Virus record (IMG/VR): IMGVR_UViG_3300036852_000075
Coordinates: 1-36,840 of that record
Strand: one strand, 5' to 3'
Source of the DNA: a virus
Length of the DNA: 36,840 nt
A program made the position numbers and the translations under genes. This document shows, in pieces, positions 1 to 36,840 of this stretch. The notes beneath the pieces were generated by a model. The model had not been told where the DNA came from. It did no database searches and saw nothing but the letters and a program-made list of their open reading frames with translations. Position 1 is the stretch's first letter, and every line of letters begins with the position of its first letter.

Positions 1-2
1 GC

Positions 3-233
3 GACGGCACCTACGACCAGGGCGCCATGCGGCGGACGCTCAAGGCTTTCTGTCGGCGGTTTGGGATTCCCTGCACGGACACGATCGACGGCAAGGACGT
101 GCCGGGGCTGGTGTCTGCGGGCGACTGGGAGGCCGTAGCGGCTCACGTGCGGGCCGATGTCGAGATGACGCTGGCGCTGGCGGTCAAGTTGGGCGTCGTG
201 CGGCAGGAGGCGGCTGAGGCCGTGGCGATATGA
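3..233 (+). CDS. 3'-5' exonuclease (PolB/DnaQ-like), C-terminal fragment
   Basis: The reading frame is open from base 3, so the gene begins outside the window and only about 76 residues are visible. The pattern is a short hydrophobic segment, a Gly-Lys-Asp-Val element, then Trp-Glu-Ala-Val followed by His-Val-(Arg)-Ala-Asp-Val and Leu-Ala-x-Lys-Leu-Gly. This matches the last part of RNase H-fold 3'-5' exonucleases, where the Asp of the His-x-x-x-Asp element is the final metal ligand. A role in phage DNA replication or recombination is inferred. The next gene overlaps it by ATGA, so it heads or continues an early operon. Confidence 0.6.
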   Translation, partial: DGTYDQGAMRRTLKAFCRRFGIPCTDTIDGKDVPGLVSAGDWEAVAAHVRADVEMTLALAVKLGVVRQEAAEAVAI

Positions 234-412
234 CTGGGCTGAAGGACTACATCGGTGATGGCGTCTACGTAGAGTTCGACGGCTACGGACTTGTCTTGAC
301 GACTGAGAACGGTATTGAGGTCACAAACACAATTGTGCTGGAGCCAGATGTGTTTTTGGCCCTCAAGCAGTTCGTCGAGCGACTTCGTGTGCAGTCCGGA
401 GTCGCACCATGA
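230..412 (+). CDS. Conserved small phage protein, function unknown
   Basis: This 60-residue protein starts with an ATG that overlaps the previous stop (ATGA). It has an acidic, aromatic N-terminal half (Tyr-Ile-Gly-Asp-Gly-Val-Tyr-Val), then Thr-Thr-Glu-Asn-Gly and Leu-Glu-Pro-Asp-Val-Phe-x-Ala-Leu. Short proteins with this pattern recur in early regions of many tailed phages, but I know no function. There are no cysteines and no membrane segment. It is likely a soluble cytoplasmic protein co-expressed with its neighbours. Confidence 0.75.
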   Translation: MTGLKDYIGDGVYVEFDGYGLVLTTENGIEVTNTIVLEPDVFLALKQFVERLRVQSGVAP

Positions 413-591
413 CCGACTTCAGAGGCTATCCCGTCGTGCCATGCCCCGACTGCGGTGCGAGCGATGCCGTGGAGATCGTGGCGGCGGTGAAACCGGAGCG
501 CGTGTTCGGTCCAGGCGAGTGGGCCGTGTTCCGTTGCGATTTCTGCGGCGACGAGTGGCGGGCCCTCGTGCCTGAGCCGGTGGAGGCGTAA
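409..591 (+). CDS. Small zinc-ribbon protein
   Basis: This 60-residue protein has two CxxC knuckles, Cys-Pro-Asp-Cys near residue 12 and Cys-Asp-Phe-Cys near residue 43, the spacing of a rubredoxin-like zinc ribbon. Metal binding is inferred from the motif. Its ATG overlaps the previous stop and its TAA shares an A with the next ATG (TAATG), so it is translationally coupled on both sides. Function beyond zinc binding is unknown. Confidence 0.75.
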   Translation: MTDFRGYPVVPCPDCGASDAVEIVAAVKPERVFGPGEWAVFRCDFCGDEWRALVPEPVEA

Positions 592-779
592 TGGACGCGC
601 CCTACTACAACGGCGAGGACAACCGCGAGTTCGGGATCGATCCCTATGATGAACAGTGCCCGGACTGCGGCGTTGGACCGTTGGTTGACTGCCTCTGGTA
701 CTGCCGCTGCACCTATTGCGAACGCGGCATGGTGCAGCAGGTCATTGCCCGCGGTGACGTGGACCGGAAGGCTGGCTGA
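591..779 (+). CDS. Small cysteine-rich protein, zinc-binding candidate
   Basis: This 62-residue protein carries Cys-Pro-Asp-Cys near residue 23, then Cys-Leu-Trp-Tyr-Cys-Arg-Cys and Cys near residues 34-43, enough ligands for one or two zinc knuckles. It sits in the same coupled run as the zinc ribbon before it, and the next gene's ATG overlaps its stop as TGATG. No family could be named. Confidence 0.65.
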   Translation: MDAPYYNGEDNREFGIDPYDEQCPDCGVGPLVDCLWYCRCTYCERGMVQQVIARGDVDRKAG

Positions 780-1261
780 TGGTCCGAGTCGCTGTCCGTC
801 CCTCGCTGCCGTTCGTGGGCGTCGTCGTCACAGGCCCGAAAGGGAAGGCCCTGGACCCCGACACACGGGTCGAGATTGCGGAGGCAGTCGCGGAGCGGTT
901 CGACATTGGGGATCGCGTGGAAGTCACGCTGAAGCCCTACAAGGCCACGCGGAGCCAGCGGGCGAATCGGTATCTCTGGGGCGTGGTCTATGAGTTGATG
1001 GCGAAAGACCAGGAGATGACGGCTGAGGAAATCCACGACGCGATGGTTGAGCGGTTCCTGCCGAACGAGCACAAGCGGATCGCGTTCTTCAACCGGCTGA
1101 CTGGGGAGTGCCTGGAAGTGGAAACAGACGGGCGGCGATCCTCAAAGCTGACCGGCGAGCTGTTCTTTGACTTCGTGGAACGGGTGAGGGAGTTCGCGCG
1201 GGACTTCCTCAACGTGCAGACGCCTGAACCGGACAAGGACTACTGGCGGAAGGTGGGTTGA
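779..1261 (+). CDS. NinB-like recombination protein
   Basis: This 160-residue protein has the central signature of the NinB/Orf-type phage recombination mediator family: a beta segment ending Val-Thr-Leu-Lys-Pro, then Arg-Ser-Gln-Arg-Ala-Asn-Arg-Tyr-Leu-Trp-Gly, a helix, and an Ile-His-Asp element with Phe-Leu-Pro. The C-terminal half has Ser-Ser-Lys-Leu-Thr followed by a helix ending before a conserved Pro-Glu-Pro. Lambda NinB binds single-stranded DNA and assists RecA-independent or RecBCD-type recombination; the same role is inferred. The length is close to lambda NinB (about 146 residues). The start overlaps the previous stop as TGATG. Confidence 0.6.
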   Translation: MVRVAVRPSLPFVGVVVTGPKGKALDPDTRVEIAEAVAERFDIGDRVEVTLKPYKATRSQRANRYLWGVVYELMAKDQEMTAEEIHDAMVERFLPNEHKRIAFFNRLTGECLEVETDGRRSSKLTGELFFDFVERVREFARDFLNVQTPEPDKDYWRKVG

Positions 1262-1262
1262 C

Positions 1263-1433
1263 ATGCGTGACGGACTCCTCTGGATCTGGCTCGTCTCGGC
1301 TGGGGTGCTGGGATTGTTCGCGCTGAGTGCTGGCTTGTATGCCGGGTATCGATCCTGTCGGCAGTGGTGGCGACAGAAGCAGATCGCCAAGTTGCTGCGT
1401 GAGACGGAGTATCCGATGGAGCAGGGCTGGTGA
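1263..1433 (+). CDS. Small single-pass membrane protein
   Basis: This 56-residue ORF begins one base after the preceding stop. Residues about 5-27 form one hydrophobic helix (Leu-Leu-Trp-Ile-Trp-Leu-Val to Leu-Tyr-Ala-Gly-Tyr), followed by a basic, tryptophan-rich tail (Arg-Gln-Trp-Trp-Arg-Gln-Lys). That gives one transmembrane segment with the basic end probably cytoplasmic. The function is unknown. Confidence 0.6.
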   Translation: MRDGLLWIWLVSAGVLGLFALSAGLYAGYRSCRQWWRQKQIAKLLRETEYPMEQGW

Positions 1434-1514
1434 AGAAGAAAGATTTGTCGCGCGTGGTCAGGCGTTGCTGATCCGCGCATGGGGATCTACCGCGTCCACT
1501 GACTGAGGTGATTC

Positions 1515-2039
1515 GTGGTGTTTTCAGGGGCAGTGGTCGGGCAAGAACTGATCGGCGGCGTCATCTACGAAGTCAGCGTTGACTATCGCACTGGTGACTT
1601 CGGTGCGATTGTGGACGGCGAGGCTATCACAGCAGCAACGAAGGACGATCTGATTAAGCGGCTGACCGCAGTCAGCAAGCAGCCGATGAAGCGCATCGCG
1701 ATCCGCGCGACTCTGAGCGACTGGCGCGGCCTGACACCGATTACGATCATTGGCCGTCACAACGGAAACAAGAACATCCTGTATCGGATCGATGGTGAAC
1801 GGGCGACCCTGCAAATGTCCGGTCGTAACACGGTACTACGCGACATGAGCGCGACCGAGCGTGGTGAGTATGACCGTCTGACCATCGCGGCCAAGGACGC
1901 GGATAGAGCAGTCGAACTATGGATTGACAGTCACGGCATCGACTACGAGTGGATGGTTGAGCAAGCACTGGCCGCCGACGCGGTAGATCCCCATGTGACT
2001 GACTCGGGAAAGCCGTCCACGCGCGACGGGAGATCCTGA
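1515..2039 (+). CDS. Hypothetical protein, 174 residues
   Basis: The GTG start is preceded by GAGGTG about eight bases upstream. The first 100 residues are beta-rich with alternating charged and hydrophobic residues (Val-Ser-Val-Asp-Tyr, Ile-Thr-Ile-Ile-Gly-Arg). Residues about 110-155 are helical and acidic, and the tail after about 158 looks disordered. A segment near residues 40-60, Asp-Asp-Leu-Ile-Lys-Arg-Leu, is followed by a basic strand. I do not recognise a family. An 82-bp spacer separates it from the membrane protein upstream. Confidence 0.65.
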   Translation: MVFSGAVVGQELIGGVIYEVSVDYRTGDFGAIVDGEAITAATKDDLIKRLTAVSKQPMKRIAIRATLSDWRGLTPITIIGRHNGNKNILYRIDGERATLQMSGRNTVLRDMSATERGEYDRLTIAAKDADRAVELWIDSHGIDYEWMVEQALAADAVDPHVTDSGKPSTRDGRS

Positions 2040-2040
2040 T

Positions 2041-2208
2041 TTGCGTGCTCTCTGGGACTGGCTGATCCGTCGCGTCAAAGAATCAGTCGCGTGGATTCGA
2101 GAGTGGCCCGAGCGTCGATATGCCGCGCATCAAACGCGGGTGTGGCGGCAGAATCACGGCCGTCTGCACGCGCTGCGCACCTTTGGGACGGTGAGTAAAC
2201 CGCGATGA
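2041..2208 (+). CDS. Small basic protein, TTG start
   Basis: This 55-residue ORF starts at TTG one base after the previous TGA, and its TGA overlaps the next ATG (ATGA). The coupled spacing on both sides is the main argument that it is real. The product is Trp- and Arg-rich with an amphipathic N-terminal helix (Leu-Trp-Asp-Trp-Leu-Ile-Arg-Arg). It could be a nucleic-acid- or membrane-associated peptide; the function is unknown. Confidence 0.5.
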   Translation: MRALWDWLIRRVKESVAWIREWPERRYAAHQTRVWRQNHGRLHALRTFGTVSKPR

Positions 2209-2429
2209 ACAAGTATCTGGTCTTTCACGATTACGGCCTTGAAGGTTGGAAGGTGTACGCCGAAGCGGCGTCAGTCCTAGAGGCTGTAGAAGCCCGCGAG
2301 CTCGACATCAAGAACGGTGGCGGCACGTCGATCATCGTGGAAGTGCTGGACCTGTACGACGCGTACAGAGCCGCTGGTTACGAGCGTGACAGGAAGGCGA
2401 GCGAGGCGGCGAAAGCCGTACCGGCATGA
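2205..2429 (+). CDS. Hypothetical protein, 74 residues
   Basis: A short soluble protein. The first half has the pattern Tyr-Leu-Val-Phe-His-Asp-Tyr-Gly followed by Ala-Ala-Ser-Val-Leu-Glu-Ala-Val-Glu, like other small phage proteins with a beta strand then a helix. The second half is an acidic then basic helix. It overlaps both neighbours by four bases. No family is recognised. Confidence 0.65.
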   Translation: MNKYLVFHDYGLEGWKVYAEAASVLEAVEARELDIKNGGGTSIIVEVLDLYDAYRAAGYERDRKASEAAKAVPA

Positions 2430-2857
2430 GCGCCTTCGTCCCGTGGACCTCTAGCCAGTTCAAGAGCGATCTCCCATCGCGCGTGGACGAGCGGATTGAG
2501 GCTGACGCGCTGGACGCAGCGAACCGGAAGCAGTGGGACAAAGAGATCGACCTACGGGACGGGAAAGCCTGCCGCGCCTGTGACCGCAAGAGCGACCCGG
2601 ATGTGATTGGACTCACGACCAGGGGGCACCGCGCGCACATCGTCTACGCCAGCGCAGGTGGCTCGTGGGAGCCATCCAACCGGATCACGCTCTGCTTCAA
2701 GTGCCACAACGATGAGCACAAGAACCGGCTGCGGATGACTGGCGCGAAGGAACCCGTGGACGCCAACGCGGCGGTGACGTTCTGGCGGAAGTCAAAGGCT
2801 GGCGAGTGGTTTGTCAGCCGCGAGGAAATAGCCGTGCGACAGGTGACGCGGGACTGA
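2426..2857 (+). CDS. HNH endonuclease
   Basis: This 143-residue protein has a compact HNH fold at residues about 44-100: Arg-Asp-Gly-Lys-Ala-Cys-Arg-Ala-Cys (Cys49, Cys52), His68 and His71 in Gly-His-Arg-Ala-His, Asn85 in Pro-Ser-Asn-Arg-Ile-Thr-Leu, and Cys90-x-x-Cys93-His94 with a further His98. The four cysteines form the structural zinc site and the histidines with Asn85 the metal-dependent nuclease site. It may be a recombination nuclease or a free-standing selfish nuclease. Its ATG overlaps the preceding stop and it lies in the same operon, unlike the antisense HNH genes in the late region. Confidence 0.85.
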   Translation: MSAFVPWTSSQFKSDLPSRVDERIEADALDAANRKQWDKEIDLRDGKACRACDRKSDPDVIGLTTRGHRAHIVYASAGGSWEPSNRITLCFKCHNDEHKNRLRMTGAKEPVDANAAVTFWRKSKAGEWFVSREEIAVRQVTRD

Positions 2858-3034
2858 ATGGGCGAGGGACTAAAGCGAGCCTTCGCAGCGGCGCGCGCCA
2901 CACGTGCCTGTCCGGTAAAGGGCTGTAAGCGTGTCAAGGCTAAGGGCGGCGACATTTGCGCCCATCATCAGCGCGAATGGGATCAGGTTGTGGAGTCGCT
3001 GATGAAGCCCAAGCGGCACACGGTGGCGGAATGA
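2858..3034 (+). CDS. Small zinc-finger protein
   Basis: This 58-residue ORF begins directly at the base after the HNH stop. It has Cys18-x4-Cys23 and Cys34-x-His36-His37, a plausible Cys2His2-like zinc site in a strongly basic protein (Lys-Arg-Val-Lys-Ala-Lys-Gly). DNA or RNA binding is inferred. The next gene overlaps its stop as ATGA. Confidence 0.6.
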   Translation: MGEGLKRAFAAARATRACPVKGCKRVKAKGGDICAHHQREWDQVVESLMKPKRHTVAE

Positions 3035-3252
3035 TCCTCTGGGGGCGCAATCGGATCGCCCTGTCGCGTATCTACGACGATCACGACGCTGATTGGCAGG
3101 TGGGCTGGTGGTTGAACGGGAAGATTCTCGGTCGCTATGTCAGCGTGTTGTTCCCGTGGCGCACGTATAGGCCGTGGGTCGAAAGGCCGCGCGATCAAGA
3201 AAAACCGGATGGTGTTGTGGACTCTGGTGAGACCTGGAGGCGGCGGACGTGA
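3031..3252 (+). CDS. Hypothetical Trp-rich protein, 73 residues
   Basis: The frame is open further upstream, but I place the start at the ATG at 3031, which overlaps the previous stop as ATGA; the upstream extension lies wholly over the zinc-finger gene. The product has Trp-Gln-Val-Gly-Trp-Trp-Leu-Asn-Gly and a basic, polar C-terminus. It has no membrane helix. The function is unknown. Confidence 0.6.
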   Translation: MILWGRNRIALSRIYDDHDADWQVGWWLNGKILGRYVSVLFPWRTYRPWVERPRDQEKPDGVVDSGETWRRRT

Positions 3253-3353
3253 GCAAAAAGAGAGTTGAATCGCGCGCTGGGAGGATTTCCCGTGCTACCG
3301 GCTTGGGGATCTACCGCACCCGCCGTCCTGCCTGTAAGCGTGAGGACATCTAA
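3249..3353 (+). CDS. Tiny basic protein, 34 residues
   Basis: The GTG overlaps the previous stop (GTGA) and the TAA overlaps the next ATG (TAATG), so translation would be coupled on both sides. The peptide is very basic and contains Gly-Ile-Tyr-Arg. A similar stretch, also ending in Gly-Ile-Tyr-Arg, occurs at 1430-1497 but is out of frame there. The function is unknown. Confidence 0.4.
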   Translation: MSKKRVESRAGRISRATGLGIYRTRRPACKREDI

Positions 3354-3535
3354 TGCCGTTCTATCAAGTCATTGTGCAGGTTGAATATCTGGCGACGTAT
3401 CGCCTTGAGGCCGAGACGCAAGAGGAAGCCGAGCGCACTGGGCGAGAGATGGCGGCTGACGGCATGAACTACGGATCGTGGGAGTTCCAATTAGCCGACG
3501 TCTACGACGTGTCAGATGAAAGCGCCGAACGATGA
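3353..3535 (+). CDS. Hypothetical protein, 60 residues
   Basis: The sequence alternates beta-type residues (Tyr-Gln-Val-Ile-Val-Gln-Val-Glu-Tyr) with a helix rich in Glu and Ala, then a second strand and an acidic tail. This resembles small ferredoxin-like alpha/beta phage proteins. It is coupled to both neighbours by start-stop overlaps. No specific role can be given. Confidence 0.65.
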   Translation: MPFYQVIVQVEYLATYRLEAETQEEAERTGREMAADGMNYGSWEFQLADVYDVSDESAER

Positions 3536-3663
3536 GCGGGCACCTTTCCTATGACTCGCTGCAACGATTTGCCGCGCACATCTGTTGGCTCTGCTGCCGA
3601 CGCGAGGTGTTCGCCACGGTGCCGAGTGCGGGCTGTCTGGTGTGTCCGAGGCTGAGACCGTGA
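3532..3663 (+). CDS. Small CxxC protein, 43 residues
   Basis: The ATG overlaps the previous stop. The peptide contains Cys18-Trp-Leu-Cys21-Cys22 and Cys35-Leu-Val-Cys38, a two-knuckle zinc-ribbon pattern like several other tiny genes in this region. Zinc binding is inferred. The downstream GTG overlaps its TGA. Confidence 0.5.
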   Translation: MSGHLSYDSLQRFAAHICWLCCRREVFATVPSAGCLVCPRLRP

Positions 3664-3749
3664 CGGACGGACGGACGGACGGACGGAGCAGGATGCGTGC
3701 CGACTCTCGCAACAAAAGCCGTATCTCACAGGACAAGGGCAAGGCGTGA
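3660..3749 (+). CDS. Tiny ORF carrying a tetranucleotide repeat, upstream of the methylase
   Basis: This 29-residue ORF starts at GTG overlapping the previous TGA and ends in a TGA that overlaps the GTG start of the methyltransferase gene. Six copies of ACGG fill its first third. Four-base units are not a multiple of three, so gain or loss of one copy would shift this frame and uncouple it from the methylase start. Whether the peptide itself has a function is unknown. Confidence 0.35.
   Translation: MTDGRTDGRSRMRADSRNKSRISQDKGKA
3663..3686 (+). repeat. Tetranucleotide tandem repeat (ACGG)6
   Basis: Six perfect, contiguous ACGG units lie about 60 bases before the DNA methyltransferase start, inside a tiny coupled ORF. 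No comparable simple repeat was seen elsewhere in the window. Tetranucleotide tracts cause phase variation of methyltransferases in some bacteria; here the copy number is modest and variability is only a possibility. Confidence 0.9.
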
Positions 3750-4957
3750 CCGCAACTGACGTAGATGCTCGGATGGGTGATTCGCTCAAAGCTCCATTCC
3801 CGTGGTTCGGTGGCAAGAGCCGTGCGGCCGAGTTGATCTGGCGACGGTTGGGGGAGGTGGACACCTACAACGAGCCGTTTGCCGGTTCGCTGGCGGTCCT
3901 GCTGGCGCGTCCGCATATCCCAAGGGTAGAGACCGTCAACGATCTCGATTGCTATCTAGCGAACTTCTGGCGGGCGCTACAAGCCGATCCTGAAGGTGTC
4001 GCTTATTACGCCGATTATCCGGTGAACGAGACTGACCTTCACGCGCGGCATCAATGGCTGGTGAATCAGGCGGAGTTCCAGGCGTCCATGAAAGCGGACC
4101 CGGAGTTCTTCGACGCCAAGATCGCCGGTTGGTGGGTATGGGGCCAGTGCCTCTGGATTGGTTCGGGTTGGTGCTCGCGGCCGGACTGGGAAGGGCGAGG
4201 CGTCGGCGCGGCGGCGAACCGAGGCGTCCACAACAAGCGCATGAGCGGGACCGGGAACGGCCAAGGCGTCGGCGTTCATCGTGTCGGCGTGGTTGAACAC
4301 CGACCGAAGCAACAGAAGCCGTTCCTGAACCGTCCCGGCGCTGGCGTCAACAGCAACCGTCGCTGGCAGGGAGGTGGCCAAGGTGGCGGTTCCGGCGTCC
4401 ACGCGCCACGGCTGACCGAACAGATGCCACGCATCGCGGCCGAGGGCGGAAGTATCTCCGGCGTTACGTCAACGCCCCTAGTCGCCTCCGGTGGCCTGTA
4501 CGAGTACCTCTCAGCTTTGTCTCAACGGCTTCGGCGTGTCCGCGTCTGCTGCGGTGATTGGAAACGTGTTCTCACGCCGAGCGTGACCACCTACGTTGGG
4601 CTGTGTGGGGTGCTCCTTGATCCACCGTACGACCACGACATGCGCGAGCGGTGCTACTCCGAGGACCACAACATCAGCGGCGCCGTCCGCGAATGGGCTA
4701 TTGCCAACGGTGACAACCCGGAGTTTCGGATCGCGCTGTGCGGGTACGAGGGCGAGCACAACGGGCCTGATGTTGAGAATCCGATCCCGGATACCTGGGA
4801 GTGCGTCCCGTGGAAAGCGCATGGCGGGTACGCGAGGACGGAGCGCGGCAAAGAGAACCGCGAGCGAGAGCGGATCTGGTTCTCCCCGTATTGTCTCAAG
4901 GCTGAACTACCGCTGTTTGCTGAAATACACGAGCACGGTTACGGACACGGCATCTAG
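3746..4957 (+). CDS. D12-class (Dam-like) DNA adenine N6-methyltransferase
   Basis: The 403-residue product has the order of motifs of the alpha-group adenine methyltransferases: Pro-Trp-Phe-Gly-Gly-Lys near residues 19-24 (binding of S-adenosylmethionine), Asn-Glu-Pro-Phe-Ala-Gly-Ser at 42-48 (motif I), Val-Asn-Asp-Leu-Asp at 64-68, and Asp-Pro-Pro-Tyr at 292-295 (catalytic motif IV). It would methylate adenine in phage DNA, probably for protection or to mark DNA. Between motif I and motif IV, residues about 150-250 are rich in Gly, Arg and Asn with low complexity, longer than in typical Dam proteins, possibly a variable target-recognition insert. The GTG start overlaps the upstream stop; an ATG nine codons in (3773) is an alternative. 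Confidence 0.85.
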   Translation: MTATDVDARMGDSLKAPFPWFGGKSRAAELIWRRLGEVDTYNEPFAGSLAVLLARPHIPRVETVNDLDCYLANFWRALQADPEGVAYYADYPVNETDLHARHQWLVNQAEFQASMKADPEFFDAKIAGWWVWGQCLWIGSGWCSRPDWEGRGVGAAANRGVHNKRMSGTGNGQGVGVHRVGVVEHRPKQQKPFLNRPGAGVNSNRRWQGGGQGGGSGVHAPRLTEQMPRIAAEGGSISGVTSTPLVASGGLYEYLSALSQRLRRVRVCCGDWKRVLTPSVTTYVGLCGVLLDPPYDHDMRERCYSEDHNISGAVREWAIANGDNPEFRIALCGYEGEHNGPDVENPIPDTWECVPWKAHGGYARTERGKENRERERIWFSPYCLKAELPLFAEIHEHGYGHGI

Positions 4958-5074
4958 TGGATCTGTCCCGCGTCTCTCTGCCCGTGGAACACAGAAAAAG
5001 GAAGGACAGACCGTTGCGCGCACTGGGGAAACTGAGGTAGTTCGACCGACAACATCGACGCGGGGAACAACGAG

Positions 5075-5434
5075 ATGACACCAGCAACCGTTTCTGATCA
5101 GATAAGCAACGAGCCCCTAGCTAAGTTCAAAACTAAGCCGCTATTTCTGATCAAGCCAGGAACGATCAAGGCGAGCGATTTGAAGCGCATCGAGAAGGAA
5201 TGCGGCATCGTCATCGCAGAGTGCAAGGAGCCGGATGCGGTGCGCCTTCTTGAACCGCCTATCGGCGCTGACATTGATGAGCAGTCGCGCGCCGCGTTGA
5301 CCCTGTTTAGGTACATCGCTGAGGGCACGGTCGGATATTCCACAACGTTCTACGGGGCTACGTTGATTCGGTTCTTCGTGAATGCGCTTCTCGAAGGCGC
5401 TCAGCCGAAGCGTGTCGAAAAGGTAAAGAAGTAG
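5075..5434 (+). CDS. Hypothetical protein, 119 residues
   Basis: A soluble protein. The core has the sequence Phe-Leu-Ile-Lys-Pro-Gly-Thr-Ile followed by a helix, Ile-Val-Ile-Ala-Glu-Cys, and a C-terminal helix that includes Ala-Leu-Thr-Leu-Phe-Arg-Tyr. The strand-helix-strand start resembles small phage alpha/beta proteins. The codon use has slightly more A/T than its neighbours. A 117-bp gap separates it from the methylase. No family is recognised. Confidence 0.6.
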   Translation: MTPATVSDQISNEPLAKFKTKPLFLIKPGTIKASDLKRIEKECGIVIAECKEPDAVRLLEPPIGADIDEQSRAALTLFRYIAEGTVGYSTTFYGATLIRFFVNALLEGAQPKRVEKVKK

Positions 5435-5477
5435 GGCGAAACGAGCGAGTTTTTACTAGGGAAGTGGGGCGAAACGA
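5434..5477 (+). repeat. Short direct repeat pair GGGCGAAACGA
   Basis: The 11-mer occurs at 5434-5444 and again at 5467-5477, 33 bases apart start to start, in the gap just before the second HNH gene. The second copy runs into that gene's ATG. It could be a protein-binding pair or a by-product of duplication. Nothing else in the gap is recognised. Confidence 0.7.
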
Positions 5478-5911
5478 TGGATAATAAGGAGCCTCGCAAT
5501 GAGGCGGGACGCGGCGCTGCGGAAACAGCGGACGCGCCCCTGACCAACCAACCTGAAGTGGAGGTCGGCGTGGCTCCGATACATTCTAAGCCAGTCCTAA
5601 CCGGAACGTACTCCCGCCCACGCCATGAGCGCATGGCAATCGCCAGATCCAAAGGCCGTCACACCAACGCGGAGTGGCGCGCGATGGTCGAGTTTTTCGA
5701 GAACCGCTGCGTGCATTGCGGCTCTGACGAATGGTTCATCGAACGCGATCACGTGATCCCGGTCTATCAGGGCGGTGACGATTCGATTCGCAACCTTCAG
5801 CCGTCGTGCGCTTGGTGTAATGCGTCTCGACGATGGGATGACACGGACAAGCGGCCTGCATTCGCTGTGCGACTCGGAAAGCAGATGCCAGCAGAATGGA
5901 TGGCCCGCTAA
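5477..5911 (+). CDS. HNH endonuclease
   Basis: This 144-residue protein carries a classical HNH domain in its C-terminal half: Cys78-Val-His-Cys81-Gly, then Asp91-His92-Val-Ile-Pro (general base), Gly-Gly-Asp-Asp and Asn106-Leu-Gln-Pro-Ser-Cys-x-x-Cys-Asn115. The four cysteines bind structural zinc. The first 50 residues look disordered, and an internal Met at residue 53 is an alternative start. Its last base is shared with the next gene's ATG (TAATG), so it is part of the early operon just before the replication gene. Confidence 0.85.
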   Translation: MDNKEPRNEAGRGAAETADAPLTNQPEVEVGVAPIHSKPVLTGTYSRPRHERMAIARSKGRHTNAEWRAMVEFFENRCVHCGSDEWFIERDHVIPVYQGGDDSIRNLQPSCAWCNASRRWDDTDKRPAFAVRLGKQMPAEWMAR

Positions 5912-6663
5912 TGCCGTGGGCTCGCCTGGACGATCGGATCAACAACGACGCGAAGCTGCTCGCGTTGTCAGACGCCGCGCATCGGATGTGGACGTGCGGC
6001 CTCGCGTACTGCTCGTTCAACCTGACAGACGGCTTCATACCGGAGCATGCCATTCACGCGTTCGGTGTCAGGGCACCAAATAAGACCAAGGTTGCCGCCG
6101 AGCTCTGCACGCCATCGGTGCAAGGTAAGCGGGCGCTCTGGTCAAAAGTAGAGGATGGCTATCGGTTCAACGACTACCTTGACTGGAACGACTCGCGTGA
6201 GAAGGTGCTAGCGGAACGCGAGTTGGCTAAAAAGAGGCTCGAGCGGTTTCAAGGTAAACGTGGTTTGAAACGCGTTGTGAACGCCGTTGTAAACGCGTTC
6301 ATAACGCCGCACGAAACAGGTTTAGAAACGAGTTCTGAACGGTGTACCACGTACCACGTACCAGAAGAACCAGAAAAGCAAGAACACGCGCAGAGCGCGG
6401 AACCCCAACTCCACGACGTTCGGATTCGGATGCTGAGACGAGAACGATCGCGGGAGACGGCGAACGGACAGCCTGCCGTCCGCGTCATTGCCGCCTTGGC
6501 TCGTCACGTAATGACGGATCACCCGGAGTATGACGAAGGCGAGCTCATGGAGGCCGTCAAGCGCCAATGCGCGCGGTCGAATCTTGAATACTCAGGCGTG
6601 GTTGGGGCGGCGATCGATCGCGCTCGAGCCCAGGTGCAACGGCAGAAAGCGCAGGCCTCCTAA
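5911..6663 (+). CDS. Phage replication initiation protein (O-like/winged-helix type), with origin-like repeats in the gene
   Basis: I place the start at 5911 (TAATG overlap; GGATGG upstream) giving 250 residues; the frame also has an ATG at 5896. The first 110 residues read Pro-Trp-Ala-Arg-Leu-Asp-Asp-Arg-Ile then Ala-Ala-His-Arg-Met-Trp and Asp-Gly-Phe-Ile-Pro, the N-terminal pattern of phage replication proteins with a winged-helix DNA-binding domain. A charged linker follows, then a C-terminal helical part (about 170-250) that could recruit the host helicase loader or helicase. The linker is coded by a 12-bp periodic repeat array, as lambda O carries the lambda origin within its own gene. 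The function is inferred from sequence pattern and context; no helicase gene is visible here. Confidence 0.6.
   Translation: MPWARLDDRINNDAKLLALSDAAHRMWTCGLAYCSFNLTDGFIPEHAIHAFGVRAPNKTKVAAELCTPSVQGKRALWSKVEDGYRFNDYLDWNDSREKVLAERELAKKRLERFQGKRGLKRVVNAVVNAFITPHETGLETSSERCTTYHVPEEPEKQEHAQSAEPQLHDVRIRMLRRERSRETANGQPAVRVIAALARHVMTDHPEYDEGELMEAVKRQCARSNLEYSGVVGAAIDRARAQVQRQKAQAS
6255..6336 (+). repeat. Iteron-like array, seven units of about 12 bp, consensus GAAACGCGTTNT
   Basis: Successive units begin at 6255, 6267, 6279, 6291, 6303 (10 bp), 6313 and 6325, and each contains (G)AAACG or GAACG followed by a GTT-type half. They sit in the linker-coding part of the replication gene, a position analogous to the lambda ori iterons in gene O. 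The helical phasing (12 bp rather than 10.5) is not ideal, so protein-binding function is a hypothesis. Confidence 0.6.
6344..6363 (+). repeat. Heptamer repeat GTACCAC, 2.9 copies
   Basis: Two full GTACCAC copies and one partial copy (GTACCA) follow directly after the 12-bp array, separated by a few bases. The heptamer shifts frame at each copy, so it is not explained by an amino-acid repeat. It may be part of the same putative origin. Confidence 0.75.
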
Positions 6664-6717
6664 CGTGGTGTCCTGTCCTTCTCCTCAGGTGGATCAGGTG
6701 ACGTCGAAGGGGCGTGT

Positions 6718-6840
6718 ATGAGTGACTTTGTGGCTGCGAAACTGATCGAGTGGCGAACGATCTGCGCGGTGTGCCTTCACGTGCGATTTCTGACGCACGG
6801 GCAGACTGTGTGCGCGACATGCCCACAAGATGGCCGGTGA
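6718..6840 (+). CDS. Small zinc-ribbon protein, 40 residues
   Basis: The ATG follows a purine-rich GAAGGGG about 8 bases upstream. The peptide contains Cys16-Ala-Val-Cys19 and Cys32-Ala-Thr-Cys35, two CxxC knuckles separated by a short loop, a minimal zinc-ribbon. It is too short for an enzyme and may be a regulator or cofactor. The 54-bp gap upstream separates it from the replication gene. Confidence 0.55.
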   Translation: MSDFVAAKLIEWRTICAVCLHVRFLTHGQTVCATCPQDGR

Positions 6841-6844
6841 ACCT

Positions 6845-7417
6845 ATGAAGTGGTGGAAGCGAATCGTTGCTTGGATCGACGGAGAACCAGCGCCGCCGAC
6901 GACTGGTTATCGAGTCGTTCCTCGGCCACGTCGCCAGCGACCGACCAGAGCGCATACGGCATGGATGAACTCGCTTACCGAGAAGCAGATTCTTGGCGTG
7001 CTGAGTGACCATGAGCCTCAGACCGTCAAAATGATTTCGTCGTTGCTCCCTGGCTGTTCAACGGTTGGGCAAGCACTGACGCACATGTGGAAGCGTGGCG
7101 TTGTCGTGCGTCGTCGCCAGCAAGGCAGCAATACATATTGGTACGCAAGGACGCTTGATGCTTTTGAGCGTGCGCTGCCGTCTGCTGTGTTCTTCACCAA
7201 CGACGAACGGATGCGGCGTACGAAGTGGGACGAGATGGTTGCGGGTGGTGACCAGCGACAGGTTGGCACGCGGGCGGAGAACGGTGGTCGAGAAAGCGAC
7301 GTAAATCCGCCGCCTGCGACTTGGAATGCCGGTGAGGAAGACGGAGGCATACCGTCGCAAGACCAAGACCGGCGCCCGCATTCTATCGACGCCAAGAAGG
7401 AACGAGAGGCGAGTTGA
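6845..7417 (+). CDS. Winged-helix DNA-binding protein
   Basis: I choose the ATG at 6845 (Met-Lys-Trp-Trp, with GGTGA just upstream); an in-frame ATG at 6830 overlaps the previous gene. Residues about 42-105 read as a winged-helix domain: Thr-Glu-Lys-Gln-Ile-Leu-Gly-Val-Leu, a recognition-type segment, then Gly-Val-Val-Val-Arg-Arg and a Tyr-Trp-Tyr wing. The N-terminus is basic and the C-terminal 60 residues look disordered. It might regulate early transcription or act with the replication protein nearby. Confidence 0.5.
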   Translation: MKWWKRIVAWIDGEPAPPTTGYRVVPRPRRQRPTRAHTAWMNSLTEKQILGVLSDHEPQTVKMISSLLPGCSTVGQALTHMWKRGVVVRRRQQGSNTYWYARTLDAFERALPSAVFFTNDERMRRTKWDEMVAGGDQRQVGTRAENGGRESDVNPPPATWNAGEEDGGIPSQDQDRRPHSIDAKKEREAS

Positions 7418-7418
7418 G

Positions 7419-7868
7419 ATGGCAATGAAGCGATACGCGGCCAGCACAAAGGTGCCGGTGGATCGGACCAAGGCTGAAATCGAGAAGGTGCTGACGCGCT
7501 ACGGCGCTGACCAGTTCATCTCAGGCTGGGAACACGGCCGCGCGATGCTCGGCTTTCGGATTCAGAATCGGATGGTGCGCTTCGAGTTGGTGCTGCCTGA
7601 AGCGAATCCCCGCAGGCAGACGCAGATCGATCAGGAGACGCGGCAGCGGTGGCGGGCGTTGCTGCTCGTCATCAAAGCCAAACTCGAAGCGGTCGCCAGC
7701 GACATCACGACGCTTGAACAGGAGTTCCTGGCGCACATCGTCATGCCGAATAACAAGACGGTCGGGCAGGTGCTGATCCCGCAGATCGCGGCGGCCTATG
7801 AGACTGGCAAGATGCCGCGCCTACTGGGAACTGGCGATCCCATCGATGGCGATGTTGTCGAGCACTAG
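7419..7868 (+). CDS. Conserved phage protein, function unknown
   Basis: The start is the ATG two bases after the previous stop, with GAACGAGAGG as a ribosome site; the frame is open further upstream but only over the previous gene. The 149-residue product starts Tyr-Ala-Ala-Ser-Thr-Lys-Val-Pro-Val-Asp followed by Ile-Glu-x-Val-Leu-x-Arg-Tyr-Gly-Ala-Asp. That is the signature of a widespread family of phage early proteins whose function is not established. The middle has a Gln/Arg-rich helix with Arg-Trp-Arg-Ala-Leu-Leu-Leu. Confidence 0.75.
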   Translation: MAMKRYAASTKVPVDRTKAEIEKVLTRYGADQFISGWEHGRAMLGFRIQNRMVRFELVLPEANPRRQTQIDQETRQRWRALLLVIKAKLEAVASDITTLEQEFLAHIVMPNNKTVGQVLIPQIAAAYETGKMPRLLGTGDPIDGDVVEH

Positions 7869-7907
7869 GGTGCCTCCGTGCCTCACCAGCGAGCAGACGA
7901 GGGAACA

Positions 7908-8162
7908 ATGAGTGATGCGTCGTGGTCGGCAACGATTCTGGCGAACAGTATCAAGCGTGTCAGGCGTCTACGTGGCTACACCCAAGCGCAACTAGCCGAG
8001 ATGATCGGCACCACACAAGCGGACGTGTCGCGCATGGAAGATCCCACGTATCGGGGGTGGTCCTGTCGATCGTTGATCAAGGTGGCCGTGGCACTGCGAG
8101 CGCGGCTCCGGGTGCAGTTCATCCCAAAGGAAGAACGTGCGACTAAAGATCGTGACGCGTAA
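7908..8162 (+). CDS. XRE-type helix-turn-helix protein
   Basis: The ATG at 7908 follows GACGAGGGA. Residues about 12-55 have the Cro/C1-type HTH order: Ser-Ile-Lys-Arg-Val-Arg-Arg-Leu-Arg-Gly-Tyr-Thr-Gln-Ala-Gln-Leu-Ala, then Gly-Thr-Thr-Gln-Ala-Asp-Val-Ser-Arg-Met-Glu. It is 84 residues, the size of small phage regulators or antitoxins. It lies inside an early operon with no divergent partner, so it is not clearly a lysogeny repressor. Confidence 0.75.
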   Translation: MSDASWSATILANSIKRVRRLRGYTQAQLAEMIGTTQADVSRMEDPTYRGWSCRSLIKVAVALRARLRVQFIPKEERATKDRDA

Positions 8163-8364
8163 GCGCCAGCCGGTGTACTACGTGCCGCCGTTCACCAGTT
8201 GCGGCTTGTGTTACAGCGGATGGATCACGGACATGAGCGGCTACGCACGGCGCTGCTGGTGCTGGCGTGCGTGGCGAGAGAAACACGGCAGCGTCGGCAT
8301 GGATGGTGACATGCGACAAGGTGATAGTCCAGAGAACACGGGGACATCGGAACCGCACCGTTAG
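8137..8364 (+). CDS. Small cysteine-rich protein, 75 residues
   Basis: The GTG start overlaps the end of the HTH gene by 26 bases and follows AAGGAAGAAC. The first half contains Cys-Gly-Leu-Cys near residue 22 and Cys-Trp-Cys-Trp near residue 40, a possible zinc site in a basic, aromatic protein. The C-terminal half looks disordered. No family is recognised. Confidence 0.5.
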   Translation: MRLKIVTRKRQPVYYVPPFTSCGLCYSGWITDMSGYARRCWCWRAWREKHGSVGMDGDMRQGDSPENTGTSEPHR

Positions 8365-8381
8365 TCCACGGAACATCGCGG

Positions 8382-8507
8382 ATGGAGACGGTAATCAACC
8401 ACGGCAGAAAGAGCGGGACGTGGAGAACGCGGCTCTGGAGCAGGGTCAGAACCTGCACGCTGCCACTCATTTTACAGATGACGTATGCCCAGCAGAAGGC
8501 GAGTTGA
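8382..8507 (+). CDS. Possible small protein, 41 residues
   Basis: The ORF ends directly before the next ATG (8508), a spacing typical of this operon, but no clear ribosome site precedes its ATG. The product is basic with a hydrophobic stretch Leu-Pro-Leu-Ile-Leu near residue 30. It fills an otherwise empty 143-bp gap. Confidence is low. Confidence 0.35.
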   Translation: METVINHGRKSGTWRTRLWSRVRTCTLPLILQMTYAQQKAS

Positions 8508-8783
8508 ATGACAGTCATTTGGTCAGCCGCGCTCTATCGTCAAGACGAGCAGCAGCACGCCCTGGTGTCGTCAGAGGGATGGGTCCAGAAAGGCCCACCC
8601 GCCATGCTGATCCGAGCACCGAGACGGGACGAACTGCCATCAGGGCCGGATACTCGAGCGCGGACACGGGAGCTGAAACGGATCGCAGCCATTCCCAAGA
8701 ACCAGCGCTGCAAATCGTGTGGGGTGAAGTGGCGTCAGTATCCACCAGGGTGGTGTCAGAGCTGTTGGAGTGCCAGGCAGTGA
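8508..8783 (+). CDS. Small protein with C-terminal CxxC pair
   Basis: This 91-residue protein has a basic middle part (Arg-Ala-Arg-Thr-Arg-Glu-Leu-Lys-Arg) and a C-terminal zinc-ribbon-like pair, Cys-Lys-Ser-Cys and Cys-Gln-Ser-Cys, within its last 25 residues. The stop overlaps the GTG start of the VRR-NUC gene. It may be a nucleic-acid-binding accessory. Confidence 0.55.
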   Translation: MTVIWSAALYRQDEQQHALVSSEGWVQKGPPAMLIRAPRRDELPSGPDTRARTRELKRIAAIPKNQRCKSCGVKWRQYPPGWCQSCWSARQ

Positions 8784-9061
8784 GACGAGCGGCGAAACAG
8801 GATCGCAACCACGGCGAGGTCATGCGCGCCTTAGAACGCTGCGGCTGGACGGTGATCGACTTGAGCGCGGTCGGCCGAGGGGTGAGCGATCTGTATATCG
8901 CCAAGGCTGGACGGGCGCTGTGGTTGGAGATCAAAGACGGCGAGAAGGTGCCCTCAGCCCGCAAGCTCACCGAGGCGCAAGAAAAGTTCCACGCCAAGAT
9001 GGCGGCGGCCGGTGTCCCGGTTGTGGTGGTCAGTTCAGTTGAGGAAGCAGTGGCGTTATGA
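8780..9061 (+). CDS. VRR-NUC domain nuclease
   Basis: I place the start at the GTG that overlaps the preceding stop (GTGA), giving 93 residues; the longer open frame upstream is a shadow of neighbouring genes. The domain is complete: Gly-Val-Ser-Asp37-Leu, Trp-Leu-Glu50-Ile-Lys52, and a helix with Gln67. Together these form the Asp-Glu-x-Lys-Gln core of the PD-(D/E)xK-like VRR-NUC family, stand-alone versions of which cleave structured or branched DNA in phages. A role in resolving replication or packaging intermediates is inferred. Confidence 0.85.
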   Translation: MRRAAKQDRNHGEVMRALERCGWTVIDLSAVGRGVSDLYIAKAGRALWLEIKDGEKVPSARKLTEAQEKFHAKMAAAGVPVVVVSSVEEAVAL

Positions 9062-9747
9062 CCGACCGTCTCCCACCCGTGTCTGAGGATCGGTCCTCTC
9101 TGCGAGCGACGGCAGAGAAGCTGTTAGCGCGTTCGGTGTCGCGTTCCAAATGGTATCGGCAACGCTGTGACGGACTCGACGCTGCCGAACGTAACGACTA
9201 CCTGCAAATGGGCGAGATATTCGACGACGTGGCCGACGACCTAGATGCGCTCATTACGACGACCAGCGATCTCCTCGCGGCGCTCGCCCTCCCCGCGCAG
9301 CTAGCCCGCTACACGGTTCAGCCGCCAGCATGGGCACAGCGCGGCGAGCCGCCAGTCGAGACGACACACCCCTGTCTATACACGCAGGTGCGTCCCTGCA
9401 AACAAGAGCATCCGACCGATGAGGACCGGTGGTGCGGTTACTGCCGTGGCACGCACGACGCAGTGAAACTTGCCGCCCTCCCCGCGCAGGGATGGGAGCC
9501 GCGATCCTGTCAGGGTTGTGGAGCCGCACTACCGCGTGACGCAAGCGACTGCACAGGCGATAAGGTGCATCCACGGCAACCAGTTCGGTGGTACGTCACG
9601 GTCGAACGGGATGGCGAGCAGGTTGTCACCATCGGATACAACCACCTGTCTGGCCGCGACATCAGTTCAGCCGATGAACAAGCCATTCACACCGCGGCGC
9701 TGAGTCTTCTCGGATTCATCGGGCATGCCACGGAGCTACCGAAATGA
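9058..9747 (+). CDS. Hypothetical early protein with two cysteine clusters
   Basis: This 229-residue protein begins with a helical part (about 10-85, acidic) followed by two clusters of cysteines and histidines: Cys-x7-Cys with His and Cys-Gly-Tyr-Cys around 105-130, and Cys-Gln-Gly-Cys plus Cys around 150-170. A 15-bp sequence coding Leu-Pro-Ala-Gln occurs twice in the gene (near 9288 and 9478), once before each cluster. The C-terminal part is beta-rich. It is probably a zinc-binding protein of unknown role. Confidence 0.6.
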   Translation: MTDRLPPVSEDRSSLRATAEKLLARSVSRSKWYRQRCDGLDAAERNDYLQMGEIFDDVADDLDALITTTSDLLAALALPAQLARYTVQPPAWAQRGEPPVETTHPCLYTQVRPCKQEHPTDEDRWCGYCRGTHDAVKLAALPAQGWEPRSCQGCGAALPRDASDCTGDKVHPRQPVRWYVTVERDGEQVVTIGYNHLSGRDISSADEQAIHTAALSLLGFIGHATELPK

Positions 9748-10058
9748 CAGGCATAGAGCAGATCACGGCTGAGCGTCAACGGCAGATCGATGTTGAAGGC
9801 TGGACGCCGGAGCATGATGACGCGCACCGTGAAAGCGAGTTAGTGGCAGCGGCGTTGTGTTACGCGTCATGCGCGGCACAGCAGGCACGCGGTCAACAAG
9901 TCGCGACGGACAACATTCTCGTTCACTGGCCGTGGGAGCGTTCTTGGTGGAAACCAGGCGACGATCCGATCCGCAACCTCGAAAAAGCCGGGGCGCTAAT
10001 TGCGGCAGAGATCGACAGACTCAAGCGCCTTCCTTCTCCCCCGGAGCCGCCGAAATGA
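9744..10058 (+). CDS. Conserved phage protein with WPWE...WWKP signature
   Basis: The 104-residue product carries Ile-Thr-Ala-Glu-Arg-Gln-Arg-Gln-Ile near residue 7, Glu-Gly-Trp-Thr-Pro-Glu-His-Asp-Asp, then Trp-Pro-Trp-Glu with Trp-Trp-Lys-Pro and Arg-Asn-Leu-Glu-Lys-Ala-Gly-Ala-Leu-Ile. This whole pattern is common in early regions of proteobacterial phages and plasmids. Its biochemical role is not established. Confidence 0.75.
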   Translation: MTGIEQITAERQRQIDVEGWTPEHDDAHRESELVAAALCYASCAAQQARGQQVATDNILVHWPWERSWWKPGDDPIRNLEKAGALIAAEIDRLKRLPSPPEPPK

Positions 10059-10070
10059 CAGGAGTGAGCC

Positions 10071-10370
10071 ATGCACGATGCATTTGGACGTGAGTTGAAG
10101 GTAGGCGATCGAGTCATGGTGCCGATGACCATCAAGGCGCTGCACCTGACGGCGGACTACTGTAACTGCGAACTGGTAGGCGTGGCGACAATGCCGCCAG
10201 CGCATCAGGCCACGTCAAAGGTCACGCTGAGCGCGGTCAACACACAACAAATTCTTCGCGCCAACGATGGTGACGATCTGAAATACCGCCTGACGCGAGA
10301 ACCGTTGGACGGCGTGAAGATGATTCCGTTCACTCGGCACTTTCAATACGTGGAACCGCCCACCACATGA
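10071..10370 (+). CDS. Conserved phage protein, function unknown
   Basis: The ATG is preceded by AGGAGTGAG. The 99-residue product opens Met-His-Asp-Ala-Phe-Gly-Arg-Glu-Leu-Lys-Val-Gly-Asp-Arg-Val-Met, an SH3-like barrel start, and has Asp-Tyr-Cys-Asn-Cys near residue 30. Proteins with this opening are frequent in phages and are of unknown function. It is followed by an ATGA-coupled gene. Confidence 0.65.
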   Translation: MHDAFGRELKVGDRVMVPMTIKALHLTADYCNCELVGVATMPPAHQATSKVTLSAVNTQQILRANDGDDLKYRLTREPLDGVKMIPFTRHFQYVEPPTT

Positions 10371-10540
10371 GCACGAACGAACATGACGAGACGGTTCAGC
10401 AAGTAGCCGCTGAGATGCGCCACTTCGCGCGGTTGCTTCGCAGTCGGGACGTGTTACCGACAATGGAAACGATGGCCGACAGGCTGGCTGAGTGGGCCAA
10501 CGAGATTTCATCTAAGCCGAAGTCGGAGCCACCCTCATGA
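10367..10540 (+). CDS. Small helical protein, 57 residues
   Basis: The ATG overlaps the previous stop and its own stop overlaps the next ATG. The product is almost entirely helix-forming (Glu/Arg/Ala/Leu with Met-Arg-His-Phe-Ala-Arg-Leu-Leu-Arg) with a short disordered end. It is a candidate oligomeric helper. No family is recognised. Confidence 0.55.
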   Translation: MSTNEHDETVQQVAAEMRHFARLLRSRDVLPTMETMADRLAEWANEISSKPKSEPPS

Positions 10541-10746
10541 GCGACGATCAGCGCCTCCCGCGCGTGCAAATCGTGAATCGCCAGCATCCGCATTTCGAGG
10601 AATACGGGCGGCTCACCGGCAAGATCATCACGATGAAATTCGGCACTCGTGAACAGATGGCCGAAGTGAAGCTAGAGCACTGCCGTCACGGGGCTGACGG
10701 CTGCTTCGTCGGCAAGGGCGACATCAAACAGGCAGCAGAACGATGA
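10537..10746 (+). CDS. Hypothetical protein, 69 residues
   Basis: The product opens Met-Ser-Asp-Asp-Gln-Arg, identical to the start of the next gene: the first 17 bases of the two genes are the same. The rest is beta-type (Gly-Arg-Leu-Thr-Gly-Lys-Ile-Ile-Thr) with a late Cys-x12-Cys pair, like a small SH3-type barrel. The role is unknown. Confidence 0.6.
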   Translation: MSDDQRLPRVQIVNRQHPHFEEYGRLTGKIITMKFGTREQMAEVKLEHCRHGADGCFVGKGDIKQAAER

Positions 10747-11474
10747 GCGACGATCAGCGATCCCCTCTCGTGTCTGAGCGATGCGAGGGCCGCTATCCCG
10801 TGCCGCAAACGTCGCCGCCACGCGATGAACCGTTTGAGGTGACGTATCGCTGCGCGTTGGCGCTGGGGCATGAAGGCCCGCATGGTTCAGGCGCGGACAT
10901 TCCAGCACCCGTGTCTGAGGATCAGGGAGGGACGGCACTGCGCGAGCGGGCGGAGAAGATGTATTCGCGGGCCGATCTCGCAGCGGTTGCCGTTGAGGCT
11001 GTGGCGCAGTGGCAGAAGCAACGCGCCCGAGCCGATCTCGCAGAGTCCCGACTCTCCCAACTCGTGGAATTTGTTCGGCACCCGTTGACGTGCGAGAAGC
11101 GGTCGATTGATTGTGCGCACACGTTTGGGGCGGAAGAATGCGGCGTCTGTCCCTGCACCTGCGGACTCTCGCGGTTGATCGAGTCTTTGTCCTCCACGAC
11201 GACGACGGACAAGGAAAAGACTTACCATCACGGGCCGTTCCGCCACTCCCTAGCTAGGAAACGGAACGGCCCTTCGTGTTGTTACGCACCGTGGATCCTC
11301 GCGCCGATGGGGCCGTGCGGCCAGCGCGAGAGCCTGTTACCCTCCTCATGTCCCTCCCTCCTGTTTCTTGATGAACCGAAGCAACGTCCACACGGCTTGC
11401 TGCTCCGCTTTGCACCAGGAATCGACACTCGCAGCGTTCCAGAATCCGACGAAATTCCGGGAACGTCAGTCTGA
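10743..11474 (+). CDS. Hypothetical early protein; 3' part runs through a terminator
   Basis: The first about 155 residues look coding: a Cys-x5-Gly-His-Glu-Gly-Pro-His motif (near residue 39) common to small phage proteins, a Glu/Arg/Ala-rich helix, and a cysteine cluster Cys-Gly-Val-Cys-Pro-Cys-x-Cys near residue 140. From base 11232 the frame passes straight through a perfect 11-bp terminator hairpin, and the last about 80 residues look like random translation. Either the frame is artificially long, for example by an indel, or a real stop was lost. Only the region to about 11220 is well supported. Confidence 0.5.
   Translation: MSDDQRSPLVSERCEGRYPVPQTSPPRDEPFEVTYRCALALGHEGPHGSGADIPAPVSEDQGGTALRERAEKMYSRADLAAVAVEAVAQWQKQRARADLAESRLSQLVEFVRHPLTCEKRSIDCAHTFGAEECGVCPCTCGLSRLIESLSSTTTTDKEKTYHHGPFRHSLARKRNGPSCCYAPWILAPMGPCGQRESLLPSSCPSLLFLDEPKQRPHGLLLRFAPGIDTRSVPESDEIPGTSV
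11232..11283 (+). terminator. Rho-independent terminator of the early operon
   Basis: GGGCCGTTCCG (11232-11242) pairs perfectly with CGGAACGGCCC (11262-11272), and the loop holds a further palindrome CCTAGCTAGG. The bases after the stem, TTCGTGTTGTT, are T-rich. This is the strongest hairpin in the window and sits where + strand early genes meet the leftward gene. Confidence 0.75.
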
Positions 11475-11503
11475 TGAGTGGAAGTTCTTGCACCAGCGCA
11501 CTG

Positions 11504-11854
11504 CTACATCGTCAGTGCTGGCGGCTCGTTCATCGTTGCCTGAATCGCGTAGGCGTCGAAGTTCTGGATATGAAGGGCTTGGGTCTGTTTTTGTGCGATG
11601 CGCTGCCACGCTTTAGCAAAAACCTGTGGGGCTGGGCGTAGCGTGGAGAACGGCTCGCGTTGGTGCCGTTGGTCTAGCGCCAGGTATCCGGCGACGACGC
11701 GCTCAAACGCAAGTTGGGCCGCTTCAACTGTAGGACCACTTGCCGAGATGTCGTGTTCGATGGCCTGCGCGACCCACATTTCCGATTGCGGATCACGAAA
11801 CAACAGGACGCCGAGGTAGATGTTGCCTTGGCTTGGGCTGAGATTCGCGCTCAT
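11504..11854 (-). CDS. HicB-like antitoxin-type or orphan HicB protein
   Basis: This 116-residue protein contains Met-Trp-Val-Ala-Gln-Ala-Ile-Glu-His-Asp-Ile-Ser-Ala-Ser-Gly-Pro-Thr, the partial RNase H-fold core of the HicB family, followed by a helix and Pro-Ala-Pro-Gln-Val near residue 75. No HicA-sized gene adjoins it, so it is more like an orphan HicB regulator than a complete toxin-antitoxin pair. It is read leftward, against nearly all other genes, from a promoter with a palindromic operator. The 230-bp region to its left (about 11275-11503) has no convincing gene. Confidence 0.6.
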   Translation of the reverse strand: MSANLSPSQGNIYLGVLLFRDPQSEMWVAQAIEHDISASGPTVEAAQLAFERVVAGYLALDQRHQREPFSTLRPAPQVFAKAWQRIAQKQTQALHIQNFDAYAIQATMNEPPALTM

Positions 11855-11869
11855 TGGCAGCGTATCGAT

Positions 11870-11886
11870 ATGACCACTGTGGTCAT
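11870..11886. promoter_or_regulatory. 17-bp perfect palindrome, likely operator
   Basis: The sequence ATGACCACTGTGGTCAT is an 8-bp inverted repeat about a central T. It lies about 15 bases upstream of the leftward HicB-like gene and just downstream of a candidate -10 box, so a bound protein would block that promoter. Autoregulation or control by the downstream HTH proteins is inferred. Confidence 0.65.
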
Positions 11887-11914
11887 TCTAGTACGCCTGA
11901 TCTGAGAGCGCAAA
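11885..11914 (-). promoter_or_regulatory. Candidate leftward promoter
   Basis: On the minus strand TTTGCG (11914-11909) and TAGAAT (11890-11885) are 18 bases apart. TAGAAT matches the -10 consensus at five of six bases; the -35 match is weak. The expected start site falls inside the palindrome at 11870-11886. Confidence 0.45.
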
Positions 11915-11922
11915 CGATGACC

Positions 11923-11938
11923 GTGGCTTTGTAGCCAC
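11923..11938. repeat. Short inverted repeat in the divergent intergenic region
   Basis: GTGGCT and AGCCAC form 6-bp arms with a 4-base loop (TTGT). It lies midway between the divergent genes and could be a second regulator site or a weak attenuator for the rightward transcript. Confidence 0.5.
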
Positions 11939-11970
11939 AGTGCGCAAACTAAGGCAGGTAGGAATTAGCG

Positions 11971-12027
11971 ATGGACGGAGCCTGTTTCAACAAATACATA
12001 GTCCCGTCTCTGAAGGACCGCCCATGA
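11971..12027 (+). CDS. Upstream leader peptide, 18 residues
   Basis: The ATG has AGGTAGGAA about seven bases upstream, a good ribosome site, and the TGA overlaps the ATG of the next gene (ATGA). The coupling argues that this short ORF exists to deliver ribosomes to the next start. The peptide starts Met-Asp-Gly-Ala-Cys-Phe-Asn and is not recognisable. Confidence 0.45.
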   Translation: MDGACFNKYIVPSLKDRP

Positions 12028-12635
12028 GTAGAGACACGGCAGCGTTTGTCATCGTCAGTGGTCTGTTCCTGGTGGCGATGGCTGGAACCGCGCTCTGGCC
12101 GTACGGCACGACGCGTCAGTTTGTCGCGTTTGCATCGTTGATGTGGATCTGCGGCCTGAGCGACGAGCACGAAGACTGGCTCACGGTCAAAGAGTTCGCC
12201 GCTACGTACAAGTTCGCTGAGTCCACGGTGAGGGGCTGGATTCGGCAAGGTCGTGCCGTAGGTCAGTATCGAGACGGCGACTGGCGCGTGCGGATGGTCG
12301 CAGGGAAGCTGAGCCAGCCGAAGCGGGTCGCTCACCACCAGGGCGTCTATTTCGTGGAATGCCATGAGTTCATAAAGATCGGCTTTGCCGAAGACGTCAC
12401 TCACCGTTTCAAGTTCATCAACCAGGCCAGCCCGTTTCCATGCCGGCCACTCGCGTATCTGCCGGCGCCTGACAGGGACAGTGCCAAAGCGATTGAGCGG
12501 GAATGGCATCACAGGTTCGCTGGCCTTCACGAAAGACATGAATGGTTCCGCGCTGTCCAACGTCTCCGTGAAGCGATTACCGTTGAGGCGCTGCCTTGGC
12601 CTACTAGGAACTGTAAAGTTCGGAGTCCCAAGTGA
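12024..12635 (+). CDS. Membrane-anchored HTH plus T5orf172 (GIY-YIG-like) protein
   Basis: The 203-residue product has two hydrophobic stretches (about 7-25 and 33-45), a MerR/excisionase-type HTH at about 52-85 (Leu-Thr-Val-Lys-Glu-Phe-Ala, Ser-Thr-Val-Arg-Gly-Trp-Ile) and a T5orf172/MUG113-type domain at about 108-190 with Gly-Val-Tyr-Phe-Val, Ile-Lys-Ile-Gly-Phe-Ala, His-Arg-Phe and Glu-Trp-Phe. T5orf172 is related to GIY-YIG nucleases. The start at 12024 is supported by the leader coupling; an internal ATG at 12141 would give a soluble form lacking the membrane part. Membrane anchoring of such a domain pair is unusual. Confidence 0.65.
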   Translation: MSRDTAAFVIVSGLFLVAMAGTALWPYGTTRQFVAFASLMWICGLSDEHEDWLTVKEFAATYKFAESTVRGWIRQGRAVGQYRDGDWRVRMVAGKLSQPKRVAHHQGVYFVECHEFIKIGFAEDVTHRFKFINQASPFPCRPLAYLPAPDRDSAKAIEREWHHRFAGLHERHEWFRAVQRLREAITVEALPWPTRNCKVRSPK

Positions 12636-12844
12636 CGACCTCAGACGTTGCCCGTGCGCTCGGTATGTCGCCTGAGTTCGTCCGTGGTGAAATCCGCGAT
12701 GGTCGATTGAAGGCCAACGCCACGAAACGCCGACAACGATACGTCTACCGGATCACGGACGAACAGTTCGACGAGTATCGTTCCACGCATTGGCGTCCTG
12801 TTTCATGTGGAACTAATAACCAATCTAGCCCACCTAGCACGTAG
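12632..12844 (+). CDS. Excisionase-like HTH protein
   Basis: The GTG overlaps the previous stop as GTGA. Residues 1-50 form a MerR-type HTH: Thr-Ser-Asp-Val-Ala-Arg-Ala-Leu-Gly, Pro-Glu-Phe-Val-Arg-Gly-Glu-Ile, then a wing with Tyr-Val-Tyr-Arg-Ile-Thr. It is 70 residues, the size of Xis-type and small DNA-binding proteins. No integrase is present in the window, so a regulatory role is as likely as excision. Confidence 0.65.
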   Translation: MTTSDVARALGMSPEFVRGEIRDGRLKANATKRRQRYVYRITDEQFDEYRSTHWRPVSCGTNNQSSPPST

Positions 12845-12949
12845 ACGGACGTTTAGGTCCGCAAACATCCCGCACACGCCTACCATCTCCATCTAGCCTT
12901 GCCGACTCGCCATCGCCCTCCTTCGTCATTGCGCCTCTTACAAACCACG

Positions 12950-13750
12950 ATGCGCCGACTGCTGTCGCTCATCATTGCGTTCTTCGTGTTCGGTGTGCCC
13001 GTGTCGGCGCAGACCAAGGTGTTTGGTCTGCCGTCGCCGTCGTTTTGCTTGTCGCACACAGTCGGTGTGCTCACGGCTCTCTGGGATCCCGCGACGACCG
13101 CTGGCGTCAGCGGCTATGAGGTTCGGCTCACACAGCCCGGCGTCTCCACGCAGATCACCGATGTCGGCCTGGCGCTCGCCTACACCTATGGCGCGATGGC
13201 GCCAGGGAACTACTGCGTCGTCGTCGCGGCGTATGTGCCTGCTGCCGCGCCGCCGACGCCGCCAGGGACGTCACCGAGCGGGACCACCATCACACCAGGG
13301 AGCGGGCAAATTATCGACGAAGTACTCGGCGTCTGGACGATCGCCCCCGATACGCGAATCCTCCTGAACGGCGTTCATCACGCCGGCGGCTACGCGCACC
13401 TCCTGGTCTGGTGGGCGCCGACGAACTTCGTGTATGCGCGGAATACCAACTATCCTGAAGCGACCGGCTGGTGGCACGAGCCGCCGACCTCCACCGTACC
13501 GTGGGTGCCGTCGTCCGATCCGCGCACGTCGGCGCCGCCCCCACCACCGCCGCCAGTAAACCCCTGTGTCGCCGCGCCGCTCGTCGTGACGAGTATCAGC
13601 TGGCCGTCGAATGCGGAGGGCGCGCGGCAGCTGCGCTACACCGCGACCGTCGCCGGCGTCGTGACGACGATCACGAAGGTCGAGGTCCTGTGGTCTCCGC
13701 AGCGTTTGGTTGTGACGGATGCGCGCGGGTGTACGGCGACACGGCAATGA
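12950..13750 (+). CDS. Exported FN3-like protein, possible moron
   Basis: The ATG at 12950 gives a textbook signal peptide: Met-Arg-Arg, a hydrophobic core (Leu-Leu-Ser-Leu-Ile-Ile-Ala-Phe-Phe) and a Val-Ser-Ala-Gln cleavage site near residue 20. The body is beta-rich with FN3-like features (Val-Ser-Gly-Tyr-Glu-Val-Arg-Leu; Gly-Asn-Tyr-Cys-Val-Val-Val) and a Pro-rich linker near residue 195, then a second beta domain. Export to the periplasm or cell surface of the host suggests a lysogenic-conversion or superinfection-exclusion protein, or a virion protein matured after export. The 105-bp gap upstream shows no gene. Confidence 0.65.
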   Translation: MRRLLSLIIAFFVFGVPVSAQTKVFGLPSPSFCLSHTVGVLTALWDPATTAGVSGYEVRLTQPGVSTQITDVGLALAYTYGAMAPGNYCVVVAAYVPAAAPPTPPGTSPSGTTITPGSGQIIDEVLGVWTIAPDTRILLNGVHHAGGYAHLLVWWAPTNFVYARNTNYPEATGWWHEPPTSTVPWVPSSDPRTSAPPPPPPPVNPCVAAPLVVTSISWPSNAEGARQLRYTATVAGVVTTITKVEVLWSPQRLVVTDARGCTATRQ

Positions 13751-14469
13751 CGGCGCTGGTGCCCTTCTCTCACGGCCGTCCTGCCGTCGTGCGGATTGGG
13801 AGCTGCGTGGTCTATATCTCCGTCCACGACGCTTGGTACGCCGATCAGAAGCGCGCGTGGAAGTGGCGCATGGCGCAGGCGCACCCTGACGCGGGCGGGA
13901 TGGCTAAGGACTTCTGCCGCCTCCAACGTCACTACGAGCGGTGGCTCCAAGGCGAGAAGGCGTGGTATGCGGCGTATGAATTGCCGCCACCGCACTACGG
14001 CGGCAGTGCAGGACCGCCACCACTCATCCGGCCCGTACGCGAGCCACGCGTACGCGAGCCACGCGTACTTGCTCAGCGGCGCGAGAGGCCCGGGATCCGG
14101 TCGTCGCCTACCTTATTGCGCACCATTGAGGCGTTGCGGACGTCCACGACGTTGGACGAGGCGGCGGCCACGCTGGGGATCACGGTCAAAGCGTTACGTG
14201 GCCGTATGGATGGCGTGAACTTCAAGCGGAGTACGTTCGCGCGTGAGGACTACATCCGGCCACGGCGAAGACGTCGGCGGCAGCGTCTTGGGGTGCGGCA
14301 GGAGACCGTGATGGCTTTGCGACAGGCGTCCACGTTGCCGATGGCGGCTACGCGGCTGGGCCTGACGTATCAGGGATTGTGGACGAGGATGCAGCGCTGG
14401 CAGATCGACAAAGGTGAACTCGGCGCGGAGTCGTTCGCGGCCCGGCGCCGAGCCTCGAAGGTCGCGTAG
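13747..14469 (+). CDS. J-domain-like protein with two C-terminal HTH repeats
   Basis: The start ATG overlaps the previous stop (ATGA), giving 240 residues. Residues about 25-75 have the J-domain core: a helix with Arg-Ala-Trp-Lys-Trp-Arg-Met-Ala, the His-Pro-Asp-Ala-Gly-Gly loop that triggers Hsp70 ATPase, and a third helix with Phe-Cys-Arg-Leu-Gln. The C-terminal part holds two similar HTH-like repeats (about 120-155 and 180-215), each with Ala-Ala-x-x-Leu-Gly-(Ile/Leu)-Thr. Such proteins next to terminase genes could recruit host chaperone DnaK to packaging or control late genes. Confidence 0.6.
   Translation: MTALVPFSHGRPAVVRIGSCVVYISVHDAWYADQKRAWKWRMAQAHPDAGGMAKDFCRLQRHYERWLQGEKAWYAAYELPPPHYGGSAGPPPLIRPVREPRVREPRVLAQRRERPGIRSSPTLLRTIEALRTSTTLDEAAATLGITVKALRGRMDGVNFKRSTFAREDYIRPRRRRRRQRLGVRQETVMALRQASTLPMAATRLGLTYQGLWTRMQRWQIDKGELGAESFAARRRASKVA
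14035..14068 (+). repeat. 15-bp tandem repeat in the J-domain gene
   Basis: The unit GTACGCGAGCCACGC occurs at 14035-14049 and 14050-14064, then a partial GTAC. It codes twice for Val-Arg-Glu-Pro-Arg in the linker before the HTH repeats. The copies are identical, so the duplication is recent or prone to slippage. Confidence 0.9.
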
Positions 14470-14859
14470 GTGGCCAGCAAGCACGCCCCGCGCGGCCCGA
14501 TTAAGGCCAAACCGTCACAGGACCCCATGGATGCCGTGGACCGCATGGACAGCCGGTGTACAGCGCACTCCAAACAGTCAGGGAATCGGTGCAAGCGTCC
14601 AGCGATTCATGGCGGGACAGTCTGTCGGTTCCATGGCGGGGCGGCACCGCAAGTACAGGAAGCGGCGCGCGCCCGATTGCTCAAACTGCAACACCCCGCG
14701 ATTGACGCGTTGCAGTGGCTGGTCGCGCAGAAAGAGTTCCCCTCAGCGGCGTACGCCGCCGCCCGGGACATCCTGGACAGGACCGAAGGCAAGCCGACTG
14801 AGTCGGTGCAGGTCGAGCACTCGGGCGGGCTCGTGATTAGCCACGAGGTGCCGGAGTGA
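14470..14859 (+). CDS. Small cysteine/histidine protein upstream of terminase, small-terminase candidate
   Basis: The GTG start is directly after the previous TAG, giving 129 residues. The middle carries Cys-x-x-His, Arg-Cys-x-Arg-Pro-Ala-Ile, Gly-Gly-Thr-Val-Cys-Arg-Phe-His-Gly-Gly, a zinc-knuckle pattern of a family usually found beside the large terminase. The C-terminal half is helical. A small-terminase or packaging-initiation role is inferred from position and DNA-binding character, not proven. Confidence 0.55.
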   Translation: MASKHAPRGPIKAKPSQDPMDAVDRMDSRCTAHSKQSGNRCKRPAIHGGTVCRFHGGAAPQVQEAARARLLKLQHPAIDALQWLVAQKEFPSAAYAAARDILDRTEGKPTESVQVEHSGGLVISHEVPE

Positions 14860-14911
14860 GACTCGCGAAATCGTTAGACAAAATGGGGTCAGTCCACCGC
14901 GTGGAGACACC

Positions 14912-16243
14912 GTGACCACAGCGCCTCCCACGCGTGTCATCGTGCCCTACACGCCCAGACCGCTGCAGCGGGAAGTTGGCCGGCTGTGTCGCTCAAAGCG
15001 CTTCGGCGTGCTGGTGTGTCATCGCCGGTTCGGGAAGACGGTGCTCGGGGTGAACGTCAACCAGCAGACAGCGACGATGTGCGAGAAAGACCGGCCTCGT
15101 GTCGCATACATTGGCCCGACCTACACGCAAGGCAAGGCGGTCAGCTGGGATTACATGCAGCACTACGCCCGACCCATCCCGGGGACGGCGTTCAATCAAT
15201 CGGAGTTGCGTGTTGACTACCCGAATGGCGGGCAGGCTCGTATCTTCGGTGCTGACAATCCAGACGCACTACGAGGCATTTACCTGGACCGCGCTGTCCT
15301 CGACGAATTTGGGCTTCATCCTGCCAAGACTTTTTCCGAGGTCATCGGACCGACCCTTGTCGATCGCGGCGGCTCCGCCCTCTTCCTCGGCACGCCCAAC
15401 GGCAAAAACCAGTTCTACGAGATTGCCCAGCACGCCAAAGCGCGTGAAGCGGCCGGCGATTCGGACTGGTTCTTCCGCGAATACAAAGCCTCGCAGACCG
15501 GTCTCTTAGACGCCGCCTATCTCGCGCAAGCCAAAGCGCTGATGACGCCGGACGAGTACGCGCAGGAGTTCGAATGCTCCTTCGAAGCAGCCGTCAAAGG
15601 GGCGATCTACGCGACCGAGTTAGAGCGCGCCAGGGCCGATCAGCGCATGACCCGGGTGCCGTATGACCCGATGCTCAAGGTCGATACCGATTGGGACTTG
15701 GGGGTGGGCGATCACACGGCGATCTGGTTCAGCCAATCGCTCCGGTCCGGCGAGCTCCGGCTGATCGACTACTACGAAGCGAGCGGAGAGGGACTACCGC
15801 ATTACGCCAGTGTGCTCGAACGCAAGGGCTACGTCTACGGGGAGCACTGGGCCCCGCATGACATCGCCGTCCGGGAGCTCGGTAGCGGGAAGTCCCGATT
15901 GGAGACCGCGGCGGGGCTCGGGCTGCGGTTCCAGGTGACGCCACGGATTCACGGTCAGGCGGGTGTGGAAGTCGAGGAAGGGATCAACGCGGCGCGGTTG
16001 CTGTTCTCGCGCTGCTGGTTTGACGAGGTGAAGTGCCAGGTGGGCTTGGAAGCGCTGCAGCACTATCGCCGGGACTACAACCAGCGGCTCGCGGAGTTCA
16101 AGGCGACGCCGGTGCATGACTTTGCGAGTCACGCGGCCGATGCGTTCAGGGGATTGGCCGTGCGGTATCGGTTGCCGAAGGTGAAACAGGCGGAGTCTCG
16201 GTCTGCCCCGATGCCGATGGGGCCGCAAGGGTGGATGGGGTGA
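14912..16243 (+). CDS. terL: Large terminase subunit
   Basis: The GTG at 14912 follows GGAG. The 443-residue protein has an ATPase domain with Walker A Cys36-His-Arg-Arg-Phe-Gly-Lys42-Thr and Walker B Ala-Val-Leu-Asp131-Glu132, and a nuclease domain with Asp-Thr-Asp-Trp-Asp-Leu-Gly near 252-258, Pro-His-Asp-Ile-Ala-Val and a C-terminal His-Asp-Phe-Ala-Ser-His-Ala-Ala-Asp. It pumps DNA into the prohead at the portal and cuts concatemers. The length is normal for short, P22-like or T7-like terminases, and all catalytic residues are present. Confidence 0.95.
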   Translation: MTTAPPTRVIVPYTPRPLQREVGRLCRSKRFGVLVCHRRFGKTVLGVNVNQQTATMCEKDRPRVAYIGPTYTQGKAVSWDYMQHYARPIPGTAFNQSELRVDYPNGGQARIFGADNPDALRGIYLDRAVLDEFGLHPAKTFSEVIGPTLVDRGGSALFLGTPNGKNQFYEIAQHAKAREAAGDSDWFFREYKASQTGLLDAAYLAQAKALMTPDEYAQEFECSFEAAVKGAIYATELERARADQRMTRVPYDPMLKVDTDWDLGVGDHTAIWFSQSLRSGELRLIDYYEASGEGLPHYASVLERKGYVYGEHWAPHDIAVRELGSGKSRLETAAGLGLRFQVTPRIHGQAGVEVEEGINAARLLFSRCWFDEVKCQVGLEALQHYRRDYNQRLAEFKATPVHDFASHAADAFRGLAVRYRLPKVKQAESRSAPMPMGPQGWMG

Positions 16244-16260
16244 CGGTGATGGAGGAACAG

Positions 16261-16554
16261 ATGGCCTACGGAAATGGTGGAAGTTACGGCACGGCGACGA
16301 TTAGCGCACCCGGCATGGGTGTGGCTCAGAACAGGGAAACGCTCACGAGTCGGCTTGATTTGCTCACCGATGCGCTTCACGGCTCCGTGTCCGATCTGGA
16401 GCACAGGTTAAGTCCGGTGTTGGTGCCAGCGCCACCCGAGGCGAATACCGCATCAACGCCCAAGCCCCCCTGTGCGCCGATGGGCGACCTCGTTGATCGC
16501 GTGCAGTACGCGCTCGCGCGGATTCAGAGCATCGCAGGGCGCATCGACCTGTAA
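16261..16554 (+). CDS. Hypothetical protein, 97 residues
   Basis: Several in-frame starts exist from 16231; I choose the ATG at 16261 because GGAGG lies five bases upstream. The product starts with Gly/Tyr/Ser-rich low-complexity sequence, then a Leu-rich helix (Ser-Arg-Leu-Asp-Leu-Leu-Thr-Asp-Ala-Leu), a Pro-rich linker and a second helix. It sits between terminase and portal genes, where packaging accessory or unknown small proteins are common. Confidence 0.6.
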   Translation: MAYGNGGSYGTATISAPGMGVAQNRETLTSRLDLLTDALHGSVSDLEHRLSPVLVPAPPEANTASTPKPPCAPMGDLVDRVQYALARIQSIAGRIDL

Positions 16555-16556
16555 CG

Positions 16557-16570
16557 TGCAGACCGCTGAG
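16557..16570 (+). repeat. 14-bp direct repeat flanking a small gene (left copy)
   Basis: TGCAGACCGCTGAG occurs here and again at 16893-16906, where it codes the first residues Gln-Thr-Ala-Glu of the downstream gene. The left copy follows a G, so GTG-Gln-Thr-Ala-Glu can be read, but the frame stops after about ten codons. The gene at 16594-16905 lies between the two copies. Confidence 0.85.
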
Positions 16571-16593
16571 CAAGGTTGGAGGGGGTGATACAC

Positions 16594-16905
16594 GTGACGC
16601 CTACGTGGGTGGCATATGAGGCGTCTTGCCAGTTAGGGCGCAAGCCCGTCCGCATCTATTGCTTCGGCGGTGAGGTGTGGAAATCGGTTCGGTATCGTGA
16701 CGATGACAGGGAGCCGGTAGATATCCGGGTCCATCGTCGCATCTTTTATCCCACTGATAAGCCGCTCCGCATTGAAGCAGTGCAGCGTTACCTGCGGCGC
16801 CGAATCAAGGCGCTGGATATCGAACCTGATTGTTGCTGTAAGCCGAGTGTAACCGCAGACGGAATTGATCGTTTTTGGTGCCCGCTTCACGATGCAGACC
16901 GCTGA
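16594..16905 (+). CDS. Hypothetical protein, possible insertion
   Basis: GGAGGGGG about eight bases upstream supports the GTG at 16594. The 103-residue product is beta-rich and polar (Val-Trp-Lys-Ser-Val-Arg-Tyr; Val-Asp-Ile-Arg-Val-His-Arg-Arg), with a C-terminal Cys-Cys-Cys and a Cys-Pro-Leu-His pair that could bind zinc. It has more A/T in its codons than its neighbours and is flanked by a 14-bp direct repeat, consistent with recent insertion. No family is recognised. Confidence 0.55.
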   Translation: MTPTWVAYEASCQLGRKPVRIYCFGGEVWKSVRYRDDDREPVDIRVHRRIFYPTDKPLRIEAVQRYLRRRIKALDIEPDCCCKPSVTADGIDRFWCPLHDADR

Positions 16906-17116
16906 GATCGTCCGTCGCCTCTTAAACAGTCCGGATCGGACCCGTCGTCCGCGTCCCGTCACGCCTGAGCGGGCGCTGAAGATCCTGCACCTGTTGGAGA
17001 TCCCGGCCCAGCGGGATCACGTCGTGGCGAGTCTTAGCGGGGACGCCAGAGCGATTGTGGATCTGGCGCTCACGGAGGCGGTGGTGCGGGCGCACTTTGC
17101 GAGGAGGACGCGGTAA
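16892..17116 (+). CDS. Small helical protein, 74 residues
   Basis: I place the start at the ATG at 16892, which overlaps the preceding gene by 14 bases; upstream frame is open only over that gene. The product is helical and basic (Ile-Val-Arg-Arg-Leu-Leu; Arg-Ala-Leu-Lys-Ile-Leu-His-Leu-Leu) ending with Arg-Arg-Thr-Arg. Its first codons match the left copy of the direct repeat at 16557, so the start may have been duplicated. The function is unknown. Confidence 0.55.
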   Translation: MQTAEIVRRLLNSPDRTRRPRPVTPERALKILHLLEIPAQRDHVVASLSGDARAIVDLALTEAVVRAHFARRTR

Positions 17117-17257
17117 ATGGCCGGCTGTCCGGATTTGAACCAGAAGCGACACCCGAAGCTCGCGGAGATTGCGCGCCGCGATTCGTTGGTGCCTGCGTGT
17201 GCCCACCACGCCGCACCGGCCACGCGCATTGTAACGCATGTCCCGCGGACGCACTGA
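17117..17257 (+). CDS. Small Cys/His protein, 46 residues
   Basis: The ATG begins directly after the previous TAA. It contains Cys4 and Cys28-x-His30-His31, a plausible zinc site, in a basic peptide. A 40-bp gap with a purine-rich ribosome site follows it. Function is unknown and, because of its size, existence is moderately certain. Confidence 0.5.
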   Translation: MAGCPDLNQKRHPKLAEIARRDSLVPACAHHAAPATRIVTHVPRTH

Positions 17258-17296
17258 GCGGCTGCGCACTGACACGCATGGTGGGAGGTGAGGCTG

Positions 17297-17332
17297 ATGG
17301 CTCGCAAGAAACCCGGCAAGAAGGGCTGCTGA
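17297..17332 (+). CDS. Mini-peptide of 11 residues with strong ribosome site
   Basis: GGGAGGTGAGGCTG precedes an ATG that reads Met-Ala-Arg-Lys-Lys-Pro-Gly-Lys-Lys-Gly-Cys and stops one base before the next GTG. The strong ribosome site and close spacing suggest a leader peptide or a very short basic gene. It is far below usual gene-size cut-offs. Confidence 0.3.
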   Translation: MARKKPGKKGC

Positions 17333-17333
17333 C

Positions 17334-17573
17334 GTGAACGGATCGGCCGCGAAAGCCTCTCGTCGCGAGATTCGCCGGGCGCTTGGCGAGCCGGTGACGG
17401 AGGCCGTGCTGCGCCATGACGACGCGATTGGGGCGCTCGTTGCCTCACACGGACTGACCGCGCGAGCCGCCAGCGTCACGCAGCGGGACGTGGATGCACT
17501 CGGCCTCAGCCTTACCACGCACCTGACTGGCCTGTCTCGCTGGCAGCGCCTGAAATGGCTCCTGAAGCTATGA
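17334..17573 (+). CDS. Hypothetical protein, 79 residues
   Basis: The GTG follows the mini-ORF stop by one base, and the TGA overlaps the portal ATG (ATGA). The product is helical, with an Arg-rich N-terminus (Ala-Ser-Arg-Arg-Glu-Ile-Arg-Arg) and a Leu/Thr-rich second half ending in Trp-Gln-Arg-Leu-Lys-Trp-Leu-Leu-Lys-Leu. Location beside the portal suggests a structural or packaging role, but no family is recognised. Confidence 0.55.
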   Translation: MNGSAAKASRREIRRALGEPVTEAVLRHDDAIGALVASHGLTARAASVTQRDVDALGLSLTTHLTGLSRWQRLKWLLKL

Positions 17574-19906
17574 GTACGGCCAGAGAGAAGCTCGTCACCC
17601 TTGCCCGCGAACGCTTCCAGCAAGGGCAGGACGCCGAAGAGAAGCAGCGCAAGCGTGAGATCGAGGATCTGCGCTTCTACGCAGGTGAGCAGTGGGATAG
17701 CGACATCCTTAAGTCGCGGCAGGGCCAGTCGATTGGATCTGGGTCCACCCAGCAAATCGTGCCGGCCAGGCCGTCACTCACCATCAACAAGACACGTGAG
17801 CCCGTCCGCCAGGTGCTCAATCAGGAGCGCAACGCGGACCTTGGGATTACGGTCATCCCCGCTGACGACTTCGGGGACATGGACACCTCGATCGACCACA
17901 CGGAAATCAAACTCCGTGAGGGGTTGGTGCGGCGCATCCAGCGTGATTCCGAAGCGGCGGATGCGCGGACTTGGGCGTTTGCCCGATCTGCGATTGCCGG
18001 CCGCGGCTATTGGGGTGTGATGACGCGGTATGTCCCCAAGCGCGCGGATCAGGAGATCTACGTCCATCGGTTCTACAACCAGAGCGCGGTGACGCTCGAT
18101 CCGGCTCACGAGCAACCAGACGGATCGGATGCCGACTGGGCGTTTGTCGGCGTCGATCTGTCGTGGGACCGCTACAAGGCCGAGTTTCCGAGCACGTCAG
18201 CGCGCCAGAACCGCGTATCCGCTGCCACGGCTGACGACGAGTGGCGCGCGTTCGGGGACGAGGCGCCTGGATGGTTCCGTACCGAGGGCGAAACGCGGAT
18301 GGTGCGGGTCTGCGAGTACTGGTACACCGAGCGGACCTCCACCACGCTCTATCACCTGAGCGATGGGCGCGCGGTGCCGAAGGACGACCTCGCGCAGTTG
18401 CCAGACGGCGTCACGCAGGTCTCCGATACGTACGGGCCGATCTCGCACGTCGATGTCGAGAAGCACATCAAGTGGTGCAAGCTCGACGGCCTGCAGGTGC
18501 TTGACGAGACCGACTGGCCTGGGCATTACATCCCGATCATCAAGGTGCTCGGGGAGGAGTTGCAGCCGTACGATCAGGAGCGGCGGTGCGAGGGGATCGT
18601 GCGGCCGATGATCGATCCCTGCCGCGGGAACAACTACGTCATCAGCAAGTTTGTCGAGCGCGTGGGGCTGACGCCGATTCCTCCGTGGATGATGGCGGCC
18701 GGACAGGATGAAGGGTTTGAGGAGGAATACAACGCGGCGAACACCCGGACCCTGAGCCGGCTGCACTACAACCAGAAGGACAGCGATAAGGTCGCGGCTC
18801 CGCCACCATTCCGCGTTGACGCGCGATCGGAGATTGCCGATATCGCGATGGGCGTCCAGATCTTCGGGCAGGCCATCACCTCCACCAGCGTCGTCCCGGA
18901 AACCGCCCTCGGCAATACTCAGCCCGGCGTGAAGAGCGGTCGCATGGCGCGGTTGCTCATCGATCAGGCCACGCAGGGCACGAGCAACTTCCTCGACAAC
19001 CTTGTGCGGTCAATGCGCCATGAAGCGCGCATCATCAACGACCTGCTGTATCCGATCTACGGGCGGCCCGGCCGCATGGCCCGCATGATGAACCCAGAGG
19101 GCGAGATGTCGGCGGTCATCGTCGGTCAGCCATTTACCGTGCAAGGAGACGGCCCGCAGGCGCGGCCCATGCCGATCCCGCAGGGGCAGGAGGCGCCGCA
19201 GGACGCCCAACTCTATCGCTTGACGCCTGACGCGGAGTTCAACGTGGCCGTGAAGGTGTCCAAGAACTTCAACACCCGTCGAGAAGAGGAAGCCGCGGCG
19301 CTCGGTGAAATCATCGCGGCGGATCCGACACAACTCCAGGTCGTGGGCGATCTGTTCTTCAAGTATCAGGATGGTCCGGGCCATGAGGAAATGAGCGAGC
19401 GGTACAAGGCCGTCTTGCTTCCGCAGGTACAGGCCACGCTCGGCAAGGGGCAGAACGCCGCCGAGATGCAGGCGCAACTGGCGCAGGCGCAGCAGGCGAT
19501 TCAGATGCTCACCCAGCAGGTCGAGCAGCAGAACGACATCATCAAAACCGATGTCGTGAAATCGAATGCCACCCTCCAACAGAAGCAGATCGCTGAGCAG
19601 GCCGAGAACGAGCGCACGGCCGCGGAGCTCGCCAGCAAGGAGCGTATCGAGACGCAGAAGATGGCGCTCGAAATGCGGAAGCTGGAAGTGGAGTTGGAGA
19701 TCGAGATGGCGAAGTTAGGCTCGGCGCAGAGCATGGCGCGGGCGGAGATTGAGCAGCAGTCGCTGCACGAGCACAACGCGGTCCAGCAGGCCGACGCGGA
19801 TAGGCAGGAAGCGGCGTCACAGGCGGACCTAGATAGGAATGCAGCCCACGAACAGGCGGCGATGGACGCCGCGATGAGGAACGATGGAAGCACCGCAAGC
19901 GCCTGA
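17570..19906 (+). CDS. Portal protein, P22-like
   Basis: The ATG at 17570 overlaps the previous stop and gives 778 residues, near the size of the P22 portal (725). The N-terminal half has the family's Phe-Tyr-Ala-Gly-Glu-Gln-Trp and Pro-Ser-Leu-Thr-Ile-Asn-Lys, the central wing and stem, and an alpha-rich C-terminus (about 620-760) dense in Gln, Glu and Ala that should form the barrel helix. Twelve copies make the ring at one prohead vertex through which the terminase pumps DNA. It overlaps the scaffold gene by 23 bases. Confidence 0.9.
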   Translation: MSTAREKLVTLARERFQQGQDAEEKQRKREIEDLRFYAGEQWDSDILKSRQGQSIGSGSTQQIVPARPSLTINKTREPVRQVLNQERNADLGITVIPADDFGDMDTSIDHTEIKLREGLVRRIQRDSEAADARTWAFARSAIAGRGYWGVMTRYVPKRADQEIYVHRFYNQSAVTLDPAHEQPDGSDADWAFVGVDLSWDRYKAEFPSTSARQNRVSAATADDEWRAFGDEAPGWFRTEGETRMVRVCEYWYTERTSTTLYHLSDGRAVPKDDLAQLPDGVTQVSDTYGPISHVDVEKHIKWCKLDGLQVLDETDWPGHYIPIIKVLGEELQPYDQERRCEGIVRPMIDPCRGNNYVISKFVERVGLTPIPPWMMAAGQDEGFEEEYNAANTRTLSRLHYNQKDSDKVAAPPPFRVDARSEIADIAMGVQIFGQAITSTSVVPETALGNTQPGVKSGRMARLLIDQATQGTSNFLDNLVRSMRHEARIINDLLYPIYGRPGRMARMMNPEGEMSAVIVGQPFTVQGDGPQARPMPIPQGQEAPQDAQLYRLTPDAEFNVAVKVSKNFNTRREEEAAALGEIIAADPTQLQVVGDLFFKYQDGPGHEEMSERYKAVLLPQVQATLGKGQNAAEMQAQLAQAQQAIQMLTQQVEQQNDIIKTDVVKSNATLQQKQIAEQAENERTAAELASKERIETQKMALEMRKLEVELEIEMAKLGSAQSMARAEIEQQSLHEHNAVQQADADRQEAASQADLDRNAAHEQAAMDAAMRNDGSTASA

Positions 19907-20852
19907 GCCAGTTACTGAGCAGCCCGTGACACAGCCGGACGAGAGTTCTCTGTCGGATCACGAGGCGTCGTACAGCCGGGAGGCGCGCATCGACGCTCGC
20001 GAGAGCGATGAGCAGGCCACGCCAGCCGAAACGGTCACGCAGACGGTTGAACGGGACAAAGAGGGCAAGTTCGCCAAACCCTCACGGCATCGGGCGCCCA
20101 AAGACGTCGCTGGCCCTGCGGATGTCCCTCGGATTCGGGAACTGACGCGGAAACTGCGAGAGGCCGAGGCGGAAGTTGTCAAGCTGCGGACACCCGCCGC
20201 GTCGCCTGGCACCGCGGCAGCGTCACCGTCGGCCGAACCAGTCGCCAAGCCCTCGTGGAAGGCGTTTGAGGAGCAGATCGGAGAGAAATATCCCGATTGG
20301 GGCTCAGCCCAAGACGCCTACAACGATGCCCGCGACGAGTATCGGGAACAGCAAGCAAAGAAGGACTCGGCATCCTCGCAACTCACCACAGCCGACACAG
20401 CCGCCAAGGACGCGCGAAAAGCCGTCCTTGAGGACTATCACGCCCGGGTCACCGAGTTCGCCAAAGCGCACCCCGACTTCCAGCAGAAGTTGGATGCGGC
20501 CGGCGATCTGACGTTGCCGCCCGTGCTCACGGAGATGTTGATTACCGCTGACAACGGACCAGACCTTGTGTATCATTTGGCGACTCATCCCGATGTGCTC
20601 GATGAGATCGCCCTGCTCGCGGTGAATCTTCCCGTCAACGAGCAGTCCGTCGCGCTCTTACATCGTCGGCTCACGAAAGTTACCGCGCAGGCCGTGAACA
20701 CCGGATCGGTCGCCGGTACATTGAAATCGCTGACTCCGCCTCGCCCGCCTAATCCGGTGCGGACAGGGCCGATGAACACCGGGGATGACCCTCCCGGCGA
20801 TGAATCGTCCTTGGCCGAACACGAAAAAGCCTACGGACGTCGTCGCCGCTAA
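19884..20852 (+). CDS. Scaffolding protein
   Basis: This 322-residue acidic and helical protein lies between portal and coat genes, the classical scaffold position. The N-terminal 100 residues look disordered, 100-180 are helical and charged, and the end is basic (Tyr-Gly-Arg-Arg-Arg-Arg), as in P22 scaffold, whose C-terminal basic helix-turn-helix binds coat. The motif Asp-Glu-Ser-Ser-Leu-x-x-His-Glu-x-x-Tyr-x-Arg occurs twice, at residues 19-32 and 306-319. The gene starts within the portal gene. Confidence 0.75.
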   Translation: MEAPQAPEPVTEQPVTQPDESSLSDHEASYSREARIDARESDEQATPAETVTQTVERDKEGKFAKPSRHRAPKDVAGPADVPRIRELTRKLREAEAEVVKLRTPAASPGTAAASPSAEPVAKPSWKAFEEQIGEKYPDWGSAQDAYNDARDEYREQQAKKDSASSQLTTADTAAKDARKAVLEDYHARVTEFAKAHPDFQQKLDAAGDLTLPPVLTEMLITADNGPDLVYHLATHPDVLDEIALLAVNLPVNEQSVALLHRRLTKVTAQAVNTGSVAGTLKSLTPPRPPNPVRTGPMNTGDDPPGDESSLAEHEKAYGRRRR

Positions 20853-20881
20853 ACAGGTCGCTCCTCGGCTGGTAACGGCCG

Positions 20882-22117
20882 ATGTCCAATACGCTCATCA
20901 CCCCGACCTGGGTGACGAAAGATACCGCCGTCAACTTCAAGAACAACCTGAAGCTGATCGGGCGGTTCGATCGCACCTGGGAAAAGCAGAACTGGGGCAA
21001 CAAGCCCGAAGGCGCGCAGATCGGTGACACCGTGCAGGTCCGCATCCAGCAGCGGTGGCAGGTCAACGAAGGGCAGGCGCTCGTTCAGCAGTCGATTCTC
21101 AACCAGACCGTCCCGCTCACCATCAACCACCAGTTTCAGATCGGCATGGGGTGGTCGTCCGCACAGGACGCCCTTGAGATCGAGATGGTGCAGGACCGCT
21201 ACACCCGTCCTGCCGGCCGTCGCCAGGCGAACAAGTGGGATGTCGTCGCCGGCAAAGAGGTCTACAAGGCGGTCTATTTCTCGGCCGGGACGCCAGGTGT
21301 CCCGATCACGAGCAATCAGGTGTGGACCGATGCCGTCGCGTTGCTCCACAACAACGCCGTGCCAGACGGCGAGCTCGGCGCGGTCATTGATCCGCTGACC
21401 CAGTCGTCCCTCCTCGCGGCGAACTTCGCGTTGTTCAACCCGCAAGCGCAGATCGCCAAGTACTTCAAGACCGGCCAGTTTGCGGGCGCGGCCTTGGGTG
21501 TGGACGAGTGGTTCTGGGATCCGAACATGCCGATCCACACGACCGGCACGTTCACGACCGCCACACCGATTGTGGCTGGAGCCTCGCAGACCGGCTCGAG
21601 TCTGGCGCTGAGCGGCATGGGCACCTACGCGATGGTGGCCGGTGACGTGTTCACGATCGACGGCGTCTACGGCATCAACCCGGAAAGCTACGAATCGACT
21701 GGGCAGTTGCAGCAGTTCGTGCTGACGGCGGATCTCGCTGGAGTGACCACCGGCACCTTCTCGATCAGCCCGAGCATCATCCCGAGCGGGCAGTTGCAGA
21801 CGGTGACGAACTCTCCGGCGAACGGCGCGGCGATCACCTGGAAGGGTGCGACGGGCACGGTCGCCGCGACGATGGCGGCCACGCAGTCGCGGCAGTCGCT
21901 GATGTTTCACCCCGCGGCGTTCGCGTTCGCGATGGTGGATCTGCCCGACAGACTGGCCGGTGCGAATGCGAAAACGGTGGGCGATAAGGACACCAAGATC
22001 TCCATCCGCTGGTGCGAGCAGTTCAATATCCAGACCGATCAGTCGCCGTCACGCTGCGACACGATCGGAGGCTGCGCGGCGATATTGCCGTACTTCGCGT
22101 GCCGAATGTGGTCATGA
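20882..22117 (+). CDS. Major coat protein, P22-like
   Basis: The 411-residue product starts Ser-Asn-Thr-Leu-Ile-Thr-Pro-Thr-Trp-Val and contains Leu-Gly-Val-Asp-Glu-Trp-Phe, Ile-Asp-Gly-Val-Tyr-Gly-Ile-Asn-Pro and Asp-Gln-Ser-Pro-Ser-Arg, typical of the P22 coat family (HK97 fold with an inserted beta domain). It forms the icosahedral shell. The C-terminus Ile-Leu-Pro-Tyr-Phe-Ala-Cys-Arg fits the end of the family, so the gene is full-length. Its last six bases overlap the antisense HNH gene, and a recoded copy of its last codons lies beyond that gene. The ribosome site is weak for a major structural gene. Confidence 0.9.
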   Translation: MSNTLITPTWVTKDTAVNFKNNLKLIGRFDRTWEKQNWGNKPEGAQIGDTVQVRIQQRWQVNEGQALVQQSILNQTVPLTINHQFQIGMGWSSAQDALEIEMVQDRYTRPAGRRQANKWDVVAGKEVYKAVYFSAGTPGVPITSNQVWTDAVALLHNNAVPDGELGAVIDPLTQSSLLAANFALFNPQAQIAKYFKTGQFAGAALGVDEWFWDPNMPIHTTGTFTTATPIVAGASQTGSSLALSGMGTYAMVAGDVFTIDGVYGINPESYESTGQLQQFVLTADLAGVTTGTFSISPSIIPSGQLQTVTNSPANGAAITWKGATGTVAATMAATQSRQSLMFHPAAFAFAMVDLPDRLAGANAKTVGDKDTKISIRWCEQFNIQTDQSPSRCDTIGGCAAILPYFACRMWS

Positions 22118-22759
22118 TAAGTCCTGTGTTTGCTTGGACTTAACATGAACACCGGCATCGATCGCGCGCCGTATGTCCCAGCCAAGTCGCCACATCCGAT
22201 CGTGGACGGTGTGGCGGTTGGCTCCGAAGTGCAGCGCGAGATCTTTAACCGTTCCGGTAACGCCGTCCAAGGTGTAAAGCACCATTCGCCGCTGGTTGAT
22301 TCGCTGATCTTTGCGAGTCGCCCAGCGGCAATTTCCAGGTTTGTAGTTTCCGTCGTTGTCGATCCGTTCAAGAGTGTGCTTAGGCGTCGGCCGTGGTCCA
22401 AGGGCGGCGTAGAAGCGTTCAAACGAGTCTCTCCATTCCTGACAGACGGTAATCCCGCGAGCGCCGTAATTGGCGTAGGCGGCGCCTGTGGTCTTTCCGC
22501 ATCTGTTGATCATGTCTGCCCACAGACGATATTCCGGCGTGTGCCTCATGCCGTGTGTGGCCTTGGCTTTCAGCATTTCTCGTTTGATGCAGCCGCACGA
22601 GTGGGTGCGCGGCAGGTTTCCTCGTTGAACGTGTATCTCCGTTCCGCATTCGCAGCGGCAACGGTATCTCGGGTGTTTCGGATCGTTCGGGTCGCGCTCG
22701 AAGGCGACAACGGTCAAGCGACCGTGCTTTGTGCCCACGGGGAGAATCGGTTTAATCAT
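22112..22759 (-). CDS. AP2/HNH-type homing endonuclease, antisense insertion after the coat gene
   Basis: This 215-residue protein has zinc ligands Cys-Arg-Cys-Glu-Cys and Cys-Gly-Cys near 35-57, then the AP2/HNH signature Asn-Tyr-Gly-Ala-Arg-Gly-Ile-Thr-Val-Cys, Trp-x-x-Ser-Phe, Glu-Arg-Ile-Asp-Asn-Asp-Gly-x-Tyr and Asn-Cys-Arg-Trp-Ala-Thr near 100-150. A C-terminal HTH-like part (about 165-205) probably gives target specificity. It is read against the structural operon, with its stop inside the last coat codons, as expected of a free-standing homing nuclease. The + strand ORF opposite it is a shadow. Confidence 0.85.
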   Translation of the reverse strand: MIKPILPVGTKHGRLTVVAFERDPNDPKHPRYRCRCECGTEIHVQRGNLPRTHSCGCIKREMLKAKATHGMRHTPEYRLWADMINRCGKTTGAAYANYGARGITVCQEWRDSFERFYAALGPRPTPKHTLERIDNDGNYKPGNCRWATRKDQRINQRRMVLYTLDGVTGTVKDLALHFGANRHTVHDRMWRLGWDIRRAIDAGVHVKSKQTQDLS

Positions 22760-22763
22760 TCCG

Positions 22764-22781
22764 GCAATTCTACCCTACTTC
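22764..22781 (+). repeat. Recoded copy of six coat codons beyond the HNH gene
   Basis: GCA-ATT-CTA-CCC-TAC-TTC (Ala-Ile-Leu-Pro-Tyr-Phe) matches coat codons at 22079-22096, GCG-ATA-TTG-CCG-TAC-TTC. Thirteen of 18 bases agree and all five differences are synonymous. It begins four bases upstream of the HNH start codon. It is probably a remnant of the original coat 3' end displaced by the insertion. Confidence 0.6.
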
Positions 22782-22896
22782 GGCGTATTACCAGGTCGTC
22801 GACACCTAGGTGATACCGACTGTGGCGCGGTGGCCGCGGCGTAGTCGCGTGTGGGCTTGGTAACAGAACGCGCCAACAGCGTAGGAGATCAGGCAC

Positions 22897-23529
22897 ATGG
22901 CACTTGTAGAAACCACTCTCTCGGCCGCGTGTGCGGTCGATGCCAGACAGATCGTGGTCGCCTCCGCGACGGGCATCGCGATCGGCTTTGAAGTCCGCAT
23001 CAACGGCGAGATTTTCAAAGTGACGAAGGGCTACGTGGCCGGGGCGACGATCGTCCCCGTGTTGCGCGGTCAGGAGGGCACGCTCGCGACGGCGCATGCC
23101 GTGACGTCGCGGGTGGTCGTCGGGACGCAGGCCGACTGGGCGCAGCAGAATCCTCCCCAGACCGTGGCGCCCTATCTCATCGCCGGCCGAGCGCGCGTCG
23201 TGAACAGCTACGGCGCGTCAGGCGCGCTGGCGTTGCCGCCGGCGGGCGCCGATGCGTTGGCGCTGCTCAACGGGACGGTCGCGCTGGCGATGACGCTGCC
23301 GTTGCCGACGAAGGACTTGGACGGCTCGGTCATCACGATTGCCGGTGTGGGCTCAGCGGCGCACACCATCACGATTGCGGGCGGGGCCGGCGGGGGGGCG
23401 TTGGTGACGGCGACCCTCGACGCGACCGGACGATGCAATGTCTCGTACATGGCGATGGACGAGATTTGGGTGCCGTGGCCGTCTCCGCTGTCGGGCACGC
23501 TCACCAGTATCGACGTCGCGATGTCGTAA
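22897..23529 (+). CDS. Putative virion structural protein
   Basis: The ATG is preceded by GTAGGAGAT. The 210-residue product is beta- and alanine/glycine-rich with no charged helices: Val-Arg-Ile-Asn-Gly-Glu-Ile-Phe-Lys-Val and Val-Pro-Val-Leu-Arg-Gly-Gln-Glu-Gly-Thr in the first half, then Gly-Gly-Ala-Gly-Gly-Gly near 165. It resembles head-decoration or fibrous structural proteins found after the coat in related genomes. A strong hairpin follows the stop. Confidence 0.6.
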   Translation: MALVETTLSAACAVDARQIVVASATGIAIGFEVRINGEIFKVTKGYVAGATIVPVLRGQEGTLATAHAVTSRVVVGTQADWAQQNPPQTVAPYLIAGRARVVNSYGASGALALPPAGADALALLNGTVALAMTLPLPTKDLDGSVITIAGVGSAAHTITIAGGAGGGALVTATLDATGRCNVSYMAMDEIWVPWPSPLSGTLTSIDVAMS

Positions 23530-23534
23530 GCACG

Positions 23535-23578
23535 GTTGGGCGGCGCCACTCCAAGAGACGCCGCCCAACGCCTTTCAG
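23535..23578 (+). terminator. Strong hairpin after the post-coat gene, attenuator or terminator
   Basis: GTTGGGCGGCG (23535-23545) pairs perfectly with CGCCGCCCAAC (23559-23569), leaving a 13-base loop. The following CCTTTC is only weakly T-rich. As it sits mid-operon just after coat-level genes, partial termination to lower tail-gene expression, or an RNA processing/stability role, is likely. Confidence 0.6.
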
Positions 23579-23587
23579 TGAGGACAC

Positions 23588-24088
23588 ATGGCTACATCAG
23601 CGTTCAGTGACAGGTCGGTGCCAGGTGGCATCGTCCACAACCCCGCCGCGCCGTATGCGCGCGAAATGGCGAAATGGGAGATGGGCTACTCCCCGTTCGG
23701 TCCTCCGGGCCGTCCGCGGGAGACGGTCGGGTTTCAGCCGTGGCCGGCGCTTTTTTACAAGATGACGCGCAGCGCCACCAACGGCGAGTTCCTCGTGGAG
23801 CACTACAAGGAAGTCGGCAGCGACCGCGAAGCGTCCGAGGCGGAACGTCTGGGCTATCGCCTTGGACAGGCGGCGGCGATCGCCTACGTGGAGTCGCTGG
23901 AGCAGCAGATCGCGGTCGCCGCGGCTGAGCGTGCCTACAGCGAACGGACCATGAGCGACAAGGCCCGCGCAGAAGCCGCTGCTGCGGATGACGCGACGAG
24001 CGCCCATCTCCCCGAGGTGCCAGTGACCACGGTCAGGCGCCGCCGTGGCCCCAACACGCCGAAGACGTCGCTCACGCCAGAGGCGTAG
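23588..24088 (+). CDS. Hypothetical head-region protein, 166 residues
   Basis: The ATG follows GTGAGGAC. The N-terminal part is Pro/Gly-rich with Phe-Gln-Pro-Trp-Pro-Ala-Leu-Phe-Tyr-Lys-Met near residue 50. Then a long helix rich in Ala and Glu (about 75-125) and a basic Arg-Arg-Arg-Arg-Gly-Pro tail follow. Similar proteins occur between coat and tail-joint genes in related phages. Function is unknown. Confidence 0.6.
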   Translation: MATSAFSDRSVPGGIVHNPAAPYAREMAKWEMGYSPFGPPGRPRETVGFQPWPALFYKMTRSATNGEFLVEHYKEVGSDREASEAERLGYRLGQAAAIAYVESLEQQIAVAAAERAYSERTMSDKARAEAAAADDATSAHLPEVPVTTVRRRRGPNTPKTSLTPEA

Positions 24089-24091
24089 CGC

Positions 24092-25060
24092 ATGGCACGA
24101 GCCGGCACGCTCATCAACGGCGCGCTGACGCTGGCGGGTGTGCTGGCACAGGGGGAGACCGCCACAGCGCCCGACGCACAGGAGTCGCTGCGGCGGTTGA
24201 ATCAGATGGTCTCGAGCTGGCGGACCCAGTTTGGCACCATTCCGGCCGTTGTCCGTACGGTCTTTCCGCTGGTCGCGAATCAGCAGACGTACACGATCGG
24301 CCTTGGCGGCGAGTTCAACGTGCCGCGGCCGTTGACGATTCCCGCGGCGGCGCTCTGGCTGAATGCCTTGGGGACTCCCGAGACCGTGACGATCACGCGC
24401 AGCGGGTTCACGGCCACCGTGACGCTCGTCGGACATGGGTATGCCGTGGGCGACGAGACCAACATCAGCGGCGCTATCCAACTCGATTACAACGGACTGC
24501 AGACGGTTCAGAGCGTGCCGACGGCGAACACGTTCACGTTTACGGTGCAGGGCACACCCGTCACCCCGGCGACTGGAACGATCACCGCCTCGCCGGTCAA
24601 CGGTCAACCAGTCGAGATTCCGCGGCCCGTGATTACCGATCAGGCGTATTGGGGCAATCAACTGAAGAACATGCCCAACTCCGAGTTTACGGGCGTGTAT
24701 TACAACCCGACCTATCCGTTCGGAACGATCGTGCTCTGGCCACGGCCGAATACGGCCGAGAACCAACTCGTGCTCTATCTGCAGACGGCGTTCACGGGGT
24801 TTGCGGATCTCGTCACCGAGTACGACTTCCCTGATCTGCCGGGGTACGCGGACGCGCTCGAATACAACCTGGCTGTGCGCCTGTGCGCGCCGTTTGGTCG
24901 CTCACTCTCGAACATTCCGGAGATCGTCGAGCTGGCGCGTGAGCATCTGGGCCTGATCAAGCGCGCGAACAACAGACTCGTTGATCTGCAGACGGACGCG
25001 ACGGTGCTCACCTATGACCGTCGCCACGGCTACAACCTGAATACCGGCACGGGCCAATAA
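24092..25060 (+). CDS. Head-tail joining protein, P22 gp4-like, with inserted beta domain
   Basis: The first 90 residues have the gp4 signature: Ala-Gly-Val-Leu-Ala-Gln-Gly-Glu, Leu-Arg-Arg-Leu-Asn-Gln-Met-Val-Ser-Ser-Trp, and Tyr-Thr-Ile-Gly-Leu-Gly-Gly-Glu-Phe. The family end (Ala-Leu-Glu-Tyr-Asn-Leu-Ala-Val-Arg-Leu) is near residue 255. Between them, residues about 105-175 form an extra beta domain with Gly-His-Gly-Tyr-Ala-Val-Gly-Asp, like the FCCH module found inserted in phage proteins. At 322 residues it is longer than gp4 (166). It plugs the portal after packaging. Confidence 0.75.
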   Translation: MARAGTLINGALTLAGVLAQGETATAPDAQESLRRLNQMVSSWRTQFGTIPAVVRTVFPLVANQQTYTIGLGGEFNVPRPLTIPAAALWLNALGTPETVTITRSGFTATVTLVGHGYAVGDETNISGAIQLDYNGLQTVQSVPTANTFTFTVQGTPVTPATGTITASPVNGQPVEIPRPVITDQAYWGNQLKNMPNSEFTGVYYNPTYPFGTIVLWPRPNTAENQLVLYLQTAFTGFADLVTEYDFPDLPGYADALEYNLAVRLCAPFGRSLSNIPEIVELAREHLGLIKRANNRLVDLQTDATVLTYDRRHGYNLNTGTGQ

Positions 25061-25078
25061 GATCACAGGAGAGACGTC

Positions 25079-25417
25079 ATGGCGATGCAGGAGATTACGC
25101 AGGAGGGGGCCTTCACCAAGGAGACCCGTACCGCGATCAATGAGAACTTCGCGGAACTGGATGCCGGCGGCAGCGGGCAGAGTTTCGCGAGCCCGACGAT
25201 CACCGGCACGGTCGCTGGTGGGGCGACGTACACCGCGCCGGTGTTGACGACCCCGGATATCGGGGCGGCGACAGGCACGAGCGTGGTGCTCTCGGGCAAC
25301 TGCCGGGCAGCCTCGTACAACGTCGGTGCGACGGCTGGCGCGTCTGGCGGTCCGTTTACCTCGGTCACGGGGATCACCGTGGTCAACGGGATCGTGACGG
25401 CTATCGCGGGCACCTAA
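25079..25417 (+). CDS. Small structural protein, 112 residues
   Basis: The ATG follows CAGGAGAG. The product starts with a helix (Thr-Arg-Thr-Ala-Ile-Asn-Glu-Asn-Phe-Ala-Glu-Leu) like those on trimeric fibre or tail-associated proteins, then Gly/Ser/Thr/Ala-rich beta sequence to the end. It is probably an exposed virion protein. Its stop overlaps the next ATG as TAATG. Confidence 0.6.
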   Translation: MAMQEITQEGAFTKETRTAINENFAELDAGGSGQSFASPTITGTVAGGATYTAPVLTTPDIGAATGTSVVLSGNCRAASYNVGATAGASGGPFTSVTGITVVNGIVTAIAGT

Positions 25418-25584
25418 TGCCGCACGTCGATCTCGCCTGGCTGCAGGCCAGACGTGAGCAGTTGCGGCGCGAGGCGGAGCAGGCCAAGGCGAACTGGACG
25501 GCCCAGCAGGGCGCGCTGCAATTGCTCGATCAGATGATTGCGGAGGCTGAGCGGCCGTCTGCGCCAGTTGTTGATCGCCCATGA
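25417..25584 (+). CDS. Small coiled-coil protein, 55 residues
   Basis: Coupled to both neighbours (TAATG before, ATGA after). About 40 residues form one amphipathic, Gln/Glu/Arg-rich helix with regular Leu spacing, ending in a Pro-rich tail. It may act as an oligomerisation or chaperone partner for adjacent fibre-type proteins. No family is recognised. Confidence 0.65.
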   Translation: MPHVDLAWLQARREQLRREAEQAKANWTAQQGALQLLDQMIAEAERPSAPVVDRP

Positions 25585-26261
25585 TCACGCTCGTGCAATC
25601 CGCCGGCGTGGGCGGGGCCATCTTCGGTACCGGGGCTGCGGATCTCGCGTTCCCGGCCCCGGTGACGGCCGGCACGTTGATGATCGCGGCGATTCGGATG
25701 CCCGGTGGGGTGGGGGTCACGATCACCGACGACATCGGGATGGCGATCTGGGCCGAGATTGCCGCGGACCCCGACACGGTCAGTACCGCGATCTGGGCCG
25801 CAGTGGCCTCGGGGGGGGAGCAGACGATCACGGCGACGATCCCCGGGCCGAATGGGTTTAGCGGCAACCTCTTCGGGATTCTGGAGTATGACGGGATCGA
25901 TACCGGCTCGATGGCGTTTCCGCCGAGCAACACGGCGTTGCACGTGGGGGTGAGTGTGTTTCCCGCCGGCCTCGTCACGCCAGACACGCCGAATAACGTC
26001 ATGGTCGGCATCGTCGCTGGCGGGGTGGATATGTGGACCCTCAACGGCGGCTACCTCACGGTCTTCACGAATACACGGGGCGGCATTGGCTACCGGATTC
26101 AAACGGCGGCCACGCCGAATAACTTTACCCCCTCGTCGTTGGTGAACCAGACGGCGCGATCGATGGCTGCAGTCTTTCCAGGGCTCGATTCCCCGCCCGG
26201 CAGTGGGGGCCTGGCGTCACGCGCTCGGTACGGCCACCGGGCCTCGTGGGTGACCCAGTAA
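25581..26261 (+). CDS. Putative virion beta-protein, 226 residues
   Basis: The ATG overlaps the previous stop. The sequence is dominated by short strands with Gly/Ala/Thr (Thr-Ala-Gly-Thr-Leu-Met-Ile-Ala-Ala-Ile-Arg) and resembles jelly-roll-like phage decoration or adhesin domains. It ends with a Gly-rich loop and a basic segment. It is one of several consecutive beta-rich structural genes before the gp10-like protein. Confidence 0.6.
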   Translation: MITLVQSAGVGGAIFGTGAADLAFPAPVTAGTLMIAAIRMPGGVGVTITDDIGMAIWAEIAADPDTVSTAIWAAVASGGEQTITATIPGPNGFSGNLFGILEYDGIDTGSMAFPPSNTALHVGVSVFPAGLVTPDTPNNVMVGIVAGGVDMWTLNGGYLTVFTNTRGGIGYRIQTAATPNNFTPSSLVNQTARSMAAVFPGLDSPPGSGGLASRARYGHRASWVTQ

Positions 26262-26275
26262 CACAGGAGCAAGGT

Positions 26276-26602
26276 ATGAACAACGCCGGACATTTTGTGC
26301 TGAACATCACCGCAAGCGCGACCCCGCAGTCGCTGGCGTCGGCCTTTCCGATCGGGGATCCCAACGCGACGGGCGCCATCCGGTGGCTGTCGCTGTCGGC
26401 GCTCGAGGGGAATGCGGCCGTGATCTATGTCGGGTTCAGTCCCGCCCTGTCGAGCACGAACTACGCGTTTCGGATTGAGATCCCGGTCACGCTGATTCCG
26501 CAGGCGCCGTTCATCATCGAAATGCCGACTCTCAGTCTCTCGACGGTCTGGATCTCAGGTACGCAGGATGATGACGTGGCGGTGGGCTACATCCGGCCGT
26601 AA
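26276..26602 (+). CDS. Putative small structural protein
   Basis: I place the start at the ATG at 26276, preceded by AGGAGCAAGG, giving 108 residues. The product is beta-rich with Ala-Val-Ile-Tyr-Val-Gly-Phe-Ser and Ile-Ile-Glu-Met-Pro-Thr-Leu, like small tail-tube or fibre components. No family is recognised. Confidence 0.55.
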   Translation: MNNAGHFVLNITASATPQSLASAFPIGDPNATGAIRWLSLSALEGNAAVIYVGFSPALSSTNYAFRIEIPVTLIPQAPFIIEMPTLSLSTVWISGTQDDDVAVGYIRP

Positions 26603-26605
26603 CAC

Positions 26606-27739
26606 ATGGCTAGCCTCCCAGGCTTTGTCGGCCCGTTCGACACGACGCGCTCGCGCACCTTCAACGCCGAGGACACGATCAACCTCTACGTCGAAGGGGG
26701 CGCCCCTGGAACCACGCCCAAGACCAGGGCGGTCCTGTACGGCACGCCTGGCGTGGCGCCGTACGCCTGGTTTACGGCCGCACAGTCCCCCACGCGAGGA
26801 CTCTTCAGTCAGGACGGCCGCTGTTTCGGCGTGTCGGGGGCTGAGTTCGGGGAGATTCCCGACGGCGGCGGGGCCGTCACGAATACGGGCATCGTGGCTG
26901 GCACGACGGCGCCGGTTAGTTTCTCCAGCAACGGGACCATCGGATTTCAGGTAACGATCTTCGCGGGTGGCCTCGGGTACGTCTTTGCCACCGACGCCGA
27001 CACCCTGACGCAAATTACCGATCCAGACTTCCCGGCCGATGTGACCCAGACCGCGTTTTTCGAGGGCTACACGGTCGCGTTGGTCGGAGGCACGCGGCAG
27101 TTCAATATTTCCGCGCTCGGGGATTCGCTCGATTGGGATGGCCTGGACATCTACGAGCGCAATATCGGGTCGGACAACTTCTTGGCGATGGTGCAGAACC
27201 ACCGTGAGCTCTGGTTCTTCGGCACACGGACCTCCCTCGTCTACACCAACACCGGAGACGCGAGTACGCCCCTGCAGCCGATTCCAGGCGTGCTCATCGA
27301 GCAGGGGATTCTGGCACCGTGGAGCGCGAAGCGGCTCGATAACGCGATTGCGTGGATCGGACAGGACGAGCAAGGGCAGGCCGTCGTCTATCTCGCGAAC
27401 GGCTACAGCCCGCAGCGGATCTCCACGCATGCGGTCGAGCACTACCTCGCGCAGTCGGCTGACCTCAGTGTGGCGGAAGGCATCACGTTTCAGTACCAGG
27501 GGCATCTCTTCTACGCGCTCTATGTCCCCGATCTGCTGCAGACGATCGTGTACGACGTGAGCCAGCAAACCTGGATCAAGATCGCGTGGTGGCAGCCGTC
27601 GCTCGCCCAGTGGACGCCGCATGTGATGCGGAATGCCTGCTCGGCGTTCGGGACGATCTTGGTGGGTGATCGGCAGAGTGCGACGGTGTATCGGCTGTCG
27701 ATCGATCAGTTGTCGGATGACATCGTGGTGGGACCGTAG
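26606..27739 (+). CDS. P22 gp10-like tail accessory (DNA-stabilisation) protein, N-terminal part only
   Basis: This 377-residue protein has the beta-propeller-like N-terminal part of the gp10/DNA-stabilisation family: Asn-Leu-Tyr-Val-Glu, Leu-Tyr-Gly-Thr-Pro-Gly, Phe-Gly-Val-Ser-Gly, Gly-Glu-Tyr-type blades and Glu-Leu-Trp-Phe-Phe-Gly. It ends at Val-Tyr-Arg-Leu-Ser-Ile-Asp-Gln-Leu-Ser-Asp-Asp, exactly where family members continue into Arg-Arg-x-Arg-x-Pro-His and their C-terminal module. That module is instead found at the end of the next gene, so this protein is truncated by a rearrangement. The next ATG follows the TAG directly. Confidence 0.8.
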   Translation: MASLPGFVGPFDTTRSRTFNAEDTINLYVEGGAPGTTPKTRAVLYGTPGVAPYAWFTAAQSPTRGLFSQDGRCFGVSGAEFGEIPDGGGAVTNTGIVAGTTAPVSFSSNGTIGFQVTIFAGGLGYVFATDADTLTQITDPDFPADVTQTAFFEGYTVALVGGTRQFNISALGDSLDWDGLDIYERNIGSDNFLAMVQNHRELWFFGTRTSLVYTNTGDASTPLQPIPGVLIEQGILAPWSAKRLDNAIAWIGQDEQGQAVVYLANGYSPQRISTHAVEHYLAQSADLSVAEGITFQYQGHLFYALYVPDLLQTIVYDVSQQTWIKIAWWQPSLAQWTPHVMRNACSAFGTILVGDRQSATVYRLSIDQLSDDIVVGP

Positions 27740-29416
27740 ATGCCGCCGCCCCCGAACACCACGAGCGGTACGGCGCTCACCGTCGGCGCGTTGCCGTACA
27801 CCAATACCCAACAGGTGACGGACGCGGGCACGTGTTTCACGGTTTGGTACCAGTACACAGGCACGCTGGGCCAGCTGGCCATTCAGGTGCGCGCGGCGAA
27901 TGCCACCGGCACGGGCACCTACGTGCCGGACATCACATTCTACGAGTCCGACGGGACCACGGAGATTCTGCCGCCGAATACGCTGACCCCGATCCAGGTC
28001 GGCACGCTGAACGCCACGCTCTACTTCATCAAGATTGCCCCCGCCGTGGTGGATCTGTCCTCCGCAATGTTGCGGATCGACGTCTCCGCCAGTCCGACCG
28101 CGCCGATTGTCGCCAGCTACGTCCTCATCAACGACGACGGGCAAAGCGGCTTCAATGTGCAGGGGCACATTCCAGGCGTCATCATCAACACCTCCACTGG
28201 CGATGTGGCCAATATGGTCTTTCCGCTCGCGCAGGGCGACTTTGGCGACATCCTGCCGGATGGTGAGATCGCGCTGGAAAACTTCCTCGTCGATGACCTC
28301 GTGTTCTACGCGCCCGATTTCGATGTGGTCGCGACGGTCGATCTGAGCCCGGCCACGGACTTCATTCGGATCCGTTCCCAAAACACGCTGGATCGCTTCT
28401 ATGTGACCGTGCGGCAGTCTGGTACGACGAAGTTCAAGGCGTACAGCCCCGTGGGCGTCGAGTTGGTGACGATGGACACGGCGCTTGCCGCGAATCCGCG
28501 ATCGATTGCGGCGAGCAATGACGGCGGAACCATGTACTACGCCCTCCAGGCGTCCGGGGCCGCCATCGAGACGTGGGATCTCAACACGAACATGGCCGGG
28601 GCGACGTTCGCGGCAGGGGTCGGAAGCGACATCGTGACGGACATCCTCGTGATGAATAACGGGGACGTGCTGGCGATGTACGCGCTCAGCGGAGGAACCG
28701 CGGCGATGCGGCGCTACGACTCCGCCGGTGCTTTGCAGCAGGTTCACACGTTCGGGACGTCGCAATTCCCCAACGGCGCGGTGCCGCGTCTCGGGTACGA
28801 CGCCAACGCTGGACAGACGGCGTTTGTGGCGTGGTGGTTCCCATCGACCACCGTCTCACGTCTCCAGCGGATTCGGATCAGTGATGGCGTGGCCCTGTAT
28901 ACCCACGACATCCCGGTCTACGAGGAGGGCGTGGGACAGGACGACTATGCCGCGGGTCTGTTTGGCGCGTCGAACTCGTGTCCCGTGATTGCCCTCGGCA
29001 CCAACAATGCGCTGGCCTCGGGATCGAACACGGACGGCACGTTGTTCGTGGACGACATTCCCACCCCGACCTCGACGACGTTTGCGATTCGCCGGCTCCG
29101 TCGTGCGCCGCATCTGTCGAGTGAGCAATTGATCCAGTTCTTTCAGATGTTCCAGTTGGACATCCAAGCTGGTGTGGGCACGACGACAGGCCAAGGGGCG
29201 GATCCGCAACTGATTCTCCGCTGGTCTGATGACGGAGGATTCACATTCGGCCATGAGCACTGGGTCAGCGCGGGTCGGATCGGGCAGTACTCGCGTCGGG
29301 CGATATGGCGCCGACTCGGGCGCGGCCGTGATCGGGTCTTTGAGGTGACGATGAGCGATCCGGTGCAGTGGGCGCTCCTGGACGCGTACCTGACCGCAGA
29401 GAAGGGGATGAGCTAA
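27740..29416 (+). CDS. Beta-rich protein fused to the gp10-like C-terminal module
   Basis: The 558-residue protein has three parts. Residues about 8-115 resemble a bacterial pre-peptidase C-type (PPC-like) beta-sandwich; about 190-440 resemble a YVTN/WD-type propeller (Phe-Lys-Ala-Tyr-Ser-Pro; Ala-Met-Arg-Arg-Tyr-Asp-Ser-Ala-Gly); and from about 446 to the end is the usual C-terminal module of gp10-like proteins, with Arg-Arg-Ala-Pro-His-Leu, Gly-Val-Gly-x6-Gln-Gly-x-Asp-Pro, Leu-Arg-Trp-Ser-Asp-Asp-Gly and Arg-Asp-Arg-Val-Phe-Glu-Val. The first 445 residues are thus foreign to the family and may display a receptor-binding surface on the tail. Confidence 0.75.
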   Translation: MPPPPNTTSGTALTVGALPYTNTQQVTDAGTCFTVWYQYTGTLGQLAIQVRAANATGTGTYVPDITFYESDGTTEILPPNTLTPIQVGTLNATLYFIKIAPAVVDLSSAMLRIDVSASPTAPIVASYVLINDDGQSGFNVQGHIPGVIINTSTGDVANMVFPLAQGDFGDILPDGEIALENFLVDDLVFYAPDFDVVATVDLSPATDFIRIRSQNTLDRFYVTVRQSGTTKFKAYSPVGVELVTMDTALAANPRSIAASNDGGTMYYALQASGAAIETWDLNTNMAGATFAAGVGSDIVTDILVMNNGDVLAMYALSGGTAAMRRYDSAGALQQVHTFGTSQFPNGAVPRLGYDANAGQTAFVAWWFPSTTVSRLQRIRISDGVALYTHDIPVYEEGVGQDDYAAGLFGASNSCPVIALGTNNALASGSNTDGTLFVDDIPTPTSTTFAIRRLRRAPHLSSEQLIQFFQMFQLDIQAGVGTTTGQGADPQLILRWSDDGGFTFGHEHWVSAGRIGQYSRRAIWRRLGRGRDRVFEVTMSDPVQWALLDAYLTAEKGMS

Positions 29417-30033
29417 CGATGCAGCGCCTTTTCCAGCGGCCATTTCTTCACAAGCAGACGCTTCCAAAGCGTGGAGCGCGGGATGCCGCGTTCGTCAGCC
29501 CATTGGCTGAAGGTCTGCGTGCGGCCCTCAAATGTGATCCAGTGCGTGCTGCGTTTGTTGTTGGCCTGTTCCAGATGAGTGGCCCACCGGCAATTCTCCG
29601 GCGAGTACGGTCCGTTGTGGTTAATGCGATCGATCGAGTGTGCGCGCGTGGGCTTTGGACCCATGTCGCTAAAGAACGCCTTGAACGAGTCGCGCCAGCG
29701 GTCGCATACGAATATTCCACGCGCGCCGTAATTCGCGTACTCAGGCTCATTGGGATTAGAGCAACGAGACAGCATGCCCATCCATGCCTTGTGCTCGGTC
29801 GTTCTGCTACGACCATGTGTGCGTTTCAAGAGGCGCGCTTTGTCTCTGAGCATGCATCCACAGGATCGTGCATAGCCCTTGATCAATGCGGTAGCCGTGC
29901 GAGTGCAATCGGTGCCGCATTCGCATCGACACTGGTATTGGTGTTGACCCTTGGAGTTGCGCTCGACAAGGTGCGTTACCACGGTGAGGCGGTAAAACTG
30001 CGTGCCTCGAGTGATAGGTGGCAGTGCTGGCAA
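29413..30033 (-). CDS. AP2/HNH-type homing endonuclease, antisense insertion after the tail gene
   Basis: Read against the operon, it shares the architecture of the HNH gene at 22112: Cys-Arg-Cys-Glu-Cys and Cys-Gly-Cys knuckles, Asn-Tyr-Gly-Ala-Arg-Gly-Ile, Asp-Arg-Ile-Asn-His-Asn-Gly and Asn-Cys-Arg-Trp-Ala-Thr, then a NUMOD1-like helical C-terminus. The ORF is open to an ATG at 30120, but its first 29 codons lie antisense to the next gene; aligning to the other HNH protein favours the TTG at 30033 (206 residues). The stop overlaps the tail gene's stop. GC content is slightly lower than its neighbours. Confidence 0.8.
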   Translation of the reverse strand: MPALPPITRGTQFYRLTVVTHLVERNSKGQHQYQCRCECGTDCTRTATALIKGYARSCGCMLRDKARLLKRTHGRSRTTEHKAWMGMLSRCSNPNEPEYANYGARGIFVCDRWRDSFKAFFSDMGPKPTRAHSIDRINHNGPYSPENCRWATHLEQANNKRSTHWITFEGRTQTFSQWADERGIPRSTLWKRLLVKKWPLEKALHR

Positions 30034-30066
30034 GGCTCCAATTATATCGCTCTGGAGGCTGCATAA

Positions 30067-30456
30067 ATGGCGAAGGGTGCCCCTGCGTATTTCAATCCCG
30101 AGCAGCGGCTTGTTACGCAAGGCGATCTACTAAACCCGGTGTTCTGGCGGCAATTTTTTGAGAACCTCAATGATCAAGCGAACGCCGTCATCGACCTCCA
30201 AACCGACGTCACGAATTTTCTGTTAATTGCGAATGGAGGCACGAGCGCGACCACGGCGAATCTGGCCTTCGCGAACCTATCGCCGATGGTCGCACGCGGG
30301 GACCTGATTTCACGCAATGCCTTGGTGCCGATTCGCGTGCCGATTGGGGCCGCAGGGACGATCTTGTCGAGCGATGGCGTGGACCCGAGTTGGCAGGCGG
30401 CGGCGTCGGTGATCGGTGGGCGGTTCGCGCCGATCATGCTGCTCATGGGAGGTTGA
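30067..30456 (+). CDS. Tail-associated structural protein
   Basis: The 129-residue product has a helical N-terminal part (Ala-Lys-Gly-Ala-Pro-Ala-Tyr-Phe-Asn) followed by Gly-Gly-Thr-Ser-Ala-Thr-Thr-Ala-Asn-Leu-Ala-Phe-Ala-Asn-Leu, the stalk repeat seen in trimeric phage fibre proteins, and a short beta end. It is probably a fibre or tail-attachment part. It begins 33 bases after the TTG of the antisense HNH gene. Confidence 0.7.
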   Translation: MAKGAPAYFNPEQRLVTQGDLLNPVFWRQFFENLNDQANAVIDLQTDVTNFLLIANGGTSATTANLAFANLSPMVARGDLISRNALVPIRVPIGAAGTILSSDGVDPSWQAAASVIGGRFAPIMLLMGG

Positions 30457-30786
30457 GTGGCCGAGCAATATCGCGTCCTCGCCCAGTCGAATCCGAGCGC
30501 GGCCACGCTGACGGACATGTACACGGTGCCGGCGCTGACGAGTGCCGTGGTCAGCACGATCAGTGTCTGTAATCGCAGCGCCACGCCGACGAGCTTTCGG
30601 ATCTCCGTCGCGATCGCTGGGGCTGCTGATAACAATGTGCAGTACCTGGCCTTTGACGTGCCGATTGGGGGGAATGTCACGGTCACGTTCACGCTGGGGG
30701 TGACACTGGCGACGACAGACGTGATTCGGGTCTATGCGACCTTGGCGACAGTGACGTTTCAGGCGTTCGGGACACAGATCACATGA
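30457..30786 (+). CDS. Small virion protein, 109 residues
   Basis: The GTG start is directly after the previous TGA. The product is a beta-sandwich-like sequence with Ala-Thr-Leu-Thr-Asp-Met-Tyr-Thr-Val-Pro and Val-Val-Ser-Thr-Ile-Ser-Val-Cys-Asn. Similar small beta proteins are frequent in phage tail loci. The next gene overlaps its stop. Confidence 0.65.
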   Translation: MAEQYRVLAQSNPSAATLTDMYTVPALTSAVVSTISVCNRSATPTSFRISVAIAGAADNNVQYLAFDVPIGGNVTVTFTLGVTLATTDVIRVYATLATVTFQAFGTQIT

Positions 30787-31151
30787 GCATCAGCAACACG
30801 AACAGCGCGGCGCAGACCATCGGCGGTACGACTGGCGCCACGGACAAGGCGCTTCTCGTCGCGAATGGCGCCGCCGGCGCGACACTGCAGGCCACGCCCG
30901 TGCTCGTCGATCCGTCCACCGGCACGGTGACGCTGCCAGATGCGGCCAATGTGGTGCTCAATGCGACGACCGGCACCAAGATCGGCACAGCGACGACCCA
31001 GAAACTGGCGGTCTACGGGAGCACGCCAATCGTGCAAGGGGCGTCGGTGGCCGATGCGTCAGGAGGGGCGGTGATAGACGCGGAAGCGCGGGCGGCGATT
31101 AACGCCGTCATCTCACGGCTGGAAGCCTTCGGCTTGATCGCGACGGTGTAG
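30783..31151 (+). CDS. Tail-associated structural protein, fibre-like
   Basis: The 122-residue product begins with Ser-Asn-Thr-Asn-Ser-Ala and has Gly-Thr-Lys-Ile-Gly-Thr-Ala-Thr-Thr-Gln-Lys-Leu-Ala near residue 70, a beta-helix or beta-prism element recurrent in phage fibre proteins, then a helical end (Ala-Glu-Ala-Arg-Ala-Ala-Ile-Asn-Ala-Val-Ile) ending Gly-Leu-Ile-Ala-Thr-Val. It is probably a distal tail component. Confidence 0.7.
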   Translation: MSISNTNSAAQTIGGTTGATDKALLVANGAAGATLQATPVLVDPSTGTVTLPDAANVVLNATTGTKIGTATTQKLAVYGSTPIVQGASVADASGGAVIDAEARAAINAVISRLEAFGLIATV

Positions 31152-31177
31152 CAGAGGTGGAGCGCTAGGGGAACAGC

Positions 31178-32095
31178 ATGGCAGAGACACAGGCCGACTA
31201 CGACAAATATACCGAAGAACTCCGACGGCTGATTCAGCAGGCGATCGAGAAGGGCTGGCCGGTGCCTGGTATGGATGCCGGAGGCGGCTATCCCGAGATC
31301 CCGGAGGAGTGGCGCAACATCGTGCCGCCGGCGCCGGGTGGCGGCCTCTCGACGAGTGGGGAGTCGGAGCAGCCGAACTATCCATCGTCTGGCACGGGTG
31401 TGCCGCTGGGTCCTGGTGGCTTGACTCAGACGAGCTCCACGACGCCTGCGGGTGTGATTCCGTCGTCACAGATTCCCAATGCGGCCAGTGCGGTGCCGGG
31501 ACAGGTCGCCTCACAGGGCGCGTCTCAGATCCTGAAGCCCTCGACCTCGTGGCTGTCGAAGTGGCTGACGCCGGAGGTGCTGGTTCCCGCCGCGTCTGCG
31601 GGGTCTGGCGTCGTCGGATCGCTCATTGAGCGCAGCGCCGCGAACAAGGCCACCGATGCGCAAACCGAGGCGGCCGATAAATCGCTCGCGCTCACCGAGA
31701 AGATGTACGAGCAGGACCGGGCCGACTACGCGCCCTATCGCAACATCGGCGCGTACTCGCTGTCACAGCTCGGCCATCTAACCGGGATGCCGCCGGACTT
31801 TGGCACGCAGGCCGTGGAGGACGCCACACAGCCCAGAACGGCCATTCCGCGGGCACCCGGCGGGGTGCCGCAGCCTGCGCAATCGGAGATGTCGCTGAAT
31901 CCGTTGGCAGGGCCACCGGATGTGGTGGGGAACATCACGCGGAGCCCTGAGTTTCAGAGCCTGCGGGATCTCGGAGCGAAGCAGCAATCGGCCAGCAGCT
32001 TCGTGCGCATGCGCGCGCCGGACGGGGAAGAGGCGGACGTGGACCCTCGGGAAGTGGCGATGTTTGAGCGCGCGGGCGCGCGGAGGATCGGCTGA
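31178..32095 (+). CDS. Internal virion / DNA-transfer protein, candidate
   Basis: The ATG follows AGGGGAACAG. The 305-residue product has a Pro/Gly-rich first 100 residues, one hydrophobic stretch (about 130-150), a Gln/Ala-rich helix and the sequence Arg-Ala-Asp-Tyr-Ala-Pro-Tyr-Arg-Asn-Ile-Gly, as seen in ejection proteins that form the trans-periplasmic channel in podophages. The C-terminal region is acidic. It is coupled to the next gene through TGATG. Confidence 0.6.
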   Translation: MAETQADYDKYTEELRRLIQQAIEKGWPVPGMDAGGGYPEIPEEWRNIVPPAPGGGLSTSGESEQPNYPSSGTGVPLGPGGLTQTSSTTPAGVIPSSQIPNAASAVPGQVASQGASQILKPSTSWLSKWLTPEVLVPAASAGSGVVGSLIERSAANKATDAQTEAADKSLALTEKMYEQDRADYAPYRNIGAYSLSQLGHLTGMPPDFGTQAVEDATQPRTAIPRAPGGVPQPAQSEMSLNPLAGPPDVVGNITRSPEFQSLRDLGAKQQSASSFVRMRAPDGEEADVDPREVAMFERAGARRIG

Positions 32096-32775
32096 TGCCA
32101 GGATGGTTTGATCAGAATCGGGAGTTCTGGGGCCAGATCGGCGAGGGCATGGGCGGCCAACCAAGCGCGCCGAACTACTTCAACACCGAGAACATCTGGG
32201 ACTACGGCGACAACCAGCAGGTCTACGACCTCGCGCAGCAGACGGGGCAGGACCGCGATGCGCTCCTGACGCAGCGCGAACAGTTCCTGCGCCCGCTCTA
32301 TTCGCAGTATCGGGAGCGCGCGGGAGGCGCCGCGGACGAAGGCGATGCCGCGCTGTTCAACGATCCCAACTTCCGCTCGTTCGCGCAGACCGGGCAGATG
32401 CCGCAGACGCTCGGGCAACTGGGCACCGGCGCAGCTTCGCAGCAGTATGGCTTCGGGTCGGCGATCGCGCCGTTCACCGGGCAGTTCAATGCCCCATCGG
32501 CACAGGACGCGCTGAACACGCCTGGCCTGCAATACGCCTTGGGGCGCGCCCAGCAGGCGATTGAACGCAGCGCGGCGGCGAAAGGGACGTTGCTCACGGG
32601 CGGCACGCTTCGCGATCTCAGCGAGAACCAGATCGGCATGGCGCTGCAGGGCTACGGCGATGCGTACAACCGATCTCGGAGCGAGTTCGATCTTGGGCGT
32701 TCGATCTTTGAGTCAAATCAAGATCGTCCATTCGACAAACTGTACCGTCTCGGTGAGTTAGGGAGGCCGGTGTGA
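32095..32775 (+). CDS. Ejection-type protein, probably shortened at its C-terminus
   Basis: The 226-residue product has the family order: Phe-Asn-Ala-Pro, Gly-Leu-Gln-Tyr-Ala-Leu-Gly-Arg-Ala-Gln-Gln-Ala-Ile-Glu-Arg-Ser-Ala-Ala-Ala, Gly-Thr-Leu-Leu-Thr-Gly-Gly-Thr-Leu, and Pro-Phe-Asp-Lys-Leu-Tyr-Arg-Leu-Gly-Glu-Leu-Gly. Relatives normally continue with an Ala/Gly-rich tail of several tens of residues, but here the frame stops soon after (Arg-Pro-Val-stop) and a nuclease-type cassette follows. Likely shortening by cassette insertion is inferred. Confidence 0.6.
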   Translation: MPGWFDQNREFWGQIGEGMGGQPSAPNYFNTENIWDYGDNQQVYDLAQQTGQDRDALLTQREQFLRPLYSQYRERAGGAADEGDAALFNDPNFRSFAQTGQMPQTLGQLGTGAASQQYGFGSAIAPFTGQFNAPSAQDALNTPGLQYALGRAQQAIERSAAAKGTLLTGGTLRDLSENQIGMALQGYGDAYNRSRSEFDLGRSIFESNQDRPFDKLYRLGELGRPV

Positions 32776-32921
32776 TTGATCGCATAAAGGCGATCATGGT
32801 GTGCATGAGATGCGAGTGCATCTTGCTGTCATCTCCTGATATGTGGGGCACCACGGTTGCGGCTGAATTGCGACAACAGCTGGACTCGACTTGGGAAAAA
32901 GCATTGCTATGGACGAAGTGA
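32772..32921 (+). CDS. Small Cys-containing protein, first gene of the insert cassette
   Basis: The GTG overlaps the ejection gene's stop (GTGA) and the stop lies within the following MucR/NUMOD3 gene. The 49-residue product has a Met/Cys-rich N-terminus (Cys-Met-Arg-Cys-Glu-Cys) and a helical second half. Base composition is more A/T-rich than the flanking structural genes, like its partners to 33696. The function is unknown. Confidence 0.45.
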   Translation: MIDRIKAIMVCMRCECILLSSPDMWGTTVAAELRQQLDSTWEKALLWTK

Positions 32922-33496
32922 TTACTCCGGTGTTTGGTCAGCGCGGAGTTCTGACCACGAATGGCAAAGGGCGCATTCAGTGTCATTGGTGTGGGAAGTG
33001 GTGGATTGCACTTGGCACACATGTCAAGGCGCACGGCATTTCCGCAAACGAGTACAGGCGCATGTTTGGCCTGTCGTGTGAGTGCGGGCTAGTCAATAAA
33101 TGGCTGCACGAGCGCTTCCAGCAGGCAAGCGGACAGCGGCTCAAACTATGCGCCAAAGAAGCTGCCGCAAAGCAGGCGGAGATGACACGAAAGCCGGATC
33201 GCGTTGTGGCCTGCAAGTCATGCGGGTCACCTTTCATTCAGCGGCAGGCGCGCGTGCGGCGTGTAACAACGTGCGGCAGTCCGGAGTGTATTAGTGCTAG
33301 TCGCAGGGCTGGTCGCAAGGGTCAGTCGCTAACGCGTGAACATCGGTTAAAGATTGGCGCAGCGCATAAGGGGAAGACATATTCGCAGGCATTTAAGGAT
33401 CGCATCAGTGAGCAACACAAAGGCAAGACGTTAACGCTGGGACATCGGCAACGGATAAGTAAAGGCCTATTGCGCCACCACGGGAACAGCGTATGA
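32909..33496 (+). CDS. MucR-finger plus NUMOD3 protein, homing-element-derived
   Basis: I place the start at the ATG at 32909 (the frame also has a TTG at 32891). Residues about 20-60 match the MucR/Ros zinc-finger: Cys-His-Trp-Cys-Gly-Lys-Trp, then His-x4-His and Glu-Tyr-Arg-Arg-Met-Phe-Gly-Leu. Residues about 95-130 hold another Cys-Lys-Ser-Cys and Cys-x4-Cys site. The C-terminus has three NUMOD3 repeats (Lys-Ile-Gly-Ala-Ala-His-Lys-Gly-Lys; Arg-Ile-Ser-Glu-Gln-His-Lys-Gly-Lys). NUMOD3 gives DNA contact in homing nucleases; no HNH or GIY-YIG catalytic motif is visible. Confidence 0.7.
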   Translation: MDEVITPVFGQRGVLTTNGKGRIQCHWCGKWWIALGTHVKAHGISANEYRRMFGLSCECGLVNKWLHERFQQASGQRLKLCAKEAAAKQAEMTRKPDRVVACKSCGSPFIQRQARVRRVTTCGSPECISASRRAGRKGQSLTREHRLKIGAAHKGKTYSQAFKDRISEQHKGKTLTLGHRQRISKGLLRHHGNSV

Positions 33497-33696
33497 ACCG
33501 AAACGAACTCATCGCAGCGATCAAGCATCGCCTGAAACAGTCACCTAAGCCGCTGCAGTTCGTTTTGATGCCAAAAGAATGGATCGAGGAAGCAGTCGCC
33601 TTGCTTGAGGCCAAGATCGACTTAGTAGAGCGAGACGGGCGCCCGACGCTGGTAATCAACTATGAGCCATTCGAGCGAGGTAGGGAAGAGCTGTGA
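33493..33696 (+). CDS. Hypothetical protein, 67 residues, last gene of the cassette
   Basis: The ATG overlaps the previous stop (ATGA) and its TGA overlaps the next gene's GTG. The product is a helix (Asn-Arg-Asn-Glu-Leu-Ile-Ala-Ala-Ile-Lys-His-Arg-Leu-Lys-Gln) with Lys-Glu-Trp-Ile-Glu-Glu-Ala-Val-Ala-Leu-Leu and a polar tail. Its AT content matches the preceding two genes, so it may have come with them. No function is known. Confidence 0.5.
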   Translation: MNRNELIAAIKHRLKQSPKPLQFVLMPKEWIEEAVALLEAKIDLVERDGRPTLVINYEPFERGREEL

Positions 33697-35078
33697 GTAG
33701 AGCATCTGACTACGCTGCCGACGTCTCGCGGATCTTGCAGAACAAGGCGAGCGCGATCGCGGAAGGGCACCGTGCGCGCGGCCAGATCCTCGGCAACGCC
33801 ATCGCCACGCTCGGCCAGCAGATCCCCCAGCAGGTCCAGCAGGCGATGCAGCGGAACGCTCAGAAGCGGCGGGACGAGCAGTTGCAGGCCATCTTCCAGA
33901 GGCATCGGGGTGATCTGGGGGCAGCGATTAACGAGGTCATGGGCGTTGATCGTGAGCTCGGCTTGGAGTTGATGAAGCGACATGGCGATGCCCTCAAAAC
34001 TGCGGGCGAACTGAAAAAGCTGCAGATGGAGGCGACGAAAGAGCAGCGGACCCGGCTGTTCGGCATCTTGAGCACGGCGAAGAATCAGGACGAGTACACC
34101 AACGGCTTTCTGGTGGCGAAGCTGGCCGGGATCGAGGTGCCGCCGGAAATGCCGCGCGAGTTCGATCCGGCCCTCATGGCGACACTCCGGCAGAGCGTGG
34201 CCAAGCCGCACGAGCCGTACACGCTGTCAGCGGGACAGACGCGCTTCGGTCCTGACGGGCAGCCGATCGCGGCCATGCCTGAGAAGCAGAGCGATACCAC
34301 CTTCACGCTGTCACCGGGATCCAAGCGGTTCGACGCGCAGGGCAAGGTCGTTGCGGAAGTGCCGGTGACGGCTGGTGCGAGTGGCGTGAACGTCGGGAGT
34401 TTCGAGGACTATGTACTCCGCTACGCCGCAAACAAGGGGAAGGCCGTCGAACAACTGACACCCGCCGACATTGAGGACGCACGCAAGCGGTATCAGCAGT
34501 CTGACGATCGCCCAATCAACGTGACAACCGGAGAGGGCGCGACGCTCTGGGCCAAGGATCCGAAGACCGGCGAAGTTCGTCTGATGACGAAGACCGAGGC
34601 GATGCGCATCGGCGCCACGCAGCCTGACACCGCCGACATGCGGAACAAGGCCGCGTCACGGGCGACGTCAGGGCGCGGCATCGAGGCGGTGAAGCAACTG
34701 GGCACAAAGATTTTCACCAAGGTTGGTCCGGGGCAGCGTGCCCTTGCAGTGAAACGCGGCGTGGAGGCCGTCTTTGGCAACGACCCGGAGTTTCGGACGT
34801 ATCAGGATTCACGTATGGCGCTCGCTGGGGCCCTCGCGGTGGAGCAGCAGGGCTCGCGCGTATCGGATGCTGACGTCAAGGCCCTCTGGTTGCCGATGGT
34901 GCCGGACGCCTACCGCGACACGAAGGACAGCTATAAGTTGAAGTGGGAGCTGATCGACAAGATGCGTGGCGTTGATCCGGTTCCGCCCAATAAACCAGCG
35001 GCGCCGTTGCCAGGCGCGAATACCGCACTGGCTGAACTCGAGCGACGACGCAAGGCCGCACAGAAAGGTGCGAAGTAA
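33693..35078 (+). CDS. Large internal virion / ejection protein
   Basis: The GTG overlaps the previous stop. The 461-residue product starts with a Gln/Ala/Arg-rich helix (Leu-Gly-Gln-Gln-Ile-Pro-Gln-Gln-Val-Gln-Gln-Ala-Met), a long charged helical body, a repeated element with Gly-Gln/Ser-x-Arg-Phe-(Gly/Asp) near 187 and 211, and a Lys/Arg-rich end. The size, low cysteine content and position before the lysis region fit an ejection protein. A catalytic motif is not evident. Confidence 0.6.
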   Translation: MSRASDYAADVSRILQNKASAIAEGHRARGQILGNAIATLGQQIPQQVQQAMQRNAQKRRDEQLQAIFQRHRGDLGAAINEVMGVDRELGLELMKRHGDALKTAGELKKLQMEATKEQRTRLFGILSTAKNQDEYTNGFLVAKLAGIEVPPEMPREFDPALMATLRQSVAKPHEPYTLSAGQTRFGPDGQPIAAMPEKQSDTTFTLSPGSKRFDAQGKVVAEVPVTAGASGVNVGSFEDYVLRYAANKGKAVEQLTPADIEDARKRYQQSDDRPINVTTGEGATLWAKDPKTGEVRLMTKTEAMRIGATQPDTADMRNKAASRATSGRGIEAVKQLGTKIFTKVGPGQRALAVKRGVEAVFGNDPEFRTYQDSRMALAGALAVEQQGSRVSDADVKALWLPMVPDAYRDTKDSYKLKWELIDKMRGVDPVPPNKPAAPLPGANTALAELERRRKAAQKGAK

Positions 35079-35079
35079 C

Positions 35080-35895
35080 GTGCCAGGGCAAAATCGCAGG
35101 CTGGACGACAAAGAACTCCTCGCAATCTTTCAGGACGACAGAGCCGATCTGTCGTTGCTCGATCCTGAGGAACATCAGCGGATGCTAGCTCTCACTGCGC
35201 CCAAGGATGTGCCGACAGGCCCTGTGGCACCGCCGAAAGACGCCAGCCGTGGTATGTGGCCGCAGAGCACCTCCGGTCCTCGCACGGTCATGCAGCGGGC
35301 ACTTCAGGAGCATCCTGACGCGGTGGTTATGGGGGAGCCGATTCTTCCTACCGGCGTCGTGGGGTCGGTTCTCGCAGCCGGAGCGGCAGCGAAAGCGGCG
35401 CAGCTCGCGAAGTCTATTCCCACGCGCGCAAGGGCAGGAGCCAAGTTTGAGCAGGTCATGTCGGCTGTCGGTGACAAGCCGGTAGATGTCGGCGGTGGTG
35501 TTGGACAGTCCGTGCTCCGCGTTTCGGAACTGGCTGAGCGCGGCGGGTCGATGCCGAAGGCCGTACGCGATCTGCTCAAGCGCGCGACGGATCCGACAAA
35601 GCCAGAGCCGACGTACCGCGAGATGCGCGACTTCTACAGCAATATCAGCGCCCTCTCATCGAAAGAAGCACAGCGACTTTCGCCAATCGTACGGCGCGAA
35701 CTTGGGAACATGCGCGTGGCGCTTGATGCGGCCTTAGCGAAAACAGCGGCCAGTGGAGGCCAAGAGGCGGCCTATCGAGCGGCCATGCGAGAGTACGCCG
35801 TGGCCTCACGGATGCGTGAGTTTACGAAAGCAGCGGCGAAGTACGGTGCTGGCGTGCTGGGCGCAGGTGCGGCGTACCGGATGTTTGTGGACTAG
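35080..35895 (+). CDS. Internal virion protein with hydrophobic segment
   Basis: I start at the GTG at 35080, one base after the previous stop; the frame upstream is open only over that gene. The 271-residue product has a charged, disordered N-terminus, one Gly/Ala-rich hydrophobic segment (about 85-110, Val-Val-Gly-Ser-Val-Leu-Ala-Ala-Gly-Ala), helical sequence to about 250, and a Gly/Ala-rich end near 255-268 that could insert in membranes. It resembles podophage ejection proteins. Confidence 0.55.
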   Translation: MPGQNRRLDDKELLAIFQDDRADLSLLDPEEHQRMLALTAPKDVPTGPVAPPKDASRGMWPQSTSGPRTVMQRALQEHPDAVVMGEPILPTGVVGSVLAAGAAAKAAQLAKSIPTRARAGAKFEQVMSAVGDKPVDVGGGVGQSVLRVSELAERGGSMPKAVRDLLKRATDPTKPEPTYREMRDFYSNISALSSKEAQRLSPIVRRELGNMRVALDAALAKTAASGGQEAAYRAAMREYAVASRMREFTKAAAKYGAGVLGAGAAYRMFVD

Positions 35896-36038
35896 GGCAA
35901 GCGGTCGAGAGGGTACTTGCGACTAATGCGGCGCCATTCACACACCATGATGACCACGAACGCGATCACGCAGGCCGCAACAACGCCGATGAACGGAGCT
36001 CCAACGAGCAACGCGATCGCGAGCACGACGTACGCCAT
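35892..36038 (-). CDS. Possible antisense small membrane protein, 48 residues
   Basis: On the minus strand an ATG opens a frame coding a continuous hydrophobic stretch (Val-Val-Leu-Ala-Ile-Ala-Leu-Leu-Val-Gly and Cys-Val-Ile-Ala-Phe-Val-Val-Ile-Met) and a basic end, Glu-Trp-Arg-Arg-Ile-Ser-Arg-Lys-Tyr-Pro. It ends across the stop of the + strand gene. No ribosome site is present on its strand, since the purine-rich tract there serves the + strand gene. A lysis-related protein or a mere mirror of + strand GC-rich codons are both possible. A + strand ORF of 40 residues overlaps it but is less protein-like. Confidence 0.4.
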   Translation of the reverse strand: MAYVVLAIALLVGAPFIGVVAACVIAFVVIMVCEWRRISRKYPLDRLP

Positions 36039-36045
36039 AGGAGGG
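36039..36045 (+). promoter_or_regulatory. Strong ribosome binding site preceding an ACG codon
   Basis: AGGAGGG lies seven bases before the ACG at 36053. A stop in frame at 36038 fixes the 5' limit of the following coding frame, and no ATG, GTG or TTG occurs in it before 36137. The position supports initiation at ACG. Confidence 0.6.
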
Positions 36046-36052
36046 TAATTCT

Positions 36053-36358
36053 ACGGCAGCCACGACGCTCTTTAACGGACCTTTCATCACGATTTTTGAC
36101 GCCAACGGCGATCCGGTCGTCGGGGCCGAAATCACTGTGTTTCAGGCCGGTACCAGCACCCCCGAGGACGTGTTCACCGACTCGGATCTGCTGGTGGCAT
36201 GGGCACAACCGCTGGTGACGAACGCCGCCGGGCAGACCACCGGGCCGGTCTATGTGTCCCCAACCCCGGCGCTCAAGATTGTCGTCGTGGATGCCCTTGC
36301 TGTGCCGGTTGACGGATTTCCCGTGGATAACTGGTCGCCCTCAGAAGTCGCGACGTAG
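36053..36358 (+). CDS. Tail/fibre N-terminal-type protein, apparent ACG start
   Basis: The conserved pattern is Leu-Phe-x-Gly-Pro-Phe-Ile-Thr-Ile-Phe-Asp-Ala-Asn-Gly-Asp-Pro, Gly-Ala-Glu-Ile-Thr-Val-Phe-Gln-Ala-Gly-Thr-x-Thr-Pro, then Ala-Gly-Gln-Thr. That is the N-terminal attachment-domain pattern of phage tail spikes and fibres. It starts well before the first standard start codon (GTG at 36137), so initiation must lie upstream; ACG at 36053 has an ideal ribosome site. The protein (101 residues) is shorter than a spike, so it may be a stand-alone adaptor. A base error altering an ATG is the main alternative. Confidence 0.6.
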   Translation, partial: TAATTLFNGPFITIFDANGDPVVGAEITVFQAGTSTPEDVFTDSDLLVAWAQPLVTNAAGQTTGPVYVSPTPALKIVVVDALAVPVDGFPVDNWSPSEVAT

Positions 36359-36369
36359 GAGACGAGCAC

Positions 36370-36666
36370 ATGGCCGGGCCGCTGAACGGCAAAACGCAGT
36401 TCGTGATTGGGATCGTGACGATCGTCGTGTCGGTCCTCGCGTCCTATTTCACGACACAGAACTCGACGAATCAGCGGATCACGGTCGTCGAGACGCAAGG
36501 GTCCGAGCGGTGGAACTACGTCAAATCGTCCCTGGAGCGGATCGAGCGAAACCAGGACGCGGATCGGTCGGAGATTCGCCGCATTGTGCAGGATTGGCGT
36601 GACGGCGTGAATCGACGCACGGGAGAGCCATTGCCGTTGCAGCGGTCGTTGGAGCCTGGACCGTGA
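36370..36666 (+). CDS. Small membrane protein of the lysis region, holin/spanin-like
   Basis: The ATG follows GGAGACGAGC. The 98-residue product has one transmembrane helix (about 10-28, Phe-Val-Ile-Gly-Ile-Val-Thr-Ile-Val-Val-Ser-Val-Leu-Ala) and a C-terminal charged coiled-coil-like helix (about 48-75) with a Pro-rich end. Its position next to an endolysin suggests a pinholin, XhlA-type anchor or inner-membrane spanin. Its stop overlaps the endolysin GTG. Confidence 0.55.
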   Translation: MAGPLNGKTQFVIGIVTIVVSVLASYFTTQNSTNQRITVVETQGSERWNYVKSSLERIERNQDADRSEIRRIVQDWRDGVNRRTGEPLPLQRSLEPGP

Positions 36667-36840
36667 TTCGCTGGCTGGACCGGTGCCGCTTCGACGATCT
36701 CCACGGGGCGATCGTGCTCGCGTTACTCCGCGCGGATGCGATCTATGCGGCGGCCGGCGTGGACTGCTGGATTACCTCGGCGAACGACTCAGGTCACATG
36801 GTCGGGAGCAAGCACTACATCGGGCGCGCCGTCGATCTGC
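36663..36840 (+). CDS. Endolysin, M15-like peptidase, truncated by the window end
   Basis: The GTG overlaps the previous stop (GTGA), and the frame stays open to the end (59 residues). It contains Ile-Thr-Ser-Ala-Asn-Asp-Ser-Gly-His-Met-Val-Gly-Ser-Lys-His-Tyr-Ile-Gly-Arg-Ala followed by Val-Asp-Leu, the Ser-x-His-x-x-Gly-x-Ala-x-Asp-Leu zinc site of M15-type D-Ala-D-Ala or peptidoglycan peptidases. It would cut the cell wall peptide stem at lysis. The third ligand is beyond the window. Confidence 0.75.
   Translation, partial: MIRWLDRCRFDDLHGAIVLALLRADAIYAAAGVDCWITSANDSGHMVGSKHYIGRAVDL

Follow-up and report, generated by a model that had tools for sequence, protein, structure and literature searches.

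The 3′ end of a phage coat gene was found to be followed by an antisense HNH endonuclease gene and, just beyond it, by a second copy of part of the coat tail. The reading we favor, and judge reasonably probable from sequence comparison, is that a free-standing homing endonuclease replaced the coat 3′ end with a cut-resistant version and displaced the ancestral tail, in the manner of the mORFs of fungal mitochondria. The comparative data behind this reading are the reuse of the site by unrelated endonucleases, the single tail of island-free relatives, the re-spelling of inserted coat genes, the displaced tails, and the duplications at other genes.

Organization of the coat locus

The window, i.e., the whole stretch of DNA that was analyzed, is a 36.8-kb virus record of a soil-type phage, and the features of interest are listed in Table 1. 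The coat protein ends in ..GCAAILPYFACRMWS*. The HNH gene is antisense to the coat gene, its stop overlaps the coat stop, and its ATG is at 22757-22759. Assignment to the HNH family was supported by phrog_374 and four further HNH/endonuclease PHROGs; the window HNH had no match in Pfam and none among solved structures in an HNH profile search, and nothing in the phage collection matched the window locus at the DNA level. A second antisense HNH gene in the window (29420-30033, minus strand) lies between two structural genes. It has 67% DNA identity to the first over 163 nt and carries TATAAT 7 nt before its TTG start, the same leaderless layout as in the first.

TABLE 1. Features at the coat locus, with positions in the window
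Feature	Position	Strand	Remarks
Coat gene, 411 aa	20882..22117	+	PF11651, E 1.7e-18 (P22 coat family); phrog_283 major head protein, E 5.7e-52
Last 24 coat codons	22043..22114	+	Re-spelled synonymously in island-bearing coats, mildly in the window
Live repeat copy, A-I-L-P-Y-F	22079..22096	+	GCG ATA TTG CCG TAC TTC, in frame with the coat ORF
HNH endonuclease gene, 215 aa	22112..22759	-	phrog_374, E 1.4e-55; phrog_3377, E 2.3e-49
Putative displaced, decaying coat tail	22762..22809	+	Clear core 22764-22787 (AILPYFGV); gapped match to L001 coat tail
Putative HNH -10 box, TAGAAT	22767..22772	-	7 nt before ATG (leaderless); presumed activity
Spacer before next gene	22810..22896	+	Aligns to the coat-to-next-gene spacer of HNH-free L029
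Next structural gene, 210 aa	22897..23529	+	Directly behind the coat gene in island-free relatives

Coat relatives were taken from IMG/VR (best 80 of about 300). Among the window and these 80, an antisense HNH gene was found behind at least seven coats (the window, L037/L038, L077, L078, L082, L112, and L264) and a sense GIY-YIG gene, with GIY-YIG and NUMOD3 domains, behind at least three (L006/L007, L011, and L127). The GIY-YIG genes of L006, L011, and L127 each have their own promoter-like sequence and belong to an independent endonuclease family in the same niche. The HNH-free coats (L001 to L005, L069, L121, and many others) have one tail and then the next structural gene, with mostly 1 to 15 nt between the coat stop and the next ATG in island-free coats. 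The HNH gene is thus absent from relatives and is sited between conserved genes, as is characteristic of a free-standing HNH gene. In island-free coats the ribosome site of the next gene (GGAG) sits within the W-S codons of the coat, and any insertion must therefore bring a new ribosome site. The sole cellular-genome coat relative among the matches listed was L171 (QHWB01000093.1), an Acidobacteria gp6 MAG, which may offer a lead to the host.

Origin of the downstream copy

A sequence-only reading of the window had pointed to an 18-nt repeat flanking the HNH gene, and its coordinates, bases, and exclusively synonymous differences were reproduced exactly. The downstream copy at 22764-22781, just beyond the HNH ATG, reads GCA ATT CTA CCC TAC TTC. 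The two copies share 13 of 18 bases; the five differences are all synonymous (in the A, I, L, and P codons), and TAC TTC is identical. The same reading had named a six-codon match elsewhere as a chance control. ORF ends in the fetched loci were searched for an exact run of at least six residues within 800 nt downstream. Such a run was found for 24 of 4,618 ends (~0.5%), a count that includes several Arg-rich shadow frames and duplicate records and the window coat twice. The match is therefore uncommon but not decisive by itself. When scored with a profile built from HNH-free coat tails, the downstream copy reached 21.3 bits, a value attained by none of 1,066 equally long stretches of the window (ungapped P = 0.0005 versus random sequence).

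The relatives were used to judge which copy is the older. Over 24 nt, the downstream copy matched L001, L002, L053, and L055 at 20 positions and the live copy at 17. Extended to 33 HNH-free relatives, the downstream copy was nearer in 24 and the live copy in 7. The spacer behind the downstream copy gave global alignments with z 4.1 for L029 and z 3.8 for L003. On the strength of the single-tail island-free relatives, the count of 24 versus 7, and the L029 spacer alignment, the downstream copy is most plausibly the original tail, and the live end the one that has been altered. This agrees with the expectation of the sequence-only reading that HNH-free relatives would have an uninterrupted coat 3′ end with the next structural gene behind it. 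That reading had also taken HNH-less relatives without the downstream copy as grounds for rejection, which was set backwards: absence of a second copy is what a displaced tail would predict, and the second copy was indeed absent.

A longer candidate tail was seen in L037, whose HNH protein is 53% identical to that of the window and is encoded at the matching site. Between the HNH gene and the next gene, L037 reads ..GATIPYFSHLKAWSS*-T-ATG, and its coat ends in ..AAVLPYFALRAWS* (P = 0.001 to 0.011 for the displaced tail). Because common descent of the two islands is possible, the window and L037 tails are not fully independent evidence. In L077, L078, L082, L112, and L264 there are 27 to 30 nt from the HNH start to the next gene and no significant displaced tail. 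None was seen on inspection in the GIY-YIG islands of L006, L011, and L127, though their coats are re-spelled.

Synonymous re-spelling of inserted coat genes

Synonymous difference was measured on codon alignments as a fraction of the codons shared with the nearest island-free coats, in blocks of six codons. In inserted coats it was 0.55 to 0.81 in the last four blocks and 0.27 to 0.53 upstream, compared with 0.39 to 0.49 (~0.42) in island-free coats. The excess at the tail gave permutation P values of 4 × 10−4 to 5 × 10−5 (4 × 10−4 without the last six codons), and four control blocks were not significant. When the data were collapsed to 7 inserted versus 43 island-free coat clusters, P was 0.003 for codons -25 to -7 and <10−4 for the last 24. 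The HNH clusters alone gave P = 0.16 for codons -25 to -7 and P = 0.0025 when the last six codons were included; these last six no longer need to keep the ribosome site of the next gene after insertion. Much of the signal came from the GIY-YIG clusters (alone, P = 10−4), yet it is in these that the displaced tail was not seen. In the window itself the live tail is only mildly re-spelled, with an excess of +0.06 to about +0.15 relative to the remainder of the gene.

Individual comparisons were in keeping with the group result. L077 (HNH) and L069 (none) have coats that are 95% identical and end in the same 22 residues, yet their tails are spelled differently at 19 of 22 variable codons. Of 34 island-free coats, 26 use GGC for the first Gly of the conserved DTxGG motif, whereas none of the 7 inserted coats does (Fisher P = 2.9 × 10−4). 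The coat bodies of L077 and L078 are also 95% identical, whereas their HNH proteins are only 59% identical and their tails very different, a contrast expected if tail and HNH gene were exchanged as a block. Inserted tails differed among themselves by 0.65 to 0.68, as much as from island-free tails, and the spread of a shared immune tail among the islands was thereby ruled out.

Some coats may record the loss of an island. L003 has a spacer in place of an island and is re-spelled too (+0.22). In L181 (~450; incomplete coat) the tail equals that of the HNH-bearing L078 nearly codon for codon and no HNH gene is present. Both look like lost islands, probably so in the case of L181. At 6058-6110 of L013, a stretch of about 31 nt that follows the coat stop resembles the 3′-terminal codons of the HNH gene in the window (..KSTQVKDLS*), and the coat end is altered (FACIACS); this is probably an HNH deletion scar.

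Tail duplications at other genes

A scan of 168 distinct HNH loci revealed three beyond the coat site with a duplicated host-gene tail, and convincing cases amounted to only about 4 to 5 of the 168. A scan over all frames was swamped by GC-rich shadow frames, and restriction to real ORF ends still gave several GC-rich false positives. In L184 (1480-3242) the duplicated tail is that of an ATP-dependent DNA ligase: ..PRFARYIC.. is re-spelled in seven of eight codons, the differences being mostly synonymous, and the second copy, KDAPRFARYICKRAVEDIII, lies behind a sense HNH gene. L222 (2139-3163) and L244 (693-1322) each have a small gene with a sense HNH gene; a second copy of KYGDAQ.NI in the former is fused to the HNH C terminus, and a 32-residue match in the latter is likewise fused to the HNH protein. 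No further clear case of tail duplication came from 11 isolate phages that carry HNH relatives. The ligase and small-gene cases indicate that the layout is not peculiar to the coat gene, though it is found at a minority of HNH loci.

Alternative explanations

The most serious alternative is that the downstream copy reflects nothing other than the promoter of the HNH gene combined with coincidence. The extended -10 element of the HNH group is putatively TATGGTAAAAT, or its TAGAAT or TATAGT variants, 6 to 7 nt before the ATG, and read on the coat strand TATGGTAAAAT becomes ATTTTACCATA, i.e., I-L-P-Y, so that a coat-like peptide is possible without any duplication. In the window, the repeat part ATTCTACCCTA is the antisense of the putative -10 region, the TAGAAT box differs by a single base from the reverse complement of the usual coat sequence ATTCTTCCC, and 11 of the 18 repeat bases fall inside the element. 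Equivalents at matching spacing occur in L037 (TATAGT), in L077, L078, and L082 (TAAAAT), and in L112 (TAGAAT); the element is also present at L191 and, weaker, at L227, where the coat ends in residues other than ILPYF. However, with the 11 promoter-like bases fixed the ungapped match still had P = 0.011, and the gapped comparison, which reaches about 22809 and includes a stop-like CTAG, had P = 0.005 with promoter and ribosome-binding site fixed. The repeat is short, yet it is unlikely to have arisen by chance even with the promoter core fixed. Furthermore, the L037 match lies farther downstream, where ..KAWSS* immediately precedes the next ATG, and the duplications in L184, L222, and L244 have no promoter overlap. 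Promoter coincidence as the whole explanation was consequently considered unlikely.

A second possibility is an ordinary free-standing HNH gene, the tail differences reflecting only co-conversion from divergent donors and the lost ribosome site; neither selection for immunity nor tail displacement would be involved. Co-conversion of flanking sequence is a known effect of homing (PMC2988022). The constraint imposed by the GGAG in the W-S codons would lapse after insertion, and the mutual divergence of the inserted tails, as great as that from island-free ones, likewise suits this view. It was nevertheless thought rather improbable: the excess persists without the last six codons, both by sequence and by cluster; the tail proteins keep the residues of the resident coat, as in L077 and L069, and not those of a foreign donor; and relaxed constraint cannot raise divergence past the gene average. 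An intron or intein-like remnant, with the downstream copy as 3′ exon, would account for a coat-like stretch on each side of the HNH gene, and HNH genes are often intron borne. Against this, no Rfam intron or other RNA was found in 20800-23600 (E up to 1), the coat ORF is complete before the HNH gene, where it already has a stop codon and every conserved terminal residue, and the HNH gene is antisense to the coat. A group I intron-borne HNH was ruled out by the absent Rfam match and the antisense ORF, and remnants of this kind are highly improbable overall, in line with the preference of the sequence-only reading for insertion over an intron. Its central claim of a recoded-tail insertion was sustained in part, by the single-tail relatives, by the greater likeness of the downstream copy to them, and by the re-spelling of inserted coats as a group; it was weakened in that the window re-spelling is mild, the promoter explains part of the match, and most other HNH islands at the coat site have no significant tail.

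Proposed mechanism

In the favored reading, replacement by a homing endonuclease, we infer cleavage, the target position, immunity by re-spelling, joint movement of tail and gene, and promoter use. The HNH gene would colonize the conserved coat 3′ end together with a replacement for its final ~24 codons. The encoded protein would stay the same, while the altered DNA spelling would spare the resident phage from cutting. The ancestral tail would be pushed behind the endonuclease and decay there; in the window and L037 it would be overlapped by the HNH gene's own promoter. On homing into an island-free phage, the ordinary coat end would be cut, with a candidate position near the DTIGGVAAILPYF codons, and the break would be repaired from the island, replacement tail and endonuclease being copied together. 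A broader proposal, advanced here tentatively and with some doubt, is that phages may hold general tail-swapping homing elements, in which an HNH or GIY-YIG gene comes with a custom re-spelled 3′ end of an essential gene, the protein is preserved, the resident is immune, the native tail is ejected, and the end of the capsid gene and of others, e.g., DNA ligase, is colonized repeatedly and independently.

The usual answer to how an endonuclease beside its target avoids cutting itself is that the donor sequence differs. Here the difference is mappable: synonymous changes form a sharply bounded block over the final ~24 codons of a capsid gene that is essential, and in some cases the old tail can still be seen. 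The re-spelled block would point to the likely target and predict which phages are immune.

Comparison with known systems

The seg and mob genes of T4 are familiar examples of free-standing HNH and GIY-YIG genes sited between conserved genes of a phage, and intronless homing with co-conversion is described for them (PMC2988022); T4 segD lies antisense directly behind capsid gene 23. The recipient is assumed to become resistant because the donor allele replaces the target (PMC12724721). The coat island resembles these genes in its free-standing position between conserved phage genes. In T4, however, hundreds to thousands of bases separate the cleavage site from the endonuclease gene, whereas the candidate coat target abuts the HNH gene, and the passages of PMC2988022 on the T4 free-standing endonucleases do not mention a displaced gene tail. 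T4 mobA/gene 60 and Aeh1 mobE/nrdA (PMC2988022) are alike in that an HNH insertion alters the coding end of a conserved gene; those host genes are split in two, whereas the coat stays whole, with a complete tail before the insert. No phage example of the displaced-tail layout was found by full-text searching of open-licence literature, which does not prove absence.

The closest anatomy is that of fungal mitochondrial mORFs with C-terminal duplication, found in Allomyces macrogynus atp6 and in Glomus sp. atp6, atp9, cox2, and nad3 (PMC3630166). Their order is gene core, replacement C terminus with mostly synonymous differences, endonuclease ORF, and displaced native C terminus, the last of which stays closest to insertion-free relatives (PMC3630166). 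The phage layout matches as core, replacement tail, endonuclease, and displaced tail: a second 3′-end copy lies behind the endonuclease, short and decayed in the window, and is the nearer one to insertion-free relatives, by the same 24-to-7 count. In-phase mORFs are comparable with L222 and L244, where the displaced tails are fused in frame to the endonuclease. The mORFs differ in being mitochondrial and, in Glomus, in having LAGLIDADG or GIY-YIG endonucleases in the direction of the gene, versus an antisense HNH gene at a phage coat; moreover, the phage replacement tail is ~24 codons and the displaced tail short and decayed. If the proposed reading is true, phages would gain an arrangement described, within the literature found, only from fungal mitochondria.
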